DNA from: Agelas oroides
Taxonomy: Eukaryota; Porifera; Demospongiae; Agelasida; Agelasidae
Length of the DNA stretch: 64,000 nucleotides
Assembly: GCA_949130485.1 (NCBI GenBank)
Contig: OX422193.1
Location: 269,501-333,500, forward strand
Reading direction: 5' to 3'
The position numbers were made by a program, and so were the translations under genes. The notes below the pieces were generated by a model. It did no database searches. It saw only the letters and a list, made by a program, of their open reading frames with translations, and was not told where the DNA came from. Positions 1 through 64,000 of this stretch are shown here, in pieces. Numbering within the stretch: position 1 is the stretch's first letter; the number at the start of each line of letters is the position of its first letter.

Positions 1-61
1 CTCACTTGAGACGTATAAACGAGGTATGTAGCTGCTAGCGTGGTAACAGACAGACAGACAG

Positions 62-93
<32 letters not shown>

Positions 94-915
94 CGACTAC
101 TGTAACCCTACGGCGCATGCGCGCCGAGGGTTAATAAAATATAGCTGGAAGGCCGAACCGAGAGGTCTGTCACAAAAGAAATCTCGTACACTGTCGGACA
201 GTGTTGTTTTAGTTAACCATAACTTTAACTAAATACATTTTAGTATGGCCTTTTTAAAATTTAGTTAACCAAAATTACAACTAACTATTGCTAAGCTGGG
301 AACTATAACTAAAATATCCAAGAACATACAAGAAGAAACCTGTCGGCTGAAATCCAGAAATCCAAACTGAAATCCAGAAATCCACTCTGAAATCCGAAAT
401 CCACGTGAAATCCAGTGGATTTCGAAATCTCGTATGCCGAGGCGCGCCGTGGCGAACCCCTCGGGCCGAACTGAATATCTCGAAGCAACTCTAGGCCTAG
501 TCAAACGTCTGGAGATCAGTAAGGAACTGATACTTGAGTGTGTAACTGTGCCTGGTTGTTGTTGCTGCATGCCACTGCTGCATAATCATTTGATGGTCTC
601 GTGCAGTTATGTACGCAAAAATACATTGCTAGCCGCCAAAGGGGGGTGCATTTGCACCCCCCTTACCCCCCCTAAATCCGCCACTGATCAGGCAATTTAA
701 TTCTGGTACTGAATTCCATTGGTGGTGTTTAATTGCTTTCCTCTTCTTCACCCCTTACCATTGAAAACATTGTTTATTTCTGAGGCAAGATGGCCAAAAA
801 CAAAATTATGGAGTCTCTTTAGAGTCATCTACTCTTCCATGAGAAAGAGCCGGGGTACAAGACTAGAAAGTTTCACCAGTTGTGTGTTAGTGAGGCTCTC
901 CCTCTCTGTTGGCAG
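1..915. other. Intronic or intergenic sequence left of the ALDH16A1-like exons
   Basis: No coding exon could be supported here. A dinucleotide CA run lies near 61-90. A palindromic G/C-rich stretch near 642-663 (ggggggtgcatttgcacccc) is followed by a repeat-like segment reading aaatccgccactga. AT-rich inverted motifs of the form tagttaac lie at about 210-290. If the exon at 916 belongs to ALDH16A1, part of this is probably an upstream intron of that gene, because the first exon seen starts in phase 2. Confidence 0.4.
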
Positions 916-1362
916 GTACTTTAGTTCAGCGGAGGGCAGTAAGTTTGTAGAGATGGCATCAGTGAACAATGTAAGGAGGACCTGGGTGAACTACGGTGGG
1001 ACCAGGGAGTGGAGCGACCCCACACAGGGACAGGTGGGAGGGAAGAGGGGGTGTGGTTTTAACCTGAGTGTGTGTATCCTTGTTCCCAGGCTCTCCCCTC
1101 GTTGGGGCGAGGGGAGAGCCTGGGAACGAGGCTAGAGTGTGTGAGTGCATGCATTTATTTTTGCTAGCTGCCTGAATGCACGCTGCAATATAATGTTACT
1201 GTTCTGGAGGTTCTACCGATATTTAGCTGGTATTAGTAACACCCACCTCTCCTTCACCGTTTACACACACAGTCATATATCTCACAGGGTGAGGAGTTTC
1301 TCTACCATGCTACTGAGGTGAAGAACATCTGGCTACCCATGGGAGAAATATTTGCCAATTAG
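916..1362 (+). CDS. ALDH16A1: ALDH16A1-like protein, last two exons (partial, 5' part outside window)
   Basis: Two exons, 916-1033 and 1288-1362, carry the C-terminal end of a protein resembling aldehyde dehydrogenase family 16 member A1, an atypical ALDH with a degenerate second ALDH domain. The first exon follows a ggcag acceptor and contains YFSSAEGSKFVEMAS and WVNYGGTREW. It ends in frame at a gtggga donor. The second follows ctcacag and ends with NIWLPMGEIFAN and a TAG. The human C-terminus as I remember it has the same order: YFGSAQGSQFVEWAS, then a Trp/Arg-rich stretch, then ALWLPMGD. The first exon needs two bases from an upstream exon outside the window. The gene converges on NLR1, whose stop lies 334 bp downstream. 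A hairpin MITE sits in the last intron. Identity rests on a short stretch of about 65 residues, so it is good but not certain. Confidence 0.72.
1075..1134. mobile_element. Hairpin MITE, TAGCCTCG family, with perfect 9-bp target duplication
   Basis: A near-perfect 60-bp palindrome in the last ALDH16A1 intron. It ends with the family terminus gggaacgaggcta, and its left end is a diverged version (tatccttgttccc). The 9-bp word GAGTGTGTG flanks it at 1066-1074 and 1135-1143. Confidence 0.8.
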
Positions 1363-1695
1363 AGCCCACCACACCCAGTCAGACACAGCACCATGTTATG
1401 TAACTGTAGGAGCGTTTCCACTACAGAGTAGTTTTGTATAATCTACATCCTTGACCCTGCTAATTCTGATCTACAATCAGTGTGACAGTTCCACTAATGC
1501 ATGCATGATATCTCTGGGTTGCAGAGTTGAGTTCATCCTAATGATGCATGAGTATTAGTTCCATCCCGCAAGTCAGTGTATTGATATTGTCACACATGCA
1601 AGTGAGAATCACACAACACAGAATATGTGGCTTGCTCCAATTAATTTCTTGCACAAGAAGAACTTGTAAACATTCTTCTACATAACTGTGGTACT
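1363..1695. other. Convergent intergenic spacer between ALDH16A1-like and NLR1
   Basis: This 333-bp gap between two convergent stop codons presumably holds both 3' UTRs. No further gene, hairpin or clear terminator-like element was recognised. Confidence 0.4.
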
Positions 1696-4600
1696 TCACC
1701 AACAAATTCTGGGGTCACTAGTTTCTGACTTGTACTTCTTTGGTAGCCGCAGTGGCCACAATGTGTGATTGTGTTTGAGGCTGTTAATGAGCTGGTGAAC
1801 ACCCTCTTCCCCAACTGAGTCATCACACAGGTAGAGTTTCTGCAGTGAGGTGTTGTGTTGTAACATGTCTGCCATTGAGGAGGCTCCCTCCACACCAATG
1901 GGGTTATTATCCAGGGTCAGATGTTTCAGAGTTGAGTTCTTGCAGAGTGCAGCTGCCAGTTCACTAGCACCCTGTCCACTGATGTGGCAGTCTTGTAACC
2001 ACAAATCTGTCAGTGTTTTGTTCTCTATTAATGATTTGGCTATTGCAGTTGCTCCCTCCACATAATCACCAATGGGGTTATTATCCAGGGTCAGATGTTT
2101 CAGAGTTGAGTTCTTACAGAGTGCAGCTGCCAGTTCACTAGCACCCTGTCCACTGATGTGGCAGTCTCGTAAGCTCAACACTGTCAGTGTTTTGTTCTCT
2201 AGTAAAATTTTGGCTAATGCAGTTGCTCCCTCCACGTGATCTCCAACGGGGTTATGATCCAGGGTCAGATGTTCCAGAGTTGAAGTCTTGCAGAGTGCAG
2301 CTGCAATTTCGCTAACGCCCTGTCCATTAATGTGGCAGTAATTTAACCACAACCGTGTGCACTGGTCTCTGAGTATTGATGCTAAGCTGTTCACATTCTC
2401 CATGCTAATGTGAGAGTTTGAAATGTTCAGGTATGTCAGAGAATTGCTGTGACTAAATCCACTGATGATGCTGGCTATACTCCCCGAGGACAAGTTGTTC
2501 TGGTGAATGAAAAGACCTTTAAGTGAGTGATTTGATTTCAGTAGTTCACACAGTGCCTCACAGTCTGGTGCCCCGATCCCAGTGTTGGGCAGCTCCAATG
2601 ATAGCACTCCACTGCCACAGAGAGCCTTGATCACCTCCACAGCACCACCACTACCTATTGGGCTGCAGCTAAACCAAAGGTACTCTAACCTGGACATTGA
2701 TGGTACTGCCTTGGCCAGCAGGTCACATGCACTCTTATCCAGTTTGCTGTGACGTAGGTTTAGCAGTTTCATGTCCTGTAGGATGTGTGGAGGGATGACT
2801 ACCAATGATTCTATGCTTTTGGAGGTGATGTCACTGCCACTGAAGTTGGCACGTGAGATGTGACCTCTGCATCCAGTTCCCCCAGGGGCAGCACATCCCT
2901 GGCAAAACAGTTCAAACTTCTCATCGTCCATAAAATAGTTATTGAAGTTCAGTCTCCAGGGGCAGTTGGAATGAGAGATGGCATGGCCTGTCACATAGTA
3001 GTCCAGGGGAGTCCAGGAGTAGTGCGAAGTGACAACCATCTCATCTGAACCCAGAGTTCGGGTGGTCGCTGAAATGTCTTTTGCCTCAAACAAAAAGTGA
3101 AAACAGTTACGTTTTGCATTTTCACTCTCCAACAACCTCCTAGCCCTTTCATCTAGATCCAGAGTTATGGTAAGAACTGAAAAGTCTTCTGCTACAAGCA
3201 ACTGGCTATAGTTAAGTCCAGTACTCTTCATCAATCTCCTAGTAATGTCGGGAGGTATGTTTGCCAACTTTGTGAGTCCAGCCAAGAATCTCATGGTCAT
3301 TTTGAAGTGGCCATTGTTCACATGTTTTTGAAACAGTTTTGTCTGCTCATGTGCAGGGAGTTGTGAGATATGGACAGCAGCCAAGTATTCCTGTAGGGTC
3401 AAGTGGATGAAGTGGTAGGAGGAGGCTCTGCCCTCAGTGTACAGTTGAGGGACCTCCTGCATCAGGCCGAGGGGAGCAAACCCAGTGGGAACGTGGGCTG
3501 CAGAGAAAACCAGCTGTTGCCTGTTCAGTATACCCTCATAGGCCATTCTGCACAGGTCCTGAAATTGCTTGTACACATCTGTGGGAAGGTCACTGAAGGT
3601 GGTGACCTTCAACTGCTGTTTTTTGTATACTGGGTGTGTTGAGAAATGGTCTACTAGGGTCTTGAGAGTAAAGGCAGTGAAGAGTTCAGTCATAGTGGTG
3701 GGAGGGGGTGACTCAGTGTGTTGGCTCCAGGTGAACACTTCTGCTCCCATCTTTGCTGTGACGGGTGTGTACATGGCTGCCCTGATTACAGGATTAGATG
3801 AGACATAGTCAGTAAATTTGGCAGCAAATGAACTTGGCTGTGCTTCAGCTTCAGCTTTGCTGATGTAATGTTCAATCTGATCTTTAGCAGATGTCAGGAT
3901 CTCCACATGTTGGGTGATTCGATGTCCACAGTTCTTTCTAAGGTGCTCACTGGCCCAGGGTCTGCTTGTGACAAACACAGTCACAAGGGGTAGGATTCTA
4001 CCATGGATGAGGTCGAGAAACACAGAGGCGTTCTCTCGTGGTTCATGATCTAGTTCGTCCCATGCCTCCAGCCAGACAGCCACTCCCTTGCCCTGGTTAC
4101 TGGTGACCTCCTGGACCACTGCCTGCTGGAGCTCTGAGTTTCGGTGGTAGAAGAGGTCTGAGAGGGTCTTGGCCACTTTCAGACTGTTGTCTCGTAGTGG
4201 GAGGAGGAGGAGCAGGGAATGGTCCTGCAGAATCTCACCCCTGGCCCACTTTCTGCAGAACTCCCAGCTGAAGGTTGTTTTGCCCACACCAGGGGCTCCC
4301 TCTATCAGAACAAGATTCTGTTGGTAATGACTTGAGAGTTTGCCAACTTCTTCAAATTCAATTGGAGACTTATTGTAAACCTCAGTGCCAAAGGAACCTA
4401 CATCATCCATATCCCCTCGCAAGTACTGTCTTGTGAGTTCATCTATACTTACTTTGTTTTTCTCAATCCTGGCTAGCTTGAAGGGAAGGAGTTTCTTGGC
4501 TGGGGTAGGAGGGCCAATGCCCACTAGATGTTGCTCAGAGTTGTACAGCTCCCTTAGGTAGCCACCATACTTCTTGACAGGGGTGAGGTAGGCGTCCTGA

Positions 4601-6428
4601 CCATCAATGGTCACTGCATCAATGCCATGTTTCTTGAAGAATTCAGTCTCAAGGTTTTTCAGGTTCTGCTGCAGCAGTGTAGCAATGGAGGGAGAGGTGA
4701 GCCATGTGACACAGATACACCCCCTCTCAGCCTTTTGGAGGAGAATTTCAAATTCTGGCAGGAAGAACTTGTGTACGAGAGCTTTCATAAATGACTCCAC
4801 ATCATGTAGTGTGCACTGGGACCATTCATGCTTCATTTTGACAACCACCTTCTTGAGACGGTCTTCTGGTGGTCTATCATCTCTGCATGGCCAGTTCTCG
4901 ATGAAGTCACAAAGCCGAGTTCTTTGTTTAAATGTAGAAAGTTCACTGACATATTCCTGCATCTGCCGATTCAAGTCTTGATTTCCACACTTATTGATAA
5001 TATGCTCTAAGAATCCATAGTTCAGAAAGTCCCAGTATATGTTCAGAGTGGCCCAGATCTTCTCATATGTTACTGGTGGTGTAATGTTGGTCAATTTCTT
5101 CTCAATGAAGCTTCGATGCAGGGTGCGGGCTGATACAGGCAGGTATGTGACACGAGAAAGGAAATCTGGAGGCTCCATTTGTCTATTCACTTCTTGGTAG
5201 GCTTTGTCTATAAGTTTGCCGAATTTTCTTTCAAAGTGTTCAACTTGGTGTTCTACAGTGTGTGGCATTGTGGAACCTGTGGAATAATGAGATTCAGATA
5301 CACAGAATGAGGAATTGGAACTACCAAATTTCAATCACCATGGTGACATATAGCTAAACCTACTACTGGTTTCCAAGGGTATCAACATGGATACTGATCT
5401 CAGATGTGCTCATACCTATGCACTCTGTGTTATACCTGTGTGTGCTGGTTGGGAAGGGTGTGCAGTGAGAAGTTGTGGAGTAGGAGTGGAGTCACCAGTG
5501 ATGGGGAAGGGCTGCGGGGGAGGGGGTGCAGTTGTAGATGCTAAAAGCTGAGGAGCAGTTAGCTGTGATGTTGGAGGAACAGATGCAAATAAACAGTACT
5601 TGCATTCCAAGTCTGCGGCCAGCCTTGCTTCACCAATAATACTATTTCTTAGGGCGTCCACAATGCTTGCCCATGTAGGGGGAGGAAAACAAGTTTTCAG
5701 CCATGCCATCAAAGTTTCTCTAAGACAATCAGAAGGGTCATTTAAGTACTGTTTCTTGATGGCATCCAGAGTGGAAACACTCACTCGCAGTTGTATACCG
5801 ACGTCGTACCACTTTGCACGTACATCATTCAATTCCCCCCTTACAACTTGCAAGTCATCAACACTCAGCTGCTGGCCTGTAGGTTGAGAATGTGACATCA
5901 TGTCAGTCTAATGGAAGGTTTTATATCATACTGACACAGAAACTCACCGACAGGTCCTGGGTTGGTCTCTATGTCTCCACTCAACAACAGCAGTAGAGTT
6001 AACACTACTCCCACCATCTTACTTCCCAGACCAGAGGGGAGATTGATGGGGAAAACATGACTGACACCAGAGTGGGATGAGGTATAGCATGAACGCATTA
6101 TATTTGACCACACTACTCTGTTCTGGAGGACCATGGCTGGTAGCGCATTGCTGAGGGATGGTAGGATCATGGTGACATGGCGGAAGGTCATGTGACATGG
6201 GTGAACGTAGCACTGGTGGATGGGGTTTATGTGGTACATGGTTGTTAGCTGTACATGTTCATCCACAAGCCCTAACATTGGTAGCATGAGAACACACACA
6301 GAAACCAGGAGGCTGATACCAGGGGTCACATGACCCAGTTGACAGTGACGAAAAATGTACTGTCGTGGCCTCCGGTATGACTTCAATGTGTTGGTCTGAA
6401 CTTTCTGGTGCCCAGTAGTGAATGGCAT
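1696..6428 (-). CDS. NLR1: 2A/signal-DEATH-NACHT-LRR receptor, 1500 aa
   Basis: Three coding exons (6428-5948, 5876-5436, 5276-1696) join in frame through two phase-1 introns to give 1500 residues. Residues 1-160 contain a hydrophobic segment (SLLVSVCVLMLPMLGLV) and end in a second hydrophobic run followed by the 2A-like motif GDIETNPGP. Exon 2 encodes a death domain (about 163-255: KWYDVGIQL, LMAWL, TWASIVDAL) and a Pro-rich tail. Exon 3 starts with a 200-residue region shared with NLR2 (DFLNYGFLEHII, CDFIENWP). The NACHT ATPase follows, with Walker A GAPGVGKTT near residue 637 and a Walker-B-like VWLEAWDELD, then a helical region and RI-type leucine-rich repeats from about 1135 to the end. 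Such NLRs are intracellular immune sensors. A 5' UTR exon ending at 6605 (donor gtgagt) is likely, with the acceptor ag directly before the ATG at 6428. The gene diverges from the deacetylase at 6804. Confidence 0.9.
5952..6017 (-). other. 2A-like ribosome-skipping motif after hydrophobic segment (NLR1)
   Basis: The sequence reads MVGVVLTLLLLLSG followed directly by DIETNPGP; GDIETNPGP occupies 5978-5952. It fits the 2A consensus D-x-E-x-N-P-G-P, at which the ribosome skips the Gly-Pro bond. The motif lies two codons before the exon end. Skipping would release the hydrophobic N-terminus and leave a cytosolic DEATH-NACHT-LRR protein starting at Pro. Without skipping the N-terminus would direct the protein to membranes. 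Function is inferred from the motif. Confidence 0.85.
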
Positions 6429-6803
6429 CTGAAGGGAGGGAGGGGAATGAGGGACAATAAATTATGCCAAAAGGGCACAAGACATGACTGAAGGTACATG
6501 CAGTTAAGGACGCGGGTAACGAGGTAGCTTTGTTCTCAGGTCGTTAAAATGAACCTGGGTATATACGAGACCTGCTGCTAGTTTAGTCTCGTTGTTTAAC
6601 TCACCTTGTAGTGAAATGTATAGCCGTCGGGAACAGTAAACAACAACTTGTCTTCATACACGAGCCGCACCCACACAACACAACTAATATTCATCTTCTA
6701 ACATAATTTGTGGGTGGGGCTGGGCATTCCCCTGAGGGTAATAATATAACATGTGACTTCGGGTCCTGATCTCGTTTTAGCTGTGTTGCTCGACGGAAAG
6801 AGG
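6429..6803. promoter_or_regulatory. Shared divergent promoter region, NLR1 / deacetylase copy 1
   Basis: The two start codons face away from each other across 375 bp. The stretch around 6480-6660 is repeated almost unchanged at 21340-21515 between NLR2 and deacetylase copy 2. On the minus strand a gtgagt donor at 6604 marks the likely end of a non-coding first NLR1 exon. An upstream ATG at 6657-6655 opens a short frame that runs into the coding exon in a different frame, and the same arrangement is kept in NLR2. No TATA box was identified with confidence. Confidence 0.55.
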
Positions 6804-9800
6804 ATGGCGCTGCAGCTTGACCTGGACAGAGACCGCTACGTGTCTCTGCTGGAGAAGTTGATCGGAGAGGTAGAATTTTTGCAGGACAACCCGCCGAAAT
6901 TCGTACCACAAGAGGATAGGTATGTAGTGATCACGTTGTGCTAGTCTGTAGTGAACTAGTCCTCAGGCTCTACCTGTTGTTACAGTGAGCAGTTCACATG
7001 TAGAATACATGCAGTGCAACATATACGGATACCTCCATGTAGCCTAGGAAAATAAGACATCTTGATGCACTGTACTGCAGAATTTCCCGTGTGTGCATGT
7101 AAAGTAGTTCTCGTCTACAGTACTCAGTTCTTGACTCAGTGCTAACTACCAATTCAACCTACCACCAATGATCATGGTCACACACACACACACACACACA
7201 CACACCCTCACAGGGCCATCAAGCATCTACTTGATGCTCTGAGGCCGTACAGTGTTGAGAATGGAGGACCTCTGAAGGTGGAACATGTGTGGTACGTGGA
7301 GGGTCGGGGGAACCTGATTATTGAGTACACACCAGAGGGAGCCAAGGGTGAGTTTGAGGGGAGGAGAGAAAGGGGGGGGATGAAGGTGAGTTTGAGGGAG
7401 AGGGAGGAAGTGGAGGGAGGGGTGGGGGATTAGAAAAGGAGGGAGGACAAAAGAGGGAAGGAGGGTGACCTGTGTGCTATGTGTGTTTTCTAAGGTACAT
7501 GAAATAACAGTTGTCGAAGGAATAGTTTATACAGTTTGTGCATCATGCATGGTTGTGTACAGACCAGGTATATAGCTACATGTACACAAAATAGGAGCCT
7601 GTCACATTGCATCATCTCAGGGACAGTGGCGTTTGTTGGGAGTCACTTGGACGTGGTTCCAGCTAACCCAGAGACGTGGGAGAGGAACCCCTTCAAGCTC
7701 GTTGTGGAGGTAGGGACACTGCTGCTGTTCAAATGGTTTGTTTTGAGTCGTTTCAGTTTCAATGAGCAAACTGTAGGAACTCCTCTTGTACAAGACCTTT
7801 AGGGTCAGTGCTGTTTGTGTAGTTTGTAACTTGCTCCTAAACTGATTGATACCTGTGATCACTTTGTGCTATGGTTGTACATGTATGTCTTCTGTCTGCC
7901 TTCACTCTACTCTGGTAGTGTATTGTAAGACAACCGTCTCTCCTTGTTCCAAGGTGTTTGCTTGGTTCACTGCTTGCAGTACAAAATTTGCATGAAGTTG
8001 ATACTGAAAAAGAGGAGAACATGTGCTACGTACTCTTCTTCCTCCCCTCTCCTCTCCTCTCCTCTCCTCTCCTCTCCTCTTCCTCTCCTCTCCTCTCCTC
8101 TCCTCTCCTCTCCTCTCCTCTCCTCTCCTCTCCTCTCCTCTCCTCTCCTCTCCTCTCTTCCCTCCTCTAGGGAGACAAGCTGTATGGCAGGGGTACCACG
8201 GACTGTCTGGGTCATGTGGCTTTGATCACGGAACTGTTCATTCAGTTGGCACAGAAGAAACCAAAACTGAAATACTCTGTTGTTGCCGTCTTTATTGCCG
8301 CGTGAGTGGGTGGGAAGGGACTGGGACACACCTCTTTGCAAACACTCATCCTCACATCCTCACATGCACTCTCACATCCTCATATCCTCACACCCTCACA
8401 CCCTCACACCTTCATCCCCTCACACCCTCACACCCTCATAGTGAGGAGAGTACTGCTATCCCGGATGTGGGTGTGGACAAGTTGATGAAGGACGGTAAAC
8501 TGGACCACCTCAAGAACGGACCAATCTACTGGGTGGACTCTGCTGATGTCAACCCATGCATGGGTAAGACTGTCGTGTCTCCTTCCCTCTTCTCTCCTTC
8601 TTCCTTTCCACCTCCCGTTACTCTCTTTCTCCCTCCCTCCTCCTCCCCCCCCCCCCCTCCTCTCTCTCCTCTCCTTCTCTCCCCCCTCCTCCTCCTCCCC
8701 CCCCCTCCTCTCCTCCTCCCCTCACTCTCCTCTCCCCCCCTCTCCTCCTCTCCTCATTCCCTCCCTTTACATACAGGCACTGCTGCAGTAGCAATGTGGA
8801 CATTACTGGTCAAAGGTCGTCTGTTCCACTCGGGCCTCCCTCACAAAGGGATCAACTCCATTGAACTAGCCAGTGAGGCCATGGCATATATTCAACGCAG
8901 GTTTTACGAGGACTTCCCTCCGGTAAGTCTTGTAATCCCTCTCAACCCTTCCCTTTTCTCTCCCAGCCTCTCCCTCTCGTGGATGTATGTGGATGTGTGT
9001 GGCTGTGTTCTTGTGGTGTTGTGACAAGGTGGGCACGCGTCTTGAACAGCACAGTTTCAAAAGGACACCAAGTACAGACTGAGCATAGAATATACATGCG
9101 TGCAATATATAGAGATGATTACATAATCTGACATAAGAAGGAGGAAATAGAAATAATAATCAGAAGTAATGAGTCTAGAGTTCACAGTCACCACACATCC
9201 CCCCTCTCAGGCTTGTGGTATCACAGTCCATGGCCATATCTCTCCATAGGCCTTCGAGGTCTTGAGGAACGTCTCGGGGTAGGGTTAGATGGTAGCACAG
9301 GAGGAAGTGATTGAAGTACAGGTGATGAGGATGTGTCTGGCAAGTACAATGGATCGACATTGTCACTCTTGTTCTGCTGAACCTTTGCATGTCTCACACG
9401 CAGTGAGTCCACATGTCTACGAACAGTGTGTCCAGACTCCAACTCCACATGGTAAGACAGAGGTCCTGTAACCTTGACAACAGTGCCTGGTAACCACTTC
9501 GGTGATGATCCGGTGAAGTTCTCAGCATACACTGTATCACCAACACAAAAGGAACGTAAAGGAGCAGCCGAGTCATGAGTTTGCTTCTGCTTCCTCTGTT
9601 GACTCTCGATTCTCTGTGAGGTGTCCGGAAACCATAAATCTAGTCTGCACCTGATGCGACGACCAATGAGAAGCTCGGATGGCGCTACTCCTGTGACTGA
9701 ATGAGGAGTTAGCCTGTAGTTGAAAAGGAATTTGGAAACACGTTCTTGAAGAGTGGTGCCAGAAATTCGAGCTATTCCTCTTTTGAGAGTTTGAACTGCT

Positions 9801-12800
9801 CTCTCTGCTAAGCCATTGCTTGAAGGGTGATATGGTGCTGACTTGACGTGTACAATTCCGTTCTTCTGCATAAACTCTTGAAACTCATAACTCGTAAACG
9901 TTGGACCATTGTCTGATACAACTTTGCGAGGAATCCCATGGTTTGCAAAGATGATACGCAGTTTCTCAATCGTTTTCGCTGACGTAATTGAGTGCATGAG
10001 ATGAACGTCCATCCATTTAGAGTGAGCGTCGACGAGTACAAGGAACATTGATCCCATGTATGGACCTGCAAAATCCAGGTGGATGCGACTCCATGGCTCA
10101 GATGGCCATTCCCAGGGATGCAAGGGAGCGGCAGGAGGAGAAGGTCGGGACTCTTGGCATGTCTGACATTGTTTTACTGTGTCCTCAATGGCTGAGTCCA
10201 TCTTTGGCCACCAAATGTAGTTCCGGGCAAGACTCTTCATTCTAGCACAGCCGGGATGAGTCTCGTGTAACTCTTGCAAAACAAGCTCTCTTCCTTGGGG
10301 CGGGATCACCATGCGTGACCCCCACAGGATGCAACCATCCCAAGCGCTCATCTCAGTCTTCCTGGAGAGGAAGGGCTTGAACTTCTCGTCAGTGATCTGA
10401 TCCGGCCAACCTGTCTGAATATACCGCAGCACTCGAGAAAGTACTGGGTCTTTGGCAGTCCAGCTTCTGATGACACCAGCATTGATGGATGTTGAAGAGA
10501 GATGTAGAACCAGTTGGGCCAGCTCATCTGGTACACAATCTGAGTTAGTAGTGATCGGGCGGGGTAGTCTGCTTAGAGCATCTGCATTATTCAAGGTTTT
10601 GCCCGACTTGTACCTGATATTATACTGGTAGGCTGCCAGTGTAAGTGCCCATCTCTGTATTCTCGCTGATGCCATGGCTGGTATGCCTTTAGTCTCATTG
10701 AAGAGATGTGAGAGTGGCTGGTGGTCTGACTCGATGGTGAATTGTCTGCCGTAGAGGTAATTGTGGAACTTTTTCACGCCGAAGACAATGGCTAAGCCTT
10801 CTCTCTCAAGTTGAGAGTAGTGACGCTCGGCGGAATTGAGAGTCCTTGAAGCGTAGGCTATGGGCTTCTCTTCGCCGGTGTCAAGGATGTGCGAGAGGAC
10901 AGCTCCGATACCGTACTCTGATGCGTCGCAAGCCAGGAGCAGAGGTTTGGCACTGTCGTAATGTACCAGGACGGAGTCTGCTTGAAGAGCTTCTTTGGCG
11001 AGTTTGAAAGCCATGTCATGTTGTTCAGTCCAGGTCCAGCGCTTGTTCTTGAGCAGGAGGTTGTACAGAGGTCTCAGCTTGGTGGAAAGATTTGGCAAGA
11101 ATTTCGAATAGTAATTGATGAGACCGAAGAATGAGCGAAGTTGAGTGACGTTCTTGGGTGTAGGGGCTTCCTTGAGAGCAGCAATTTTGCCATCTGTTGG
11201 GTGTAGTCCATTTTCATCGATGATATGCCCCAAGTACTCGATACGAGGCTTCAAGAATGAGCACTTTGTGTGGTTGAGGCGTAAACCTGCATTTTCAATG
11301 CAGCTCAGTGTCGCGTCCAAATTCTGTAGGTGCTGATCCGTGGAACACCCGGTAACCAGGACATCATCTTGGTAGACGGAAACTCCTCTCAATCCCCTAA
11401 GCAATGTCTCCATGGTCCTTTGAAATATTGCTGGGGCTGATGACACGCCAAACGGGAGACGATTAAATTGAAACAGCCCTTTGTGAGTGTTGATAGTGAC
11501 ATATGGTTTGGACTCGTCAGACAGTGGTAACTGTAGGTAGGCATTGGACATGTCCAACTTGGTGAAAAGCTTGCCTCCAGAAAGATCAGCAAAAAGGTCA
11601 TCGACTCGTGGGAGTGGGTAGGTCTCAGTGACAGAGGCTTGATTGATGGTGGTCTTGAAATCCCCGCAGATCCTAATGGTACCATCACTCTTTGGAACAG
11701 GGACGATGGGGGCTGCCCACTGGGAATGCTGCACAGGGGATATAATGCCTAGCTGCTCCAGCCTACTCAGTTCTTTTTCAACCTTCTCTCTCAGAAGGTA
11801 AGGGACAGTTCTGGGCTTCAGGAACTTGGGTTTAGCAGCTTCATTCACCTGTAAGGTGACCTTGGCATCTTTTAGGCACCCTAGGCTCCCATCAAAGACC
11901 GCCTCGTGCTTATCTAACACTTCTTTGATCTTGTCATGCTCCAGTAGATTCACCTGACCTATGTTGACATTAAGTCTCCCCAGCCAGTCTCTGCCCATTA
12001 AGTCAGGTCCCTCCCCAACAACTACCTGGGCTGATAATGTAGCCACAATCTCACCATAGTGCACTGTCATGTTGGTTGCCCCGACAACCGGTATAGGTTC
12101 ACCTGTGTATGTCAGTAGCCGGGTAGTAGAAGGATGGAGGGTGAGTGTGGCATCATGTTGCTTCAGCCGGTTGAACGTCGCTTGGCTGATGATCGAGAGA
12201 GACGCTCCCGTGTCTAACACCATGTCCACAGGGACGTCGTTCAGGAGGACCTGCATTCGGGTCGGCTCATTCGATTGATCCTCCAGTGTGAACATTTCGT
12301 ATGTGCGGTCCGTTTCGTCTTGTGTCAACTCCTCGGTTACGAACATGTTCTTGCGGGTGTTTTGTGATGGCATGGATGTCTCTTGAGCTCTCCTCTTAGC
12401 TCTGCAGACGTGGGCTAAATGACCTTTTTTTCTACAGAAGCCACATTCAGTGTCCTTGTGGCGACACACATTTGCAAGGTGGTTGCCTCCACACCTATAG
12501 CACGTAATTTCGCCCTTGCTCTTGCTAGGAGACATCTTCGTAGAAGACTTCCCGCGTTCTTTACTGTGACTGTAGAGAACAGGGTTGCAGTGTGAGCGTT
12601 CAGCTTTCAAATTCTTGGTGTCTCGTTCGGCAACTTCGATAGCAACAGCAACGCTGTACGCCTTGTCAAAGTCGAGTTCTTTCTCGGCTAGTAACTTCTT
12701 CTGAATCCCATCGTGATTGACGCCGCAGACAAGTCTATCTCTAAGCATCTCTGGCAGGGATGTACCGTAGTTGCAGTGTTCGGCTATTTCACGAAGGGCG

Positions 12801-15383
12801 GCAACGTAAGCAGCTACGGTTTCTCCAGGCGCACGATTGCGAGTGTTGAACTTGTAACGCTGAACGATCGGCGAGGGCAACGGCTCATGGTACTCCTTGA
12901 CCAGAGCACACAGCTCAACGAAGGTCATGGTAGGGAACTTGCTCGGGTCAGCCAAGCTCTTGATCAGCTTGAACGTCGCAGGTCCGCACACGGAAAGTAG
13001 TATTGCACGTTTCTGTTCAGCTTCCGTGACTTTGTTCGCAACGAAGTAGTGACCGAGCCTCTCAGTGTAAATACTCCAGCTCTCCTTGCCTCCAGGCTGG
13101 AACTCAGACATTGTTCCGTGCATCGCCATAGCCCCCGAAAAGTTTTATCCTCGTCGCCAAATGTGGTGTTGTGACAAGGTGGGCACGCGTCTTGAACAGC
13201 ACAGTTTCAAAAGGACACCAAGTACAGACTGAGCATAGAATATACATGCGTGCAATATATAGAGATGATTACATAATCTGACATAAGAAGGAGGAAATAG
13301 AAATAATAATCAGAAGTAATGAGTCTAGAGTTCACAGTCACCACACTTGTGCAGCCCTTTGGCTGTGTGTGTTTGTGCTAGAGTGGACCACCTGAAACAT
13401 TGTGAAAGTGAAAGCTACGTGTGTGGCTGTTGGTATTGGCAATGGGAACCGAAATGTCCTCTCTGCATTCTGGACTTCATTGAATATTGTTTTCCTGGCG
13501 TCAGCTAGTGGTTGCAATGCAAGACTTTCCAGTGGGAGATCCTGTAACTTCTCTCACCTCCTTCTCTCCTCCCTGTCCTCCCACCCCCCCTCCTCTCCTT
13601 CTCTCACCTCCTCTGTCCACCCACCCCTCCTCTCCTCCTCTCACCTCCCCTGTCCTCCCACCACCCTCCTCTCCTCCTCTCACCTCCCCTGTCCTCCCAC
13701 TCCCTCCTCTCCTCCTCTCACCTCCTCTGTCCTCCCACCACCCTCCTCTCCTCCTCTCACCTCCCCTGTCCTCCCACCCCTCCTCTCCTCCTCTCACCTC
13801 CCCTGTCCTCCCACCCCCTCCTCTCCTTCTCTCACCTCCCCTGTCCTCCTGCACCCTCCTCTCCTCCTCTCACCTCCTCTGTCCTCCCACCCCCCTCTGT
13901 CTTCTTAATCTTCTTACCTGCGCACATTCTCACTACCTCCACAAATGTGTGTATACTCTAGTGTTTACGACTGTGTGCTGGTTGCATTGGGCCATGAGAG
14001 GTTGTAAAGATGAGGGATTCAGAGACGTGTTGAAAGTGAAAGTTATCTGATGGCTATATTCACAATGGGAGAGTTAGTTTTACTATCAGTTTGTCCTCCC
14101 TGCACCCTGGACTCTACTGGTAATGTCTCCAGTGAATATACTTCTCCTGGCGCCAGCTAGTGTGTCAGCTACCCGCTGATATCAATTTTCTGTGGAGGAA
14201 CTTGGTGGCCCTAGCTCTTAGCTAAAATTGAATTGATTGTTATCAGTGGTACCACAGGACTCATCAGTATGTACATGTGATGGCTGAATGCAATACCAAC
14301 TGTGCACATTCATTTCTTATTTCTTTTGTTCAAAAGAAATAAGAAATGAAAATGAATGGTAGCCGTGCAATTTGGGATAAATGTGCACAGTTAGTATACA
14401 AATGGTGCCCGTTCTTATGCGCTCTTGATGGTGACATGGTTAGTCAATTGGCCACAAAGTCTGTGAATGGTTCGGTCTACAAGGAAGGTGGGGAGGGAGG
14501 AGGGAGGGCACTGTTCTATCTTATTCTAGCCCTAGAGACAGCCAATTTATTTGTACCATGCAATAGCTCAGCTTGTATATAGACATGGCTGTATCTCTGG
14601 GCCTCCTTGTATGTACCCGCACATGCAAAAGAGAGATTTTTAATATATATGAGAGGGAGGGAAGGGGGTTAGGAAGTTAAATAGACATTGATGTCACTCC
14701 CTCTCTCCTTCATACTGCAAGAATTACAGTAGTGAAGGCTAAGAACCCCCCCTTTCCTTCCCCTAGCACCCTGATGAAAAGTACTTCCAGTTTGCTTCTC
14801 CCTTTTTCTTTCATACTACAAGTAGGCAACGAGGCTACCTATCCCCCCTTGCTCTCCCCCTCCCCCAGCACCCTGATGAGAAGCACTACCAGTTCGCCAC
14901 TCCCTCTACGATGAAGCCGACTCAGATCAAATGCTCTGAGGGGTCCATCAATCAGATTCCTGCGTGGACTGAAATGAAGGGAGACATTCGACTCACTCCA
15001 TTCTACAACATACACAACTGTATGAAGAAATTTGAGAGCTACGTGCAGGAACTCAACGATGGTGAGTCATGTGACAAGTCCTCTTATGATCATGTGACCT
15101 CCTTAGCAACTAGGAGACTAGTATGTAGGTATGTAGGGACTGTACGTTCCCAAATTGCTCCCACCTCCCTCCTACCTCCTCTTCCCCCTCCCCTCACCAA
15201 GACATTACCCAGCTGCCAACCCGAGGCCCTTGTAGCAAGTACACACTTGATCTGGAGGAGGGGCAGTTCTGTGGAGAGCTGAAGCTAACATTTGAGGGAG
15301 AACCATTCAAGGTGAGAGGGAGGTGGAATCCATCTTACTATTGATGTATGACAGTCTCCTGTATGACAGTGTGTGCTTACCTG

Positions 15384-15423
<40 letters not shown>

Positions 15424-15462
15424 ACGCACGCACGCACACACGCACGCACGCACGCACACACG

Positions 15463-15533
<71 letters not shown>

Positions 15534-15980
15534 TCCAGGGTATAGCCTGCAACCTGGACTCAGATGCCTTCAAGAAGCTTGAGGAGGCTACAAAGGAGGT
15601 GATGGGTGAGTGCAAGCCATACTCCATCACTGGCAGCCTCCCACTGGTCGGAGACCTCCAGGAGGCAGGGTTTGACGTACAGGTGGGTCAACATGAAAAA
15701 CTGCTGAATGATATAATTCCTCAACTCCTCTCTCCCCTCGCTCCTCCTTTTCTCTCTCCCCTTCCTTCCCTCCCTTCCTCCCCCCTCCCCCCTCCCCCCC
15801 TCCCCTCCTCTTCTCATTCTCTCCCCTCTCTTTCCCCCTCCCTCCCCTCCCCTCCCTCCCCAGGTGTGTGGCTATGGCCACAGCAGTGTCTACCATGGAG
15901 ACAATGAGTACTGCACTCTCTCCGTCATGGAGAAAGCTTTCAAGATCTTGACCACACTGCTGAACAAGTTCAACCAGTAG
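6804..15980 (+). CDS. argE-like: Acetylornithine deacetylase-like M20 metallohydrolase, copy 1, 433 aa
   Basis: Ten exons: 6804-6919, 7214-7347, 7621-7709, 8171-8301, 8442-8563, 8777-8922, 14869-15061, 15202-15311, 15539-15682, 15864-15980. They join in frame to 433 residues. The protein follows the plant-type acetylornithine deacetylase closely: [21 protein letters not shown] with metal-binding His and Asp, [21 protein letters not shown] with the catalytic/metal Glu pair, [44 protein letters not shown] and YHGDNEY with the last metal His. The family hydrolyses N-acetylornithine to ornithine and acetate, and substrates in animals may differ. Intron 6 was stretched to 5.9 kb by a gypsy insertion. 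Intron 8 has an acceptor reading caccaag where the other copies have cacccag. All metal ligands visible in the family are kept, so it appears functional. Confidence 0.93.
8036..8160. repeat. Pentanucleotide (CCTCT)n microsatellite, intron 3 of deacetylase copy 1
   Basis: Over 20 nearly perfect CCTCT units lie directly before the intron-3 acceptor (cctctag). The corresponding intron of copy 3 carries the same pure array at 29227-29333, while copy 2 has only an irregular pyrimidine tract. Confidence 0.9.
9012..9195 (-). repeat. 3' LTR of gypsy element
   Basis: 184 bp, TG...CA termini, identical to the LTR at 13162-13345. Confidence 0.93.
9221..13129 (-). CDS. Gypsy gag-pol polyprotein, single ORF, 1302 aa
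   Basis: One open frame starting [10 protein letters not shown] and ending YGHGL-stop, 25 bp before the 3' LTR. Domains in order: a gag-like N-terminus, two CCHC zinc knuckles ([27 protein letters not shown]), an aspartic protease with LDTGAS, and reverse transcriptase with YQDDVLVTG. These are followed by RNase H ([14 protein letters not shown]) and an integrase with an HHCC finger (HETHPGC ... CQTC) and DDE residues in [15 protein letters not shown] and GLAERAV. No chromodomain is evident. Gag and Pol are fused in one frame, so no frameshift is needed. The type is close to K02A2.6-like retroelements common in invertebrate genomes. No stop or frameshift interrupts it. Confidence 0.95.
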   Translation of the reverse strand: MAMHGTMSEFQPGGKESWSIYTERLGHYFVANKVTEAEQKRAILLSVCGPATFKLIKSLADPSKFPTMTFVELCALVKEYHEPLPSPIVQRYKFNTRNRAPGETVAAYVAALREIAEHCNYGTSLPEMLRDRLVCGVNHDGIQKKLLAEKELDFDKAYSVAVAIEVAERDTKNLKAERSHCNPVLYSHSKERGKSSTKMSPSKSKGEITCYRCGGNHLANVCRHKDTECGFCRKKGHLAHVCRAKRRAQETSMPSQNTRKNMFVTEELTQDETDRTYEMFTLEDQSNEPTRMQVLLNDVPVDMVLDTGASLSIISQATFNRLKQHDATLTLHPSTTRLLTYTGEPIPVVGATNMTVHYGEIVATLSAQVVVGEGPDLMGRDWLGRLNVNIGQVNLLEHDKIKEVLDKHEAVFDGSLGCLKDAKVTLQVNEAAKPKFLKPRTVPYLLREKVEKELSRLEQLGIISPVQHSQWAAPIVPVPKSDGTIRICGDFKTTINQASVTETYPLPRVDDLFADLSGGKLFTKLDMSNAYLQLPLSDESKPYVTINTHKGLFQFNRLPFGVSSAPAIFQRTMETLLRGLRGVSVYQDDVLVTGCSTDQHLQNLDATLSCIENAGLRLNHTKCSFLKPRIEYLGHIIDENGLHPTDGKIAALKEAPTPKNVTQLRSFFGLINYYSKFLPNLSTKLRPLYNLLLKNKRWTWTEQHDMAFKLAKEALQADSVLVHYDSAKPLLLACDASEYGIGAVLSHILDTGEEKPIAYASRTLNSAERHYSQLEREGLAIVFGVKKFHNYLYGRQFTIESDHQPLSHLFNETKGIPAMASARIQRWALTLAAYQYNIRYKSGKTLNNADALSRLPRPITTNSDCVPDELAQLVLHLSSTSINAGVIRSWTAKDPVLSRVLRYIQTGWPDQITDEKFKPFLSRKTEMSAWDGCILWGSRMVIPPQGRELVLQELHETHPGCARMKSLARNYIWWPKMDSAIEDTVKQCQTCQESRPSPPAAPLHPWEWPSEPWSRIHLDFAGPYMGSMFLVLVDAHSKWMDVHLMHSITSAKTIEKLRIIFANHGIPRKVVSDNGPTFTSYEFQEFMQKNGIVHVKSAPYHPSSNGLAERAVQTLKRGIARISGTTLQERVSKFLFNYRLTPHSVTGVAPSELLIGRRIRCRLDLWFPDTSQRIESQQRKQKQTHDSAAPLRSFCVGDTVYAENFTGSSPKWLPGTVVKVTGPLSYHVELESGHTVRRHVDSLRVRHAKVQQNKSDNVDPLYLPDTSSSPVLQSLPPVLPSNPTPRRSSRPRRPMERYGHGL
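13162..13345 (-). repeat. 5' LTR of gypsy element
   Basis: 184 bp, identical to the 3' LTR; adjoined on the minus strand by the putative primer-binding site TTTGGCGACGAGG. Confidence 0.93.
13563..13900. repeat. Pyrimidine minisatellite, intron 6 of deacetylase copy 1
   Basis: About nine imperfect units of roughly 35 bp built on cctcctctcacctcccctgt and cctcccac. A related but differently organised array lies at 24455-24785 in copy 2. Confidence 0.85.
15385..15532. repeat. (CA)n microsatellite with CG interruptions, intron 8
   Basis: Long CA run interrupted by CGCA/CACG units, immediately upstream of the exon-9 acceptor (cactccag). Copy 3 has a comparable CA run at 30796-30918; copy 2 is reduced to a few units. 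Confidence 0.95.
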
Positions 15981-16904
15981 CTCAGGAGGCATGGGAACAG
16001 TGTAGCACTTGAAGTGTCTTCTAGCATGGAAACAGTTGGACACTTGTGAACAGTTGAAGTATACTGTAAATTGTACTGAGTGTATCTCATGCATGGCCAG
16101 AGTCCATCAGCACCCATGCCTTGAATAGAATTTTAACAGGCCCCAGATTTACTGTGATGACAACTAGGTTTGAGTCCAAGCACCCGTGGTAGTGAAGCAG
16201 TGTAGGGAATCTCTTCTCTGAAAACTTCTACTTTATCCTAATAGGTTATCAAGATTATGTGTACCACAACATTACAGCTATAGACAGTGAAACAGTAACC
16301 AACAACAACAACAAAATATGCCATTATTGTTTTCCAAAAGTACTTAAAATCACTTTACCTAATTTTTTTATTTATTAATGGCTGCACCCACTGGACCTGC
16401 CCCTGCTACTAGTCCAACAAGAGCTCCTGTACCTGTGCTGCGACCTCCAGACAATCTAATTGGCATTAGAAGTGGCTCTTCAGAGCTCCCCCCTGACAAT
16501 CTTCTTTTGATGCTGATTCTTCACTATATACATAATCTTCCCGTGTTGATACCCAGGTTGGGCACTGGTTTCAATTTGATAAATGAAGCAGAAAGGACTG
16601 AACCAGTTGTCAATGCCCGATTGCCAGGGGGCTGGTAGTGGTGATACCCAGCTGGAATGATGCTAATCTCATTAACACTATCAGTCAAAAGTTTAAACTG
16701 CAGTTGCTTCTTCAGTAGGTGTGTCCAATAAAAGTGATTTGCAACTTGGGAACATTATCAGACTACAATTAAAATTAATGCACAACATTCCAAATTAACT
16801 TGCTGTACAGGACATGTCATGCAGAAAATCCTTGATCATCAGCACAAAACATTTAGCTAACTATAACCCTCACAAAAAGATACTATGGAACCTCGGTTGT
16901 ACTA
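15981..16904. other. Convergent spacer, deacetylase copy 1 / NLR2
   Basis: Holds both 3' UTRs. The first bases after the stop (ctcaggaggcatgggaaca) are shared with copies 2 and 3. An AATAAA-type motif lies near 16727. A Pro/Ala-rich 86-codon open frame at 16378-16638 has no recognisable domain, no splice context and no counterpart in the duplicated block, so I do not call it a gene. Confidence 0.4.
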
Positions 16905-19900
16905 TTACCACCAATCGATTCTGTAATCGCTGATTTCTGGCTTGTACTCTTTTGGTAGCCACAGTTTCCTCAATGTCTGGTTGTATTTGAGACTGTTGAT
17001 GAGCTGGTGGACCCCCTCTTCCCCGACTGAGTCATCACACAGGTAGAGGGCCTCCAGTGATGTGTTGTGTTGTAACATGTCTGACATTGAGGAGGCTCCC
17101 TCCACACCAATTGGATTCTGATCTAGGTATAAGTATTTCAGAGTTGAGTTCTTGCAGAGTGCAGCTGCCAGTTCACTAACACCACTAATGTGGCAGTCTC
17201 GTAACACCAATGTTGTCAGTGTGCACTTTGACTGGTCTTTGAGTACCGTTGCTAATCTGATCACATCTGCCATGCTAAAGTGGGAGTTTGAAATGGTCAG
17301 TTTTGTCAGAGAACTGTTGTGACTGAGTCCAGTGATGATGCTGCCTACACTCTCTGAGGACAAGTTGTTGCAACCAATGGCAAGGTGTTGAAGCATGTGA
17401 CTTGATTTCAGTAGTTCACATAGGGCCTCACAGTCTGGTACCCCAATCCCAGTGTTGCCCAGCCCCAATATTTTCACTCCACTACCCCAAAGTGCTTTGA
17501 TCACCTCGACTGTACCACCACTTTCTATTGGGTTGTTAGCGAGCGAAAGGTCCTCTAACCTGGACATTGATGGTACAACCTTGGCCAGCAGGTCACATGC
17601 ACTCCCATCCAGTTTGTTACTATCCAGTTCTAGCACTCTCATGTCCTGTAGGATGTGCTGGGGGACATTTACAAATGAATGGATGCTTTTGGAGGTGATG
17701 TCATTGTAACCAAAGTGGGCACATAAGATGTGGCCCCTGCATCCAGTTTCCTCAAGCATAGCACATCCCTGGCAAAGCAGTTCTAACTTTTCATTGTCAA
17801 CTGAAGAGTATTGAAAGTTCAGTTCCCAGGGACAGTTCGAATAAGAGATGGCATGGCCTGTCACATAGTAGTCCAGGGGAGTCCAGGAGTAGTCTGGCCT
17901 GACATTAATTTCTTCTGAACCCAGAGTTCTGGCAGTCACTGAAATGTCTTTAGCTTCAAACAGAACATGAAAGACGGTATGCTTGGTGCTGTTACTCTCC
18001 ATCAGCCTTCTAATAGTATCAGGAGGTATGTTTGTTAGCTTTGTGAGTCCAGCCAAAAATTGAATAGTCATTTTGAAGTAGCTACTGTCAAGGTGTTCTC
18101 GAACCAGTCTTGTCTGCTCATGTACAGGGAATTGTGAGATGTGAATGGCAGCTAAGTATTCCTGTAGTGTCAAGTGGATGAAGTGGTAGGAGGAGGTTCT
18201 GCCCCCAGTATGCAGTTGAGGGACCTCCTGCATCAGGCCAAGGGGGGCAAACCCAGTCGGAATGTGGGCCACAGGGAAAACAAGTTGTTGCCTGTTCAGT
18301 ACACCCTCATAGGACATTCTGCACAGGCCCTGGAATTGCTTGTACACATTTCTGGGGAGGTCACTGAAGGTGGTGACCTTCAACTGCTGTTTGTGGTACA
18401 CTGGGTGTGTTGAGAGATGGTCTACCAGGGTCTTGAGGGTGAAGGCAGTGAAGAGTTCAGTCATTGTGGTGGGAGGGGGTGACTTGGTGTGCTGGCTCCA
18501 GGTGAACACTTCTGCTGCCATCTTTGCTGTGACGGGTGTGTACATGGCTGCCCTGATTGCAGGATTAGATGAAAGGTATTGCTCATACTCTACTGATAGT
18601 AGCAGTTTAACCTGCTGTGATATTTCACATTTCTCTCTGACATGCTCATCAGCTGGTGTTGGAGGGTCAAAGCCATCTCCTTCTTGAGTGGGAGGCTTTG
18701 GGAACTCACCAGAGCAACTGTCCATTTCATCTAGTATTGGAGTGTCAAACACAGGTGTCTCCAAAGAGTACAATGTTTGCTTAGGTGATACTATCTGTGG
18801 GTTGAGTTTACCAAGTTGTGAGGATGTCCCATGCTGGGTGTCAGAAGGAACCATACTTGTAGACTCATCGGAGTGTATATATACCTCCTCTGCAAGAGTT
18901 ATTTTATGTGTTTCTTTCAGGAGTTTTGCTTTCTCACTTGTGCCTGGTTTTAATGGATGTAACATTTTAGGAACGATGACCATTGGTGATTTTTCACTGT
19001 GCCGTGGCTCTTGCACGCTCTGAGAGGAGAACTGCCGCTGTTTTTTACTGTGTGTGCCAAACTGAATCACACTTGCAGATTTACCCAAGAACATCTTTTC
19101 CTCACTTGTGTTTTCCCTCATGCTGTGAGAGGTGAATTGCTTCTTTGGGTTGTCAAGAGCTTTCCTGGTGGGGTAGCAGTCTCGCCCATCAACGCTAACA
19201 TTTTCAATCTTTTGTTCCACAAAGAACTTACTGCTGGTAGTTTCAATGGCTTCCATTAAGGCATCCACAAATGGCACTGGTATAAGCCACATGATAATGA
19301 TGCTACCAGGCGTGATCTCTCTCAGCCGGAGGGCAAACTTAGGCAGAAAGAACTTGCGGGTGATGACTCCCTCCAACATGTCCAGGTGCTCAAGGGTACA
19401 CTTTTCCCAGTCATGCCCTACCTTGGCAACAAACTCTCGGAGTTCTGTCTCTGGGGGAGTTTGTCCCCGCACTGGCCAGCAATCAATGAAATCACAGACC
19501 CTAGTGGCCTTTCGAAAGGACTGGAGATCACACTCATAAGACTCCATCTTTTGCTTAAGGTCTTCACTGCCAAACTTGCTAATGATATGCTCCAAAAGAT
19601 CATAGTTCAGGAAGTTCCAGTAGCAACCTAACCTTGCCCAGAGATTATTGAAAGTTGTTGCTTGACCAATGTTCATCAGACAGTTATTGATAAATTCTTG
19701 GTGCTCAACTTGTCGAGAAACATCGAGTGATACAAGCCGAGCATGAAGGCGATGCACATTGATGCCTTTGTCTACCAGAAAGTCATATGTGCAGTCTATT
19801 AGTTCAAGGAAACGATCTTCAAACTGTTTTACATATTGCTTGACTGAGTACTTGTCCAGCAATACTGCAGAGGGGTATGGAGGAGTGTGGAGTCAATTAT

Positions 19901-21269
19901 CAAATTTGTAGGTTGTCAGCACTGAGCTATAGTCATATACTAGACATTTGCTAGCCATACCTGTGTGTTCTTGTGCTGAATGGTGAGAGGTCACAGAGGC
20001 CTGATATGTAGTTACTGTCATCTCTGCTGGAGGAGCAGGGTGATCAGAGATAAGAGAGGATGATAGTACTGTGTGTTGAGAAGATGAAGTTTTGGTAGGC
20101 ACCAAAGATGACAGATGCTGGGACTGTACAGGTACTGGTGTGAGAGAGACAGGTCTGGATGGAGTAGATGTAGGTGGTGGCGAAATCCAAGTATGAGCTT
20201 GTGATGCACTGCTCTCATGCTCACCAAATGGCACTGCAGGGTTGTGTCAAAATGGCAAGCTATAAACATTTGCATGTTGGATAACACACATTTACAGTTA
20301 CTACTTCCACTACCAACATTAGTGACAGTAAGTAACTACCTTCTGGGTCCACAAGAGCACCGCAAAGTGATGGTTTCTGATTGAGGTAGCCATGGGTCAC
20401 CCCTCCCTCTGTTCTTGGGTAGTACTTGTCTCTCAGCTGTTGAGCCAGGAGCCCCTCCCCCACAGGAGGACTCTCAAGAGCTTCAGTGAGAATGTTCCAG
20501 GTGGGAGGAGGGTTGGTACACTTCAACCAGACAGTCAGCATTTCTAGAAGTCGTTCAGTCATTGGGAGATTTTCTCTTCGAATGGACTTCAGGGTTTCAA
20601 TAGGAACTTGCAACTGTACTCCAAGAGATAACCACTTGTCAGAGACAGGATGCAGCTCACGGTGAAGGACCCCCAGGTCTCCTTGCCCTACAGGGATTGA
20701 GGACACAATAGATCAACAAAGTGAGTGCAGAGCATACCATCATCTAACTAAAGCCAAGAAAGTAATTTAAACCAGAAGGCCTCCAGCAACATCGTTAGTG
20801 GGACAAACTCACCAAGGGGCCCTGGGTTTGTCTCTATGTCTCCACTCATCAGCAGTAATACTAACGCCAACACCCTTTGCAGACCAGGGGTGATGGTGGG
20901 AGCTAAACTGGAGGAAACATGAGCAATGCTGGATGAGTTATACAATGGTGACCTGATGTTTAAGTTCACTCCTCTGTTCTGGAGGACCATGGCTGATAGT
21001 ACATTGCTGAGGGATGGCAGCATCAGGAGGGCAGGGCTGAAGGTCATGTGACATGGGTAAACATGGCACTGGTTTATATGGTACATGGTTGTTAGCCATG
21101 CATGTTCATCTACTAGCCCTAACATTGGTAGCATGAGAACACACACAGAAACCAGGAGGCTGAGACCAGGAGACATATGACCCAGTTGACAGTGGTGGTA
21201 GATGTACTGTGGTGGCCTTTTGTACACCTTCATTATCTGAACTTTCTGGTATCCAGTACTGAGTGGCAT
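16905..21269 (-). CDS. NLR2: NACHT-less paralogue, 2A/signal-DEATH-linker-LRR, 1345 aa
   Basis: Four coding exons (21269-20813, 20687-20340, 20233-19961, 19864-16905), all introns phase 1, give 1345 residues. The N-terminal 152 residues parallel NLR1: MPLSTGYQKVQ, a hydrophobic LLVSVCVLMLPMLGLV, then LALVLLLMSGDIETNPGP. Exon 2 is a death domain (KWLSLGVQL, VWLKC, TWNILTEAL). Exon 3 is a Ser/Thr/Pro-rich linker. Exon 4 repeats the NLR1 pre-NACHT region (FLNYDLLEHIISKFG, CDFIDCWP). From about 19187 to 18600 the NACHT domain, Walker A and B included, is absent and replaced by some 195 Ser/Lys/Thr-rich residues. Homology resumes at SSNPAIRAAMYTPVTAK and continues through LRRs. The LRR block is shorter than in NLR1. 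It cannot bind ATP in the usual way and may act as an adaptor, decoy or ligand receptor. Confidence 0.88.
18600..19187 (-). other. In-frame linker replacing the NACHT domain in NLR2
   Basis: About 195 residues rich in Ser, Thr, Lys and Pro, with short repeated-looking phrases such as KKQFTSHS and KKQRQFSSQS. No P-loop or other nucleotide-binding motif is present. Both flanks align with NLR1, where the same place holds about 270 residues including GAPGVGKTT. Confidence 0.8.
20817..20873 (-). other. 2A-like ribosome-skipping motif after hydrophobic segment (NLR2)
   Basis: The sequence reads VLALVLLLMS followed by GDIETNPGP (20843-20817). It has the same motif, the same position just before a phase-1 donor and the same hydrophobic lead-in as NLR1. 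There is no Met close upstream, so initiation must be further upstream, at the conserved MPLSTG start. Confidence 0.85.
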
Positions 21270-21681
21270 CTGGAGGGAGGGGAATGAGGGAAGCTATACT
21301 ATATGTGCGCAGAATAATGAACAATAAAAGCGCTCGCCGCACACCAGACATAACTGAAGGTACATGCAGTTAAGGCCGGACGCGGGTAACGCGGTAGCTT
21401 CGTCGTTAAGAGAACCTGGGTATATACGAAACTGGCTGCTAGTTTAGTCGCGTTGTTTAACTCACTCTGTAGTGAATGTATAGGCGTCGGAAACAGAACA
21501 ACTTGTCTTCATACACGAAAGTACGGAAAAGCGACGGAAAGCTGGGCGGGGCCTGGGAACGAGGCTAACCAATATTCATGTCCGAACATAATATGTGGGT
21601 GGGGCTGGACATACCCCTGAGGGTATATAACATGTGACTCGTTTTGGCTCGGTATTGCTACTACAAAGAGACGGAAAGAGG
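21270..21681. promoter_or_regulatory. Shared divergent promoter region, NLR2 / deacetylase copy 2
   Basis: 412 bp between opposed start codons. The block at 21340-21515 matches 6480-6660. A minus-strand gtgagt donor at 21465 marks the probable end of a non-coding first NLR2 exon. A MITE right half (gcctgggaacgaggcta, 21549-21566) is present here but not in the first promoter copy, a difference that arose after the duplication. Confidence 0.55.
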
Positions 21682-24600
21682 ATGGCGCTGCAGCTTGACC
21701 TGGACAGAGACCGCTACGTGTCTCTGCTGGAGAAACTGATCGGAGAAGTGGAGTTTTTGCAGGACAACCCGCCAAAGTTTGTTCCACAAGAGGATAGGTA
21801 TGCGGTGATCCCGTTCTGCTGGTCTGTACTGAACTCGTCTTCACACTCTGCCTGTTGTTGCAGTGAGCAGTTTCCATGCAAAATACATGCAGTGCAAGAT
21901 GGGCCATTCCATTTATTAGTCATGCATTTTTAATGATGTCTTGAGGGAAATTTTCCAATTTAATTATATATGTCTAGAGGTAAGACAGAGTCTTAATGAT
22001 GTCTTGAGGGTATTTCCAAATTCACTCTTCTGTGGGGGTGTACGATTAATTAATGGAATAGCCCGATATACATCCATGTAGCCTAGGAAAATGACATCTT
22101 GACACACTGTACTGCAGAATTTCCCGTGACATGTGCATGTAAAAGTACTTCTCGTTTGGTGTACTGCAGTACTCAGTTCTTGTCACAGTGCTAACTACCA
22201 ATTCAACCTACCACCCACAATGATCATGGTCACACACACACACACACTCACAGGGCCATCAAACATCTACTTGATTCTCTGAAGCCATACAGTGTTGAGA
22301 ATGGAGGACCTCTGAAGGTGGAGCATGTGTCGTACGTGGAGGGTCGGGGGAACCTGATTATTGAGTACACACCAGAGGGGGCCAACGGTGAGTTTGAGGG
22401 GGAGGGAGAGAAAGGGAGGGACCGACAAACAGAGGAAGAGACAAAGAGAGGAAGGGACAAAGAGAAGGGGTGGGGGATGTTCCTGTTAGGTACATCTTGT
22501 TTGTTCTCTCAGGGACGGTGGCGTTTGTTGGCAGTCACTTGGACGTGGTTCCAGCCAACCCGGAGACGTGGGAGAGGAACCCCTTCAAGCTCGTTGTGGA
22601 GGTAGGGACACAACTGCTGTTCAGATGGTTTGTTTGTTTGGAGTTAGTTTCTAGAACTGTAGCTACTTCTCTTGTAGAGGAAGACAGTCATGTTTGTTAT
22701 GAAAGCTATCTTGAGGATGTTGTGTGAACTTGTGAGTGTCTGCAGTGAATGTCATTTCACTGGCTCCAGTATATTCTTTGTTATGGCGAGCCTCCTAGTG
22801 AAATAGAAATTTTATGAGCACTAAACAATGAATAACAGAGTACAAAGTGGTTTAGGGTTGTTTATGTAGTTAGTGACGTGCTCCTAAACTGATTGATAAC
22901 ATTCTGTGATTAGTTCATGCACTTTGTGCTATGATTGTACGTCTTCTGTCTGCCTTCACTAAGTGAAGTGTATTGTAAGACACAGTCCCCTCTCTACTAG
23001 ACAACAGTCTCTCCTTGTTCCACGGCTTGTGCTTGGTTCACTGTGTATTGTAAGACACGGTCCCCTCTCTACTAGACAACCGTCTCTCCTTGTTCCACGG
23101 CTTGTGCTTGGTTCACTGCTTGCAGTACAAAGTTTACATGAAGCACATACTGAAAAAGTATGTGCTACGTACTCCTCTCCTCCTCCCCTCTCCTCCCTCT
23201 CCTCCCTCTCCTCCTCCTCTCCTCTCCTCCCCCCCTCCTCCAGGGAGACAAGCTGTATGGCAGGGGTACCACGGACTGTCTTGGTCATGTGGCTCTGATC
23301 ACGGAACTGTTCATTCAGTTGGCACAGAAGAAACCAAAACTGAAATACTCTGTTGTTGCCGTCTTTATTGCCGCGTGAGTGGGTGGGGAGGATTGGGATA
23401 CACCTTCATTCCCTCACACTCTCACATCCTCACACCCTCACATCCTCACAGTGAAGAGAGTACTGCCATCCAGGATGTGGGTGTGGACAAGTTGATGAAG
23501 GATGGTAAACTAGATCACCTCAAGAACGGACCAATCTACTGGGTGGACTCTGCTGATGTCAACCCTTGCATGGGTGAGAGTGTCGTGATTGTTTGTGCTA
23601 CTTAGCACTGCAGTAATAGTTGAATGTACGTATAATCCTTCCCCTCTTCCCCCTCCTTCCTTCTCCCTTCTCTCCTCCTTCCTTCTCCCTCCTCTCCTCC
23701 TTCCCTTCTCTCCTCTTCCCTTTACTCTTTCTCCCCCCTCTCCTCCTCCCCCCTTCCATCTTCCCTCCTCTCCTTCTCCCCTCCTCTCCTCATTCCCTCC
23801 CTCTACACACAGGTACTGCTGCAGTAGCAATGTGGACCATTCACTTCAAAGGCCGTCTCTTCCACTCGGGCCTCCCTCACAAAGGAATCAACTCCATTGA
23901 ACTAGCCAGTGAGGCCATGGCGTACATTCAACGCAGGTTTTACAAGGACTTCCCTCCGGTAAGTCTTGTAACTCATCTCACCCCCACCTTTTCTCTCCCG
24001 GACTCTCTCTCTCCTCTTGTGAATGTGTAGCCTTCGTTAATGGCTGTGTGCATGTGCATGCTCTTGTGGAGATGAAAGCTATGTCACTGGTAGTGTTGTG
24101 CCCAGACCCCACCCTCTCACGAGGAAAAGGGTCTGGTGACTATTGAGCGCTTCGTTGGTTGTGCCAAGTCAGCAATATTGAATTTTTGATAAGTGAGTGA
24201 TCACATCTTTATGACGTAGCACTATTTCATTGGCTAGCGTCAATGCTTGTATGATGTTGTGCTATTTGTCAGAATCGATACTGCTGACTCAGCACAACCA
24301 AGAAAGTGCTCAATGGCTGTTGGTATTGGCAATGGGAACCAAAATGTCCTCTCTGCATTCTGGACTCCACTGTCTCCATTGAATATAGTTCTCCTGGCGC
24401 CAGCTAGTGGTTGCAACGCAGGACTTTCCTGTGGGAGATCCTGTAACTAACCCCCTCCTCTGTCCTCCCGCCCCCCTCCTCTCCTCCCCTCTCCTCCCGC
24501 CCCCCTCCTCACCTCCCCTCTCCTCCCGCCCCCCTCCTCACCTCTCCTCTCCTCCCCGCCCCCCTCCTCACCTCCCCTCTCCTCCCGTCCCCCTCCTCAC

Positions 24601-27014
24601 CTCCCCTCTCCTCCCGTCCCCCTCCTCACCTCCCCTCTCCTCCCGTCCCCCTCCTCACCTTCCCTCTCCTCCCGCCCCCTCCTCACTTCCCCTCTCCTCC
24701 CGTCCCCCTCCTCACCTCCCCTCTCCTCCCCCCGTCCCCCTCCTCACCTCCCCTCTCCTCCCGCCCCCCTCCTCACTTCCTCCCACTTCCCTCCATCTTC
24801 TTACCTCCATGAATGTGGGTATACTCTAGTGTTTACGACTGTGTGCTGGTTGCATTGGGCCATGAGAGTTTGTAAAGATGAGGGATTCAGAGACGTGTTG
24901 AAAGTGAAAGTTATCTGATGGCTATATTCACAATGGGAGAGTTAGTTTTACTATCAGTATGTCCTCCCTGCACCCTGGACTCCACTGGTAATGTCTCCAG
25001 TGAATATACTTCTCCTGGCGCCAGCTAGTGTGTCAGCTACCCGCTGATATCAATTTTCTGTGGAGGAACTGGGTGGCCCCAGCTAAAATTGAATTGATCA
25101 TTATCAGTGGTGCCACAGGACTCATAAGGGTATGTACATGTGATGGCCGGTAGCTGTGAACGTGTTCCGAAAGAAATGAAATGAAATGAGTGGTAGCCAT
25201 TCAATTTGGGATAAATGTGCACAGTTGGTATACAAATGGTGATATGGTTAGGAAATAAATAATTGTTTACATCTGGAAGGAGGGAGGTAGGGAGGGAGGG
25301 AGGGAGGAGGGAGGGAGGAGGGAGGGAGGTAGGGAGGAAGGAGGGAGGTAGGGAGGAAGGAGGGAGGTGGGGAGGGAGGAAGGAGGGAGGTGGGAGGGAG
25401 GAGGGAGGTGGGAGGGAGGAGGGAGGTGGGAGGAAGGAGGGAGGTGGGAGGGAGGAGGGAGGTGGAGGGAGGAGGGAGGTGGGAGGGAGGAGGGAGGTGG
25501 GAGGGAGGAGGGAGGTAGGGAGGAAGGAGGGAGGTGGGAGGAAGGAGGGAGGTGGGGAGGAAGGAGGGAGGTGGGGAGGGAGGGAGGGAGGAAGGGAGGG
25601 AGGACACTGTTATATCTTCTTCCTAGAGACAGCCAATTTATTTGTACCATGCAATAGCTCAGCATGTAGACAATGGCCGTATCTCTAGGCCTCCTTGTAT
25701 GTACCCTCACATGCAAAAGGAGATGTTTATATAAAATGGGAGGGAGGGAGGGAGGGAGGGAAGCTATGATGTCAATCATATGACAGTATCTCTCAGGCAG
25801 CCTCCTTCGTTTTTGCATACTGCAAGAAATACAGTAGTGAAGGTCTAAGAACCCCCCCTTTGCTTCTCCCTTCTTTTTTTCATGCTACAAGTGATCAAAA
25901 ACGGGCTGGTGGCAAAGACATGGCAATGAGGCTACATATCCTCCTCTTGCTCTCACCCTCCTCCAGCACCCTGATGAGAAGCACTACCAGTTTGCCACTC
26001 CCTCTACGTTGAAGCCGACTCAGATCAAATGCTCTGAGGGGTCCATCAACCAGATTCCTGCGTGGACTGAAATGAAGGGAGACATTCGACTCACCCCATT
26101 CTACAACATACACGACTGTATGAAGAAGGTGGAGAGCTATGTGCAGGAACTCAATGATGGTGAGTCATGTGATGAGTCCTCTAATCATGTGACCTCCTTA
26201 GCAACTAGGAGACTAGTATGTAGAGACTGTTCCCAATTTGCTCCTACCTCCCTCCTCTCCCTCCTTTCCCTTCCCCCTCATCCCTCCCGCTCCTCCCTCA
26301 CTCCTTCCTCCCCCCTCCTCTCCCTCCTTCCTCCGTCACCCAGACATTACCCAGCTGCCAACCCGAGGCCCCTGTAGCAAGTACACACTTGATCTGGAGG
26401 AGGGGAAGTTCCGTGGAGAGCTGAAACTAACCTTTGAGGGAGAACCATTCAAGGTGAGAGCGAGGTGAAGTCCATCTTACTATTGATGTATGACAGTCTC
26501 CTGTATGACAGTGTGTGTTAGGTGTGGATCTTACCTGCCACACACACACTCCAGGGTATAGCCTGCAACCTGGACTCAGATGCCTTCAAGAAACTTGAGG
26601 AGGCTACGAAGGAGGTGATGGGTGAGTGCAAGCCATACTCCATCACTGGCAGCCTCCCACTGGTCGGAGATCTCCAGCAGGCAGGGTTTGACGTACAGGT
26701 GGGTCAACATGATAAACTGCTGGCTTGTAATAAGTCACTAACTCCTTCCCCTCCTTGCTCCCTCCCTCCTCCTTCCTCTCCCTTGCTCTCTCCCTCCTCC
26801 TTCCTCTACCCCCCTCCCCTCCTCTTCTCATTCTCTCCCCTGCCCCCTCCCTCCTTTCCTCTCTCTCTTCTCCCCTGCCCCCCCCTCCCCTCCCCAGGTG
26901 TGTGGTTATGGCCACAGCAGTGTCTACCATGGAGACAATGAGTACTGCACTCTCTCTGTCATGGAGAAAGCTTTCAAGATCTTGACCACACTGCTGAACA
27001 AGTTCAACCAGTAG
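21682..27014 (+). CDS. argE-like: Acetylornithine deacetylase-like M20 metallohydrolase, copy 2, 433 aa
   Basis: Ten exons: 21682-21797, 22254-22387, 22513-22601, 23244-23374, 23452-23573, 23813-23958, 25967-26159, 26344-26453, 26555-26698, 26898-27014. Every exon has exactly the length of its copy-1 counterpart and joins in frame to 433 residues. All metal-ligand motifs ([31 protein letters not shown]) are intact. Differences from copy 1 are few; the last exon differs at only two bases. The first exon begins [25 protein letters not shown] as in copy 1, split here only for length. Intron 6 contains a separate MITE-like insertion and two different minisatellites. Role as for copy 1. Placement directly divergent from NLR2 shows it moved with the NLR as one duplicated unit. 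Confidence 0.93.
22976..23120 (+). repeat. Two-copy tandem duplication, intron 3 of deacetylase copy 2
   Basis: A unit of about 72 bp containing gtattgtaagacac and cggcttgtgcttggttcact occurs twice in direct order. Copy 1 has a single, partly deleted version near 7920-7975. Confidence 0.75.
24142..24315. mobile_element. MITE-like element with ~37-bp terminal inverted repeats
   Basis: The left end attgagcgcttcgttggttg and the inverted right end attgagcactttcttggttg match for about 37 bp with mismatches. The interior is AT-rich and non-coding. It lies only in intron 6 of deacetylase copy 2, so it inserted after the duplication. I could not define a target duplication. Confidence 0.65.
24455..24785. 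repeat. C/T minisatellite, intron 6 of deacetylase copy 2
   Basis: About thirteen units of roughly 26 bp, cctcacctcccctctcctcc plus cgcccc variants. Confidence 0.85.
25270..25605. repeat. G/A-rich minisatellite, intron 6 of deacetylase copy 2
   Basis: Tandem ggagggaggtggga and ggagggaggtagggaggaa units, purine-rich on the coding strand. It ends where similarity to the copy-1 intron resumes (gacactgttatatctt against gcactgttctatctt). Confidence 0.85.
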
Positions 27015-27525
27015 CTCAGGAGGCATGGGAACACTTAGGAACAGTGTCTTCTAGCATAGACTTAGCGTTTTGTTACTAAATATGTTTTGCAATTGGTGGG
27101 ATGGTGACCAAGGATAACTTTTTATAAGACCCGAAACTGGTTCTCCGAATGGGGATACAGTACCGTAGCTGCTAGTCTCGCTCGCAAGCCAGACCTTTCC
27201 GCGCAGCGCCGATCGCTTTCAGTATGCGGCATGCGGCGCGGAGCCGCATACTGAAAGCGATCGGCGCTGCGCGGAAAGGGGTCTGGCTTGCGAGACTACG
27301 TAGCTGCTGTGTTTGTCTCGCAAGTCAGACCTTTCTGTTCCTCAGTGCTGATCGCTCTCTGTATCCATGTTCATGCTAAAGCGACTGACTCTGAGGAGCG
27401 GGGAGGGCTCGAGAGACTTCTGCAACTAGCACTGCTGTGCATAGCTGCACTGATCGCAGCGAGGCATAAGAGTGGGCGTGGCTTAGCAGCTTGCCCTCGC
27501 GAAGCCAGATTCGAACACGCCAAGT
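27015..27525. other. Spacer between deacetylase copies 2 and 3
   Basis: The spacer contains a hairpin MITE (27173-27298) and a decayed half-copy of similar sequence at about 27313-27365 (tctcgcaagtcagacctttc). The divergent-promoter block found before copies 1 and 2 is missing, so copy 3 must use a different promoter. Confidence 0.6.
27173..27298. mobile_element. Long-hairpin MITE, TAGTCTCG subtype, perfect 9-bp target duplication
   Basis: Arms of about 57 bp starting tagtctcg and ending cgagacta enclose a loop of about 12 bp. CGTAGCTGC is duplicated at 27164-27172 and 27299-27307. Confidence 0.9.
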
Positions 27526-30500
27526 ATGGTTTCGCAAGGGTACGCGCTACAGCTTGACCTGGACAGAGAGCGCTACGTATCTCTGCTGGAGAAGCTGATC
27601 GGAGAGGTGGAGTTTCTGCAAAACAGCCCGCCGAAATTTGTTCCGCAGGAGGACAGGTATGCGTGTGCGCTCTCGCAAGCCACACCTATTTGTGAAGGGG
27701 CGTGACTTGCAAATGACAACCAAGGATCGATCGGAGGAATTGTGTTGGTGGGGAGAGGTGTAGACTCGTCCATACAGTGTAAATGCACACATACACTTGT
27801 ACAACTATCAAGCATCTTCTGGCGGCTATGTGAGGCTAGTCTCGTGCCCAGTGCAGTCTGGGAATGAGAGTAATGTGGGGCTAGTCTCGTGCCCAGTGCA
27901 GTCTGGGAATGAGAGTAATGTGAGGCTAGTCTCGTGCCCAGTGCAGTCTGGGAGTGCAGTCTGGGAGACTGCACTGGACACGAGACTAGCCTCACATTAC
28001 TCTCATTCCCAGACTGCACTGGGCACGAGACTAGCCCCACATTACTCTCATGTCCAGTGCAGTCTGGGAATGAGAGTAATGTGAGGCTAGTCTCGTGCCC
28101 AGTGCAGTCTGGGAGACTGCACTGGGCACGAGACTAGCCTCCCAGACTGCACTGGGCACGAGACTAGCCTCACATTACTCTCATTCCCAGACTGCACTGG
28201 GCACGAGACTAGCCCCACATTACTCTCATTCCCAGCAGACTGCACTGGGCACGAGACTAGCCTCACATTACTCTCATTCCCAGACTGCACTGGACACGAG
28301 ACTAGCCCCACATTACTCTCATTCCCAGACTGCACTGGACACGAGACTAGCCCCACATTACTCTCATTCCCAGACTGCACTGGGCACGAGACTAGCCCCA
28401 CATTACTCTCATTCCCAGACTGCACTGGACACGAGACTAGCCCCACATTACTCTCATTCCCAGACTGCACTGGACACGAGACTAGCCCCACATTACTCTC
28501 ATTCCCAGACTGCACTGGGCACGAGACTAGCCCCACATTAGTCTCACTCCCAGACTGCACTGGACACGAGACTAGCCTCACATTAGTCTCACGGGAATGA
28601 GACTAATGTGAGGCTAAGCACCTGGGGTATTGAATGAGCTCAAAAGACGTATAGTATGTAAGCAAGACATCATCTTCACAGAGAATGTGGCACACACATG
28701 CACACACATGCACACACACACACACCCTCACAGGGCCATCAAGCATCTACTTGATGCTCTGAGACAGTACAGTGTTGAGAATGGAGGACCTCTGAAGGTG
28801 GAGCATGTGTGGTACGTGGAGGGTCGGGGGAACCTGATTATTGAGTACACACCAGAGGGGGCCAAGGGTGAGTTTGAGGGGTGGGGTGAGAAAGGGAGGG
28901 ATGAAGGTGAGTTTGAGGGAGAGGGAGGAAGTGGAGGGAGGGGTGGGGGGGCACTCTAGTTTTGCATGCGTTACAGTGAGTTTGAGGGGAAAAGGTAGGA
29001 GGGAGGGATCGATAAACAGAGGAAGGGACAAAGAGAAGGGGTGGGGGATGTTCCTGTTAGGTGCATCATGTTTGTTCTCTCAGGGATGGTGGCGTTTGTT
29101 GGGAGTCACTTGGACGTGGTTCCAGCCAACCCGGAGACGTGGGAGAGGAACCCCTTCAAGCTTGTTGTGGAGGTAGGGACACAACTGCTGTTCAAATGGC
29201 TTGTTTGGAGTCGGTTGAAGTTTACTTCCTCTCCTCTCCTCTCCTCTCCTCTCCTCTCCTCTCCTCTCCTCTCCTCTCCTCTCCTCTCCTCTCCTCTCCT
29301 CTCCTCTCCTCTCCTCTCCTCTCCTCTCCTCTCTCCCCTCCCACTCCTCCAGGGAGACAAGCTGTATGGCAGGGGTACCACTGATAGTCTAGGTCATGTG
29401 GCTCTGATCACGGAACTGTTCATTCAGTTGGCACTGAAGAAACCAAAACTGAAATACTCTGTTGTTGCCGTCTTTATTGCCGCGTGAGTTGCCATGGTAA
29501 TGCTGTTAGCACCTCCTCACCTCCTCACACCCTCACACAGTGAGGAAAACAGCACTGTCCAGGGTGTGGGTGTGGACATGTTGATGAAGGATGGTAAACT
29601 GGACCACCTGAAGAACGGACCAATCTACTGGGTGGACTCTGCTGATGTCAACCCCTGCATAGGTGAGGAGTCAGTTGCCTTTCTTCTTCTTCTCCAGCCC
29701 TTTTTTCCTCCTCCCTCTACTCCCTCCCCTCCCTCATCCCCTCCCTCCACTCCCTCCCTCTACACATAGGCACTGCTGCATTAGTGAGGTGGACGATACT
29801 GGTCAAAGGTCGTCTCTATCACTCGGGCCTCCCTCACAAAGCAATCAACTCCATTGAACTAGCCAGCGAGGCCATGGCGTATATTCAACACAGGTTTTAC
29901 AAAGACTTTCCTCCGGTAAGTGTGTTGTATAACTGTGTAATTATCCCTCTCACCTCTTCTGTGAATATGTGTGTAAGTGCAACTGTGTTGATCATAACTC
30001 TGTGACATGCATGTATGGAGAAAAGATGTGAGACAGCAAAGCTATCTATACCTGCTCTACTTTCTCTCTCCCTCGCCACCCTCCCCCAGCACCCTGATGA
30101 GAAACACTATCAGTTCGCTTCTCCCTGCACAATGAAACCGACTCAGATCAAATGCTCTGAAGGTTCCATCAATCAGATTCCTGCGTGGGCTGAGATAAGG
30201 GGAGACATTCGACTCACTCCGTTCTACAACATGCGTGACTGCATGAGGAAGGTGGAGGGCTATGTGCAGAAACTCAATGATGGTGAGTCATGTGACTGCT
30301 TAGCAACAAGCTGTCTGATCATGTGACTGATACTAAATTAATGTTTCGTTTTAAAGTGCTCTCCTTCGTTTGTCCTCCGCTCCTACTTCTCCTTTGCTAC
30401 CTGCCTCTCTCTCCTCCCTCTTCTTCCTTCCTCTCTCCCTCCCTTTCCCTTGTGCAGGAACTCAACAATGGTGACTAAATTATTAATGTTTCGTTTTAAA

Positions 30501-30793
30501 ATGCTTTCCTCTCCTCTCCTACTTTGCTACCTACCTCTACCCCTCTCTCCTCCTTCTCCTTCTTTCCCTCCCTTCCTTCCTTTCTCCCTGGGCTTCCCTC
30601 ACCCAGACATCACCAAGCTGCCTACTAGAGGTCCCTGCAGCAAATATGAGCTGGATCTGGAGGAGGAAAAGCATCGTGGACAGTTGGAGCTTACTTTCCA
30701 GGGGGAGCCATTTCTAAAGGTGAAACGGAAGCTCATTCTTTGCACCATGCTTACATGTGACTATACTGATAGTGCACATGGAGATTGTGTATG

Positions 30794-30834
<41 letters not shown>

Positions 30835-30877
30835 ACACCCACACCCACACCCACACACACACACACACCCACACCCA

Positions 30878-30920
<43 letters not shown>

Positions 30921-31313
30921 CAGGGTATAGCCTGCAACCTGGACTCAGATGCCTTCAAGAAGCTTGAGGAGGCTACGAAGGAGGTGATGGGTGAGTGCAA
31001 GCCATACTCCATCACTGGCAGCCTCCCACTGGTCGGAGACCTCCAGGAGGCAGGGTTTGATGTACAGGTGGGTCAGCACGAAAAACTGCTGGCTTATTAT
31101 AATGTAATAAGTCACTAACTCTTTCCTCCCTCCCCCTTCCTCTCCCTCGCTCCCTCCCCCTCCCCCCTCCCTCCTCCCACCCCTCTCCCTTCCCAGGTGT
31201 GTGGCTATGGCCACAGCAGTGTCTACCATGGAGACAATGAGTACTGCACTCTCTCTGTCATGGAGAAAGCTTTCAAGATCTTGACCACACTGCTGAACAA
31301 GTTCAACCAGTAG
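27526..31313 (+). CDS. argE-like: Acetylornithine deacetylase-like M20 metallohydrolase, copy 3, 439 aa
   Basis: Ten exons: 27526-27656, 28734-28867, 29084-29172, 29353-29483, 29541-29662, 29770-29915, 30090-30282, 30607-30719, 30924-31067, 31197-31313. They join in frame to 439 residues. The N-terminus is [17 protein letters not shown], five residues longer than copies 1 and 2. Exon 8 has one extra codon (EPFLK instead of EPFK). This is the most diverged copy, for example GRGTTDSLGH for [24 protein letters not shown] for AEESTAI, and VNPCIG for VNPCMG, yet all metal ligands remain. The last exon differs from copy 1 at a single base, suggesting gene conversion at the 3' end. It has no NLR partner. 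Intron 1 holds the MITE tandem array. Confidence 0.92.
27828..28614. mobile_element. Tandem array of hairpin MITE plus its 9-bp target duplication
   Basis: About 17 units of 45 bp. Each is a 36-bp hairpin (TAGTCTCGTGCCCAG ... CTGGGAATGAGAGTA) followed by a 9-bp spacer ATGTGAGGC or ATGTGGGGC. The same 9-mer bounds the whole array at 27828-27836 and 28606-28614. Units run forward in the left part, then mostly inverted, so the array itself can fold into a large cruciform. It lies within intron 1 of deacetylase copy 3 and is absent from copies 1 and 2. Confidence 0.9.
29227..29333. repeat. Pentanucleotide (CTCCT)n microsatellite, intron 3 of deacetylase copy 3
   Basis: About 21 pure CTCCT units close to the exon-4 acceptor; same position as the array in copy 1. 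Confidence 0.92.
30796..30918. repeat. (CA)n / (CACACC)n microsatellite, intron 8 of deacetylase copy 3
   Basis: CA run with interspersed CCCACA blocks just before the exon-9 acceptor. Confidence 0.93.
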
Positions 31314-31547
31314 CTCAGGAGGCATGGGAACACTTGGGAACAGTGTCTTCTAGCATAGACTTAGCTTGGGAACAGTGTAGACTGATTGGCTGAGCAAGTG
31401 CGAGTACCTGAGTACTTCACTATAAAACTCATATACTACATATAGCATACAAAATTTAGCAACCATGCTCTTGTACAAAAAGCACTCATGAATGCTGTAG
31501 ACATGTAGTTAATGTGAATTTTGTTAAGTATGACGGCCCTTTTAAGC

Positions 31548-31868
31548 TTAATTACGCTTGTATATCAAGTTGAAAGGTTCTCCATCGTGTAAATGGTCAG
31601 CTGCCTTGAAGTTAGCCATCATTTCTTTTGAGTAGGTTCTGTCCTCATATGGAGAAACTCAGAACTTGGCCGTCAGTTTGATACTGGGACCTGGAGAAAT
31701 CTTCTATTGAGCGGCAACATCCTCCAATGTTAATTCCATGTTAGGGTTGAACCAGTACCTTAGTTGGACTGGGCTGTCAGAAGTCACCCATGGCTTTTCA
31801 GCATCCTTCTTGAAGTGCACAGTACATGAAAACACTGGAGGTGTCTCCTGGAACGTAAGCCATTCGCA
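31548..31868 (-). pseudogene. Decayed coding fragment, unidentified
   Basis: One reading frame stays protein-like for about 107 codons but contains two in-frame stops. It reads EWLTFQETPPVFSCTVHFKK, DAEKPWVTSDSPVQLRYWF and NPNMELTLEDVAAQ, then a stop. KISPGPSIKLTAKF follows, then a stop, then VSPYEDRTYSKEMMANFKAA and DHLHDGEPFNLIYK. Composition is typical of globular protein. I do not recognise the family. A pseudogene or a retained fragment is the simplest reading; unspliced exons are possible but no splice signals at the stops were evident. Confidence 0.4.
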
Positions 31869-32483
31869 TCAATTTCGCTGCCAACTCTTACACACAACAA
31901 CTGCTGTCACTGTTTGCAGTAGAAAACACTGACTGTTTGGCTGTTTGGCTGTTTTGCATGGTGCATGGAGGTCAGAATGGAACTAGACATGAGCGTTAGG
32001 GCAGAGGGTAACAGGGTTCGACAGGTGATCGTGAACGAAATTTCTGGTATGACGCGTTGTTTACACATGAAACGGATAGTGGGCGGACATGTACAAGGCT
32101 TTCTGTGCATGTTAGCTGTGAATATGTTTGACCTCATTATCAGTTGCACAAGGTCCGCATGTAATAGACATACATGTTGCAGTGTACACAGTAGGATGAG
32201 GACGTCATATGCACAAAAGTACTCAACAAGAAAGTAACTTAATTGGCTCAGGAATGCCAGCAGTATTATATACCCTATACATATGTGGCCTTAATGAAAA
32301 TGTATGGTTTCTGAACTTCAGGAATGCCTGTAATCTGAGAGAGTTTTATGTGTAATCAATTCTTCATTCATGGCAAGCTGCACAATACAGGACAGATCAG
32401 ATTCTAGATTCTCAGAGTAGCAGAAATACTATTTGAATATTGATTGGCCTGTCCAGTTTGTGGGTATTGCTGCAGTAGATGTA

Positions 32484-32550
32484 CTGTGTATGTGTGTGTG
32501 TGTGTGTGTGTGTATGTGTGTGTGTGTGTATGTGTGTGTGTGTGTATGTG

Positions 32551-32602
<52 letters not shown>
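32484..32602. repeat. (TG)n microsatellite
   Basis: TG run with TATG interruptions. Confidence 0.95.
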
Positions 32603-32604
<2 letters not shown>

Positions 32605-32706
32605 TGAGACGGGAGAGGTTATAGTATTAGGATAAAATTCTTACGTGGTTTCAGAGCAGAAGTTAGTTAGCCTTGCCAGCCAGCTCTCACACTCCCAGCT
32701 TTCATC

Positions 32707-32789
32707 TAGCCTCATTCCCATGTTCTCTCCGCGTGCGAACAAAAAATTGAAAGTGACAGAAAGCTGGGCGGGGCCTGGGAACGAGGCTA
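32707..32789. mobile_element. Hairpin-family MITE with perfect 9-bp target duplication
   Basis: It starts tagcctcattccca and ends ggcctgggaacgaggcta. GCTTTCATC is duplicated at 32698-32706 and 32790-32798. Confidence 0.88.
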
Positions 32790-32954
32790 GCTTTCATCTT
32801 TAGTAGATGAAACCTGAGGATGTGAGAGGCTGAGGATGTGATAGGCTGAGGGTGTGAGAGGCTGAGGATGTGAGAGGCTGAGGATGTGAGAGGCTGAGGG
32901 TGTGAGAGGCTGGTAACAGAGCAATCCTCCAATTAAGTTATCTGACAGGCATAC

Positions 32955-35606
32955 CTTAGGTTAGGCTGAGTGGTGAATGGAGGTAGGGAGACCATCGGAG
33001 GAGGAGGTAGGAGACGAATAGCCTGGGAGGCTGTACCCATGGGAGGCCTGAGGTCATGTGACAGTTATGTGAGTCATGTGACAGCCAAGTGAGTCATGTG
33101 ACAGTCATGTGACATGACCATAATAATCTAGCTACTGATGGTTCCATTTAGTACACACCTGTACAGTGGCTTACATGGGAGGAGGAGGGGGTGGGAGTGT
33201 GCCAGGGAAGTTGGGAGGGAGGCCTGTGGGATGAGGCTGTGTGTGTGTGTGTGTGTATATGCATGAATGCATAAACGTGTAGTTCAGACTATATTAGCCT
33301 GGTTCCCCTGGTCTTGCTGCGAGTCTGAGACTAAACAGAACCCGACCAGTGTCAATAGTTATGTGATGCATGATGCATATCTGGCTAGTAACTTGTGTGG
33401 TACAACTCACGGGCATGGCAAGGTCTGGTCTGGGAATACCAGCCTGCAGAAAGGCGGGGAGGGAGAAGGAGGGGATAGAGGCACCGGCTGCTGATATTCC
33501 AGGAGGGAGCATTCCGGCCTGGGGGAGGAGGGACTTGTCACGATGTCTGTATGAGATGTGGGCCTCTAGGTCACGCTGGGAAAGGTAGCTCCGCCCACAT
33601 CCCAAGTTGTCATACCTGTGAGTTGACAATGAAACTCTGCTTCACAAATCTCTTTGTTTTTTTATGTGGTGAGCAAATTACTTCCACTTTCTATTGCAGT
33701 TAACAATAAGTAACTTTGGGAACAGTTTGTATTTCTACATGTGTATGTATTAAATTTAGAAGAAAAATACTTTTGGTCCTTACAATGGTTGTTCCATCTT
33801 CTCCCTCTTTCCCTCCTCCCCTCCCTCCCTCCCCCTTCACCTCCCTCCCTTCCCCCTCACCTCTCTCCCTTCCTTCCTTCCTTCCTTCCTTCCTTCCTTC
33901 CTTCCTTCCTTCCTTCCTTCCTTCCTTCCTTCCTTCCTTCCCTCCCTCCCTCCCTCCCTCCCTCCCTCCCTCCCTCCCTCCCTCCCTCCCTCACCTCCCT
34001 CCACCATGTGTACAGATATACACATTGCCCATGGTGGCCTCCTCAAAGATCTGATCTCCTTCCTTACACTTTGGACACACACCAGCCGCCTTCTTAGCAC
34101 AGTCACGACAGAATGCATGCCGACACTTTTTCTGTTTACGGGGAGGGGGTGTGGGGAGAGGATGTAGTGTGGGAGGAGGGGGAGGTGTGTGTGGGAAGGG
34201 ATAGGTATTCATAGCAAGAGAGGTATGGAGATTAAGGTGTATGGTGAGGGGGGGAGGTGTATGGAGATTGAGGTATATGGTGAGGGGGGGAGGTGTATGG
34301 AGATTGAGGTGTGTGGTGAGTGGCACTCTTGACTTACACTGTGCAATGCATGGGCTTAAGATACTTTATCGCATGATAGCTGTGAACACTCACCCTCCTC
34401 CCATCACATTTCACACTCACCCTCCTCCCATCACACAACACTCACCATCCTCCCATCACACAACACACTCACCCTCCTCCCATCACACAACACACTCACC
34501 ATCTCCCATCACACAACACACTCACCATCCTCCCATCACACAACACACTCACCATCCTCCCATCACAGCTCACACTCACCATCCTCCCATATATCAGCAC
34601 TGGTAGGGAGCAGATCTCGCAGAGATGCAATAAGGGGTCTTTCATAGCTCGACCAATCAGATTCAGTCTGTGGTCCCACTTCAGCTCCTGCCCGGCACCC
34701 TGACTCCTCTTGGTCTCCCCCACCAGGACCGTAGAGATCACCGGCACCACAGGCTGCTGGGGGGCACTGGCTTTGTCTGCAATGGCCGCTGATGGGGAGC
34801 CTTCTGCTTCATCTGCAAGCAAACATGCAGCTTTTGTTCCGATTTTGTCTCCAAAGATGTGAGACAAAATCTGGAACAGAAAGCCTGGGTTCTAGGCTTG
34901 TAGAGAATAGAGTGTATAGAATATGTGCATCATAATTACATCAGGGCTGCGTTTAGAAAACTTGTCAAGAGGTTGTGTGTTGGGGATACCATTGATTGCT
35001 TGCCAAGAGCGCATAAGTGTGGGTGAACATAATTTTTACTGGACTACAAGCTTCTATCTAGTTTTATACTCTTACTCAAGCCGCCCATTCTTATGCGCTC
35101 TTGGCTTGGACTATGGAATATGCACCTTTTGTAGTGTGGGTGATGGATGTTGTGAACATTGTTGATGTGGTCTGCATAGTAACTATGCAGGTAGCCTCAT
35201 TCCCAGGCCTCCTACACGGCCTGGGAATGAGGCTAGGGGACCACACATAGCCTTATCCTGAGCTGGTGGCCAATGAAGGGGGTGTGGCCAGAGAGCTCAT
35301 GATCTGTTGCTGCTTACAGGCAATTTAATGGAGAAGCCCAATGCCATGCCTGCTGCAAGGGATAGGCCTGAGGACTGACTAGTTATAAAGCTCACAGGTG
35401 TGATGATCAACAGGCATACCTGGATGATGATGATCAAGGCACACTTGGTACGGTATGGGCAGCTAGTGCAGAAATGTATGTGCTTTAATTGGAAACTGAC
35501 CTTTCCTGCCTTCCCTCTTCTTCCTAGACGTATCTGTCGTCTTCTGAGAGCTCGAGTCCTTCAGTTTTAGCGCGATATTCCTGCGAACTGAGCCCTGGCC
35601 GTCCAT
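32955..35606 (-). CDS. CBLL1: HAKAI/CBLL1-like RING E3 ubiquitin ligase (3' end unresolved)
   Basis: Exons 35606-35501, 34812-34580, 34131-33995 and 33615-33411 join in phases 1, 0 and 2. The protein has WDHRLNLIG, then the RING CEICSLPVLIYGRM-KKCRHAFCRDC-CPKC, then the atypical C2H2 finger GCGRSYLSQRDLEAHISYRH. This is the order of the HYB domain of HAKAI. HAKAI ubiquitinates phosphorylated E-cadherin and belongs to the m6A writer accessory complex. Next comes a Pro/Gly/Ala-rich region. Two further Pro-rich exons (33223-33175, 33047-32955) read LPPNFPGTLPPPPP and GTASQAIRLLPPPPMVSLPP. They are in frame only if exon 4 ends at 33440 (donor gtattc) rather than 33411 (gtgagt). The stop codon was not located. 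The start MDGQGSVRRNIALKLKD lies 110 bp from the RPS24 ATG. Confidence 0.85.
33869..33994. repeat. (CCTT)n(CCCT)n tract, HAKAI intron 3
   Basis: A pure tetranucleotide block switching from CCTT to CCCT units. On the HAKAI strand it is purine-rich and starts right at the exon-3 donor. Confidence 0.95.
34388..34580 (-). repeat. Minisatellite duplicating the HAKAI exon-2 splice donor
   Basis: Eight units of about 26-28 bp. Each contains the exon-2 end plus donor (GGGAGGATGGTGAGTG on the minus strand) followed by tgttgtgtgat. The first three units are in frame (RMVSVLCDG), then a TGA appears. Confidence 0.88.
35192..35235. mobile_element. Hairpin-family MITE, minimal copy
   Basis: 44-bp palindrome tagcctcattcccaggcc ... 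ggcctgggaatgaggcta in HAKAI intron 1. No target duplication is recognisable. Confidence 0.75.
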
Positions 35607-35716
35607 TGCTGCACACACCTCTAAACAATGACGTCATGAACCGTTTATTCTAATTTAACGAAGAAAAGCACGTGGAAAATTCCCTTTTTCAAAATATCAA
35701 GAAAGGGAATCACACA
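35607..35716. promoter_or_regulatory. Bidirectional promoter HAKAI / RPS24 with palindromic CRE
   Basis: 110 bp separate the HAKAI ATG (minus) from the RPS24 ATG (plus). A full CRE palindrome TGACGTCA lies at 35629-35636. A pyrimidine tract (ccctttttc) about 30 bp upstream of the RPS24 ATG resembles the TOP start of ribosomal-protein mRNAs. Confidence 0.7.
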
Positions 35717-37422
35717 ATGGTGAGGACAGAGATGAATGTATCCACCTGCATCCACTTAGCTGTGTTGCCATCATGTTTAGTAGCTGTGTGTGTGGGTAGA
35801 GGGGTCTGGTATTTTATGTATGGGATAGAAGGTGTAGTGGTAAGGCGGACTGTCCATTGGTTAGGAGCACAATCGTGCACATCTTTGGTGCAGTGAAAGG
35901 GTATAAACTATAGAAAGTATAAAGCTTATAGCTTAATCGACTTAGTGATGTGTATGTTTGATGGTGTGACGTTAAAATGGAGGAAAGGGAAATAACTGGA
36001 ATCAAACTTCGCTAGGAATTGGGGGGCAGATAAACTATAGAAAGTATAAAGCTTATAGCTTAATCGACTTAGTGATGTGTATGTTTGATGGTGTGACGTT
36101 AAAATGGAGGAAAGGGAAATAACTGGAATCAAACTTCGCTAGGAATTGGGGGGCAGCATCAACGTGAATAACTGAGCTACGACCCCAAGGTGACCACTGG
36201 CTAGCCTCGTGGAGCCGGACTCATACGAAGAGTCTGGTTCAGCGAGACTTACCGTCTGCCTCACAATATAAAGGGTGGTGGTAGGTGTTGCGAATATGTT
36301 TCCTGCATGAAGACGTATCTCTTTCCTCTGAATGTAGTCGGAGACCTGTACATTACGAACTAGGAAGTTCCTGACCAATCGCCTCCTGCAGCGGAAGCAA
36401 ATGGTAAGGAGAATGGAGGCTGATCAGTGTACGTATTGCCTTGTAGACAAACAGGTGGGCCCCATTGGGGGAGGAGTGTGATTAGCTGCCAGAATCATTT
36501 GTGAGTGGTTGGTAGTTCTTGGAGATTGTCCAGGAAATGTGAATGGGTCCATAGGCAGAGTACCCCACCTCTAGTTGATAGGTGCTGTAAATAGTACATT
36601 GTGTTGTCTACGAATGAGACATCAATTTTAGACGTAATATTTTTTTTGCTCATCCATGTCTGTACATGTACATGCTAACCATCATACACACACACACACC
36701 TACTCTCCCTCTCCCTCATAGGTGGTGGACGTACTCCACCCAGGGCGTCCCAACGTCCCAAAGAGCGAGCTCAGAGAAGCGCTCGCCAAGATGTACAAGA
36801 CAACTCCTGATGTGGTGGTCTGCTTCGGGTTCCGGACAGCGTATGGTGGGGGCAAGTCCACTGGTTTCGCCCTCATCTATGACTCTATGGACTTTCTGAA
36901 GAGGAACGAACCGAAATATCGTCTCAAAAGAGTGAGTGCTTCTCGCCTAGTGCTTGTGTCTGATACCTCATCAATCAGGATGATGTCTTTGTTGGAGACA
37001 TTTTAGGCCATGTGTATTATCTCTTTATCATCCACCCCTCTTTCCTCCATTTTGCCTCCCTTCATCCCTCTTTCCTTCAACTCTCCCTCCACCTCTCTTC
37101 TCCTCCCCTCTTCCCTCCTTCCTTTGCCCCGCCACGTCTTGCCTCTTCTCTCCTCCTCCTCCTCCCTCCTCCTCCCTCGCCTCCTCCTCCCTCCTCCTCC
37201 CTCGCCTCCTCCTCCCCCCCCCTCCCTCGCCTCCTCCTCCCTCGCCTCCTCCTCCCTCCCCCTCCCTCGCCTCCTCCTCCCTTGTCCCCTCCCCCCTGGC
37301 CACAGATGGGTCTGTATGAGAAGGAGAAGGCAAGCAGAAAACAGAGAAAGGAGCGTAAGAACAGACAGAAGAAGGTCCGAGGAACAAAGAAAGCCAAAGT
37401 CGGAGCTGGCAAGAAGAAATGA
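35717..37422 (+). CDS. RPS24: 40S ribosomal protein S24 (eS24), 131 aa
   Basis: Four coding exons: 35717-35719 (the ATG alone), 36338-36403, 36722-36931 and 37306-37422. The protein reads [23 protein letters not shown], then [40 protein letters not shown] and [16 protein letters not shown]. It ends [17 protein letters not shown]; the length matches the family (about 130). An exon carrying only the start codon followed by a gtgagg donor is also the known structure of vertebrate RPS24, supporting the choice of first exon. The protein is a structural part of the small ribosomal subunit. Intron 1 contains a perfect 127-bp tandem duplication. Intron 3 ends in a long cctcctccctcg pyrimidine tract before the ccacag acceptor. 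Confidence 0.95.
35904..36157 (+). repeat. Perfect two-copy tandem duplication of 127 bp, RPS24 intron 1
   Basis: 35904-36030 and 36031-36157 are identical except for the last base. The unit begins taaactatagaaagtataaa and ends gctaggaattggggggcag. No clear box C/D or H/ACA snoRNA signature was seen in it. Confidence 0.93.
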
Positions 37423-38166
37423 ACATGTTTCGGTGATGTAGCAGTCGTTGTATCTGGAATTTCAAATTATGTGTACAAAAGCTATTGGGCACAAGTGAAG
37501 CTATGTTTAATGGCAGGTTCAGTGAGCCACCGGAGGGTGCAAGGGGCAGAGTTTCAATGTGCCCTTGCTGTACTGTAGTATTTGCAATTTTGGCTGCAAT
37601 CACAACTTCATGGCATATTGGCTATGATCAAATCCCAGTTGGCTATCAGAGGAGGTTGGACATGGTTGACCTTTGCTAATTAAAACAACTGAGGTCAACA
37701 CTAATTGATCTTGGATACTGCAAGGTAGAAAGTTTTAAAGCTTTTTCTATGACTAGATCCATCGAATCCTGATTTGAAAACTGGGACCCCACCTCAGTAG
37801 AGCTATATAGTCTGTTGAGATACAATTAGTGTGACCTCAGCCATTTTAATCAACCATGTCCTCCTCTGATTGGCTATATATGATCAAACCCTAACTGCAA
37901 GGTGCTCAGAGTTTCAACACATTGAATGCATATAGTGTATTATAGCTTATACTGCAATGTGGTGGCAAGTGGGAATGCATGAGGCAAGGTCTTCTGGAAG
38001 CCAATGAGGTGACAGTGTGTGTCCTGGACTGAAAACACACACTGCAGCTTCTCTCATACACAGATCAGGTTCCTGGTACCAAGTTCCTCCTTGCTACTGT
38101 TGATCCATCTTCTGCACATGTGCACATTGACTACTGGTCTGAGATCTCAAATGTCATCTGTGCAAG

Positions 38167-38224
38167 CCAATTTGATGACCATCTGGACTGATGTGTACTG
38201 CAGTACAGATGGTCATCAAATTGG
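38167..38224. other. Perfect 18-bp stem hairpin
   Basis: ccaatttgatgaccatct is followed after 22 bp by its exact reverse complement. No terminal motif of the MITE family and no target duplication. Confidence 0.75.
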
Positions 38225-39300
38225 TCTCTCATACACACACTTAGTAAGATCACTGAGGAAGGGTCAAATAACCACAACACTGTGCTAATCAGTTCTAAAG
38301 TTGAGGTGGGTAAAGTGTGGTTTGTAGTATGGCCGTTAGGACATTGTGTAACTAGATAACTGAAGTTGGATAATTAAGTCACCTCTACTAACTCTCTAGG
38401 AAGGATTTGCTTGAGGCCAGTTGAGGATCTGCTTGAGGATCTGCTTGAGGCCAGTTGAGGATTTGCTTGAGGCCAGTTGAGGATCTGCTTGTAATGTGAT
38501 GTGGGTGTGGTTAGCCTTGATAATCAAATTAGCAAATACTCTGCAATGGTAACTCTATGAAGCCAATATGTAGTTTGTAAATATTTCAGGAAGTGACTGT
38601 GTTGCCTAGGTGACAGGTTATTTCTTGGTATAGACAAGGTGATTTCACAAAGGTCAAAGGTTAGTCCATGTTTGATGCAGAATGCAGTGTCTGCCAACTC
38701 CCTAACAGCACCTTGAGTGCCAAATGTGTTTGTGTGCCAGCAGGTGGGCATGTATTACCACCATCGTCAAAATTTAAAATCCCAATTTTGTATTCTCATA
38801 CACACATTGTATGACATGTGATCATAAGATCCTCAGCTACTTGTTATGACTCCCCTAAACTGGTGAACTCCACTAGACATAGGCTGGACCAATGTGGTAC
38901 CTGTTTTGATACAAGAAAACCTGCAGGAAAGCCCAACATTATGAAACTATGAATGCTCAAAGACCAGGCTCATCATGAGAAAACACACAATGTCTTTGAG
39001 TTCTTCACAGATTTTCTTAGCTACAAGTTTCATCACAAGTTAGGCTATTTTTCAAAAAGAGCTTGCGATGATTCCGTACTGGTCTACCGAACAAGACCAG
39101 GGTCAAAACTAGACTCATTCTTTTTAGCCAGTTCAACATGTCTCAAGGTCTAGCAGTAGTCATGAGTTGCCTGAGCACTTATCAATAATTATTTTTCCAT
39201 CAATGCCTGGAAAATTGTGTTGATTTCTATGGCTGCTGGAGGCAAATAGCAGGCTACATAAGAGGTCTGCCACTAATTTCCTAGAGGGTGAGAGAAGGTC

Positions 39301-39347
39301 TAGTCTCATACCCAGCCATCCACACCCCCCGGCTGGGCATGAGACTA
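39301..39347. mobile_element. Shortest hairpin-family MITE, 47 bp, perfect 9-bp target duplication
   Basis: tagtctcatacccagcc ... ggctgggcatgagacta, flanked by GAGAAGGTC at 39292-39300 and 39348-39356. Confidence 0.92.
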
Positions 39348-39777
39348 GAGAAGGTCTACATTATACAGCATGCAATCAATGCTGAACTAGAAGGCCTGAA
39401 AAGTCAGTAGATCAAAACCAGTCTACAGACTATTTATATAGAGCTTGGAAGGTCGCATTTGCAGTACACAATATTATTGTGGTCCATCCTTTGGAGCATG
39501 CATGCTAAGTGTCCCAAGAACACAGTCATGCACGCCAGCACAATAGGAGACAGATTACTCGAACAGTGAGCACTCTAAATACCAGTCATTGTGCTTTAAA
39601 ATGGACACCAGTGATTCAGGAGAAACATGAGCTGTCATGAATGAGGTGGGTATTGAATACTGCTAAGTGATGTTTATTTTCTGTTACACCATGGTGCAGG
39701 AGATGTGAACTAGCATGTGGCTGCAGGTAACAGGATGCTATACAAAATAGAGAACTGAAGTCGCTTAGATTCCTCTG

Positions 39778-40872
39778 TCAACTTGCTGTTATCAATTCAA
39801 TTTTTAGTTTTTGTTTGACAATATCTTCTGGAGATGTAATTCTGACAGTCGGCATGGGGTTGCAGAAACTGGTAAAGCAGTAATATTCTGGCGATAAAAG
39901 CTTGGTCGGAAGGTTGTCGGTGAGGTATCTGTTCAGGTGGCTTTCATCATGCCATCTTGCAATGTAGTTCAGTCGCTTGAGGTCTTGCATGATGTTAGTG
40001 TGTATCACACCAGCAAGATGAATCATTTCGTCTCGACAACCACCGAAAAATGCCCCAGAATAATAATACTCGCTCTCTGACATATTTACAAAAGCTCTGG
40101 AGAGATGATTTGAGTCAAATGGGAAGGTCGTCTTTTCTTCAGCGTAGTGCATAGGATGCAACGTTCCCACACGATACTCCAACGCCTCAGCATCCACCTC
40201 GCCATTAAACACTACATCCACGTCAATACAGTACAAGAAATCCATCTTGTGAAACTGGTTTCTGTGTGAGTTAATCATCTTGAAACGTAGCATGGAGTTC
40301 TTTGGCCAGCCTTCGTCTTCTTCCTGCAACACGACAATTTTTCTCTTGGATTTTACCTTGGCAACTTCAGCAGGGTGGTCTGTAAACACAAAATATGTCA
40401 CATTCTGACTGTTCATGAAGAATTGGTCCCCGCTAGAAATGAGACGTCGCAGAAATACAATGTATTTGCCTATGGCTGTGACCACAAGACCCACATTATA
40501 AGGCCCATTATGGACTCTGGCAGTGGCATTAGCGTCCACAGTAAAGCTCCAAACTATAGGCGCTCCCCAAGGCGCCTGTACGTAAACTCGACGCATGGCT
40601 GTACTCACCCGTGGCAGCGGGTCTGGGAGACGCTGTAAATGATGTAGGCCGAAAGGGCATTGCATTATTTCGCGCGTCTTTGGGTGCTCGTGTCGCGACG
40701 ATACGAGAGCCAAGTCCGTGCAGGACATGACGAGTAGGTGAGTTCCGCTCGACGTGTGCATGTACACCGCCGTCATAATTAACATGACGGTCAAGACACC
40801 CGCCGTCAACAGTAGATGCAGCTTACATCTCTCCATCACTGGCTTCTCCAGACACTGATCGGCCGATGCCAC
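39778..40872 (-). CDS. Glycosyltransferase family 6 (ABO/alpha-1,3-galactosyltransferase-like), 364 aa
   Basis: An intronless 364-residue frame with type II Golgi topology: short N-terminus, membrane segment about 18-38 (LHLLLTAGVLTVMLIM), stem, catalytic domain. Family-6 features are the start of the catalytic core (APIVWSFTVDA, VGLVVTAIGKYI), YFVFTDHP, the metal-binding DVD at 217-219 in YCIDVDVVFNGE, YYYSGAFFGG and WHDESHLNRY (307-316). The last contains the catalytic-site region of ABO-type enzymes. Members transfer Gal or GalNAc in alpha-1,3 linkage to galactosides, making blood-group-like or Forssman-like glycans. Acceptor and donor cannot be told from the sequence. Vertebrate relatives have several exons, so an uninterrupted gene is noteworthy. 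The upstream 110 bp contain no recognised promoter element. Confidence 0.88.
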   Translation of the reverse strand: MASADQCLEKPVMERCKLHLLLTAGVLTVMLIMTAVYMHTSSGTHLLVMSCTDLALVSSRHEHPKTREIMQCPFGLHHLQRLPDPLPRVSTAMRRVYVQAPWGAPIVWSFTVDANATARVHNGPYNVGLVVTAIGKYIVFLRRLISSGDQFFMNSQNVTYFVFTDHPAEVAKVKSKRKIVVLQEEDEGWPKNSMLRFKMINSHRNQFHKMDFLYCIDVDVVFNGEVDAEALEYRVGTLHPMHYAEEKTTFPFDSNHLSRAFVNMSESEYYYSGAFFGGCRDEMIHLAGVIHTNIMQDLKRLNYIARWHDESHLNRYLTDNLPTKLLSPEYYCFTSFCNPMPTVRITSPEDIVKQKLKIELITAS

Positions 40873-41104
40873 TCTCTTTTAGTCCGCATGATGTCAACAT
40901 ATATACCCGTAGGCGTAGTACGCATGTTGGCCACAATTTTGTGAGGGCGTATCTTGGGTGACGTATCCGGCATAATTTGCAGTTTCGATCGAGTGAACAC
41001 ATTTCCGTGAATGCAATGAAGCCCTTAATATGCTCATTAGCTATAGGCATCTTCCGCCCGCACAGACTTCCAGATAGTTCCACTTCTCGGACGCAACACG
41101 ATTG

Positions 41105-41218
41105 GGGTCAGTTGGAATACAGGGCACCAGAAATCGGATTAGTTAGCGCACCGGTAGGGTAAGGGTTAGGGCTGGGCAGGTGAACAGGATTTCCAGTGCC
41201 GTATATTCCAACTGATCC
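41105..41218. mobile_element. hAT-type MITE with perfect 8-bp target duplication
   Basis: A 114-bp element. Inverted ends of about 31 bp start GGGTCAGTTGGAATA on the left and, inverted, GGATCAGTTGGAATA on the right. CACGATTG is duplicated at 41097-41104 and 41219-41226. Eight-bp duplications are typical of the hAT superfamily. Confidence 0.85.
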
Positions 41219-41547
41219 CACGATTGTACTTCGGAGCTTCAGCTGCGAATATGACCATGTGTTTAGCCTTCTTCTATGCATAATGACATGGTCATATTCT
41301 TGCCTTCAGCTCCTCATACAATTCTGACCTCACTTCAGGTCTGCAAGACTTAGTCTCTCGTGGCCATGCAGACCCTACCTTGCAAGATACTGCTTCTGCA
41401 CTGAAGACTGTCTTGAGAAACTTGCCTTGTATCAACAGCTACATTTTGTTGTGTTTTACAGTTGTGTTTTGTGGCTGCCGGATTTTCCAGGATGAGAAAC
41501 AGGATATTTCCCTGCTATGACCTTACACAGTTACTGACTGAAAAGTG

Positions 41548-41600
41548 AAACGCTAGTTGCTGGGGATCAAACCCAGGGCTGAGCTCTACCACTGAGGAAT
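41548..41600 (-). repeat. tRNA-derived SINE head, rearranged
   Basis: On the minus strand, cctcagtggtagagc (A-box-like) is followed after only about 10 bp by gggtttgatccccag (B-box-like). The boxes are too close for a functional tRNA, so this is probably a deleted SINE or tRNA relic. Confidence 0.4.
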
Positions 41601-42017
41601 CATTCCAAGAATGTAAATCACAAAATGTAATTCCAGAATGCTAATCCCTACTGCCTTAACAGAGTGCTAATTGGAACTGTGCCAGAAGAATGTATAGCTA
41701 TCTCAATCACTACTATAACAGCCAGTTCTCAGGCCTTTGCAGTTTTTGGCACTAGCTCGCAAAAAAACAGAATTTCAGACTGCAAGTGACAAACGAGGGA
41801 CACTGAGTTAGAAATTCATCACAACCCAAAAAACCAATGTAATGGTTAGACATTAGACATCCTGCGATTAGACATCCTGCGATTAGACATTCTGGGATTT
41901 TAATTTGGAATTAGATATTCTGGGACGCTTCCTTACTGTGTGCTGAGCTATGACAACTGGGCAACCATCAGCCCTCACAATCCTCTATACGTACTACACA
42001 GGTGATACTTCAGCACT

Positions 42018-42079
42018 GATAATGGTGGAGCACTGGCAGTGCGAACCAGGAGTCCTGGGTTCAATTCCCAGTAACTGCC
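42018..42079 (+). repeat. tRNA-like SINE head
   Basis: aatggtggagcac resembles an A box. cctgggttcaattcccagt forms a T-arm with a good B box (ggttcaattcc). No complete acceptor stem was found, so not an intact tRNA gene. Confidence 0.4.
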
Positions 42080-42399
42080 AACTTCTTTTTAGTAAAACCC
42101 TTTAAATACCAACTTAACGTCTCCACACTTACAAATACCCTTTGTATGCATTGCATTGTTTAAGAACTCAAAGGAACGCAAGCAGAATCAGGTTTTCACG
42201 AGATGCAATAATGCAATAGTGCATAGTCTGTATATGCATGTTAAAGACACCACAAACGAGAGAAAGGAAAAACACGCAGAACTACAAACAGAAGATCAAC
42301 ATAGAAAGGAGTGTTCGTAATACGATATTCAAAAATTTAATAAAATTTCAATTTTAAAGTCATGTATTCTCGTACACAAATCGTATGACACATTAGCTC

Positions 42400-45300
42400 T
42401 CAGGTACTTGCTCTTTCCAGTAGCAGTGTGTAGCAAGAGTCACAGACACGTACCGGCTTTGAGCTGGACGCCAGCTGCATCGAGTTCTCCGAGCAGGAGA
42501 AACAGTACACACCACCACAGTTCCGACAATGGTGCTGTGAAGGAGGAAGAAGAGAGATAAAGTGTGATACTAGTCTATAGCCTCGTTCCCTTCCTCCTCC
42601 TTTTCCTTATCGGAAGAACGTTCATGAAAATAAGGACACTATTTTACTACAAACGTCCCACCCCCCACAGAGTGGATATGGCAAAATGTTGGAAATACTC
42701 AGTAACGTATTTAATGTTCCAAGGTTAATAATTCGTTCATCCCCTAGCCTCGTTCCCAGGCTATTTCCCAGCTTTTGTTGAGAATAATGAAGCCAGAAAA
42801 TATATTCACCAAAAAGGTGGGGAGAAGGATGGAAGAGCATGCGACAGAAGCTGGGGAGGGGCTTAAAATTAAGGGGAGGACCCTGGAAATTAAGAGCTGG
42901 AGAGGAGGGCGATGCATGCTACAACAGCTGGTATGTATGCTACCAGAGGTGGTGCTTAAAATTAAGGGGAGGACCCTGGACCGTGGTGGTGAGCAACTAA
43001 GGACACCACTCGAGACACTTCACTTAGTTTGTAACCTTATTGAGTAATGGAGGATACTTAGTTAATCAAGACAGACCCATGGATCACGGCTTGGCTGTCA
43101 AAGCGCCATGGTTGGGGCCGGGTGGGCCAATTCTTGCCCTGGCTGCTAGGCTTGGCTGTCAAAGCGCCATGGTTGGGACCGGGTGGGCCAATTCTTGCCT
43201 GTAGACAATTCTTGGGTCAGATAAGGACCTGTTTAGCCAACCAAAATTTCTAAATGCGATTTACTGTAGCGAATATGGTGACAGTAAGACCAGCCCTTCT
43301 GACACGTTTTATGCTTGCCTCATCCTCTCAAAATCACCTATGCTTATGTAGCCGGGAGTCTTGTGCAGGGGGGACAGTCCAGTCAACTGCCCATATACAT
43401 GTATATTAGCCATGTTCCAGGGCCCCCTCTGACTGCAGTAGATGTTGACATTATTCATGTGACAAAAGTCTCCCTGTTCTCCCCCTCCTCTTTGCACACT
43501 GTAAACTATCGGATGGTGGCGAAAGAAGCTACCGTAAAATCAGGATATTAAGCACCGGTGCCTATTTTCGAAATTAGCAGCCAGAATGGGTGCTTATTTT
43601 CAAGGGGTGCTTATTTTCATGGGGTGCTAATAAACTCATGTAATTTTCTTGTAGCATGCAGTTGTGTGGGAACGGATTAGCTGTGATATATTTTAGGCCT
43701 AGAGCTTTCTCTGCTAATTTCTGTCCAATATTATAGCTCTTCTGCAACCAGAGATACTGTCAGCAATCGATCGATCGTTGCTAACCCCCGCCTACCAACG
43801 TAAAGCGCTTGGAACCAACCAATCCATGAGAGGTTTTTGCTAATTCCTGGATATGTTTTATCAAGAGGCCTTGCCTAAATTTTGGTTTGTATCCCGTGGC
43901 AATAGCTTGCTTACAATCGGAGATAGACACTAGCTGCTACGTTCGAAAAAGTCGGATTAGCAAATTCACTTCCATTTGCATTAGCCTCGTTCCCAGGCCC
44001 GCGCCCAGCTTCCCGTCTCTTGCAGTACGGTAAAGCGGGAGAGGGCCTGGTACATTTCCTCACGTGAGTGACGTCATGGGTAGAAAGGCGGTAGAAAGAC
44101 TTTAATTGAACGTGGGCGAGCACGACTAAATTGCTCACTGATTGCTGGTGTGTGTCTTCGCTGTTTTGGCTTGGTGAAACTCTCTGTCCTCCCGACTGTC
44201 TCGTGAATAGCGACATAAAAGCGCCTTTGTGCGCTGCTATCTTTCGACTCGGAATAGTCGCGCTCCAGTGCGTGCGTGCGAGCGAAGTTTTTCGTGGTTT
44301 ACATGACGCCCACGTTCGCATAATTTGCCCTGTCCGTGACGTCACTCACGTGAGGAAATGTACCAGGCCCTCTCCCGCTTAACCGTACTGCAAGCGACAG
44401 GAAGCTGGGCGCGGGCCTGGGAACGAGGCTACATTTGCATGGTAACGGGACCTTTTCATGTGGGTGCCTATTTTTGTATGGGTGCTTATAAACGCACGAT
44501 GTGGTTGTTGTTATCAACCCAAGTAAGTGTGCGTGAAACCTCAACACCGTTTGTATAATTACATTATGCATGTAATGGAGGCTGTGACATAATGTTATGT
44601 CATGTAAGGGGTGCAATTTGTGTTGTGACATACTGGGGTTGTGCTTACTGTAAACACTGGTTGTGCATGAACCATGCATAGCAATTAACAATTGGAGGTG
44701 CAAATAAGCTGTACACTGGTAGTGGGTCCAACTCTTTAGCCTTGTTGATAGGCCTCCTTCCACAAGAAAGAGTCTGGGGTACAAAACTACTGATTTTCTG
44801 TCTTGCAAGTCTGGTCATGCAGGACTACCTCCCCTCCTCCCTGCCCTTCCCCTCCTCCCTCCTCCCTCCTCCCTCCCCCCCTTCCCCCCCTCCCCCCTCC
44901 TACCTCTCCATCCTTCAAATGCTTCCCTCACCTTTCTTCTTGCTACAGAGAATGGTTTTTGGCACTGTTGACACTCTGTAATAGTCTTGTCATCAACCCA
45001 CACACTTTCCTTCAGCATCGTGCTCTCGTCCTTCATGTCTGCGATCTTCTGCTGAGAACTGTGAACAAGAGGAGACGGGAAGGAGGGGAGGAGGGAAGGA
45101 GGAGGGGAGGAGAGGAGGGAGGAAGGGAAGGAGGAGGTGAGAGGAAGGGAGGAGGATGGGAGGAGGGAAGGAGGAGGGGAGGAGGGGAGGAGGGGAGGAA
45201 GAAGGGAGGAGGGGAGGAGAGGAGGAGGGGGGAGGAGGGGAGGAGGGGAGAAAGGACAAGGAGAGAAAGGAAGAGGAATGGAACTATTACAAACATAAAT

Positions 45301-48300
45301 AAAACCATTGTTTCATCACTTGTCTGTAACATGTGGAAAGGAGAAAGGAAGGAAGGAGAAATAGGATGAAGATGAGGAGGGGAGGTGGAGGGGAGGAGGA
45401 GGCGAGGATAGATTGAATTATTTGAGAACTTCTTGTCTTACCTGCTGAGTTTTCTTCCCATCTCAACTAGTGCAATCTCCTGTTCAGATACTGTCTCCTG
45501 GAGGGCACCATACCTCTCCTGCATCTCAGCGTACTCCTGGGGAGCAAAGGGGGAGGAGGAGGAGGAGGAGGAGGAGGAGGAGGAGGAGGAGGAGGAGGAG
45601 GAGGAGGAGGAGGAGGAGGAGGAGGAGGAGGAGGAGGAGGAGGAGGAGGAGGAGGAGGAGAGGAAGGGGAGAAGAGGAGGAGGGGAGGGGGAGGGGGAGG
45701 AGGGAGGAGGGAGAGGAGAGGAAGGGAAGGAGGAGGGGAGGAAAAGGAGGAGGGGAAGGAGAGGAGCGGAGGAGGGGGAGGAGGAGGAGGGAGGTCATAG
45801 TATAGTCATGTGACAGTCAATCAACCAATCAATCAACCAACCAATTACTCAATCATTAATGATCACCTTCATACCTTTTTGAGAGCTTTGAACTTCTTTG
45901 TTTCATTGGTTAGTTCTACCACGCGATCCTTTTCTCGTTGAATCTCCATCTGGGGGTGGCATGGAAGATGTGATACCCAAACACTTCCATCCCTCCTGAC
46001 CCCTAACCCTAACACCCCCCCCCCCTTCCTCTCACACCCCCTCCTTCTTCTCCACACCTGTAATGATGCTCTCCACTGTTTCTCGATGGCTAGGTCAGCC
46101 TCTGCACTGCTGCGAGCTAGCTGAACCTCCTCAAGCTTGCTGCCCAGATCCCTAGCTGTTTGATCTGAGACCTTCAGAGAAGAACGAGTCTCCTGCAGTC
46201 TGGGGAGGGAGAAGAGGGAGGGAGGGAGGGAGGGAGAAGAGGGAGGGAGGGAGGGAGGGAGAAGAGGGAGGGAGGAAGGGAGGGAGGAAGGGAGGGAGGA
46301 TGGGGAGGGAGGGAGGATGGGGAGGGAGGATGGGGAGGGATGGGGAGGGATGGGGAGGGAGGGAGGGAGGGAAAGAATTGGTCATTCAAGACGAGAGCAT
46401 ATTGGTCACGGAGTCACTCATTCTCATCTCTCAAATGATAAGCCCCGAACTCACTCTTTCTCTGTCTGTTTGTTGTTAGCGGTAAGTTGAGCGAGTTTCC
46501 CCTCCACACTGCGGATCTTCAGAGAGTCCTTACTGTGTGTCTCCTTAGCACCCTGCAGAGAGAGGAAACGTGGGTGAGAGGGGAGAGGAGAGAGGAGGGT
46601 GAGTGAGAGGAGGGTGAGTGAGAGGAGGGTGAGAGGGGAGAGGAGAGAGGAGGGTGAGTGAGAGGAGGGTGAGAGGGGAGAGGGAGAAGAAGGTGGAGGG
46701 AGGAAGGGGTTTAGGGGGGAGGAGAGAGGAGGAAGAGAGAGGAGGAAGAGAGAGGAGGGTGAGAGGGAGGAGAGAGAAGTAGGAATGAGGTTCAAAGTAC
46801 GCAGGGAAGAGGGGGAGGAGGGAGGGTCAAGAGGTGAGAGGGAGAAAAAGGAGAGGCAACGACACCAATGTGAACCCCTTATCCGATTTACCTGCAGTTG
46901 TGTCTGCATCTTGAGGTTAGCAGACTTCATTTCCTCCAGCTGTTTCCGTAGTGACACGATTGTGTCTTGTTTCTCGTGAGTGCTCTTCTCCAGCAGCTGA
47001 AGAGCTGTCTGTGAGGTGTGTGTGTGGGGGGTGTGAGGGTGTGAGGAGTGTGAGGTGTGTGTGGTGTGTGTGTGTGAGGTGTGTGAGGAGGAAAAAAGCA
47101 GGTAATACACAACAGTCAGTGGCAGGTAGAAATTGAACGTTATTTTGCTGTGTAAGTGCCATGCCAGTAAACTATGTTAGTGGTGGTGATTGATTCATAC
47201 AGCGTAGATGCATCCCTTATCTCAGTTTTGAACACAGCAATGCGATCAAATTTGCATCTACTCAGGACTTCCATTGTGCTATTAGGTTTGTATACCTCTT
47301 TCTCTTGTCTGATGCCTTTCTGCATCTCTAGTTCTTGTTCTAGTTGCTGTCTTAGTTTGGTCTCTGTGCCCAGGCTCTTCTGAGTGGCCGAGTAGAGGTC
47401 ATTTAGTCCAGCCCTGGGGGAGGGAAGAGAGGAGGAAGGGGAGGGAGGAGGAGGAAGGGGAGGGAGGAGGAGGGGGGGAGGGAGGAGGGAGATGAGGGAG
47501 GAGGGAGATGAGGGAGGAGGAGGGAGGAGGAGGAGGAGGAGGAGGAGGGAGGAGGAGGGAGGAGGAGGGAGGAGGAGGGAGGAGGAGGGAGGAGGAGGGA
47601 GGAGGAGGGAGGAGGGAGGAGGAGGGAGGAGGAGGGAGGAGGAGGGAGGAGGAGGGAGGAGGAGGGAGGAGGAGGGAGGAGGAGGGGAAAGGGGGAGGAG
47701 GAGGGGAGAGAGGAGGAGGGGAGAGAGGAGGGGAAAGGGGGGAGGAGGAGGGGAGAGAGGAGGAGGGGAAAGGAGGGGGAGAAAAGAGGAGGGGGAGGGA
47801 GGAGGGGTCACCGTGTTTGTATATATGTCTCTAGCTCTGTTCTCTGGTCATCTTGTAAACTCTGCAGAGGAGAAGAAGACCATCATGAAACAGCTGTAAG
47901 ACCATCATGAAACAGCTGTAAGACCATCCTACAATGTACATGATCATGATGAAACATGAGAGCTTTTGTGGGGAAGGTGGAGGGGTGGCACATGGTGAGG
48001 GTGTGGGGCATGACCCAGAAACTTCTTGAAGATGAACAACTTGGGTGGCCTCACTTCTAGTGTTCTGCGAAGTTCTTCAGAGGATTTCTCGTTCATGATT
48101 CTCAGTTCGTCTCTCTCTTGGCTGATGGCCTGAAGTGACTCCTCCAGTGACGTGGATTTCTCCATCAGCTGAGCGTGAGACGCTTCCACTGAATGAAGCC
48201 TTCCTTGTAGCCGCTCTACATCTGACCTGGGAGGGAGGAGAGGAGAGGAGGGGAGGAGGGGGGAGGAGGGAGGGGAGGAGGGAGGGGAGGAGGGAGGGGA

Positions 48301-49754
48301 GGAGGGGGGAGGAGGGAGGAGAGGAGGGGGGGAGGGAGGAGGGAGGAGAGGAGGGAGGAGAGGAGGGAGGAGAGGAGGGAGGAGGGGAGGAGTTTCTTTG
48401 CTTTTCTGTCAGCGCATTGTGTATTGTATTTACTGATTATTCTATCATTTGTTTTGTAGAGCCCCTTCCCTCCTCCCCCTCCCCTTCCCTCCTCCCCTCC
48501 CTCCTCTTCCCCTCCCCTTCCCTCCCACTTTGACAAGTTGACCTTGGACAATTCATTCCACATTGGTTTGTACATGCACAGTACAATTCAATGAAGAGTA
48601 TTACACACACAGGAAGGAAGGAGGGAGGAAGGAGTGAAGGCAGGAGGGGAGAGGGAAGAGGGAGGGAGAGAGGAGAGCCAAGAAGGGAAAGATTGCGATG
48701 CAACGTGTAGAGCACTTACTCTAGTTTCTTGTTATGTTCTTCAAGGTAAGCTTTCTGGTCCAGCAGCTGAGACAACTCAGATACCTCCTCTTCACTCCTG
48801 AGAGGAGAGGAGGGAGAGGGGAGGAGGGGAGGGGGGAGGATGGAAGGGGAAGGGGGGTAAGGAGGGGAGAGGGGAGGAGGATAGGATAAGAGATGAGACA
48901 AGGAGGGGAGGGGGGAGGAGGTAAGGAGGGGGAGAGGGGGAGAGGGAGAGGGGAGGAGGTGAGGAGGGGGAGAGGGGAGGATGGAAGGGGACTCTATAGT
49001 TTTACTGCTTCATGTTAGCAATGTAGAACATGTGTTGCCATAGCAACTCACTCGCCCTCCTCCTCCTCCCTGGCTCTATTGCTACTGAGATGTAAGTTGC
49101 TGTTCCTCAAGTATTGAGTCAAGTCCACAGTACCAACCTGTGGGAGAGGGAGGGAATGAGTCAGTATAGTGCGGGAGAGGGAGGGGGGAATGAGAGTGTG
49201 ATGTACTGGTATGAGAGTGCAGTATATTGTCACTGTATGGTACTTGTATATTAGTTGTCAGTAACTCACAGATTTATCAAAGTCTTCTCCCTTCATCATG
49301 ACATTGTAGTCGATAGCATTGAGTCCCATGAGCAGTCCGGCTATGACTGACCCCTCCTCACACATCATCACTGCGTCACTCTCATACCAGTCACTGTGAG
49401 GGAGGAGGGAAGAGGAGGAGGAGGGAGGAGGGGGGAGGGAAGGAGAAGAGAATGGAAAAAGGTGGAGGAGGGAGGAGGGGAGAGGGGAGACGGAGGAGAC
49501 ACAAGTAACACCTGTTTGAGCATGGGTAGCAGTGACATCCATTCCTCCATTCCCCCCTCCCCTCACACCCTCTCTCCTCCCACTCCTTCTTTCTCTCCCA
49601 CTCTCTCCCTCCCTCTCCCCTCCCTCTCCCCTCACCAGAGCACTGCTCTGCCCTCCACCATTGTCCTAAAGTAGTCTGCTAGTTTCTTCTGCATCAGAAC
49701 AAACCTCAGCCACGCACGACCTCGTCCCAGCATTGTCCTGTGTGTGTTTGTGTG

Positions 49755-49791
<37 letters not shown>

Positions 49792-52315
49792 TAGTATAAA
49801 AATGTCCTTTCAGTTTCACATGTACAGCGAATGACATTCAGTTATAGCCTCGTTCCAGGCCTTCCACCATCCAGTTTTTGATCGCTTGCAGTACGCAAAA
49901 ATGGAGGCGGAAGGCCTGGTCCATTTATCATGTGAATGACGTTCTGTCTACCTAGGTAGACAGAGGGGGGGAGGGGTCCCCGATCTATAGAACGCATTTC
50001 GCGCACGCGTTCAAACAGGAGTGGTACATTTTTCGCTTTGCGAATGTTCGAAACTCCAGCGCTTGGGGCAGAAACTACAAGGTAAGGCCTCAAGCTCATA
50101 TTTTTCGATCTGGGACCCCTCCCCCCCTCTGTCTACCTAGGACGGTGGGAAGGAATGAGGCTAATTCAGTTACAGTAGGCTTTAACCCTTTAAACCCTAT
50201 AGTACACTTTTGATAACGTCATACTGCGCACTGCGCAGAAAAGATAGTCTCTGCGCGCTGGCGCGCAGGTTCTGCGTTAGCAGAAAGGGTGGGACAGGGG
50301 GAGGTGGGTGGGGTCACCCGCAGGGTGCTGTGCACATGGCAGCTGCTAGGCTTGGCTGCAAAAGGACCGTGGTTGGCACCGGGTGGGCCAACTCTTGGCC
50401 TGGCTGCATGAGCAGGCTTAGAAAATGCTACTCTCACCTTTCAGGGGGTTCATTTCTGGCAGGGAAGGCTTCTTGGGCTCTAAGCGGGTGTTTGCCAATC
50501 GAGAGTGCTGACCATTGCATGCTCGTTAATGAGGGGGCGTGGTTAAGGTCACGTGTCTGCTTGCTAAGGCTGGAAGTGGAGTTGGGCTCAGTTTTGGAGT
50601 CAGAGCTTTGACACAAATGGAGATACGGTGCGTTAAAGGCATGTTTAGGCTAAAAGTAATCTCCAGTGAAATAAATTCAGTGTAGGGCTAAGAGAGTGTT
50701 AAGTAATTATGTACTACATGAACAATAGATCTTGGACTATCACGGTAGTTTTCAAATTTCAAATTTTCAATCATACATGTACTCTGTAAATAAAATTTGC
50801 CAACTACTATAATAGTCAAAACATCTATCATCTATTATTTATCGAGCATGTGCACTGTCATTAGCCTCGTTTCCAGGCCCCGCCCAGCTTTCCATCGCTT
50901 GCAGGAACGAGGCTACAGTGTCATAATGCTTATCTGCTAGATACATACATCTGGTATCGTGCTGACACTAAGACCAGAGCCTTTGACAACCTTTGACCCC
51001 ACCTCCATTATCTTCTGTTTATTGTTTATTGGAGAAACTCTATTCCACAAAGACAAAACAAGCACTGTACATGAAGAAATTCCATGATGGGGAAAACATG
51101 AGGAATGACTGCTGTAGACGAAACACTCCTCCTTCCCTCCCCCTCTTTTCTTTATCTCCCTCCCTCCCTCCACTCCCTCCACTCCCTCCCTCCACTCCCT
51201 CCCTCCCTCCACTCCCTCCCTCCACTCCCTCCCTCCACTCCCTCCCTCCCTCCACTCCCTCCCTCCCTCCCTCCCTCCCTCCACTCCCTCCCTCCACTCC
51301 CTCCCTCCCTCCCTCCCTCCACTCACTTCACTCCAGGAATGTTCCGTACACTGGATACACTCTCAGCAAAGTCAGTTGATGATTTCTCAAAGCCCTCAAT
51401 GGCCCCCCAAATAGACCGTTTCTGACCTAAAAGATTCCGCTTCACTGTGTATGCATGTGTGGGGAGGGAAGGAAAAGAAGCCATTGCTATGTTATGTTTT
51501 AGCAAATATGCTGAACACATTACAAGCTGTTTTCAGATGAATTTAAAACGACATGAGTAGTCTCCAAAACATGTTATAAAGTGAAAATAGAAGCAAAGTG
51601 AAAGCAGGGTCTCGTATGAAGCCATATTGGTATCTGCATCACTTCCTACTGTAGGTAGTTTTTTAAACATAGGTAATAGGCACCAACTACCATATTAGGT
51701 AATCCAATGGCCCTACAAGGCAGCTATGACGTACGTTTCAGCCTATGTGTGAGGTTGTACTCCATCATGGTGAGAAACTGCTGCAGCTGGGGCTGGTTAT
51801 CGGTGACGTTCTTGCCAGCGCTCATGGCGCTCTCGATGAGTCCCTTCACCACCATGTTCGTTACTGCTAGGAGGTTGGAACGCTCAATGTTTCTGCAACG
51901 AGGGAGAGGAAGAGGGAGGGAGGGAAGGAGGGAGGGAAGGAAGAGGGAGGGAGGGGAGGAAGGAAGGTAGAAAGGGGGATGGAGGGAGAGGAAGAGGGAG
52001 GGGAGGAAGGAAGAAAGGGGGATGGAGGGAAGGAAAGAGAGAGAGGGTGTGTATGGCTATAGATAGACGGCGAAGGGGAGTGGGGGCAGTGAGGAGGAGG
52101 CTTGTATAGCTAACAAGCCCTACCCAAATTGCTGCTTGCATACTGTTGCAGGCTTAGCTACCATCCTCCCCTCTGCTGAAGCAAGAATATGCTGCAAGAT
52201 ACTTATCTACCTACCTGTGTTTCACCTCCTTCTCCCCCTCCGCAGCAAACACCAGGCTCTCCCCGCCTCCTCCATTCTCGCTTATCAAGTACCAGTCCTC
52301 AGTAGAGGCGGCCAT
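42400..52315 (-). CDS. RUFY: RUFY-like RUN and FYVE domain protein, 17 exons, 631 aa
   Basis: Exons: 52315-52215, 51892-51735, 51444-51327, 49737-49636, 49393-49270, 49137-49052, 48797-48720, 48226-48055, 47861-47812, 47413-47296, 47008-46892, 46552-46455, 46199-46058, 45949-45875, 45536-45442, 45058-44932, 42534-42400. All phases agree and give 631 residues. Exons 2-5 form the RUN domain ([55 protein letters not shown]). Exons 7-16 form a long coiled coil ([20 protein letters not shown]). The end is a FYVE zinc finger: ECQQC, RRKHHCRNCG, CFSC and VCDSC. RUFY proteins bind Rab/Arf-type GTPases and PI3P on endosomes and act in endosome and autophagy traffic. The last exon reads through a gtacgt motif to a TGA. 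Best match is the RUFY1-3 group. Introns are full of G/A tracts on the plus strand. Confidence 0.93.
43088..43205 (+). repeat. Two-copy repeat also found at 50343-50405
   Basis: Two units of about 58 bp (gcttggctgtcaaagcgcca ... ccgggtgggccaattcttgc). A third, diverged unit lies at 50350-50405 (gcttggctgcaaaaggaccg). All three lie in RUFY introns. Confidence 0.75.
43982..44431. mobile_element. Large hairpin-family element, 450 bp, perfect 9-bp target duplication
   Basis: Inverted ends extend about 95 bp from tagcctcgttcccaggcccg through tgacgtca-containing sequence. The interior of about 260 bp is unique. CATTTGCAT is duplicated at 43973-43981 and 44432-44440. It sits inside a repeat-like region whose two sides carry ggtgcttattttc-type motifs (43560-43625, 44461-44490), so it may be nested in another element. 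Lies in the last RUFY intron. Confidence 0.9.
45551..45661. repeat. (GGA)n trinucleotide run, RUFY intron 14
   Basis: About 37 pure GGA units; pyrimidine (TCC) on the RUFY sense strand, ending next to the exon-15 acceptor. Confidence 0.97.
47516..47690. repeat. (GGAGGAGGGA)n tract, RUFY intron 9
   Basis: Around 17 imperfect 9-10-bp units of ggaggaggga; pyrimidine on the sense strand, in front of the exon-10 acceptor. Confidence 0.93.
49845..50163. mobile_element. Hairpin-family element, 319 bp, perfect 9-bp target duplication
   Basis: It starts tagcctcgttccaggcc and ends aaggaatgaggcta, flanked by ATTCAGTTA at 49836-49844 and 50164-50172. Inside, gtctacctaggtagac and ggacccctccccc motifs recur. 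Lies in RUFY intron 3. Confidence 0.88.
50862..50915. mobile_element. Hairpin-family MITE, 54 bp, 9-bp target duplication with one mismatch
   Basis: tagcctcgtttccagg ... aggaacgaggcta flanked by CACTGTCAT and CAGTGTCAT, in RUFY intron 3. Confidence 0.8.
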
Positions 52316-53030
52316 AATCGCTTCGTAATCTCTCCGTTTACGGAGCAACCGCGAGAACTTCTGTCCTGACCACACCCACTTTCTTGAAAGTAGGTGTGGC
52401 CAAGTTTGTTTGAGCGTTGTTCTTAGCAGAGACACATATTTGGTGAGTACTATTTGTGTGTGTACTAAAGCTATTGAACACGCGTTTTGGTGTGATGACA
52501 GTCATTGTAGCAAAGTGATCTCAGGTTCTGGTCTGGGTCAGTTTGTAGCTAGATCTGGTCTAAGCTTGCTCACCTTCCCTTCCTCCCTTCCTCCCTTTCT
52601 CCCTTCACCTGTTTCACACACTCCTCCAATCTCTTTTATTTTCACTGTCCACTACCTACCCCCACTCTCCTCCCTCCCATCCCATTGTCCCCACCCCCAC
52701 TCTCCTCCCTCCCATCCCATTGTCCCCACCCCACCCCCACTCTCCTCCCTCCCATCCCATTGTCCCCACCCCACCCCCACTCTCCTCCCTCCCATCCCAT
52801 TGCCCCAACCCCACTCTCCTCCCTCCCATCCCATTGCCCCAACCCCACTCTCCTCCCTCCCATCCCATTGTCCCCACCCCCACTCTCATCCCTCCCATCC
52901 TATTGTCCCCTCCCCCTCCTGTCCCTTCTCTCTCCCATTTTCCTCCTCCCAACTCCTTTTCCTTCTTCCCCCCGCCCCCATCCTCCTCCCCTCCCCCCCC
53001 CACTCCCTACACACAGGACGCGAGCCCACA
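52316..53030. promoter_or_regulatory. Divergent promoter RUFY / UPF1 and UPF1 5' UTR intron
   Basis: The RUFY ATG at 52315 faces a likely non-coding UPF1 exon ending with a gtgagt donor at 52441. The matching acceptor cacacag lies 14 bp before the UPF1 ATG. The shared promoter would thus be within about 52316-52430. A minisatellite of six to seven units (cccactctcctccctcccat plus cccattgtcccca) fills 52660-52910 of the UPF1 first intron. Confidence 0.6.
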
Positions 53031-62764
<9,734 letters not shown>

Positions 62765-63006
62765 GTAAGAACCACGGGTGCTGGAGGTTCACTAGTCTCA
62801 CACAAGTACCCTTGCAGACAGACATCCTCGCATACTTACAGTACAAGATGTGTAGTATGAGTGCTGAGTAGCGTAGCAGACACTGAGGGTTTGCTAATCT
62901 TTTCACCCTTCAAACTCCACACAAGAGCACTTGTATAGCCCGCCACAGAACAATGTGTGACTGACTGAGAATCTGACTGAGTGCCTTCTAACAAGAGCTC
63001 TTGCTT

Positions 63007-63062
63007 TAGTCTCGTCCCCAGACCCCCATCAACACTCCAAGGAGGGTCTGGGAACGAGACTA
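63007..63062. mobile_element. Hairpin-family MITE with imperfect 9-bp target duplication
   Basis: tagtctcgtccccagaccc ... gggtctgggaacgagacta, flanked by CTCTTGCTT and CTCTTGGTG. Confidence 0.82.
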
Positions 63063-63221
63063 CTCTTGGTGAAAAAAGACTACTCTTACTTCTACACTGA
63101 ATTAGACACTCACGGCAGAGCAGGACAAGCAAGTCTGCATGTAGTAGTACAGGCTAGAGTGCTCAGCCAATTCAGCTTTCTATCTGTCAGTTAGTTACAC
63201 TGCCTATAGTGAGGGGAGATC

Positions 63222-63283
63222 TAGCCTCGTACCCAGGCTCTTCCCAATTTGTCTGCATGGGGAGGAGCCTGGGTACGAGGCTA
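63222..63283. mobile_element. Hairpin-family MITE
   Basis: tagcctcgtacccaggctc ... gagcctgggtacgaggcta, flanked by gggagatc and gggagacc (7 of 8 bases equal). Confidence 0.82.
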
Positions 63284-63542
63284 GGGAGACCCACTGTGGA
63301 CGGGTTTGCAAATTTAGGTTGGTTCTGAATCCAAAGTAACAACAATTAATGAAAATGAAACCATACAACTGCAGCAAGATATTAAGATGAAAGATGTATT
63401 AAGCTAAAGTGTCAGCATTATGAGGGGAAAAGTATACATTTTGTACTTGTGTGAAAATAAAACAAGAAAACTGCATGTAACAATTTGAAAGTAAAAGCTT
63501 AAGCTAATTGTACCGAGCTGCCACATTGAGAGGCGTGTCTGA

Positions 63543-64000
63543 TCAAACCAACATTGCTAAGATAGTGCAGAGTCCAGTAATCGTCATGGAAACTTGCAGG
63601 ACGACCGAATACGAAGTTAAAGCTGAAACTTGAGAGTTGTCGATAGTGTTTCTGCAAAAACCGGGGCTTTCTACTCCACATGTGGACCAGAGAATGTGAT
63701 TGGTAGCGAGGTAATCTGAGGTTCTGACCAACACGGGGCTGGTGTTATTGTACAGGTTGTTTAAACAGCAGCCTGCTCTAGTTCGGAAGAGCTCAAGTGT
63801 AGCTCTGCAGAAAATTGGGCAGGTTTCTGCATTTGAGGAACAGCTAGTCTGGATTTGAGGTAGTACGAAAGATACGTTGCGTTCAGTTTCGAAACAAAGG
63901 CGTCCGTACTCGTTCACACCGCACCTGTTAATCACCCCTTGTGCACTTTCCTCCAAGCCACAGTTTCTCATGATGTTGAGAACTGGAGTAATATAGTCTG
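63543..64000 (-). CDS. Cys-rich protein with hydrophobic C-terminus (partial, runs off the right edge)
   Basis: An open frame on the minus strand enters from beyond 64000 (DYITPVLNIMRNCGLEE at the edge) and stops at 63543. It has about ten cysteines (for example SCSSNAETCPIFCRATLELF and RAGCCLNNLY), several N-x-T/S sites (NVS, NNTS), and ends in a hydrophobic stretch (MTITGLCTILAMLV). This is the composition of a secreted or surface protein with a GPI signal or tail anchor. I do not recognise the family. It converges on UPF1. The start lies outside the window. Confidence 0.5.
   Translation of the reverse strand, partial: DYITPVLNIMRNCGLEESAQGVINRCGVNEYGRLCFETERNVSFVLPQIQTSCSSNAETCPIFCRATLELFRTRAGCCLNNLYNNTSPVLVRTSDYLATNHILWSTCGVESPGFCRNTIDNSQVSALTSYSVVLQVSMTITGLCTILAMLV

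Follow-up and report, generated by a model that had tools for sequence, protein, structure and literature searches.

A two-segment hydrophobic leader ending in a 2A-like motif precedes a predicted DEATH-NACHT-LRR sensor in the sponge Agelas oroides

Our analysis indicates that NLR1, a minus-strand gene of the sponge Agelas oroides, is probably a two-product gene, in which a 2A-like ribosome-skipping (StopGo) site would free a membrane leader from a sensor that is mainly cytosolic, while any uncut fraction would stay anchored in the membrane. The motif itself, a gene model consistent with the splice signals, the conservation of the upstream reading frame and the retention of the arrangement across a gene family are directly seen. 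The gene lies in a stretch of 64 kb (the window), which is part of the 259 Mb in 141 contigs that were searched.

The motif GDIETNPGP was read at positions 5952-5978 of the minus strand, at the site given in the preliminary description, and a splice donor follows just after it, which confirms that a 2A-consensus motif closes the first coding exon of NLR1. The octapeptide DIETNPGP has the form D(V/I)ExNPGP, with a glycine before the aspartate, and the predicted break falls between Gly158 (5955-5957) and Pro159 (5952-5954). A second copy of GDIETNPGP is located ahead of the neighbouring gene NLR2 (20817-20843, minus strand), bringing the exact motif sites in the window to two, against none in 60 first-order Markov sequences of equal length taken together. 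Genome-wide, the pattern DxExNPGP was found at 287 sites and the reversed pattern, used as a control, at 2, so the motif in the window is not due to chance. For comparisons between sites, the 69 of the 287 that lie in sampled loci or in the window were arranged in a table of 68 rows, in which copies with identical context were merged and one site is counted twice (L007, L046).

Two hydrophobic segments precede the motif. The sequence MVGVVLTLLLLLSG, at 5976-6017 on the minus strand, comes directly before GDIETNPGP and forms segment 2; it ends in LLLLSG, which is found in 15 of the 68 rows, LLLMSG being found in another 15. The leucine-rich run that had been noted at this place is present, but it does not prove that there is a signal peptide: LLLLSG is one of four upstream StopGo context groups (PMC12846837), and StopGo alone can therefore account for it. 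Segment 1, GISLLVSVCVLMLPMLGLV, occupies residues 37-55 (6264-6320, minus strand) with a KD-19 value of 2.44, and is preceded by six K/R residues and followed by DE. When the leaders of the genome are sorted into family A, to which NLR1 belongs, and family B, the best window of segment 1 has a KD-19 of 1.6 or more in 22 of the 23 leader-A rows that were aligned and in all 16 leader-B rows, and that of segment 2 in 18 of the 23 and again in all 16; membrane character is judged here by hydropathy. The median distance from the end of segment 1 to the glycine is 100 residues in leader A and 60 in leader B. Lying some 100 residues ahead of the skip site, segment 1 appears to be the stronger candidate for membrane targeting in NLR1.

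The gene model was derived from splice signals, reading frame and paralogues, and gives a joined frame of 1500 residues with one terminal stop and a DEATH-NACHT-LRR layout. A predicted 5' leader intron at 6429-6604 (minus strand; donor ACAAG/GTGAGT, acceptor CCCTTCAG/ATG, the slash marking the splice site) ends at the start codon, and the corresponding region of the NLR2 copy can be aligned to it, with ACAGA/GTGAGT as the donor there. Exon 1 (5948-6428, minus strand) encodes 151 leader residues, DIETNPGP, a valine and the first base of a glycine codon, and ends as CCT GTC G/GTGAGT. A phase 1 intron of 71 nt follows, with the acceptor ACCTACAG/GC CAG, and the joint to the DEATH exon is in frame. 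Exon 2 (5436-5876, minus strand), with phase 1 introns on either side, carries the DEATH domain and a proline-rich linker, and exon 3 (1696-5276, minus strand) carries a stretch without a Pfam match, the NACHT domain and the LRR region up to the stop codon; both coding introns have GT-AG ends and are in phase 1. A break after residue 158 would, in this model, leave a sensor of 1342 residues.

The domain assignment of the preliminary description, a DEATH-NACHT-LRR protein, stands firmly for two of its parts, since the NACHT domain (3856-4314 of the minus strand, converted from the Pfam match; Walker A GAPGVGKT) scores 55.4 bits against a cut-off of 26.7 and the C-terminal LRR region scores 61 bits with LRR_6 (cut-off 23.4). 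The DEATH domain is sub-threshold in NLR1, with a Pfam Death score of 20.1 bits just below the cut-off of 22.6; the best matches of this exon in a PDB sequence search were FADD death domains (E 3.1e-4). Among the paralogues, L005 (31.0) and L026 (27.8) are above the Pfam Death cut-off, and L003 (22.3) and L022 (22.1) are below it. In 8 of the 68 rows, which include two near-identical pairs, 2A and DEATH are encoded in one frame without an intron, and these rows provide independent support for the joint between exon 1 and the DEATH exon of NLR1.

The first coding exon of NLR2 (20813-21269, minus strand) encodes a leader of the same kind, with 143 residues before DIETNPGP, and it joins in frame and in phase 1 (donor CTTG/GTGAGT, acceptor CCTGTAG/GGCAAG) to a DEATH exon at 20260-20687 of the same strand, whose 3' end is provisional and whose Pfam Death score is 22.2 bits (cut-off 22.6). 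Further downstream, a long open frame at 16905-19892 (minus strand) matches LRR_1 with 23.3 bits (cut-off 20.6), LRR_4 and LRR_6 being below their cut-offs. This frame gave no NACHT match in a Pfam scan and apparently lacks the P-loop region. Upstream, a plus-strand gene that by eye resembles a dipeptidase starts head to head, and the shared upstream region aligns between both copies; the one exon of this gene that was scanned (26522-26941) gave no Pfam match at E 1e-4.

Other features were recorded along the way. Between the two NLR copies, at 9221-13144 on the minus strand, there is an uninterrupted open reading frame of the Ty3/gypsy type with matches to protease, reverse transcriptase, RNase H and integrase. 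An open frame at 39778-40878 matches glycosyltransferase family 6 with 224 bits, and at 60871-61542 an in-frame tandem repeat with variants, recognized by eye, precedes an exon that matches the AAA_12 helicase (61609-62019). Outside the window, a DNA pattern for the silicatein active-site run matches three times on contig C4, in a span of 12 kb (288406-300445), and the reversed control pattern gives no match; two of the three matches were read. The translated stretch at one of these sites has silicatein alpha as its best PDB match (6zq3, E 7.7e-13), ahead of cathepsins, in keeping with a siliceous sponge.

In the mechanism that we favour for NLR1, translation would start at the ATG at 6428 and yield a leader of 158 residues that contains both hydrophobic segments. 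At LLLLSG-DIETNPG/P the ribosome would skip the Gly-Pro bond, as expected from established 2A work, and release the leader, and it would then continue into the 1342-residue DEATH-NACHT-LRR sensor, which would have proline as its first residue. The ribosome exit tunnel holds about 30-40 residues, and since segment 1 lies about 100 residues upstream of the skip site, it should be outside the ribosome well before the skip and could bring the leader to the ER membrane. With a basic N-terminus on one side of segment 1 and an acidic pair on the other, the charges suggest that the N-terminus faces the cytosol. The sensor would be mainly cytosolic, and where skipping fails a fraction would stay joined to the membrane anchor; we consider it more likely that such an uncut product is anchored than that it is freely secreted. 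The 2A reaction is reported to be inhibited when certain upstream proteins are translocated into the ER (PMC2978324), so that the efficiency at NLR1 is not to be assumed and an uncut fraction is possible.

The preliminary description had gone further and proposed dual targeting as in the sea urchin. In a regulated version of this, partial skipping would be the purpose, and the uncut form would be a functional sensor of the secretory pathway or the membrane beside the cytosolic form. Dual targeting is plausible; as the explanation of NLR1 we regard the regulated version as unlikely. It can draw on SpNLR2A6, which splits reporters between cytosol and secretion (PMC4981915), on the putative membrane-bound NLRs noted in sponges (PMC12909245) and on the same inhibition of 2A by an ER-targeted upstream sequence. 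The octapeptide of NLR1 and its context are canonical, which speaks against it, although canonical StopGo sites can also act partially (PMC12846837) and the site is for this reason compatible with dual targeting.

An upstream frame of about 155 residues with a second hydrophobic segment had been described, and this agrees closely with the 158 residues that we count from ATG 6428 up to and including the glycine, with the additional segment at residues 37-55. In the alignment of 23 leader-A rows, the leader frame has a change ratio of 0.58 and the other two frames have 0.94 and 0.92. Indel lengths divisible by three account for 216 of 342 indels in leader A; the corresponding figures are 145 of 466 for the 5' flank and 124 of 450 for the stretch after 2A. 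The indels were counted in pairs at least 80% identical, the pair counts are not independent, and the stretch after 2A is partly coding in intronless rows. Matches free of stop codons numbered 63 of 66 for leader A and 78 of 81 for leader B; these counts come from the leader searches, the 23-row alignment being stop-free by construction because its rows were cut from the previous stop. A change ratio of 0.05 for the last ten codons was set aside because those rows had been collected via the motif, and the motif-free leader search was used instead. At least 80 open codons precede 2A in 61 of the 68 rows. By these measures of sequence conservation, the upstream leader frame is coding.

The start codon was examined in the same alignment, the rows of which had been picked by a pattern requiring M or I at the start and an internal run. 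AG stands immediately before the start codon in all 23 leader-A rows, and the codon is ATG in 21 and ATT in 2. A start of the NLR1 type at ATG 6428 appears well supported and is not universal, since L010, L012, L059 and L075, among 36 rows, have no such start. A shorter leader, with translation starting at the ATG at 6017 and the remainder upstream untranslated, would give NLR1 a signal-like leader as in the sea urchin. NLR1 does have Met138 at 6017, but it is one of 4 among the 23 aligned leader-A rows that do, the other 19 having no methionine in this column, and together with the conserved and largely stop-free upstream frame this makes the shorter form very unlikely. The long leader that we prefer evolves fast, with a mean pairwise identity of 58% in leader A, and any function of its own is therefore uncertain. 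Pfam holds no family for leader A or leader B. A run WRARIG near the start is common to the leader B of L086 (164-598) and the leader of L074, and is perhaps part of a wider leader motif.

The leader families were also searched for without 2A in the query, and leader A without the hydrophobic run as well. For leader A, all 69 candidates were scored and 66 matches were listed (two rows being one locus), which, with NLR1 left out, have a median identity of 52% to NLR1. An exact 2A motif lies within 400 bases downstream in 65 of the 66, in frame in 64. Leader B gave 81 listed matches, 72 with an exact 2A downstream and 68 of these in frame; 1 of 66 and 9 of 81 matches, respectively, are without the exact motif. 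Judged by these sequence matches, the same kind of leader-2A arrangement is present at more than 100 other places in the genome. This retention also bears on the idea that 2A is inactive, so that a membrane-anchored NLR is made and the motif is kept for another reason. The conserved membrane-type segments would suit such a protein; on the other side, D, E, N, P, G and P are kept beside two leader types that were searched without the motif, which is the pattern that StopGo needs, and we consider inactivity highly improbable.

Seen from the motif, 135 of the 287 sites are behind leaders of family A or B, and 28 more are ahead of a listed DEATH-like or NACHT match. The other 124 have, among the matches listed, neither a leader-A/B match nor a DEATH-like or NACHT match downstream; many of them are clustered on contigs C7 and C8.

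Seen from the domains, a same-strand 2A lies no more than 8 kb upstream of 107 of the 150 listed DEATH-like matches, and an opposite-strand 2A in that range upstream of none; 150 of 1025 candidates were scored, and the query included 2A, which may favour fused matches, a bias that the strand control does not cancel. A same-strand 2A downstream instead was found for 3 DEATH-like and 8 NACHT matches among those listed (149 of the 150 DEATH-like rows). Among the 26 listed NACHT matches nearest to NLR1, 24 have a same-strand 2A within 14 kb upstream, compared with 21 of the other 124 listed, and one of the two misses has DIQTNPGP instead (L013). From the leaders downstream, a listed DEATH-like match within 10 kb or NACHT match within 14 kb follows 63 of 66 leader-A and 35 of 81 leader-B matches. 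At L086, leader B is followed by a DEATH exon to which it connects in frame and which passes the 22.6-bit cut-off with 23.4 bits, and a long ankyrin array comes next, the spliced joint covering leader B to DEATH and the array being placed by its position downstream. On contig C9, a further DEATH-like open reading frame was noticed by eye downstream of a leader-A place.

PHD-type open reading frames, which we take to be mobile elements from their look, follow 2A in 9 of the 68 rows, as found by pattern; two were scanned and both matched PHD, one of them also DUF6570. A leftover of such an element, or a chance match, has a negligible probability as the source of the NLR1 motif, given the 287 sites against 2 in the control, leaders that by eye bear no likeness to the PHD-type ones, and above all the strand- and position-specific link between 2A and DEATH. 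A search for leader and DEATH in viral contigs found nothing.

StopGo is common in RNA viruses and rare in cellular genes (PMC12846837). A wider reading, which we put forward tentatively and hold to be somewhat less probable than its opposite, is that StopGo is part of routine host gene expression in this sponge. Two families of two-segment membrane leaders would have been shuffled before DEATH-NACHT-LRR, DEATH-ankyrin and other DEATH proteins, giving two-product immune gene families; each leader would be a functional small membrane protein, produced in equal number with its sensor, and some sponge "membrane-bound" NLRs would really be split and cytosolic. If the 2A sites work, animals would use StopGo regularly in expressing immune genes, in the sponge as in the sea urchin, and the membrane segments predicted for sponge NLRs would have to be read differently.

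Several known systems can be compared with NLR1. A literature search, thin on subscription papers, found the sea-urchin work on 2A in NLRs and no sponge case; the terms "2A-like", "NLR" and "sponge" occurred together in one paper, where "2a-like" is part of a gene name only, and in the 2026 study of sponge NLRs (PMC12909245) "2A-like", "skipping" and "signal peptide" have no occurrences. 2A sequences have been described in non-LTR retrotransposons (Odon 2013, via PMC11512398), and the presence of 2A in animal mobile elements is shared here by the mobile-looking PHD-finger frames, whereas the NLR leaders are parts of gene families tied to DEATH domains. NLR1 agrees with the LLLLSG class of StopGo sites (PMC12846837) in having exactly this hexapeptide, with G at p11 and D at p12; of the two L-rich motifs of that catalogue (2 and 6), motif 6 was assayed and was active. 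The catalogue is viral and favours S at p15, whereas NLR1 is a host gene with T at p15.

The closest likeness is to the SpNLR2A proteins of Strongylocentrotus purpuratus (PMC4981915), and the resemblance to sea-urchin NLRs that had been pointed out for NLR1 holds, the first coding exon of this DEATH-NACHT-LRR gene carrying a canonical octapeptide. According to that source, 85 of 241 sea-urchin NLRs have 2A-like sequences, 2A is found in NLRs and in retrotransposons alike, and the SpNLR2A example that was tested skips partly. In both systems a hydrophobic run followed by D(V/I)ExNPGP lies at the N-terminus of a DEATH-NACHT-LRR protein or close to it. They differ in that the 14 characterised N-terminal sequences of the sea urchin are 26 residues long, as against 158 for the NLR1 leader by frame conservation, and in the second hydrophobic segment of NLR1 about 100 residues upstream; some sea-urchin 2A sequences are placed "within the N-terminal region" (PMC4981915), so longer leaders may exist there. 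They differ further in that the 2A leader here also stands ahead of a DEATH-ankyrin protein, and in the host, a sponge. The NLR with 2A is known as a kind from the sea urchin; what looks new within the literature searched is its occurrence in a sponge, the length and two-segment build of the leader, the presence of such a leader before a DEATH-ankyrin gene, and the scale on which it recurs.
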